A stretch of 22,816 nucleotides of DNA from a virus: IMG/VR virus record IMGVR_UViG_3300042863_000119, positions 1-22,816 of that record. One strand, 5' to 3'. The notes under the pieces are model-generated. The model was given only the letters and a program-made list of their open reading frames with translations. It was not told the origin of the DNA and did no database searches. Both the position numbers and the translations under genes were made by a program. This document shows positions 1-22,816 of this stretch, one piece after another (positions within the stretch are counted from its first letter, which is position 1; every line of letters begins with the position of its first letter).

Positions 1-167
1 TTACCATTGATAGTGTCAAGGATAGTATAAACGCCACGAGGGTAGTGATCTGCTTGGCGTACACGACTCAAAGGATTCTGATAATCCTGACCTTTGCGTT
101 CTTGAAGTTCAGCTGCTTCCATTAGAATGTTAGCTGATTCGCGTGTAAATTGTTTGCTTTCTTTCAT
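1..167 (-). CDS. DUF1599/Nmad1-like protein, 3' end cut by window
   Basis: Only the first 55 residues are inside the window; the C-terminus lies beyond position 1. The visible part is a helix (MKESKQFTRESANILMEAAE) followed by KGQDYQNPLSRVRQADHYPR and a GVYTILDTI segment. Small phage and bacterial proteins of the DUF1599 (nucleotide modification associated domain 1) type carry a similar DYxN...Y-P-x-G...I pattern; that match is from memory of the family and is moderate. The biochemical role of this family is not settled. The ATG at 167 is preceded by AAGGA at a good distance and begins 2 nt after the stop of the upstream gene, so it should be co-translated with it. Confidence 0.7.
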   Translation of the reverse strand, partial: MKESKQFTRESANILMEAAELQERKGQDYQNPLSRVRQADHYPRGVYTILDTING

Positions 168-169
168 TT

Positions 170-586
170 TCAGTCCTTAATAAAGTTAGTACCATTATAA
201 CTATAAGTACCATATAAATGGTAATCTAATGTTTGTCTATCACCAATAAAGATGTAGAGTTTTTTGGGGTATTGTCGCCACTTATCTTTAGCAGCTTTGT
301 TGCAACGTGATAATACGAAAGGAACGTATTCTTCACACTCAGTAACTTTAACTTCAACATCTTTTCCATTGGGATCAAGAACGTCTTTATAGATACGATC
401 ATCGTCACTGAAACCATGATATTGAATTAAGTAAACTTCAGCAGCTTGGCCATACATCACAGTAGCCATAATTTCTTCTTCAGTTCGATTTTGTCGCGTA
501 GATTCTTTTAGAAAGATTTGACGTGCTTCGTTGCGAGCTCTAAACTTAAGAAGCTCATGGTCAATATCCCTAATGCTGAACTTCAT
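170..586 (-). CDS. Putative PD-(D/E)XK-fold nuclease
   Basis: A 138-residue protein. Residues about 45-53 read GQAAEVYLI, followed by VLDPNGKDVEVKV: an acidic residue on a helix, an Asp in a strand, then E-V-K. This is the layout of the PD-(D/E)XK restriction-endonuclease-like fold (E...D-x(n)-ExK). The tail, KLYIFIGDRQTLDYHLYGTY, looks like the last strands of such a core. No close family is recognised, so the nuclease call is inference. Possible roles are host DNA breakdown, DNA repair or an anti-host function. The start overlaps the upstream stop as ATGA, indicating coupling to the 72-residue gene before it. Transcription probably comes from the promoter at 830-858. Confidence 0.65.
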   Translation of the reverse strand: MKFSIRDIDHELLKFRARNEARQIFLKESTRQNRTEEEIMATVMYGQAAEVYLIQYHGFSDDDRIYKDVLDPNGKDVEVKVTECEEYVPFVLSRCNKAAKDKWRQYPKKLYIFIGDRQTLDYHLYGTYSYNGTNFIKD

Positions 587-801
587 AGCATAAACTTTTT
601 CAAAACTTTACGAGCTAATTTAGTATCTTTCACATTGTCTGTTACTTCATGCATTTGAACATTAAGTTCAAGACGAGCTTCTTTCAAGAGTTCTAACGCA
701 TAGTCAATGTCGTCTAGTGATATAGATGCATACCATTCATCAAACTGTTCTTCATTGAGTGATCGAATAAAATTCAGATTGCTGCGATCATAGTCATTCA
801 T
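583..801 (-). CDS. Small helical protein of unknown function
   Basis: This 72-residue protein is predicted to be almost entirely helical. Its core, FIRSLNEEQFDEWYASIS then DDIDYALELLKEARLEL, resembles a small conserved phage protein whose function I do not know. No signal peptide, membrane segment or catalytic motif is visible. The ATG at 801 has AAGGA about 8 nt upstream. It is the first gene downstream of the sigma70-type promoter at 830-858, with a leader of roughly 25 nt. It overlaps the next gene by ATGA. The position suggests an early-expressed accessory gene. Confidence 0.75.
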   Translation of the reverse strand: MNDYDRSNLNFIRSLNEEQFDEWYASISLDDIDYALELLKEARLELNVQMHEVTDNVKDTKLARKVLKKFML

Positions 802-829
802 AGCTATTCCTTGTACCGAAGATAGATCT

Positions 830-858
830 ATTATATCACATTGACGATTTATTGTAAA
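830..858 (-). promoter_or_regulatory. Sigma70-type promoter, TTTACA-17-TATAAT
   Basis: On the minus strand the -35 box TTTACA (853-858) is 17 nt from TATAAT (830-835), which is extended by TGTGA. The spacer contains AAATCGT, a block shared by most promoters in this window. It lies in the 71-nt gap between the primase-like gene and the 72-residue gene. Confidence 0.75.
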
Positions 859-869
859 CTGTATACTTT
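844..869. repeat. 26-bp promoter repeat, copy 1
   Basis: These 26 bases are identical to 17562-17587 in the same orientation. The block covers the -35 box, the start of the spacer and an upstream GTATAC palindrome. The -10 regions differ, so only the upstream half of the promoter is repeated. Confidence 0.8.
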
Positions 870-872
870 GGT

Positions 873-1841
873 TTACATTGCATTCTTGTAAGCAAACTCG
901 ATAGCTCGAGATGCCTCAGTGTTTAGAGGCCTCTTGGCGTAGATGTTTGATGTCTCACGATCAAGGCTACGTACAAGATCTACAATTTCGTATTCCGTGA
1001 TAGGATACTTAGCCTTTACTGCATTACATGCAATAGAAGTCATAATCTTGTAAATCATTGAGTAACGACCAGATCCATCAACACCTGCGATTTGTTTATA
1101 GTCACCAATCAAACGCTTGTTCACAAATGGACAATCGTTATATCCTGTCCAGTAAACATCTTTCTTTCCTTCTTCAAGCTTTTGTTGACGATGCTTTATA
1201 ACTTCCTCTTGCATCTTAAGAGGAAGCCTATCAATAAAATTAGTAGAAGTAACGTTAGCATTGTACGGGTACTTTATGAGAAGAGCATCAACATCAAGAT
1301 ATTGATCTGCCCTATGAGTAAAAATAAAATTATAAGCTTTAGGATACTTTGCTGGAACGTAATACATTCGAGAGAGGTCTTTAGTCTGGGTATCTCCCAC
1401 CATGCCAAATTCAGTGTTGAGGGCAAACCAGAAGTGCCGAATTTCTTCTCCCCTAACAGTTCTTGTAAGTGGGAACACCAAGCGGAACTTCGGCGTATCG
1501 CGCGTACTGCTAGCAGTTGAGTAACAAACAAAATAAGTATCAGGGTAAAGCCTAGCCAATTCACTTTCAAGATCTCCATCATAAGTTGCGTTATCTACAT
1601 CAAGGGCAGCCCAGCTTGCCCATTCAATTACATTAGCATTTGCTCGTGTAGTATTTGGTTTATAAGTTGCTGGAGAAATTAACGGTGAGGCTTTCTTAGT
1701 AAACTCACCGCGCTTTGCTTTGTATCCTTCAAGCGTAGACAAGTGATAGAGAGACTTTTCAAACTTTTCAAAGCTATCAAAATCAACTCGTGTATCAGTC
1801 TTATTGTCAAAGATAGACTTAAAGACGGTGAGTGAAACCAT
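873..1841 (-). CDS. Archaeo-eukaryotic primase (AEP)-like protein
   Basis: A 322-residue protein with the three landmarks of AEP/prim-pol domains found in phage and plasmid primases. These are a D-x-D in a strand (ALDVDN, D81/D83), a CYSTASST...KFRLVFPL block (residues 106-125) and DLSRMYYVPA (155-164). The region after about 245 is helical and could correspond to a PriCT-like primase C-terminal domain. The family would predict primer or DNA synthesis on a single-strand template. It has no zinc-binding CxxC or TOPRIM motif, so it does not resemble T4 gp61. It starts within the stop of the MazG-like gene (TAATG) and lies two genes downstream of the gp41 helicase, the expected partner of a primase. 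Motifs are visible; the activity is inferred. It could be a catalytically altered relative. Confidence 0.7.
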   Translation of the reverse strand: MVSLTVFKSIFDNKTDTRVDFDSFEKFEKSLYHLSTLEGYKAKRGEFTKKASPLISPATYKPNTTRANANVIEWASWAALDVDNATYDGDLESELARLYPDTYFVCYSTASSTRDTPKFRLVFPLTRTVRGEEIRHFWFALNTEFGMVGDTQTKDLSRMYYVPAKYPKAYNFIFTHRADQYLDVDALLIKYPYNANVTSTNFIDRLPLKMQEEVIKHRQQKLEEGKKDVYWTGYNDCPFVNKRLIGDYKQIAGVDGSGRYSMIYKIMTSIACNAVKAKYPITEYEIVDLVRSLDRETSNIYAKRPLNTEASRAIEFAYKNAM

Positions 1842-2278
1842 TATTTGAATGCCTTATTAAGTAATCCGATGTTGTCTTTGTGAGTTGGAGCAGTCCAACC
1901 TTCTGGCTTAATTAAGTCAGGTAGACCAAGTGGATTAGGACGTGAAGCTTTAATGCCTACTTCCTTTTCCATGTTCTTTTCATATACACGATTCCATGCA
2001 GTATATGAGTTTACGTCATAAGCATCTAGCGTACCAATAGCAACCACACACAAATCAATCAGTGCATCTACTACATCATCGCCTGCAGTTGCAGCATCAA
2101 TCTTTCCAGACTGAAAGTCTACTACAGCTTTACGCATTTCATCAAGTTCTTCTTGAAGGAAGTCAATTCGAAACTTTAGAAAAGCTTCTAGCTTATCTTT
2201 ATCAAATTCACGAACGACTGGATTAACTCCAAACTTCTGGTGCATTGCTGCCATGTCAGCAACCCAATTCATACTCAT
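1841..2278 (-). CDS. MazG-like NTP pyrophosphohydrolase
   Basis: A 145-residue all-alpha protein. LQEELDEM (residues 41-48) supplies the first acidic metal-binding pair, and GDDVVDALIDL (66-76) supplies the second, the usual E-x-x-E plus D-x-x-D pattern of the MazG/dUTPase-like all-alpha NTP pyrophosphatase superfamily. Such enzymes hydrolyse (d)NTPs to the monophosphate and pyrophosphate. Related genes are common in marine T4-like phages, where roles in nucleotide recycling or in altering host alarmone levels have been proposed. The C-terminal stretch, RPNPLGLPDL onward, lies outside the core. The ATG at 2278 has GGAG 7 nt upstream, and a second ATG lies two codons inside. The gene has its own promoter at 2298-2326, overlapping the end of gp41. 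Confidence 0.82.
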   Translation of the reverse strand: MSMNWVADMAAMHQKFGVNPVVREFDKDKLEAFLKFRIDFLQEELDEMRKAVVDFQSGKIDAATAGDDVVDALIDLCVVAIGTLDAYDVNSYTAWNRVYEKNMEKEVGIKASRPNPLGLPDLIKPEGWTAPTHKDNIGLLNKAFK

Positions 2279-2297
2279 ATAATATCTCCAAAATTAA

Positions 2298-2326
2298 ATT
2301 ATAACACATTGACGATTAAAATTTAA
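2298..2326 (-). promoter_or_regulatory. Sigma70-type promoter with weak -35
   Basis: TATAAT (2298-2303) is preceded by a TGTG extension and by a spacer containing TAATCGTCAATGTG, the same block as at 830-858. The -35 position (2321-2326) reads TTAAAT, a poor match. The -35 lies inside the last codons of gp41. It would drive the MazG-like and primase-like genes. Confidence 0.6.
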
Positions 2327-3707
2327 ATCCATCGCCGGCTTGTTTCATCCTTTTACCAAAATCGCCTTTATCAAATACTGGTCCTGAATCCTGACCAGAA
2401 TCTGCAATGTTTGATTGTGCAGTATCTTCTACATCATATAGTTTCATACGAGCACGATCCACACCAATAACAAAACGTTTATAATAAGAAGGATCGTTAT
2501 AGCGGTTCTTAAGCTGTTTGACCATGATCTGGTTGAGATTTTCCAATTCTTCGGTTGATATAAGAGCGAACATAAAATCAACAGTGGCTGGAAGGCCAAA
2601 AGATTCAGAAGTATCAGTAAGGTCAACGTCAGTATTGTCATAACCACCTCGTGTAGTTTGTGTTGCGCTTAGTACTGGCACATTATATTCTACAGCAAGA
2701 CCACGAAGTTCCTCAGCAATAGATTTGATATAAGTGTACGAGTTGACACCGGCGCCATGCTTCATTCTTGATGATGAACAGATGTTAAGATAATCGATAA
2801 CGATAGCATCTGGCATAAAGTTACGCTTCATCTTTAACTCTTCAAGCAATGCTTTAAAGTGTCCGGCGTGAGCTGCAGCCGTTGGATATTCCTTAACGAT
2901 TAACTTACCAGTTGTTTTCTTGATAAGCTTACCAACACGAGTTTCGTAGATATCCTTATCTACTTTTCCTAACTCTTCCATTGTCATGTTCAAAAGGTTT
3001 GCATCGATACGTTCAGCGATACGTTCTTCTGCCATTTCTAATGTGATATATAGAACGTTCTTACCTTGCATAAGAATAGATGCTGCGTAGTGACACATGA
3101 ATAATGACTTACCAACACCAGTGCCGGCAAGAATCATGTTCAATGTCTTACGAGGTAGACCACCCTTTGTAATCTTATTGAATAGTTCAAGATCGAATTC
3201 AAGCTTTTCTTCTTTGCGATTGTAGAATTCATATCGTTGAGCAAAGTCATCAAGGTAATCGTGGCCTACAGAACTATCAAAGGATACTGCCAGTGCATCT
3301 GATAACATCGATGGAATAGCATCCTCAGTACGAACTTTATCTTTGCCTTCAATGATTTCGAACGAGTCAATGATGGCATTATAAATTGCTTGCTTTTTAC
3401 AAAAGCTTTCGGTGTTTTGGTACAACCAATTGTCGTTATCAGTTCTGAACGTGAGTTCATTGATATACTTTTCGCATGCTACTAGTTGTTCTCCACGAAG
3501 ATCTTTGCGCTTTCCAAGTTGGATTGCAAGAATATCTAGCGTTGCTGGTTGATTGTATTGCGTGAAGAATGCTAGTAACTCTTGAGCTACAACATTTTCA
3601 AAGTGGTCTGAGAAATATTCTGTCTTAAGGAATGGAACTACCTTACGGCAATACTCCTCGTTGTGCATTAGATTCGACAGGATTGTCTTCTCGATTCTGT
3701 TCGTCAT
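2316..3707 (-). CDS. 41: Replicative DNA helicase (T4 gp41, DnaB family)
   Basis: A 463-residue hexameric 5'-3' helicase that unwinds the fork ahead of the lagging strand. The N-terminal helical domain (about 1-110) is followed by a RecA-like core. The core has Walker A GTGVGKS (195-201), Walker B AIVIDYLNIC near 315, and ATQTTRGGYDN then SFGLPATVDF as the later DnaB motifs. The stretches SFDSSVGHDYLDD and LYITLEMAEE match T4 gp41 closely, and length is near the T4 protein. I place the start at ATG 3707, which has AGGA 7 nt upstream, rather than the TTG one codon before it. The gene overlaps its upstream neighbour by 65 nt. It follows uvsX, as in T4. Very confident. Confidence 0.96.
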   Translation of the reverse strand: MTNRIEKTILSNLMHNEEYCRKVVPFLKTEYFSDHFENVVAQELLAFFTQYNQPATLDILAIQLGKRKDLRGEQLVACEKYINELTFRTDNDNWLYQNTESFCKKQAIYNAIIDSFEIIEGKDKVRTEDAIPSMLSDALAVSFDSSVGHDYLDDFAQRYEFYNRKEEKLEFDLELFNKITKGGLPRKTLNMILAGTGVGKSLFMCHYAASILMQGKNVLYITLEMAEERIAERIDANLLNMTMEELGKVDKDIYETRVGKLIKKTTGKLIVKEYPTAAAHAGHFKALLEELKMKRNFMPDAIVIDYLNICSSSRMKHGAGVNSYTYIKSIAEELRGLAVEYNVPVLSATQTTRGGYDNTDVDLTDTSESFGLPATVDFMFALISTEELENLNQIMVKQLKNRYNDPSYYKRFVIGVDRARMKLYDVEDTAQSNIADSGQDSGPVFDKGDFGKRMKQAGDGFKF

Positions 3708-4002
3708 CAATATATCCTAGTTTATCTTTTTCAAGTCCATAATAAAGTAATTGTACCATAAAGTCACCTAATTCTGTTTCAAATTTAGATTTGTTAAAGC
3801 CTTTTAAGTCTTCTGGTACTTCGTATAGTGTATAACCATACGACAGTGTTACGTTGTCTTCATCTGGTTTCTCAACAAAGTTTACATCTTCGTAACTAAA
3901 TACGATACCTGCAAATTCTCCAGTTGTCCAAGTTAGAGCGTGTAACTCCCCTTTCGGGGAGGTTTGACCTAGAACTTTATGCGGACGTAGTTTCGTCTTC
4001 AT
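3643..4002 (-). CDS. Small protein between uvsX and 41, unknown
   Basis: A 119-residue protein. It is mostly beta-strand in the first half (LHALTWTTGEFAGIVFSYEDVNF) and helical in the second (SKFETELGDFMVQLLYYGLE), with an acidic polar tail. I recognise no domain. In T4, gene 40 lies in this position, but I see no resemblance to it. The ATG at 4002 follows a GGAAG sequence and begins within the last 26 nt of uvsX. The C-terminus overlaps the start of gp41 by 65 nt, an unusually long overlap here. That links its translation to both neighbours and suggests a replication or recombination accessory role. An in-frame upstream start at 4050 would only lengthen the overlap with uvsX. Confidence 0.7.
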   Translation of the reverse strand: MKTKLRPHKVLGQTSPKGELHALTWTTGEFAGIVFSYEDVNFVEKPDEDNVTLSYGYTLYEVPEDLKGFNKSKFETELGDFMVQLLYYGLEKDKLGYIDDEQNREDNPVESNAQRGVLP

Positions 4003-5056
4003 ATGCTTCCATTTCTTCAAGGATTGCGTGATCACTAATGATTTCTCCATGAGAAACCTGATAACGTTCTTTGACCCAGTTGCGGAATGTTGCGTCCATT
4101 AGAATAGGACCCCAAAATTCTTTAGCTTCAGTATCTTTCAAACGGTACTTCTTCTCATCAACTTCACCAGTTGTTTTGTCAACCTTAGAGTACCAACCAT
4201 TACTTGGCTTGATAACATGACCGGATTCAAGTGCCATGTCAAGGAGACCCGACCATTTGCTTAAGCCACCTTCAAACTTTACACAAACTGGAATCTTAGA
4301 TTTTTCACGTACATAGCGTGACTTTTCAACGTTGATAATGAAGTTGTAACCAATGATTTCAGTTCCTTCTTTTTCTTGCTGGCGACCAAGAATAAAGATG
4401 TTGTCAGCTGAAAGATAAACACCAGTGCCACCTGAAACGATTGCCTTAGGATACAAACCTTGTTCCATGTAGATGTGATTAACAGCTACCATTGGAATGT
4501 CAAGACGATTCAAGTAAGGAGTAATCATACGGAAGATAGACTTCATCTGCTTTGCGCGTGACATATCTTGTACAGACTTACCTTCAATAGCATCTTCCAT
4601 TTCTTTCTTAGAAGACATATTGCCAAGTGAATCAATGACGAAGATAACACGATCGCCACGGTCAAGATTTTCAAGTTGTTTGATAACATCAAACTTGAAT
4701 TCTTCCATGTTCATCACGGGTACGTGAAGAATACGATCAGTATCAATTTGTAGAGATGAGAAGTAAGCTGTAGGAGTACCAAACTCACAATCATAGAAAA
4801 TCATGACTGCATCGGGATACTTGTCCATGTAGGACTTTGCCATGATCAAAGAGAACATGGACTTAAAATGTTTTGATGGACCACACCATAACGTGAGTCC
4901 TGGGACGAATCCACCATCAAGTTCACCGCTTAATGCGACGTTCATGGCAGGGATTGCAGTTTGAATCATGTCCTTCTTGGTAAAGAACTTAGACTGCGAT
5001 AAAATCGCTGAGTCTTTAATCGTAGTATTCTTTTTAATTTTGTCTAGTAAGCTCAT
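3977..5056 (-). CDS. uvsX: RecA-like recombinase (T4 UvsX)
   Basis: A 359-residue strand-exchange recombinase that pairs a single-stranded 3' end with homologous duplex for recombination-dependent replication and repair. The Walker A loop reads GPSKHFKS (59-66), the UvsX-type variant with Phe in place of the second Gly. FYDCEFGTP, VIFVIDSLGNMSSKKE, AVNHIYMEQ and SGGTGVYLSADNIFILGRQ match T4 UvsX in order, as does the end, LLDMALESGHVIKPSNGWY. The C-terminus is shorter than in T4 and acidic. The ATG at 5056 has AAGGAA 5-6 nt upstream. A TATAAT element lies 31 nt further up (5087-5092). Confidence 0.96.
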   Translation of the reverse strand: MSLLDKIKKNTTIKDSAILSQSKFFTKKDMIQTAIPAMNVALSGELDGGFVPGLTLWCGPSKHFKSMFSLIMAKSYMDKYPDAVMIFYDCEFGTPTAYFSSLQIDTDRILHVPVMNMEEFKFDVIKQLENLDRGDRVIFVIDSLGNMSSKKEMEDAIEGKSVQDMSRAKQMKSIFRMITPYLNRLDIPMVAVNHIYMEQGLYPKAIVSGGTGVYLSADNIFILGRQQEKEGTEIIGYNFIINVEKSRYVREKSKIPVCVKFEGGLSKWSGLLDMALESGHVIKPSNGWYSKVDKTTGEVDEKKYRLKDTEAKEFWGPILMDATFRNWVKERYQVSHGEIISDHAILEEMEAYEDETTSA

Positions 5057-5086
5057 TGTGTTTCCTTATATGCGTAGTATAGTAGT

Positions 5087-5115
5087 ATTATATCACATTT
5101 CATAATAAAATGGAT
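5087..5115 (-). promoter_or_regulatory. Extended -10 promoter candidate before uvsX
   Basis: TATAAT (5087-5092) carries the same TGTGA extension as at 830-858 and 14277-14305. The -35 position (5110-5115, ATCCAT) is poor and the AATCGT block is absent. It lies in the only gap between the oxygenase gene and uvsX, so an extended -10 promoter is reasonable. Confidence 0.5.
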
Positions 5116-5663
5116 CACGGATTTGATTTAGAATGCGGTACGTCAAATACGAAAGTGATGCGTATGCAGTCACCAACGTTTTCAGTTCCATGTTCTAATT
5201 TATTATCAAACCATAGAAGTGTTCCAGGTTCAACTATAACGAACTCATCGCCAACCATGTATTTGTAACTTCCTTGAATTGCAAGGTGATATCGATCTCG
5301 CGTTTGATAGTAGCTACCTACATCTATATGCTTACCGACTTTACCTCCAACAGGAAGTGACAAGAATCCACAGCGACTATGATTTTTAAAATGTCGTTTG
5401 AGAAACCCCACAACATTTGTATGTTTCTTATATGCTGGTGTTGGAATACAAATTTCTGTATCGCCAACATATTCATCTAAGCTTCTTACTCCACCCATGA
5501 CTAACTGAAGAACGCCAGCTTCGACTTCAGGGAAACCATAATTCAACATTGAACTAGTTCCTTCTATGTCGCGCTGACCTCCCCAATCTTCAGGGTATTC
5601 CTTCAACTGATCCAATATCTTAGATACGTTGATGCCCGTTTTAATGATGCGAATATTATCCAA
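5115..5663 (-). CDS. Aspartyl/asparaginyl beta-hydroxylase-like 2OG-Fe(II) oxygenase
   Basis: A protein of about 182 residues with a double-stranded beta-helix iron site. From the TTG start these are H112 and D114 (GKHIDVG), R124 with YHLAIQ, the distal His H158 (KLEHGTENV) and R168 (CIRITFVFDV), which would hold 2-oxoglutarate. The His-x-Asp...His...Arg layout and the DRYHL and FDNKLEHGTEN blocks resemble the AspH family. The reaction would be 2-oxoglutarate-dependent hydroxylation; the substrate is unknown. 2OG oxygenases are frequent in marine T4-like phages. The start is uncertain. TTG at 5663 has GAGG 6 nt upstream and overlaps the end of gp43 by 8 nt; an ATG at 5687 is the alternative and would add eight residues. 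Confidence 0.82.
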   Translation of the reverse strand: MDNIRIIKTGINVSKILDQLKEYPEDWGGQRDIEGTSSMLNYGFPEVEAGVLQLVMGGVRSLDEYVGDTEICIPTPAYKKHTNVVGFLKRHFKNHSRCGFLSLPVGGKVGKHIDVGSYYQTRDRYHLAIQGSYKYMVGDEFVIVEPGTLLWFDNKLEHGTENVGDCIRITFVFDVPHSKSNP

Positions 5664-8169
5664 AGAAGTCCTCAAGTGAAGCTTCATCTTCTGACTTCCA
5701 ACCAATAGCATTAAGAATGATTTCAGCTGGATCTAAGAAAGCTTTTTGAAATTGTATATCGTTATCAATAAACTTATGAAGACCGAATTCAGGTGGAAGA
5801 ACTTGACTGAATCCAATGACATCTTCACGAGTTGGATTGCGAGGATTTAAGTACACGTACTTAATCTTTTCGCCTTCCTTGATTACCTCATATTTATTCT
5901 CCAAGCCATGCTGCTTCAATAAGTGATTATACATCAAAGCTGCACGTGAATTAATTGGAGTACCTTTACCGTAAACAGTTTTCTTATCTACGTACTTTTT
6001 GAGCGAAGAGACGCCACGAGGGAAAGCCTTCTGTTCGACGGGTAGACTGTCAAAGGTATTCCTAAAGTTGTGTATAAACTGTTGAGTTTCCTGCTCAGTA
6101 CCTTTGATGAGAATCTTGAAGAGTTCTTCCATAGCTTCCCTACACGGCGCAGGAGTAGACGATTTGATGGCCTCGATCCCCATGATCTTGAGTTTTGGTT
6201 TAGCATATCTTACTCCTTCATTGTCCCATACGTTTAAGATGTATCGTTTCTTTGCAGTCCAGATTCCACGATCAGCAATACTTTCACGCTTCATACTGAT
6301 GCGATGCTTGTGTACATTGAGATTCTTTGCAAGATCTTTAAATGCAACATCAAGTACATCGTTTTCGATCTTTTGACAAACCTTGTCTACGAAATCAACT
6401 TTCTTATTAGAAGGACTATCAGGCATAACGGTATTGACAAGATCAGATAGAGTAATATAAACGGAATCAGTGTCGATAGCCAGGACATAATCTTTATTAG
6501 TTTTGAGTACAGAATTTAGATAACCATTAACGTGCTTTTCAGCCCACTTAATAATCATCTGACCAGTGATAGTAATACCTTCAGCGATTTCCATTGTGAA
6601 GTAACGGAAGTATTTATTTCCAAGTGCGCCATAAAGCGAGTTTAAAAGAATCTTAATTGCTAGTTGTTGGTTTTCAAAGTGACCAATGTCACGTTCAATA
6701 CGATACACTTCAGCTTTGTTATCTTTATCACATGCTTCAAGTTCTTTCTTAGATTCAATCATCTTTTTCTTGATGAATGTACGTTCAGTGTACATTTCTT
6801 CAATGATTCGTGGCATAAAGCCTTGCTTCTCGTTAGAGAAGTATTGACCTGTTGCCGCCATAGACATATTGTTCTCGTTCTTGTAACCAGCAAGACACTT
6901 TTCAATTGTCATACTAGGTTCAACCTTTCCTTTCAAGATTGTTTCTGGACTCATGTTCCATTGTACAATGATGTTAGGATAAAGCGAGTTAACGTCAAAG
7001 GAAGCAACCCAATCGTGTATTCCGCACTGAGGTTCTTTTACGTAACCACCTTCATAGTCAGTTTTATAACTATCTTTGTTTGGAGGTACGATGATGTTCT
7101 GTGCTAAAAGATCTCGATGAATCAACGAATCCCAGATACTTACAGTTCCCATAGTATCAGAGTAGTTGACACCAGCTTTATATGCCATAGTTACTGTCAA
7201 CGTAATCATAGCAATCTTGTCTTCCATCTGATCTACTAGATCAACGTCTTTGATGTTGTAATCAATAAACTTTTGGTGATCTGTTTGATAGAGAGTATGC
7301 AGTGTACCATCATACGCAAGTTTGCGTTCGCCAAGTACAACCCAAGCAATGTGATCTAGACGATATGATTCCTGTGGACCAAATGAATAACCGAACTTCT
7401 GGAATAGATCCATATAGTCAAGTTGTGGAACTCCGACGATATCATAGATCTGAACCATTCCCTTCTTCATCGTAACCATACGTTCTTCAACCTGACCCCA
7501 AGGTGAAAGTTTCTTCACTTCATCTTGTCCAAGGATTCTGTTGATACGATTTACGAGATATGGAATATCAAATGTACGAATGTTCCAACCTGTCACTGCG
7601 TCAGGACATGTAATTTCATCATGCCAAAATGCTACAAACAGTTTAAGCATGTGAGCTTCGTCGATACATTTAGTGTATCGAACTTGAGAAGTTTTCATGA
7701 TAGACTTCTCAACATCATAGTCACCTAGTGCCCACACGAAGAACGTATCTAGAACAGAGTCTTTAATACAGATTGCTGTGACAGGATGTTTAGCTTCATC
7801 GGGTTCTGGGAAGCCTTCGTTAGATGCGACTTCGATATCGATGTTATGGATACGAATCTTATTGCGTTCAAACTTGATTTCACCTGGAAATTCTTGAGCA
7901 ATAAACTGTGCTATGTAGTTGGTGTTACCATAGATGTTGAAGTTCTCAACACCATCGTAGCGTTCCATGAATTCTTTTGCTTCACGCATGGAAGCCATTT
8001 CAACTGCATCAACGTTTGTTCCATCAAGTGCAGTGAACTTAGAGTTGCCTTTACCTTTCACATAGAGTGTAGGTTTGAAAGCAATCTTCTTGCGGATACG
8101 ACGACCGTCAGTGTACCCGCGAAATAGTAGATTGTTGCCGTAACGATTGATTGATGTATAAAAGTGCAT
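5656..8169 (-). CDS. 43: Family B DNA polymerase (T4 gp43)
   Basis: An 837-residue replicative polymerase with proofreading exonuclease. Exo I has D111 and E113 (NIDIEV), Exo II D201 (GWNIRTFDIP) and Exo III D308 (YNIKDVD). Polymerase motif A is FDVNSLYPNI with D392, motif B KILLNSLYGALGN (506-518), and motif C IDTDSVY with D566 and D568. WTAKKRY and KIMGIEAIKSSTP follow, as in T4. The last residues, SLEDFFG, correspond to the T4 clamp-binding tail. It is about 60 residues shorter than T4 gp43, mainly between the motifs. No Shine-Dalgarno is visible before the ATG. Transcription probably starts inside the terminator hairpin just upstream. Confidence 0.98.
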   Translation of the reverse strand: MHFYTSINRYGNNLLFRGYTDGRRIRKKIAFKPTLYVKGKGNSKFTALDGTNVDAVEMASMREAKEFMERYDGVENFNIYGNTNYIAQFIAQEFPGEIKFERNKIRIHNIDIEVASNEGFPEPDEAKHPVTAICIKDSVLDTFFVWALGDYDVEKSIMKTSQVRYTKCIDEAHMLKLFVAFWHDEITCPDAVTGWNIRTFDIPYLVNRINRILGQDEVKKLSPWGQVEERMVTMKKGMVQIYDIVGVPQLDYMDLFQKFGYSFGPQESYRLDHIAWVVLGERKLAYDGTLHTLYQTDHQKFIDYNIKDVDLVDQMEDKIAMITLTVTMAYKAGVNYSDTMGTVSIWDSLIHRDLLAQNIIVPPNKDSYKTDYEGGYVKEPQCGIHDWVASFDVNSLYPNIIVQWNMSPETILKGKVEPSMTIEKCLAGYKNENNMSMAATGQYFSNEKQGFMPRIIEEMYTERTFIKKKMIESKKELEACDKDNKAEVYRIERDIGHFENQQLAIKILLNSLYGALGNKYFRYFTMEIAEGITITGQMIIKWAEKHVNGYLNSVLKTNKDYVLAIDTDSVYITLSDLVNTVMPDSPSNKKVDFVDKVCQKIENDVLDVAFKDLAKNLNVHKHRISMKRESIADRGIWTAKKRYILNVWDNEGVRYAKPKLKIMGIEAIKSSTPAPCREAMEELFKILIKGTEQETQQFIHNFRNTFDSLPVEQKAFPRGVSSLKKYVDKKTVYGKGTPINSRAALMYNHLLKQHGLENKYEVIKEGEKIKYVYLNPRNPTREDVIGFSQVLPPEFGLHKFIDNDIQFQKAFLDPAEIILNAIGWKSEDEASLEDFFG

Positions 8170-8209
8170 AGTAAAAACAAAACCGGGATATAGTAATTAT
8201 ATCCCGGTT
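8170..8209 (-). terminator. Intrinsic terminator upstream of gene 43
   Basis: A 12-bp perfect stem (AACCGGGATATA with TATATCCCGGTT, loop ATTAC, 8181-8209) is followed on the minus strand by TTGTTTTTAC. It would end transcripts from the Sm-like gene at 8228. The -10 box of the next promoter lies in the stem and loop. Confidence 0.85.
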
Positions 8210-8224
8210 ACGATTAGAAGTACA
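8196..8224 (-). promoter_or_regulatory. Promoter overlapping the terminator, drives gene 43
   Basis: The -35 box TGTACT (8219-8224) is 17 nt from TATAAT (8196-8201), with TAATCGT in the spacer. The predicted start, about 7 nt past the -10 box, falls at the end of the loop or in the 3' arm of the hairpin, so the new transcript could not refold the terminator. Confidence 0.7.
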
Positions 8225-8227
8225 ATC

Positions 8228-8536
8228 TTAAACTATAATTGAAGGTGGAATATCATTAGCTGCCGCTACGATAATCCCAGATCCAAAGATTCGATTGTAT
8301 TCATTGATCAATTTGATATCGAGTTCGATTTCACCAATGATGCCACGTTCATAAATTCGAACTACGCTATCTTTTGCGAATGGAGCAAATGGAGCAAAAG
8401 CTGCACCAACTCTTCCATCTTCTGTTTGCTGCACCACAATTTGTGCTGGCTTATTTAGAATATATCCATTCTGATCCTTTTCAGCATCAGAGATAATGTC
8501 TTCACCTGTTACTAGTCTGTACACTCTTACTGTCAT
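8228..8536 (-). CDS. Sm-like (LSM) small protein, copy 1
   Basis: A 102-residue beta-rich protein opening with MTVRVYRLVTGEDIISDAEK, followed by GYILNKPAQIVVQ, FAPFAPFAKDSVVRI and EYNRIFGSGI. The order of short strands with a G-E-x-I turn fits an Sm-like fold. I recall that a small protein of this type from a marine cyanophage-like source was solved as an Sm-like ring, but I have not verified the match. It is clearly paralogous to the protein at 21209-21580, with LVTGE, LN-P-Q, a FAPF/CPFT block and Y-N/D-R-(I/L) in the same order. If it is a true Sm-like ring it may bind RNA. GGAG lies 6 nt before the ATG. The gene ends just before the terminator and promoter of gene 43. Confidence 0.72.
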   Translation of the reverse strand: MTVRVYRLVTGEDIISDAEKDQNGYILNKPAQIVVQQTEDGRVGAAFAPFAPFAKDSVVRIYERGIIGEIELDIKLINEYNRIFGSGIIVAAANDIPPSIIV

Positions 8537-8549
8537 AATATTCTCCGTG

Positions 8550-8690
8550 TTAAATCATACCTCGACGCATTAAATTTCTCATGCGTTGTTCGAGGTCGTA
8601 ATGGTTAGTTGCATCAGCAAGGTATGCTTCGATCTCTTTCTGATAATCAACTGTGAAAGTCTTTAAGACCCAGTCCCAAAACTCTTTCAT
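8550..8690 (-). CDS. DUF3563-like small protein
   Basis: A 46-residue protein: MKEFWDWVLKTF, then IEAYLADATNHYDLEQRMR and LMRRGMI. The A/S-Y-L-x-x-A-x-(N/D)-x-x-D-L-E-x-R-M-R pattern is that of DUF3563, a short helical family seen in proteobacteria and phages and without known function. The ATG at 8690 overlaps the TGA of the 30-residue ORF before it as ATGA. It is followed 13 nt later by the Sm-like gene. The match is by motif from memory; the gene itself is well supported by its context and by filling an otherwise empty gap. Confidence 0.75.
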   Translation of the reverse strand: MKEFWDWVLKTFTVDYQKEIEAYLADATNHYDLEQRMRNLMRRGMI

Positions 8691-8779
8691 TTTACTTTAC
8701 CCGCCTTGTACTGTTTGTATTCGGCAAGATAAGCTTGAAGTTTACTTAATAGTAGATTAAAGCTTTGAACTAATCTCAT
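8687..8779 (-). CDS. Tiny overlapping ORF, 30 residues
   Basis: The ORF encodes MRLVQSFNLL followed by LSKLQAYLAEYKQYKAGKVK. It starts inside the last 23 nt of the Hsp20 gene and stops by ATGA overlap on the DUF3563-like gene. An AAGGGGA sequence sits 6 nt before the ATG. The product would be one amphipathic helix with a basic end. The perfect fit between two coupled genes and the ribosome site favour a real gene. Its length and the lack of any known relative keep the call tentative; it could also serve only to couple translation. Confidence 0.5.
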   Translation of the reverse strand: MRLVQSFNLLLSKLQAYLAEYKQYKAGKVK

Positions 8780-9254
8780 CTTTGTCCCCTTCAGTTAGGA
8801 ATTGTTTTTCACCTTTGGATTTGACAACAATCTTTTTTGGTTTCTTAGACTCCGGAACTAAACGCTCCAAAGCAATCTTAAGCATACCATTAAAGATTTC
8901 TGCATTTTTAACTTCTACTTGATCATTCAAAGCAAATGAACGAGTGAAAGCTCTATTAGCAATTCCTTTGAAAAGGAAGTCATCATCTTCAGCAGTTTGC
9001 ACATTACCTTTGACAACTAACTTATCACCATCAAGTTCAATATCGATATCATGTTGGCCAAAACCAGCTACAGCAATCTCAATCGTGTAGTGAGTGTCAT
9101 CATGTTTCTTGATATTATATGGTGGATAGTTTGGAATATTCTTCGTAACATCATCATGTAATTTTTGAAGACGAGAAAACTGGTCATCAAAACCAACAAA
9201 GAATTTATCCAAGTCTTTAGTGCCCCAGAAAGTAGGGATAAAATTGTTTCCCAT
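8757..9254 (-). CDS. hsp20: Small heat shock protein, Hsp20/IbpA type
   Basis: A 165-residue chaperone that would hold unfolding proteins for later refolding. The N-terminal arm (FVGFDDQFSRLQKL) and the YPPYNIKK entry to the alpha-crystallin domain (about 43-142) match bacterial IbpA. So do AVAGFGQHDI, KLVVKG, LFKGIANRAFTRSF and the NGMLKIALERLVPESKKPKKI block with its usual final strand. Hsp20 genes are a recurring feature of marine T4-like phages, where help in folding virion or replication proteins has been suggested. The start at 9254 has a strong AAGGAG 6-7 nt upstream. The reading frame continues upstream without such a site. It follows the possible phasin-like gene by 10 nt. Confidence 0.93.
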   Translation of the reverse strand: MGNNFIPTFWGTKDLDKFFVGFDDQFSRLQKLHDDVTKNIPNYPPYNIKKHDDTHYTIEIAVAGFGQHDIDIELDGDKLVVKGNVQTAEDDDFLFKGIANRAFTRSFALNDQVEVKNAEIFNGMLKIALERLVPESKKPKKIVVKSKGEKQFLTEGDKDEISSKL

Positions 9255-9264
9255 GATGATCTCC

Positions 9265-9489
9265 TTATTGTTTACTAAATGCTTTTTTAGCGTCAAACGT
9301 ATAAGCTGAAACGCCAAGTGTAGTAAAAAAATCTACATGGGCTTTAGCTACGATCTTAGCAAAAGAAGATTGTGCTGCAATAAATTGATTGAGGGGTTTT
9401 TTTAGTTCTTCGTTTTTGACGTAGGTCTCAACGAATTTAGATTTGATTCCTTGAAAAGAATCGATGGCTGTGTTAATGTTATTCAACAT
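9265..9489 (-). CDS. Small helical protein, possibly phasin-like
   Basis: A 74-residue all-helical protein. PLNQFIAAQSSFAKIVAKAH then VDFFTTLG has the amphipathic, Gln/Ala/Phe/Lys-rich character of phasins, proteins that coat polyhydroxyalkanoate granules. The resemblance is compositional and weak. It could be any short coiled-coil protein. An AGGAGA site lies 7 nt before the ATG at 9489. It is placed directly upstream of hsp20 and downstream of the structured RNA region, so both genes share whatever that region does. Confidence 0.6.
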   Translation of the reverse strand: MLNNINTAIDSFQGIKSKFVETYVKNEELKKPLNQFIAAQSSFAKIVAKAHVDFFTTLGVSAYTFDAKKAFSKQ

Positions 9490-9510
9490 TGTTTTCTCCT
9501 ATTAAGCGAG

Positions 9511-9541
9511 TTAAAATAAAATGATACCCCGAAGGCGTATC
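9511..9541 (-). terminator. UUCG-capped intrinsic terminator
   Basis: On the minus strand GATAC pairs with GTATC and CC with GG around a TTCG tetraloop, with one bulged G (9523-9541). ATTTTATTTT follows. C(UUCG)G hairpins are typical of T4 terminators. It would cut off transcripts before the phasin-like and hsp20 genes unless it is prevented from forming. Confidence 0.65.
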
Positions 9542-9713
9542 TGCTGGTTACTTTATCCAGCGCCTACTAACGAGAGGCAGTTCAATTGCTCGGACGCCTG
9601 AAGTTGATAGTCACCTATCTTCCTCTACCGTTTACGTCTGACGGCCCTAAGGTGGGTTCTGTCTGTGAAGGTGTTTCACAAGGTTACCTTCAACCTTGTT
9701 CCCATCCCGGGGA
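9511..9713 (-). ncRNA. Candidate structured RNA or leader upstream of phasin-like/hsp20
   Basis: This is the largest gene-free stretch in the window. On the minus strand it contains an 8-bp hairpin (9678-9699, ACAAGGTT with AACCTTGT). Its loop GAAGGT can pair with ACCTTC about 11 nt downstream. There is a GATAG/CTATC hairpin closed by a GTGA tetraloop (9606-9619). AGGC/GCCT and CGAG/CTCG pairings at 9571-9599 alternate as in a pseudoknot. A GGCGCTGG...CCAG...CGCC element (9534-9564) and a UUCG-capped hairpin with a T-rich tail at the 3' end complete it. By eye it is richer in G+C than its surroundings. No known RNA family is recognised. It could be an independent small RNA or a regulated 5' leader. 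Confidence 0.5.
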
Positions 9714-9905
9714 TTATTGCACAGCTTCTGGCGCTTCAGCTTTTGATGCGGCCTCAGCTTTTGCAGCAGCTTCTAGAGCTGGCAATTGCGGTTGAGCTTG
9801 TTGCTGCATATTGGCGATCAATCCAGCGACTTGTTCATAAGGTGCCTTTGCAAGAGCTGCAAGGATCAGATTAGCTTCTTCAAGCTTCAATTCAAAATTT
9901 AGCAT
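9714..9905 (-). CDS. Small conserved phage protein, unknown
   Basis: A 63-residue protein: MLNFELKLEEANLILAALAK, then PYEQVAGLIANMQQQAQPQL and an Ala/Glu/Lys-rich tail. The first part is a short strand followed by two helices. Proteins with this N-F-x-L-x-L-E-E-x-N-x-(I/V)-L-x-x-L pattern followed by P-x-x-x-V-x-x-L-I are, as I recall, common as single small genes in many tailed phages, without assigned function. GGAG lies 6 nt before the ATG, and the gene begins 11 nt after regA stops. The low-complexity tail (AAAKAEAASKAEAPEA) is probably disordered. Confidence 0.75.
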   Translation of the reverse strand: MLNFELKLEEANLILAALAKAPYEQVAGLIANMQQQAQPQLPALEAAAKAEAASKAEAPEAVQ

Positions 9906-9916
9906 GGTTTCTCCAT

Positions 9917-10342
9917 TTACTTAGTACTAGGTTTTTTGCCAATGTTATATTTGGCAGTTAGAGTCCAGTCGGCTTTCTCCTTAAAGGATACTACCTTAAT
10001 CTGCGACAACGAAACACGTTGTTCTGCTTTCGCCAAAACAACGATCTTTAACAATCCCCAATCTGATAACAGACCAGCGATAGTATTTCTACGTTCAATA
10101 TCTCCTGAAGTAATGTTTGCCTCTTTACCGTCGAGCGCAAACAGTTCTTTAAAGTGAACGATAAAGTATCTACCTTGCTTATGCAAGATGTGGCAAGATT
10201 GATACAGTGTTTTATCTTTACGGGAAGCTACTCCGATACGAGTAAGCGTTTCACGAACCTTTAGAAAATTATCTGGTTCTGGCAACGTCACTTCAAGCAT
10301 GGAGTCTGGAGTCCAGTCGTAATATATTAATTCTACAGTCAT
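9917..10342 (-). CDS. regA: Translational repressor RegA
   Basis: A 141-residue RNA-binding protein. T4 RegA represses translation of many early mRNAs, including its own and those of gp44 and gp45, by covering their initiation sites. FLKVRETLTRIGVASRKDKT, LYQSCHILHKQGRYFIVHFK and LLSDWGLL match T4 RegA closely. T4 RegA begins at the residue equivalent to M15 here. The ATG at 10342 adds MTVELIYYDWTPDS but has AAAGGA at a good distance, and no site precedes the inner ATG (10300), so I keep the longer form. The gene follows gp62 as in T4. A late-type promoter lies at 10394-10401, unusual for a T4 early regulator. Confidence 0.95.
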   Translation of the reverse strand: MTVELIYYDWTPDSMLEVTLPEPDNFLKVRETLTRIGVASRKDKTLYQSCHILHKQGRYFIVHFKELFALDGKEANITSGDIERRNTIAGLLSDWGLLKIVVLAKAEQRVSLSQIKVVSFKEKADWTLTAKYNIGKKPSTK

Positions 10343-10393
10343 TTCACATTCCTTTTACTTATTATTGTCATAACAAATCTCATTAGACCATAG

Positions 10394-10401
10394 TATTTAT
10401 A
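10394..10401 (-). promoter_or_regulatory. T4-type late promoter, TATAAATA
   Basis: An exact TATAAATA, continuing CTATG, lies on the minus strand in the 62-nt gap between genes 62 and regA. This is the T4 late consensus recognised by gp55-loaded RNA polymerase, and gp55 is encoded in the window. It is the only exact intergenic copy I found here. Confidence 0.65.
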
Positions 10402-10404
10402 CGA

Positions 10405-10785
10405 TTAGCGTCCTCCTGTTTTATACTTTTCCTTCATTTCTTTTAATTGAGTTTCAGTAAGTAACTCGATAGCTTGGGTTGCTTTCTGAGCAGAGTAGTT
10501 GTACTCCTTCATGATCATCTGAATGTCTTCAGAGTTCTGATCACGCTTATGCCACTTAGAGAATCGCTTCTTCTTTGGAACACCAATTCTATAAAAATCG
10601 AATTGCCAGTTCTTAGGAATACTTGCAAACTGATTCATTTCGTTTGCGTACATTACTGTGTCAGAAAAGTACGACAATCCACGATTAACCATGAAAGGAA
10701 CGTATTCCTTTTCAGTATGAGGATCTTCTTTAATAAGATCCTTCTTAGTATCGTTGATTGCGTTTAGGAAGTCAAAGAAGCTCAT
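10405..10785 (-). CDS. 62: Clamp-loader small subunit (T4 gp62)
   Basis: A 126-residue protein, much shorter than T4 gp62. The pattern Y-V-P-F-M-V-N-R-x-L-S-Y-F followed by A-N-E-M-N, then GVPKKKRFSKWHKRD, matches the T4 order (FMVENALSQF, YAMNLIGS, AVPRGKRYGKWAK). With four gp44 subunits it would load the gp45 clamp using ATP; it has no nucleotide-binding motif itself. Its position between gene 44 and regA is the T4 arrangement and is strong support. The ATG overlaps the upstream stop as ATGA. The missing length lies at both ends, so this may be close to a minimal form. Confidence 0.9.
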   Translation of the reverse strand: MSFFDFLNAINDTKKDLIKEDPHTEKEYVPFMVNRGLSYFSDTVMYANEMNQFASIPKNWQFDFYRIGVPKKKRFSKWHKRDQNSEDIQMIMKEYNYSAQKATQAIELLTETQLKEMKEKYKTGGR

Positions 10786-11105
10786 CGTGATTTTAATTTT
10801 TGTAGATCATCAGGTTTAGCATTGAATAACTTACCTGGAAACTTTTCCATAAGAATATCTTCTAGCTTTTCCATTGAAGGACCATGTGCTAAGTACGATC
10901 CATCTTCTCGTCTGTAGACGAAGAATACTCCATCGTGATCTTCAACACTGATATCAATAACTTTACTTTTAAATTCTTCAACAATGTCTTCAGATATTTC
11001 TTCTATGTGTTCGTTAATACGCTTTACAGCAACGTGTTCGCGTAGTTTCCATCCAAGAAAAAAACCAAAAGCAAATATACAAGTAATTGCTAGAAATATT
11101 TCCAT
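10782..11105 (-). CDS. Membrane-anchored small protein, unknown
   Basis: A 107-residue protein with an N-terminal hydrophobic segment, IFLAITCIFAFGFFLGW (about 3-19). It is followed by basic residues (KLREHVAVKR), so the rest probably faces the cytoplasm. The body has an acidic helix (NEHIEEISEDIVEEF) and a small beta-rich part (DISVEDHDGVFFVYRREDGS). No family is recognised. It is inserted between genes 44 and 62, which are adjacent in T4. It begins one base after the gene 44 stop and overlaps gene 62 as ATGA. No clear ribosome site is visible, so it probably depends on coupling. A membrane protein within the clamp-loader operon is unexpected. Confidence 0.75.
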   Translation of the reverse strand: MEIFLAITCIFAFGFFLGWKLREHVAVKRINEHIEEISEDIVEEFKSKVIDISVEDHDGVFFVYRREDGSYLAHGPSMEKLEDILMEKFPGKLFNAKPDDLQKLKSR

Positions 11106-11106
11106 T

Positions 11107-12045
11107 TTATTTAAACTTTAGTTGAGCCATGATTTCAGTAAGTGCTGCCATCGTATTGATTTCACGATCTGCAACAAATGCTGCTTTGTATTGGTAATCA
11201 GCAAGAATCAAAACCAATTGAGGAACAGAACCCTGTTCCATATAGTCGTTTGCTTTATCATAAAGCTTACGAAACAATTCAGTAGATTCTACATCAGAAT
11301 TTTTACCAACCCACTTGCGCACTTCAGTAAAGTTCTTAGCTTTAAGATTCTTTACAAGTTCTACGTATGATTCATCGCCAAGGTTGACAAGTAAACCTGC
11401 ATCAATCTTGCCTGATACAGAATAGCGCTGTAGTTCATTAAGAATACGGCGATAGTCTGGAAAGTATTTAGTAATTAGTTCAGCAACTACTTTACCATCA
11501 GCCTCAACTTTTTCGAATGAAAGAATGTCAAGAACACGACGATAGAATCCTGCAGCAATCTTTGGCTTTTCAGAATTATCTATTTTGAATTCGACCACTG
11601 CACACCTAGAATGCAAAGGTTCGATGATTCTGTTTTTGAAGTTGCAAGTAAAGATGAATCGACAGTTATTACTAAACTCTTCGATGAAGCCACGTAGAGC
11701 AGGCTGAGTAGAATTAGCGTTAAGATAATCAGCTTCATCGAGGATAACCACTTTCTTAGAATCAGTTAGAGATACAGAAGATGCAAAGCTCTTGATCTTA
11801 TTACGAAGTACATCAATACCAGATTCTTCAGAACCGTTAATGAATAGATACTCTGCACCGATCTCATTGCATAGTGCTTTTGCAACTGTAGTTTTACCTA
11901 CGCCTGCACCACCACAGAACAAGAAGTTAGGCAACTCTCCGGAGTTAATAAACTCGCGGAAAGTGTTCTTCATTGAATCTGGTAGAATACATTCGTCGAT
12001 AGTTTGAGGACGATACTTTTCAACCCAGAGATATTGATTACTCAT
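11107..12045 (-). CDS. 44: Clamp-loader ATPase subunit (T4 gp44)
   Basis: A 312-residue AAA+ protein. From ATG 12045 it opens with YLWVEKYRPQTIDECILP, the RFC-type start. Walker A is GGAGVGKT (45-52), Walker B ILDEAD (101-106), sensor 1 TCNFKNRI and the arginine-finger SRC box 146-148 (PLHSRC). The C-terminal helical collar follows. Length is close to T4 gp44 (about 319). Four copies with gp62 open and load the gp45 ring at primer ends. The chosen start has AAAGG a few nt upstream. The frame extends 14 residues further upstream without support. Its start overlaps the 49-residue ORF before it by 8 nt. T4 RegA represses gp44, so similar control is likely here. Confidence 0.97.
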   Translation of the reverse strand: MSNQYLWVEKYRPQTIDECILPDSMKNTFREFINSGELPNFLFCGGAGVGKTTVAKALCNEIGAEYLFINGSEESGIDVLRNKIKSFASSVSLTDSKKVVILDEADYLNANSTQPALRGFIEEFSNNCRFIFTCNFKNRIIEPLHSRCAVVEFKIDNSEKPKIAAGFYRRVLDILSFEKVEADGKVVAELITKYFPDYRRILNELQRYSVSGKIDAGLLVNLGDESYVELVKNLKAKNFTEVRKWVGKNSDVESTELFRKLYDKANDYMEQGSVPQLVLILADYQYKAAFVADREINTMAALTEIMAQLKFK

Positions 12046-12187
12046 CGTAGCCTTTTCCAAAACCAATGTAAATATTGAAACAACCAATTAAAAGAGTGAT
12101 TGAAATTTGATGCGGAAAGGGGTCAACTGAAATGAACAGTCCAAACCCCCTCACCACACTAATAACAAATCTAGGACCGGATCCCAT
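12038..12187 (-). CDS. Small beta-rich ORF between genes 45 and 44
   Basis: A 49-residue ORF: MGSGPRFVISVVRGFGLFIS, then DPFPHQISITLLIGCFNIYI and GFGKGYDE. The alternation of hydrophobic residues suggests four or five beta strands rather than a membrane helix. GGAG lies 8 nt before the ATG, which itself begins 2 nt after the gene 45 stop. The ORF runs through the whole gap and ends in the first codons of gene 44 (8-nt overlap). That tight fit with a ribosome site makes it likely to be translated and to couple clamp and loader synthesis. No family is assigned. Confidence 0.6.
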   Translation of the reverse strand: MGSGPRFVISVVRGFGLFISVDPFPHQISITLLIGCFNIYIGFGKGYDE

Positions 12188-12188
12188 T

Positions 12189-12848
12189 TTAGAACTCCGA
12201 GTCAGCTTCAACAGCAATGAAGTATGTCAAGTCAGAAGCAGTATGCTTAAAACGAGAGATCTTCTTCTTAGAGATTTCGACTGTATAGTCATTAGGCAAC
12301 ATCTTCAAGTTTTCTACTTTCAGATTAGCTTTGAATGTTTCATCTGTATCGCCAAGGATAACTTCATATGCATTGGATGTATCGTTCTTCTTATCGGAAA
12401 CAATAACCTTAAGCTTACCATCTGTACCTACAATAGATACATCACTTGCTTTCAATGCAGATGATGTACGCTGAATCATAGCCAGTTGCGATGCATCGAG
12501 CGTGAACGTAACGTCTGCTGCTGGAAACTTGATAGTTGTTGGCGCTGACTTGACAACACCTTCGCCTGCTGCGAAGTACTTAATGCGAGAGGTTCCACCA
12601 TCTGAAACCAATACATATTTTTCTTGGAAGTCGAGGTTAGTCGTTTGGAAGAGAGATACCACATTCAGAAACTCGTTAAGATCGTAAATACCAAAGTCCA
12701 TCGGAAGGTCTTCAGCAATCGTGGCTTCTGCCATGACGTTTTTACCTTCAGAGATTGTAGCCAACTTATTGCCAGCCTTGAGCATCAGACTTCCATTAAT
12801 ACCTGCGAAGTTTTTGATGAGTGTTAGTGTGTCTTTTGACAGTTCCAT
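12189..12848 (-). CDS. 45: Sliding clamp (T4 gp45)
   Basis: A 219-residue processivity factor forming a trimeric ring on DNA. The start MELSKDTLTLIKNFAGINGS matches the T4 N-terminus, and FGIYDLNEFLNVVSLF, GTSRIKYFAAGEG and the end YFIAVEADSEF also match. T4 gp45 is 228 residues. The ring tethers polymerase gp43, and in T4 it is also the mobile activator of late transcription through gp55. In this window both partners carry a SLxxFF-type clamp motif. The ATG overlaps the preceding stop as TAATG, with AAAGG upstream. Expression probably begins at the promoter at 13535-13563. Confidence 0.96.
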   Translation of the reverse strand: MELSKDTLTLIKNFAGINGSLMLKAGNKLATISEGKNVMAEATIAEDLPMDFGIYDLNEFLNVVSLFQTTNLDFQEKYVLVSDGGTSRIKYFAAGEGVVKSAPTTIKFPAADVTFTLDASQLAMIQRTSSALKASDVSIVGTDGKLKVIVSDKKNDTSNAYEVILGDTDETFKANLKVENLKMLPNDYTVEISKKKISRFKHTASDLTYFIAVEADSEF

Positions 12849-13171
12849 TATTTGCCTTTCTGTTTGTTGAATGCATCAACAATTCTTTCATGTTGTTCGA
12901 CTGAGCAGTAGAGAGTCCATTCACGTGGCCCAGTGTTTTCTGCGTCAGTGGGTAAGTTATAACCTAAGACAGTACATGGTCGACTTCCATAATCATTGCG
13001 TTCAACTGAGAAGCATTTGATCTTATTAAAGTCGATAGACACTGTTGCTTTAGAAGTATCTTCGTCATTCTTAACTCGCAGTAGTTCTGCTTTAAGACGT
13101 TCAACATTAGCGTTGGCATCTTCGAGTTTAACTTTAAGATTTGAAACTTCAAGTTTGCTTGTGAAAAACAT
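12848..13171 (-). CDS. Coiled-coil small protein, unknown
   Basis: A 107-residue protein. Residues about 5-40 form a likely coiled coil (KLEVSNLKVKLEDANANVER then LKAELLRVK). A compact second half has strands ATVSIDFNKIKCFSVERND and WTLYCSVEQHERIVDAF. I do not recognise it. It starts by TAATG overlap on the diphosphohydrolase-like gene, with AAGGA upstream. It ends by TAATG overlap on the sliding clamp, so translation of gene 45 is likely coupled to it. That position suggests a replication accessory, but nothing in the sequence proves this. Confidence 0.75.
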   Translation of the reverse strand: MFFTSKLEVSNLKVKLEDANANVERLKAELLRVKNDEDTSKATVSIDFNKIKCFSVERNDYGSRPCTVLGYNLPTDAENTGPREWTLYCSVEQHERIVDAFNKQKGK

Positions 13172-13506
13172 TATTTGTCCTTAGAGTATTTGACATCGTG
13201 TTCGTATAGAAAAGCAAGGCAACACATTGCATGTGCCAAGTGATGAATATCAGATTCTGGATCAATCTGTTCACCCATTTTCCATGCCCAGATGTGACGT
13301 TCTAGTGCATCAAAATATCGAGTCTTAGATTCTGGAACATGTTTCCAGTTATCCGGTTCATACTTTTCTGCACCAAATGTTAGTACCTTTACCATTTCAG
13401 CAAAGGCAAGAGGTGGAGTTAAACCATAGCGCAGTTTGCCACCATCAAACTTGCGACCACCGGTAGTAGCGGTTTGTGATTTCTTAATGATATCTTTAGT
13501 TGACAT
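13171..13506 (-). CDS. dATP/dGTP diphosphohydrolase-like protein (DUF5664)
   Basis: A 111-residue helical protein. RKFDGGKLRYGLTPP (18-32), FGAEKYEPDNW (44-54), RYFDALERH (63-71), GEQIDPES and HHLAHAMCCLAFL (88-100) are the family blocks. They belong to phage proteins annotated as dATP/dGTP diphosphohydrolase-like (DUF5664). The His and acidic residues would bind metal and nucleotide. The predicted job is removal or reshaping of purine deoxynucleotides during phage DNA synthesis; specificity is not visible. I place the start at ATG 13506; the frame continues upstream into the terminator. No clear ribosome site precedes it. The leader from the promoter at 13535-13563 would be only about 22 nt. 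Confidence 0.82.
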   Translation of the reverse strand: MSTKDIIKKSQTATTGGRKFDGGKLRYGLTPPLAFAEMVKVLTFGAEKYEPDNWKHVPESKTRYFDALERHIWAWKMGEQIDPESDIHHLAHAMCCLAFLYEHDVKYSKDK

Positions 13507-13510
13507 ATGT

Positions 13511-13551
13511 AGAAATAAAAAGAGGACCTGAGTTATTATACCCAAGTCCTC
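13511..13551 (-). terminator. Intrinsic terminator overlapping a promoter
   Basis: A 12-bp stem with one G-U and one terminal U-G pair (GAGGACTTGGGT with ACTCAGGTCCTC, loop ATAATA, 13522-13551) is followed on the minus strand by TTTTTATTTCT. It separates the winged-helix-like gene from the nucleotide-hydrolase, gene 45 and gene 44 operon. Confidence 0.85.
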
Positions 13552-13563
13552 GATTCAAGTACA
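13535..13563 (-). promoter_or_regulatory. Promoter inside the terminator, drives the clamp operon
   Basis: The -35 box TGTACT (13558-13563) is 17 nt from TATAAT (13535-13540). The -10 box occupies the hairpin loop. Its arrangement is the same as at 8196-8224, including TGTACT and an AATCG block in the spacer. Confidence 0.68.
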
Positions 13564-13570
13564 ATTCAAA

Positions 13571-13816
13571 TTAGTTAAACATACCCAAAGAATGTGCAAC
13601 TTTGATCATGCTTGCAGTTGGTTTACCAACTTTATACTTGATCGTGCGTTCGCCGGTTGTCAATGTTGCTTCGTTTGCGTAAACACAAACACCTTGGCTA
13701 CGTAGCGCATGAATTGCTGCAGTAGGATTCTGCAAACCAAACATACCTGTAATCTGCTTAGGTGTTGCGGTGGATCCAGACTTCAAATAAGCTTCTAGGC
13801 GGGAAAGTTTAGTCAT
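13571..13816 (-). CDS. Small winged-helix-like protein
   Basis: An 81-residue protein: MTKLSRLEAYLKSGSTATPK, then QITGMFGLQNPTAAIHALRS, a beta hairpin (GVCVYANEATLTTGERTIKYKVG) and a C-terminal helix. Helix-turn-helix followed by a beta wing is the outline of a small winged-helix DNA-binding domain; I do not recognise the exact family. The ATG at 13816 has GGAG 6 nt upstream, whereas the longer frame would start inside the upstream terminator. It is isolated between two terminators (13848-13884 and 13511-13551), so it should be a one-gene transcript. I see no sigma70-type promoter in the short gap. A regulator acting on the promoters here is a reasonable but untested idea. Confidence 0.7.
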   Translation of the reverse strand: MTKLSRLEAYLKSGSTATPKQITGMFGLQNPTAAIHALRSQGVCVYANEATLTTGERTIKYKVGKPTASMIKVAHSLGMFN

Positions 13817-13847
13817 AATAACTCCATAGTAATAAAATGCCATCAAG

Positions 13848-13884
13848 AAAAAAAAGGAGAACGGTGATGGCTCACCCGTTCTCC
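13848..13884 (-). terminator. Strong intrinsic terminator
   Basis: A 12-bp stem with one bulged G and a GCCA loop (13856-13884; arms GGAGAACGGGTGA and TCACCGTTCTCC) precedes eight T residues on the minus strand. It ends the transcript of the 113-residue gene at 13901-14242. A second 7-bp inverted repeat (AACTGCT/AGCAGTT, 13893-13910) spans that gene's stop codon. Confidence 0.92.
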
Positions 13885-13900
13885 AAAAGGGCAACTGCTG

Positions 13901-14242
13901 TTAAGCAGTTTCCATTATACCATTTTCTGCTAGTTCTGTAAAAAATTCTTTATCTTCTTGTTCAGATTTGATTTCTACAGTCTTAGTAGCTACCTTTGCC
14001 GGTGCTTGAGCGAGTTCAGGCGCTGGGAACTTATACATCCCACGACTAACTTTGTCGCCTTTCACAAGCCACATAGGGTAACCAATCTTTTCGCCACCGT
14101 GTTCGCGTTCAGAATGAAGAATCCAAAAGATTTCTTCAATGTCAGTACGGGAAATTGATTCAGCAGTTGCCAGATCAGGACGAATATTGACGAAGGCATC
14201 GATACAGCGTTTCTGAGCCTTAGACAGTTGAGAGTAATTCAT
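13901..14242 (-). CDS. Small protein sharing the AAA ATPase N-terminal domain
   Basis: A 113-residue protein. Residues 21-74 (RPDLATAESISRTDIEEI ... GYPMWLV ... KVSRGMYKFPAP) match residues 15-59 of the adjacent AAA ATPase (FPDVSTTGQVTRDQIVHTM ... KWPNWIL ... RVSRGLYAVPG). The shared pattern is P-D-x-x-T, then S/T-R-x-x-I, then P-x-W-(L/I), then (K/R)-V-S-R-G-(M/L)-Y-x-x-P. The rest is a Lys/Glu-rich tail (KVATKTVEIKSEQEDKEF). It has no ATPase region. It may be a duplicated recruitment domain that competes with or extends the substrate range of the ATPase. The ATG at 14242 has AAAGG upstream, and the promoter is at 14277-14305. Confidence 0.78.
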   Translation of the reverse strand: MNYSQLSKAQKRCIDAFVNIRPDLATAESISRTDIEEIFWILHSEREHGGEKIGYPMWLVKGDKVSRGMYKFPAPELAQAPAKVATKTVEIKSEQEDKEFFTELAENGIMETA

Positions 14243-14276
14243 AATAAAGACCTTTCGGGATTTCAAGTTATAGTAT

Positions 14277-14305
14277 ATTATATCACATGTACGAATTAAT
14301 GTACA
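14277..14305 (-). promoter_or_regulatory. Sigma70-type promoter, TGTACA-17-TATAAT
   Basis: TGTACA (14300-14305), a 17-nt spacer with TAATTCGT and a TGTGA extension, then TATAAT (14277-14282). It sits in the gap after the AAA gene and drives the 113-residue gene with a leader of about 28 nt. Confidence 0.75.
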
Positions 14306-14310
14306 GGGAT

Positions 14311-15420
14311 TTAGAAGGGAATTTCAACATCAGCTTGTTGCACTTCAGTTTGAGGAGGCGCTTCTGGTATAGAAACCTTTTCAAATAGATCTGCAAATGC
14401 ATTACGAGTGATATCGTCAAACCTGTTAATACACAATTCAACTGCCTTCTTCTTATCTTTAAAGATAGAGAAAGCTCTGACGATGTGTACCAAACGTCTA
14501 GTGGTAATGGTTTCATCCACACCACCATCTGCAAAAGTCCTACGAATTGCATCAGCCCACTTAACAAGCGTTGAGGCAAATTCTTCATCTTCACAGTTGA
14601 AGGACTTCATCAGATTCATTACAATCTTCTTTTCAATCGCAGCACTTGGGTACTCCTGATTGAAAGTGACTGCGAAACGCTCAAGGAAAGCTTCGTTCAA
14701 GACGTTCGTACCAATGTAACGACCATCATCTGAACCCTTACCTTTAGTGTTAGCCGTAGCGAACACAGTGAAACCTTGAGTAGGATAGATCAACTCATTC
14801 TTAAGTTTGAAGTAATATGGCTTACCTTCAAGGATAGGCTGTAAGCAAAGCAGAGTGTTTGCAGAACCTGCATCAATTTCGTCAAGCAAAAGAGGAATAC
14901 CATTACGCATTGCGTATAGAACTGGACCTTCAACAACTTCAACGTTACCTTCAACAAGAGTCTTAGAGCCAATCAGTTGATCTTCGTCAGTCATCATGTT
15001 CAAGTTAACACGAATGAGAGGGCGCTTGTTCTTAGCACAGGCTTGTTCGACTGTAGTAGACTTACCATTGCCAGTTGGACCAGAAATGTACGCAGGATAG
15101 AACTGACGTGATTTGATAATCGTATCAATGTCTTTATGGTTACCAAACGGTACGTAATTTGCGTCTTGCTTTGGAATCAAAGACGTTGCATCTTCAGGAA
15201 GGTCTACTGCTTTCATTTCTGGTTCTTTCGGAACTGCGTTAGAACCAGGAACCGCATACAGTCCACGACTGACGCGATTCTGAAGGATCCAATTTGGCCA
15301 CTTCTTAGTGCCAAGTTTTTCCATTGTATGGACGATTTGATCTCGTGTGACTTGACCTGTAGTTGACACATCAGGGAACTCAGTAACGAGGGCGAAGAGG
15401 AAGGTTTGATCTGTATTCAT
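14311..15420 (-). CDS. CobS/MoxR-type AAA+ ATPase
   Basis: A 369-residue ATPase. Residues 1-60 are a small domain shared with the next gene. The AAA+ core follows: Walker A GPTGNGKS (114-121), Walker B PLLLDEID (176-183), sensor 1 FATANTKGKG, then the arginine region NEAFLERFAVTF, and a helical lid to about 345. Marine T4-like phages carry similar genes annotated cobS. Cobaltochelatase is unlikely as the function, because no other cobalamin gene is visible. MoxR-type ATPases work with VWA proteins to remodel partners or insert metals, and a VWA gene lies directly upstream. The -10 box is 6 nt from the ATG and no ribosome site exists, so the mRNA should be leaderless. Confidence 0.9.
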   Translation of the reverse strand: MNTDQTFLFALVTEFPDVSTTGQVTRDQIVHTMEKLGTKKWPNWILQNRVSRGLYAVPGSNAVPKEPEMKAVDLPEDATSLIPKQDANYVPFGNHKDIDTIIKSRQFYPAYISGPTGNGKSTTVEQACAKNKRPLIRVNLNMMTDEDQLIGSKTLVEGNVEVVEGPVLYAMRNGIPLLLDEIDAGSANTLLCLQPILEGKPYYFKLKNELIYPTQGFTVFATANTKGKGSDDGRYIGTNVLNEAFLERFAVTFNQEYPSAAIEKKIVMNLMKSFNCEDEEFASTLVKWADAIRRTFADGGVDETITTRRLVHIVRAFSIFKDKKKAVELCINRFDDITRNAFADLFEKVSIPEAPPQTEVQQADVEIPF

Positions 15421-15426
15421 AATTTA

Positions 15427-15455
15427 ATTATATCAAAAACACGAATTATTGTACA
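15427..15455 (-). promoter_or_regulatory. Promoter predicting a leaderless AAA mRNA
   Basis: TGTACA (15450-15455), 17 nt including TAATTCGTG, then TATAAT (15427-15432). Exactly six bases separate the -10 box from the ATG at 15420, so the expected start site is the A of the ATG. Confidence 0.75.
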
Positions 15456-15459
15456 CCGT

Positions 15460-17541
15460 TCAGGACACAATTCCAATAAATTTTGACAAAACTATACGAG
15501 AAGTCTTACGCATGTTCATAACCTTGCTTAGTTCTCGAGCAATTTGACCTGCATTCATCGTATTTGAATTGATTTCAAGTTCACGATCTTGGATCTTTAC
15601 ATCAGTTGGAAGTAGATAAAATTCATCACGACCTATAACATCCTTCATAACATAGTGCTTATCCCTACGAAGTGAGTGGATAATCTTATCAGCTAAAGAA
15701 GACATTTGCGTAGGAGTCAATCCAATCGTATTATGCTTTACAAAACCAATAGCAGAACGTGTGCTATTATTCAGCAAATAGAAACCTACACTGTTAACGG
15801 CGTATCTGTCACGTATCAAACTCAATAGTGCTGCAGTTTGCTCGTTTGCGCTTCCACCAATGTCATAATCACGCTTCGTAATAGGATCACGTAAAATGCA
15901 TTGACGATTGACACGAGTTGGAGCGCCATTTGAAGTGTACTCATATGAAAATCCATTCTTTATATTCTTACTATAAGAATATAGTGGACCTCCTTCACCA
16001 TCAGTAAGAGTAATGAAAGACATCTTCTCAACATCATAGTTCTTAATGAACTTACCAACATAATCAACCATGAACAATAGTGCTTCGTTCAATGGAGTAC
16101 CATTCAAACCATAGCCATTTTTGTTCCAGGGACGAGTCATAAGACATTCTGTCATCTTATTAAATTCAGCACTAGTCATTTTATGTGAATAGAACTCTAA
16201 TAGATTGAACGATGAAGCGTTACTTAGACCATATTCATTTGTCACAGCAGTTTCTTGAGTTCCATATTTACTAGTATGACCATCAGTGAAGGCAAAGACT
16301 TGATATGGAATTTGAATTCGTTGGCAAAACATAGCCAAGTTAATCACTTGTTCAAGAGTTTCCTCGATACAGTTAGACATAGAACCAGACCAGTCAAGTA
16401 GGAAAACCATTCCATGCTTCTTACCTTCTTGTACTTGCATCACCGATCTAAACAAATCTTCCTTAAGCTTATAAGCATAAAGCTTTTTAGAATCGAGTTG
16501 ACCAATCTTTGCAATCTTTGCACGCTTGTACATCGAAGCAGACTTCTTCATCTCAAATTCTTTGATAAGATAGTTCACCATTGGCGAAGAAGAAGATTTG
16601 AATTGAAGAAACTTATGCTTATTGATCTCATCGGGTTCACGTTTAATCCCATTGAGCACAGTGCGGTAGGGAACAATTACTTCGTTAGATTCAATTTCGA
16701 ACTTTGGTTCGAAGTAAGTTACTCGCAAAGATTCATCAGCCAACTGTTCGAGTTTTTTGTCAAACTTTTCAAGAGTTTTAGCCTTTAGTTCTTCAGTAAG
16801 TTCTTCTTTAGGATCTACTAGGTTAGGTTTACCTTTGACTCTTCTAGGAGTTCTTGGACGATCATCGTCTTCAAGTTCGTCGTACTCCATTTCGTCGTCA
16901 GAGTATTCACCATCATCCTCGTCATACTCGTATTCTTCTTCCTCTTCTTCTTCTATCTTAGGAAGACCACGTCTTTGGCGTTCAAGTTCTTCTTGGCTAA
17001 AGCCATAAATTTCTTCAGCAAGGCGAACAACGTCTTCTTCAGTCTGGCATTTGTCTACACGTCGAATAATTTCTTGTTCAGCAGCAGTGAATGTAACACC
17101 ACAGTTGAAACCAACTTTGAAGTAGAGATTGATCTTGTCAATTAAGAGAGCTTGTGATAGGTCTTTATCTTTAGCACCAAAGAAGTCACGTTCATTGAGT
17201 TCACGGTAACCCATGTTGAAAGACTTACGGGAACCAGGATAACGTTCCTTCATTTTCTTTTCGATACGAACGTCTTCGATGACGTTAGCATAATCTTTAA
17301 GGTGACGCTTCTTCTCAAAGACTTCGCTGTAGATAGACTTAGGGTCTGTGAAAAGTGCGTGTCCAACTTCATGCAGCATGAGCATTTCTTCAACCGTAGG
17401 TGTCATTTCCTTCCAACGAGGAAGGCGAAGGACACGATTGAGAATGTCAAATGAAGCTGTGGAAACATCACCGCGTACAACAGTGATGTTCTCGGTGGCT
17501 AGCAATTTAGCCAGAATGTCGGTGGATTGTTGTGTAATCAT
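15460..17541 (-). CDS. VWA-domain protein with HExxH metallopeptidase motif
   Basis: A 693-residue protein. HEVGH (57-61) with the later NVIEDVRIE (E89) forms a likely zinc site of the zincin kind. An acidic low-complexity segment (197-227) follows. Then comes a long helical linker and a VWA domain beginning at VFLLDWSGSMS (MIDAS residues D383, S385, S387), with NGTPLNEAL and FITLTDGEGG supplying the other metal-binding loops. This order (peptidase-like N-terminus, acidic region, VWA) recalls CobT-like VWA partners of MoxR/CobS ATPases. I infer that it works with the AAA protein encoded next. Its substrate is unknown. The start at 17541 is preferred, since an in-frame ATG at 17559 overlaps the -10 box. 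No ribosome site is present. Confidence 0.88.
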   Translation of the reverse strand: MITQQSTDILAKLLATENITVVRGDVSTASFDILNRVLRLPRWKEMTPTVEEMLMLHEVGHALFTDPKSIYSEVFEKKRHLKDYANVIEDVRIEKKMKERYPGSRKSFNMGYRELNERDFFGAKDKDLSQALLIDKINLYFKVGFNCGVTFTAAEQEIIRRVDKCQTEEDVVRLAEEIYGFSQEELERQRRGLPKIEEEEEEEYEYDEDDGEYSDDEMEYDELEDDDRPRTPRRVKGKPNLVDPKEELTEELKAKTLEKFDKKLEQLADESLRVTYFEPKFEIESNEVIVPYRTVLNGIKREPDEINKHKFLQFKSSSSPMVNYLIKEFEMKKSASMYKRAKIAKIGQLDSKKLYAYKLKEDLFRSVMQVQEGKKHGMVFLLDWSGSMSNCIEETLEQVINLAMFCQRIQIPYQVFAFTDGHTSKYGTQETAVTNEYGLSNASSFNLLEFYSHKMTSAEFNKMTECLMTRPWNKNGYGLNGTPLNEALLFMVDYVGKFIKNYDVEKMSFITLTDGEGGPLYSYSKNIKNGFSYEYTSNGAPTRVNRQCILRDPITKRDYDIGGSANEQTAALLSLIRDRYAVNSVGFYLLNNSTRSAIGFVKHNTIGLTPTQMSSLADKIIHSLRRDKHYVMKDVIGRDEFYLLPTDVKIQDRELEINSNTMNAGQIARELSKVMNMRKTSRIVLSKFIGIVS

Positions 17542-17547
17542 GTTGCT

Positions 17548-17576
17548 ATTATACACCATCCACGATTTATTGTAAA
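17548..17576 (-). promoter_or_regulatory. Promoter predicting a leaderless VWA mRNA
   Basis: TTTACA (17571-17576), 17 nt with AAATCGT, then TATAAT (17548-17553). As at the AAA gene, six bases separate the -10 box from the ATG (17541). Confidence 0.75.
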
Positions 17577-17587
17577 CTGTATACTTT
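17562..17587. repeat. 26-bp promoter repeat, copy 2
   Basis: Identical to 844-869 in the same orientation. It covers the -35 box and the GTATAC palindrome upstream of it, right after the stop of gene 46. Confidence 0.8.
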
Positions 17588-17591
17588 TGTT

Positions 17592-19304
17592 TTAAACTAT
17601 AGCAGAGAAGTCATTCTTCTTCTCAAATTTAATCACTGAATGGAACTTGTCAAACAGTTGATCGCCTTTATGAGATATAACAAAGATGTTCGTCTTATCT
17701 CCAAGAGCATTCATTACAGATAGGAAGTAGTCTGTACCAGCGTTATCGAGACTTGAATCAAAGATCTCGTCAAGAATTAGAAGGTTAGTATTTACAGAGT
17801 TCTTCATCTTTGCAATTTGACGCCACGTGAATAAGATTGCTAAGTCAATACGCATCTTTTCACCTTCGGAAAATGAAGCATAGGTGAACTCATCACGGAA
17901 GCGCGACTTAATCTTTTCATTGAAAGATTCATCTAGTTCAAAGTGAACATAGAAGTCCATAGCGGTTAGATACCCATTGATGAACTTGTTCATGACAGGC
18001 AAGTACTCTTTAATGATAGCAGTCTTAATGCCAGTATCTTTTAAAAGTAATGCTGCAACTTCTTGAACATTTCGTTCAGATGATAGTTCATTCTTCTTAT
18101 CAATAAGAGTTACTGCTTCACTTGCAATTTCTTTTAAGCGTACATTTTCTTCATCAATATTTACGGTGTCCTCTTTAGTAGACTCCATATCAGTTGTGAG
18201 TTTCTTGTTCTGATTAGTAAGAGTCTTGTTAGCAGTATGAATAGCGTTACACTGAACGTTTAAAGCTAATAGTTGTTTATTGATTTCATCAAGTTTTTCT
18301 TGACGCTCAATCAACTTATCATAAGCTTCAGCAATAGTCATGAGATTAGTATCAATCTCTACGAGATCTTCATTCAAACCTGTGACGATCTGTGACTTAT
18401 GTTCATGTGGTATGTTTTGAGAACACGATGGACATACTTCGTTGTTAAGAAAGAATGATAGATTTTCTTCAGCCTGATCTTTAGTGTGTACTAACTTACT
18501 CTTTGCTTTATTAGCTGCAGTGATAAGTTGTTCTAACTCTTTAGCATTATCACACTCAGCCATGATATCATTCATCTGATCAGTTATAGTTTCCCAGCGC
18601 GTCTCATTCGCAGCAATCTCTGTTTCATTATCCTCAATTTGCTTACGTATCTGGTCCACCTGATCTTTCTTAGAGTTAACCAATGTCCCAATGAGTTTTT
18701 TCTGAGCCTCAACATTGTTCTTCGCCCCCTCAATCTTATTCTCAATTGTTTTGATGTGATCTTTGGTTTCATTAATGCGCTCCTTTAAAATCTGGTTCAT
18801 CGTAGAGAATACGCCAATGTCAAGAATGTCTTCAATAACTTCACGACGTTGGTGAGCAGGCAGTTGCATGAATGGAACAAACGATGCTGATCCAAGGATA
18901 ACAACTTGTGTGAATGTTTTATAGTTGAGTTTAAGAATCTGTTGCTCTAAGACTTTCTGATAATCTTTGGCAGCAGAGTCTTGGTTTGCCATTACACCAT
19001 TACACCAGATTTCAAAGATCCCAGGTTTAATACCACGAACAATCTTGTATTCAGTAGTGCCAATGTCAAACTCGATAGTAACTACACAACCTTTGCCATT
19101 GATAGAATTAATCAATTGTGGTTTGTTAATGTTACGGAATGGTTTACCAAAGAGTGCGAATGTAAGAGCATCCAACATTGTTGACTTGCCCTCGCCATTA
19201 CGACCAATAACTAAAGTGCTTTGAGACTTGTTGAGCGAGATTTTATTAGGAGAGTTTCCTGTTGATAAAAAGTTCTTCCACTCTAAAGTCTTAAATATGA
19301 TCAT
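17592..19304 (-). CDS. 46: Recombination endonuclease subunit gp46 (Rad50/SbcC-like)
   Basis: A 570-residue SMC-type ATPase. The N-terminal half has Walker A GRNGEGKS (34-41), then a coiled coil from about 170. The zinc hook is CPSC (291-294), and a second coiled coil runs to about 415. The C-terminal half has the ABC signature SFSEGEKM (477-484), Walker B LLILDEIFD (508-516) and the switch His at ISHKGD (545). With gp47 it processes double-strand ends to expose 3' tails for UvsX, and in T4 it also degrades host DNA. The start overlaps the gene 47 stop as TAATG. Length is near T4 (560). Very confident. Confidence 0.96.
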   Translation of the reverse strand: MIIFKTLEWKNFLSTGNSPNKISLNKSQSTLVIGRNGEGKSTMLDALTFALFGKPFRNINKPQLINSINGKGCVVTIEFDIGTTEYKIVRGIKPGIFEIWCNGVMANQDSAAKDYQKVLEQQILKLNYKTFTQVVILGSASFVPFMQLPAHQRREVIEDILDIGVFSTMNQILKERINETKDHIKTIENKIEGAKNNVEAQKKLIGTLVNSKKDQVDQIRKQIEDNETEIAANETRWETITDQMNDIMAECDNAKELEQLITAANKAKSKLVHTKDQAEENLSFFLNNEVCPSCSQNIPHEHKSQIVTGLNEDLVEIDTNLMTIAEAYDKLIERQEKLDEINKQLLALNVQCNAIHTANKTLTNQNKKLTTDMESTKEDTVNIDEENVRLKEIASEAVTLIDKKNELSSERNVQEVAALLLKDTGIKTAIIKEYLPVMNKFINGYLTAMDFYVHFELDESFNEKIKSRFRDEFTYASFSEGEKMRIDLAILFTWRQIAKMKNSVNTNLLILDEIFDSSLDNAGTDYFLSVMNALGDKTNIFVISHKGDQLFDKFHSVIKFEKKNDFSAIV

Positions 19305-20359
19305 TAATTAATTTCCTTGTTAAGAGCTTCAGTGTAAAGCAATTTCATAAAATTCTTTACACGCTCTTTGTCTACTTCTGTCTCCACAGAATCAATATAA
19401 TTTGATAACACCATTGGCGTGTCTTCAAGATTAATGCTTTCGTCAACTTCACCTTCAGTAAATTCAGAGAAGTTCTCTACTATTTTAACATCTAAAGGAT
19501 TTTTTGTATATACCCTTGTGATGAACTTATCAAATTTATAGAAGTCTGTTTTGTTGACGACGATAATCTTGACGTATTTGTCAGTGCAAAAACTAGTGTC
19601 AATAGAATCAGGATCCCAGGCGGTATCGTCATATTCAAACCTCTCAAATAAACTATATGTGTTTTGAACGAACTCTAACTTACGTGTTTCTAAATCAAAA
19701 ATATGGAATCCACGAGGATCATTATAATCTTGCCATGTTAATTCATAAGGATTGCCGAGATAATAAACATGACCGTTGTCAGACTTATGATGATAATGTC
19801 CTGAGAATACCATGTCAAATTTATTAAAAGCTTCTTTAGATAATCCATCATGAGATTCTGCTCCTCTGTACATTGCAAATCCTGCAATCTCTAGGTGACC
19901 CATACAGATTTCAGCTTTAGTATTTTTAATTTCATCCATTGAGTATGTGTAGTTGTCTGCACAAATCCAAGGGAGAAAACAAATGGGAGTGCCATGAATG
20001 CTAATTGTTTCTGGCATTGTAACAATGTTGATGTTAACATATTCGGCCAGTGTTAGTTCAGGACTATTTACTTCATTAGTATTCTTGAAGTATGTGTCGT
20101 GATTACCTGCGATCATGGTAATCATCATGTCATTGTCGTATGCTACATCGAAGAACATCTTCTTAGCACGAGAAAGAGTATTGAAGTTAATAAACTTACG
20201 ACGATCAAACGTATCGCCAAGAATTAGAATCGTCATGATTCCAGTTTCTTTTAATTTTGGAAAGAATATATTCTTATAGAAGTTTTGATAATAATCTAAA
20301 CACTGTGTACTATCTCCACGAGCTCCAAAGTGTTGGTCTGTAATGATTGCTACTTTCAT
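19304..20359 (-). CDS. 47: Recombination endonuclease subunit gp47 (Mre11/SbcD-like)
   Basis: A 351-residue metallophosphoesterase nuclease. Its metal ligands lie in TDQHFGAR (D8, H10), ILGDTFDRR (D49), AGNHDTY (N86, H87), CMGHLEIAG and FSGHYHHKSD, the standard Mre11 motif order. The final 60 residues, acidic then helical (VEDKERVKNFMKLLYTE-like), probably dock on the gp46 coiled coil. It is the nuclease of the gp46/47 complex. Translation overlaps the 51-residue gene upstream (ATGA) and gp46 downstream (TAATG), so the pair is made in step. T4 gp47 is about 339 residues. Confidence 0.96.
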   Translation of the reverse strand: MKVAIITDQHFGARGDSTQCLDYYQNFYKNIFFPKLKETGIMTILILGDTFDRRKFINFNTLSRAKKMFFDVAYDNDMMITMIAGNHDTYFKNTNEVNSPELTLAEYVNINIVTMPETISIHGTPICFLPWICADNYTYSMDEIKNTKAEICMGHLEIAGFAMYRGAESHDGLSKEAFNKFDMVFSGHYHHKSDNGHVYYLGNPYELTWQDYNDPRGFHIFDLETRKLEFVQNTYSLFERFEYDDTAWDPDSIDTSFCTDKYVKIIVVNKTDFYKFDKFITRVYTKNPLDVKIVENFSEFTEGEVDESINLEDTPMVLSNYIDSVETEVDKERVKNFMKLLYTEALNKEIN

Positions 20360-20511
20360 TTACGTCCTCGTATCTTCAGCAATTGTTCATAGCCATATAC
20401 TTTAAAAAGATATTCTATAAACCTATCAATCTCTTCTTCATTAACATCGGGTTTTTCGCAATAGACTGATGCCGCTAGTGCTACTTTATCAAGCCAGTCT
20501 TTATCTATCAT
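20356..20511 (-). CDS. Small protein between genes 55 and 47
   Basis: A 51-residue protein: MIDKDWLDKVALAASVYCEK, PDVNEEEIDRFIEYLFKVYG, YEQLLKIRGRK. It looks like three short helices with a basic end. The start lies within the last 11 nt of gene 55, and the stop overlaps gene 47 as ATGA, leaving no gap on either side. No family is recognised. T4 carries several small genes in the 47-55 interval, but I see no specific match. Its role could be as simple as linking translation of the sigma factor and the nuclease. Confidence 0.72.
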   Translation of the reverse strand: MIDKDWLDKVALAASVYCEKPDVNEEEIDRFIEYLFKVYGYEQLLKIRGRK

Positions 20512-21091
20512 GCGGAATCTCGTCAGATGAGAATGGATTGTTATCGTCGTCTAGTTTAGGAGCATCAAAGAAGTTTTCTAAAGACTGATCTACTTTAACT
20601 TTCTTTTTCTTTTCTTTATTCTTAATAAAAGAATCATCAAATGTTGAATGCATTTGCATGAATGAAGCATAGGCATTCTTAAAGTCAGCATCGTCATCAT
20701 GCCCTTGAAGATCAAACGTATCAAATGCCATTTCTTGAACTAGTTTACCTTTAATGTATGACTGTTTCTTTTCCTTAGCAATACGTCTAAGGAAAGCGAA
20801 ATAGATAACTTGGGTAAAATAAGAGAATGGATTGGATGATTTTTCGGGATCAAAACTATTCATGCACTGAATACAGTTTTCAATTCCATCCAATATCATA
20901 TCATCGCGATATGAGTAATTGATAAAGTTCGCTTTTTGAGACAGTCGAGTAGCAATTTTCAAAACACATTCTCCGAGATACTCGGGAATTCTTGGTTCTT
21001 CGGTGTTGTTATCTCGGGCGTCTTTTAATTTAGCTTTGTATGACTTGATAGACTCAAGCATCTCAGCATTGTTGACATAGTGTGTAGCCAT
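20501..21091 (-). CDS. 55: Late-transcription sigma factor (T4 gp55)
   Basis: A 196-residue sigma factor that directs host RNA polymerase to late promoters. The NPFSYFTQVIYFAFLRRIAK block (87-106) is the most conserved gp55 element and corresponds to sigma region 2. Preceding helices (IATRLSQKANFINYSYRDDM) fit as well. SLENFFD (170-176) is the likely clamp-contact motif. In T4 the equivalent SLDFLFE-type motif lies at the very C-terminus, whereas about 20 residues follow it here. GGAGG precedes the ATG closely. Two promoter-like elements lie upstream (21115-21173). An exact TATAAATA site occurs at 10394-10401 in the same window. Confidence 0.94.
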   Translation of the reverse strand: MATHYVNNAEMLESIKSYKAKLKDARDNNTEEPRIPEYLGECVLKIATRLSQKANFINYSYRDDMILDGIENCIQCMNSFDPEKSSNPFSYFTQVIYFAFLRRIAKEKKQSYIKGKLVQEMAFDTFDLQGHDDDADFKNAYASFMQMHSTFDDSFIKNKEKKKKVKVDQSLENFFDAPKLDDDNNPFSSDEIPHDR

Positions 21092-21114
21092 CAGACCTCC
21101 GTTTAGATAGTCTG

Positions 21115-21143
21115 ATTATATACTAACAAACATCTAAAGTAAA
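21115..21143 (-). promoter_or_regulatory. Promoter P1 of gene 55
   Basis: TTTACT (21138-21143), a 17-nt spacer, TATAAT (21115-21120). The spacer lacks the AATCGT block. The leader to gene 55 would be about 17 nt and contains the GGAGG ribosome site. Confidence 0.6.
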
Positions 21144-21144
21144 A

Positions 21145-21173
21145 TTTATATATTTGATTTCACATATTGTACA
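21145..21173 (-). promoter_or_regulatory. Promoter P2 of gene 55, tandem
   Basis: TGTACA (21168-21173), 17 nt, TATAAA (21145-21150), immediately upstream of P1. The same bases read TATAAATT, one mismatch from the late consensus. An ACAGAG/CTCTGT inverted repeat (about 21171-21197) lies just upstream. Confidence 0.5.
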
Positions 21174-21208
21174 GAGTGTGTTACAATGTATCTCTGTATT
21201 ACAATTTA

Positions 21209-21580
21209 TTAATGGAACTTGAGTCCACCATCTACTACAAACAGATGTTCTTTATCTTGTTCTTCTTTAGGATTATGCTCTTCGGTACTTTCCTTGCCGA
21301 AGGCGAGCACTAATCTATCGTAGTGATCCTTCATCTTCGAATGAAGAGGTTTACAATAAACAATATTTCTTAGATCGAAAGTGAAGTCTTTCTCTTCAGT
21401 GAATGGACAAAATCTATTCGTGATAGCTTGTTCTCCATACCCATCTTCCCCATAATCAATTGGAACCATCTTAACCTGCAATGGGTTTAGTACTACGATT
21501 CCGTCTTCAGTTTCGTTTAGCAATGTGGCGATAAGAGTTTCTCCTGTCACCAACTTAAATACAACGCAATCTTCACTCAA
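21209..21580 (-). CDS. Sm-like (LSM) small protein, copy 2
   Basis: A protein of about 123 residues: SEDCVVFKLVTGETLIATLL, then DGIVVLNPLQVKMVPIDYG, ITNRFCPFTEEKDFTF, HYDRLVLAFG and a charged tail. It aligns along its length with the protein at 8228-8536. I place the start at TTG 21580. It has GAGG 6 nt upstream, overlaps the uvsW stop by 8 nt, and puts the N-terminus within two residues of the paralogue's. The acidic tail after FGKESTEEH is absent from copy 1. If Sm-like, the two could form homo- or hetero-oligomeric rings that bind RNA. Confidence 0.75.
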   Translation of the reverse strand: MSEDCVVFKLVTGETLIATLLNETEDGIVVLNPLQVKMVPIDYGEDGYGEQAITNRFCPFTEEKDFTFDLRNIVYCKPLHSKMKDHYDRLVLAFGKESTEEHNPKEEQDKEHLFVVDGGLKFH

Positions 21581-22816
21581 TGGGTACCTCAACAATCTTA
21601 TAATCAAACTTCTCTTCTGAATACGTCTTTAGTCGTTCTGCAAAGTGACCTAATGTATGATTCTTCCAAGACTTCCAGTGTAGGTCGTCTGACAAATCAT
21701 ATAGGTTACAATGAGTCTTACCTTCTTTTAGACGTAGTCCTCTACCGATAGATTGAAGGTTGCGAATCTTAGACTTACTTGGAGAAGCAAAGATAACGTT
21801 CTCAATCGATGGAATATTTATACCTGTAGAAAAAACACCGAATGACGCAATAAAGATAGCATCGCTTTCAGTTTCTGCAAGTTTACGAGCAGCTTCGCGT
21901 GCTTCGACATCAGTACCACCATAGATGAAGAATACCTTACGCTTATCATGAGCTTTTTCTTTAATCATATCATAAAGAATTTTGCCGTGTTTCTCAACAT
22001 ATTGGAATAGTACTAGCGTGTTGCCTGTAGCATTCAAAGCAAGATTGCGAATAAACTTATTTCGCTTTTCATGTTTTACAATATGATCCATCTCATCTTG
22101 ATACGAAGCTTTGTGAGTAATCTTACGAGTAGTTTCGTCGTATTTTAACACGATACACGTAATTTTAAGAGCTGCAACTCTATTAGAATCCATTAGTTCA
22201 CGCGTAGATATAACCTTATAGATCGATCCAAAGATTCCTTCTAGAACAAGTTTATGAACCTTCTTATCATCTAGCGTACCTGTAGTACCTATACGGTAAT
22301 CGACATTAGTCATCTTCTCCATAACACCTGTAAGCGATTTAGCTTTAAAGTTATGAGCTTCATCTCCAAATATTACATCGAATTGTTTGAACCAAGGCGC
22401 AGGTTGACGATGAATAGATTGCCATGTAGTAATAAGCACATCAGATTCAAAGTCTTTTGAGAAACCTGAGTATAGTTTCTGGCAATGATGCTTTACTTTC
22501 CAACCATTTGCAGAAGAGTAATCTTCAAAGTCTGAGTGTAATTGTTCTACCAACGATGTAGTAGGTACAACGATAATACACTTCTTTCCTTGTTCAAGTA
22601 AGTATCTCATCGTTGTATAGATGATAAGTGATTTACCCGAAGATGTAGGAGATAAAAGAAGACGACGCTTATCAGTTAGTGCTGTATGAATAGCGTCAAT
22701 CTGATAGTCATAGATTTCAATAGGTTGACCACGACCGCGAAGGTTTAACCATTCGGCAAACTCTTTAATCTCTTTTACACTTATATCGTTCTTGTCTTCT
22801 ACTTCGTTTAAGTATT
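21573..22816 (-). CDS. uvsW: DNA/RNA branch-migration helicase UvsW, N-terminus missing
   Basis: The frame runs off the window end, with 413 residues visible of a protein near 500 in T4. Visible motifs are YDYQIDAIHTAL (Q-motif-like), Walker A SPTSSGKS just before IIYTTMRYLLEQG, VVPTTSLVEQLHSDF (Ia), DEAH in FGDEAHNF (II) and GTTGTLDD (III). The second RecA lobe has TLVLFQYVEKHG (IV), SFGVFSTGINIPS (V) and QSIGRGLRLKEG (VI). UvsW is an SF2 helicase that rewinds and branch-migrates recombination intermediates and removes R-loops. In T4 it is a late protein that shuts off origin replication. A start at the inner ATG (22610) would lose Walker A and is wrong. Confidence 0.95.
   Translation of the reverse strand, partial: YLNEVEDKNDISVKEIKEFAEWLNLRGRGQPIEIYDYQIDAIHTALTDKRRLLLSPTSSGKSLIIYTTMRYLLEQGKKCIIVVPTTSLVEQLHSDFEDYSSANGWKVKHHCQKLYSGFSKDFESDVLITTWQSIHRQPAPWFKQFDVIFGDEAHNFKAKSLTGVMEKMTNVDYRIGTTGTLDDKKVHKLVLEGIFGSIYKVISTRELMDSNRVAALKITCIVLKYDETTRKITHKASYQDEMDHIVKHEKRNKFIRNLALNATGNTLVLFQYVEKHGKILYDMIKEKAHDKRKVFFIYGGTDVEAREAARKLAETESDAIFIASFGVFSTGINIPSIENVIFASPSKSKIRNLQSIGRGLRLKEGKTHCNLYDLSDDLHWKSWKNHTLGHFAERLKTYSEEKFDYKIVEVPIE

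Follow-up and report, generated by a model that had tools for sequence, protein, structure and literature searches.

A VWA protein with a conserved HExxH motif and a MoxR/CobS-type AAA+ ATPase beside the replication and recombination genes of a T4-like virus

The window analyzed here, 22,816 nucleotides of IMG/VR record IMGVR_UViG_3300042863_000119, belongs to a T4-like virus and carries three adjoining open reading frames on the minus strand. These encode a VWA protein of 693 amino acids (P0001; 15460..17541, start taken at 17541), a MoxR/CobS-type AAA+ ATPase of 369 amino acids (P0002; 14311..15420), and a small protein of 113 amino acids (P0003; 13901..14242) that amounts to a freestanding ATPase N-terminal domain with a short tail. 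An upstream ATG at 17559 offers an alternative start for the VWA gene. On the same strand lie the genes of the SbcCD-like recombination nuclease (17592..20359; gp46 at 17592-19304 and gp47 at 19304-20359) and those of the sliding clamp and clamp loader (11107..12848; gp45 at 12189-12848 and gp44 at 11107-12051). The initial annotation had described a VWA protein with an HEVGH motif and a CobS/MoxR-type AAA+ ATPase in consecutive genes, and the reading frames, the motifs, and their conservation all bear out that description. The same annotation called the machine unassigned, which is true of its function but not of the pair, already on record in PHROGs, in cyanophage entries, and in a 2021 paper (PMC8651126). 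The two window proteins match PHROG 459 ("peptidase") and PHROG 249 ("CobS") over their full lengths (E values of 6e-170 and 7e-104, respectively), a pair found in hundreds of cyanophages and among the core genes of T4-like cyanophages. The window is a member of this Kyanoviridae group and has the same gene order, uvsW-gp55-gp47-gp46-VWA-ATPase-gp45-gp44, but its branch carries the small third gene in addition.

A Pfam scan of the window's VWA protein returned no domains, the VWA itself included, and its parts were delimited with an AlphaFold2 model and with conservation. An N-terminal domain (residues 1-190; 16972..17541) is followed by an acidic, low-confidence linker (residues 193-243; 16813..16965; pLDDT under 50) and by a helical extension that precedes the first VWA strand (residues 305-367; 16441..16629). 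KEFEM and G347 are invariant in this extension, which, compared with the description in PMC13036017, is a candidate for a NorD-type "finger." The MIDAS is complete, comprising D383-x-S385-x-S387 (DWSGS, residues 383-387; 16381..16395), T482 (16096-16098), and D514 (16000-16002), all invariant in 45 relatives. The extreme C terminus (residues 685-693; 15463..15489) is conserved as well, and in NorD the C terminus touches NorQ (PMC13036017). In a fold search with the full model, the best solved-structure matches of the VWA part were the NorD VWA domain in NorQD complexes (Z score of 16.4, 259 aligned, rmsd of 7.8) and the Midasin MIDAS domain (Z score of 15.4, 218 aligned, rmsd of 3.5).

The model arranges the N-terminal domain as a helix, three strands, the helix bearing HExxH, another helix, and a helix bearing E89, an order that fits a minimal zincin. 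The motif itself, HEVGH (residues 57-61; 17359..17373), has the form HExxH in 67 of the 68 N-terminal domains aligned across three groups; its H, E, and H occupy their alignment columns in every kyanophage-type (44/44), other-phage (7/7), and mobile-element (17/17) sequence, and the sole exception to the motif, L135 from a mobile element, has an extra residue (HEAGGH). The glutamate, which zincins need for catalysis and not for metal binding, is present in all 68. Because the relatives had been collected with peptide patterns that left HExxH out, this conservation is more than chance. The pair is also retained in nickie and BUCTxx99, two phages that read SEISK and REVST, respectively, in place of the motif, and catalysis is therefore not always needed. 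The initial annotation had proposed that a lack of conservation of HExxH in relatives would count against the site; it is indeed lost in these two phages but conserved in the window's own branch.

Downstream of HEVGH lies the segment NVIEDVRIE (residues 86-94; 17260..17286), in which N86, E89, D90, and R92 are invariant in the alignment of relatives of the window's protein. E89 is present where the histidines have been lost and is absent from ICP2, where they are present, so it may be structural instead; D90 tracks HExxH better. Of the HEVGH...E89 site first proposed, then, the conserved HExxH stands, and the role of E89 as a metal ligand is uncertain. We read the domain as a zincin-like arm that would bind zinc, relying on the motif and on the modeled order of strands and helices. 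Comparison of its profile with PDB sequences gave chance matches only, and Foldseek and VIA searches with the full VWA model returned VWA domains in every case and no zincin, an absence that reflects the design of a search dominated by the VWA part and is not evidence.

The ATPase opens with a domain of winged-helix-like helix and strand order (residues 1-66; 15223..15420). Its Walker A motif (residues 114-122; 15055..15081), with GPTGNGKS and K120, its Walker B motif LLLDE (residues 177-181; 14878..14892), with D180-E181, and residues N224 and R248 are invariant in 28 relatives. The intact Walker motifs and arginine finger are those of the MoxR clade of AAA+ proteins, sensor 1 is conserved too, and a beta-hairpin is predicted (residues 151-164; 14929..14970) where MoxR-clade proteins carry the helix-2 insert defined in PMC13036017. 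The closest solved structures are CbbQ2 (E value of 4e-20) and NorQ. The adjoining VWA protein, with its complete DxSxS-T-D MIDAS, makes the locus a MoxR AAA+/VWA pair, an earlier assignment that gains support from the closest structures on both sides, CbbQ/NorQ for the ATPase and the NorD VWA and Midasin MIDAS domains for its partner.

Roughly the first 70 residues of the small protein are homologous to the ATPase N-terminal domain, as found by BLASTP against the ATPase (E value of 2e-6) and by profile-profile comparison with that domain (98% probability, E value of 2.1e-13; reversed control, 0.6%). The earlier description of this protein as the N-terminal domain only thus holds for the homology but misses an extra tail of about 40 residues. 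Thirty-three related viral loci have the gene at this position. Its relatives are metagenomic only, with no matching phage record in INPHARED; it was not found in S-RIM50 type loci in the search for relatives, and its profile gave only chance matches against PDB sequences.

In viral loci of sufficient length for both, the VWA and ATPase genes are nearly always adjacent, as they are in 21 of the 22 mobile-element loci with enough flanking sequence, and more than a thousand plasmid records contain relatives. The pair adjoins gp46/47 and the clamp genes in the window and in Kyanoviridae, and in other phages it adjoins DNA polymerase III or a polymerase and primase-helicase. Phage replication genes cluster in any case, and the neighborhood in one phage is therefore weak evidence by itself. 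The cassettes of ICEs and conjugative plasmids adjoin genes for RecT (14/22 loci), a YqaJ-type nuclease (16/22), and SSB (8/22). Two other candidates were set aside: the distant CobS relative of Listeria phage P70, whose neighboring gene has no VWA or HExxH, and the MoxR-vWA ternary conflict system (PMC7159879), for which, by recognition alone, no VMAP, iSTAND, or effector was noticed among the neighbors.

The published reading of the pair, in archaeal and bacterial viruses, is that of cobaltochelatase CobST (PMC8651126), which would work with the CobN of the host to raise cobalamin supply. Both window proteins are distantly homologous to CobS and CobT, the NxxEDxRxE segment lining up with LEQARxE of CobT. 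There is a weak match of the ATPase to the CobS model, Pfam CobT scores above its cutoff against mobile-element relatives, and CobN-type genes are present in cyanobacterial hosts. However, the ATPase scores 97 bits against a curated cutoff of 558.55 for CobS TIGR01650, and the VWA protein has no match to the CobT models TIGR01651, PF06213, and PF11775. HExxH is absent from all 32 genuine bacterial CobT proteins compared, and these make up one side of a branch with 100/100 support that excludes the window; no CobN gene is adjacent to the window pair. CobN is missing from two of four genomes with a kyanophage-type gene, although these genomes may be incomplete, and E. coli K-12 MG1655, the host of a phage with a CobST-like pair, lacks the corrin-ring pathway. 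A chelatase role, already judged unlikely in the initial annotation, is on these family models, the motif, and the separate CobT clade very improbable.

The sequences instead favor a cassette for remodeling, and possibly cutting, proteins, tied to DNA replication and recombination. The reading that we prefer, and to which we give an even chance, is a NorQD-like AAA+/VWA remodeler that bears a zincin-like arm and works on a protein of replication or recombination. The two proteins would form a machine like NorQD or CbbQO, in which the ATPase hexamer would hold the VWA protein through the finger and the VWA C terminus and the MIDAS metal would bind an acidic residue of the target. The likeness to NorQ-NorD and CbbQ-CbbO extends over the closest folds for both proteins, the conserved MIDAS, the predicted hairpin insert, and the conserved C terminus; the window differs in its zincin-like N-terminal domain with HExxH and in lying outside any nitric oxide reductase or Rubisco context. 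This domain, with its HExxH and NxxED helix, would replace the targeting domain of NorD or CbbO, and the motor would hand it a replication or recombination protein to be held or cut. The small protein would probably tune or direct the ring.

The same machine might instead be a chaperone that remodels proteins or inserts metal without proteolysis, the HExxH metal being structural or for delivery and the target perhaps a metal-dependent phage nuclease or reductase. This somewhat unlikely but serious alternative likens the pair to NorQD, the inserter of iron into nitric oxide reductase. NorQD and CbbQO, its nearest relatives by structure, act by remodeling or metallation and not by cleavage, and the VWA-ATPase pair persists without the histidines in two phage lineages. 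Against this alternative stand the HExxH glutamate, needed by zincins for catalysis and kept without exception, and the description of the N-terminal domains of NorD and CbbO as variable and mutually unrelated (PMC9976466), hence not predictive here. A protease directed at a host protein, for takeover or counter-defense, would suit a conserved HExxH in a lytic phage and a small protein that could pick targets, but we think it improbable, since the HExxH cassette also sits beside SSB, RecT, and YqaJ in plasmids and ICEs, elements that take over no host, and the gene is kept throughout Kyanoviridae despite very different hosts. Equally doubtful is a motor-fed metalloprotease at DNA, an analogue of SPRTN/Wss1 with Cdc48, in which the ring would pull on proteins that adhere to viral and plasmid DNA or obstruct it while it is replicated and recombined, the HExxH domain would cut them, and cellular CobT would be a side branch after loss of the protease site.

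The pair is now counted among the vitamin B12 "auxiliary metabolic genes," and if it does remodel or cut proteins in replication or recombination, many ecological inferences on phage B12 metabolism need revision. A widely shared, unexplained machine of mobile elements would then also become testable in laboratory phages and plasmids, such as the E. coli phage PhiR41_1 and IncC plasmids. In the SXT element, deletion of s067, s068, and s070 lowered transfer by 10-fold or less (PMC2791158); if these are cassette genes, the cassette is not essential for conjugation. A literature search on DUF3150 gave nothing. The cassette of ICEs and IncC plasmids, ssb-RecT-YqaJ-AAA-(WGR-like)-DUF3150-VWA, differs from the window in its DUF3150 gene, in an often present gene that we label WGR-like and that has no Pfam match, and in that no small N-terminal-domain protein was noticed; what it shares with the window is the pair of AAA and HExxH-VWA genes next to genes of recombination.

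The VWA protein (15460 to 17541, 693 aa), the AAA+ ATPase (14311 to 15420, 369 aa) and the small protein (13901 to 14242, 113 aa) all lie on the minus strand, as initially annotated, in a T4-like replication block on the 22.8 kb viral window, ordered UvsW, gp55, gp47, gp46, VWA protein, ATPase and small gene, with the clamp gp45 and clamp loader gp44 farther along, past the small gene. The VWA/ATPase pair is already known, since it matches PHROG 459 (“peptidase”) and PHROG 249 (“porphyrin biosynthesis”), INPHARED records include 463 with the VWA protein and 531 with the ATPase, the majority from cyanophages, and cyanophage core genes include cobS (PMC3037559). The initial annotation, which treated the pair as unassigned, overlooked its cataloguing in PHROG and INPHARED. 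What this analysis adds is the separation from CobT by an HExxH motif and, for plasmids and integrative conjugative elements (ICEs), the recombination genes surrounding the pair.

Residues 57 to 61 of the VWA protein, numbered from a start at 17541, read HEVGH, with N86-V-I-E89-D90-V-R-I-E94 downstream. Relatives were collected by peptide patterns without HExxH, one of which included NxxED, so NxxED conservation in the mobile-element set is partly by construction. In the alignment, H, E and H filled their columns in all 44 kyanophage-type, all 7 other-phage and all 17 mobile-element N-domains, and strict HExxH was kept in 67 of the 68, the exception (L135) having HEAGGH, with one extra residue. 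L135 (VWA protein at 6737 to 8977) is an Azospirillum mobile-element locus, as is L140 (6674 to 8995), whose VWA protein likewise has HEAGGH; both keep NIIEDVRIE.

On sequence grounds, HExxH sets the window's pair apart from cobaltochelatase, and the earlier judgment that such a role is unlikely stands. The motif was found in 0 of 32 genuine CobT proteins, drawn from Alphaproteobacteria genomes by matches to CobT family models and examined over their first 200 residues; most have HDxxxH slightly downstream, and LEQARxE where the window's relatives have NxxEDxRxE. The window's ATPase fell short of the CobS family cut-off (97 against 558.55 bits), and its VWA protein matched no CobT family model. 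Maximum-likelihood analysis of 55 VWA proteins gave a tree with genuine CobT on one branch (100/100), separated from the window's group by a long 100/100 branch, the root being a midpoint only. Closest to CobT on this tree (93/92, not firm) were the HEAGH-bearing VWA proteins of Roseobacter phage CRP-810 and Cobavirinae phage T5S1, each preceded by a CobS-like ATPase with a long N-terminal extension (L186:1827-3680, 617 aa in total, and L188:3012-4607, 531 aa in total).

Conservation of the site was broad but incomplete. Pseudomonas phage nickie and Stenotrophomonas phage BUCTxx99 keep the pair, and Walker A in its ATPase, but their CobT-like proteins (L184:2983-5067 and L185:2980-4965) have SEISK and REVST in place of HExxH; they fall at two separate places on the tree, within a group otherwise keeping the motif. 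The proposed HEVGH...E89 site is present as a motif, but E89 is uncertain as third metal ligand because D90 tracks HExxH more closely across the aligned N-domains: E89 is retained in nickie, BUCTxx99 and CobT, all lacking HExxH, and ICP2 has HECYH but V at position 89, with D at 90. The N-domain may have a role beyond catalysis.

An AlphaFold2 model of the VWA protein (mean pLDDT 75) gave an N-domain of helix, three strands, HExxH helix, short helix and E89-bearing helix, an order that presumably agrees with small gluzincins. The proposed MoxR-VWA kinship was borne out: the ATPase best matched CbbQ2 and NorQ, and the VWA half came closest to the VWA domain of NorD from NorQD complexes (Z 16.4, 259 aligned, rmsd 7.8) and to the MIDAS domain of Midasin (Z 15.4, 218 aligned, rmsd 3.5). 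Neither the MIDAS residues (D383, S385, S387, T482, D514; 45 relatives) nor the ATPase motifs (28 relatives) varied. In NorQD, a VWA-domain finger inserts in the ATPase pore, and binding requires the NorD C-terminus (PMC13036017). Candidates for analogous contacts in the phage protein are a conserved extension ahead of the first VWA strand, with G347 invariant, and the C-terminal residue, also conserved (A in 93% of the relatives; S in the window's protein).

On bacterial contigs, relatives outside the kyanophage type belong to cassettes made up of SSB, RecT, YqaJ-type exonuclease, AAA, a gene that we call WGR-like (it matches nothing in Pfam), DUF3150 and VWA, an arrangement that recurs in plasmid and ICE loci L119, L120, L132, L133, L139, L141, L180 and L181. 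Among 22 bacterial-contig loci with enough flank, AAA was present in 21, DUF3150 in 17, YqaJ-type nuclease in 16, RecT in 14 and SSB in 8; recombination genes were absent around genuine CobT, whose loci are shorter. Plasmid records matching the VWA protein numbered 1,221, and the same cassette was found in conjugative plasmids, one IncC (AAA ATPase, ssb, bet, exo, DUF3150, VWA) and one MOBH (SSB, RecT, exonuclease, MoxR ATPase, DUF3150, VWA). In other phages the pair adjoins DNA polymerase III, or DNA polymerase and primase-helicase. The replication/recombination link thus recurs in unrelated element types. Our literature search found no mention of DUF3150. Deletion of s067, s068 and s070 in SXT changed transfer at most 10-fold (PMC2791158); we infer that these are cassette genes.

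Most likely, the pair forms a NorQD-like remodeller whose target is a protein of replication or recombination; unlike in NorQD, a zincin-like arm of the VWA partner would replace the NorD-type N-domain. Proteolysis by the HExxH domain is likely enough to test, since the motif's putative catalytic glutamate is kept in 68/68 aligned sequences; its main rival is metal insertion without cleavage.

The small protein is, as proposed, a copy of the ATPase N-domain (profile-profile probability 98%, E 2.1e-13; reversed control 0.6%); its suggested part as a selector stays a proposal. In 33 other viral loci its gene also follows that of the ATPase, mostly with a gap of <100 bases, whereas the same search did not find it in the S-RIM50 type loci, which are more distant. 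For the ATPase N-domain, the predicted succession of elements (helix, helix, strand, helix, helix, strand, strand) is reminiscent of a winged helix. Directly downstream of the small gene, a short gene at 13571 to 13816 (MTKLSRLEAYLKSG...) has a helix-turn-helix-like look and matches PHROG 4973, and a dATP/dGTP pyrophosphohydrolase-like gene (13171 to 13506, PHROG 801) lies between the three genes and the clamp gene. The window also encodes an Hsp20-type small heat-shock protein (8757 to 9254, PHROG 432), a known core gene of cyanophages.
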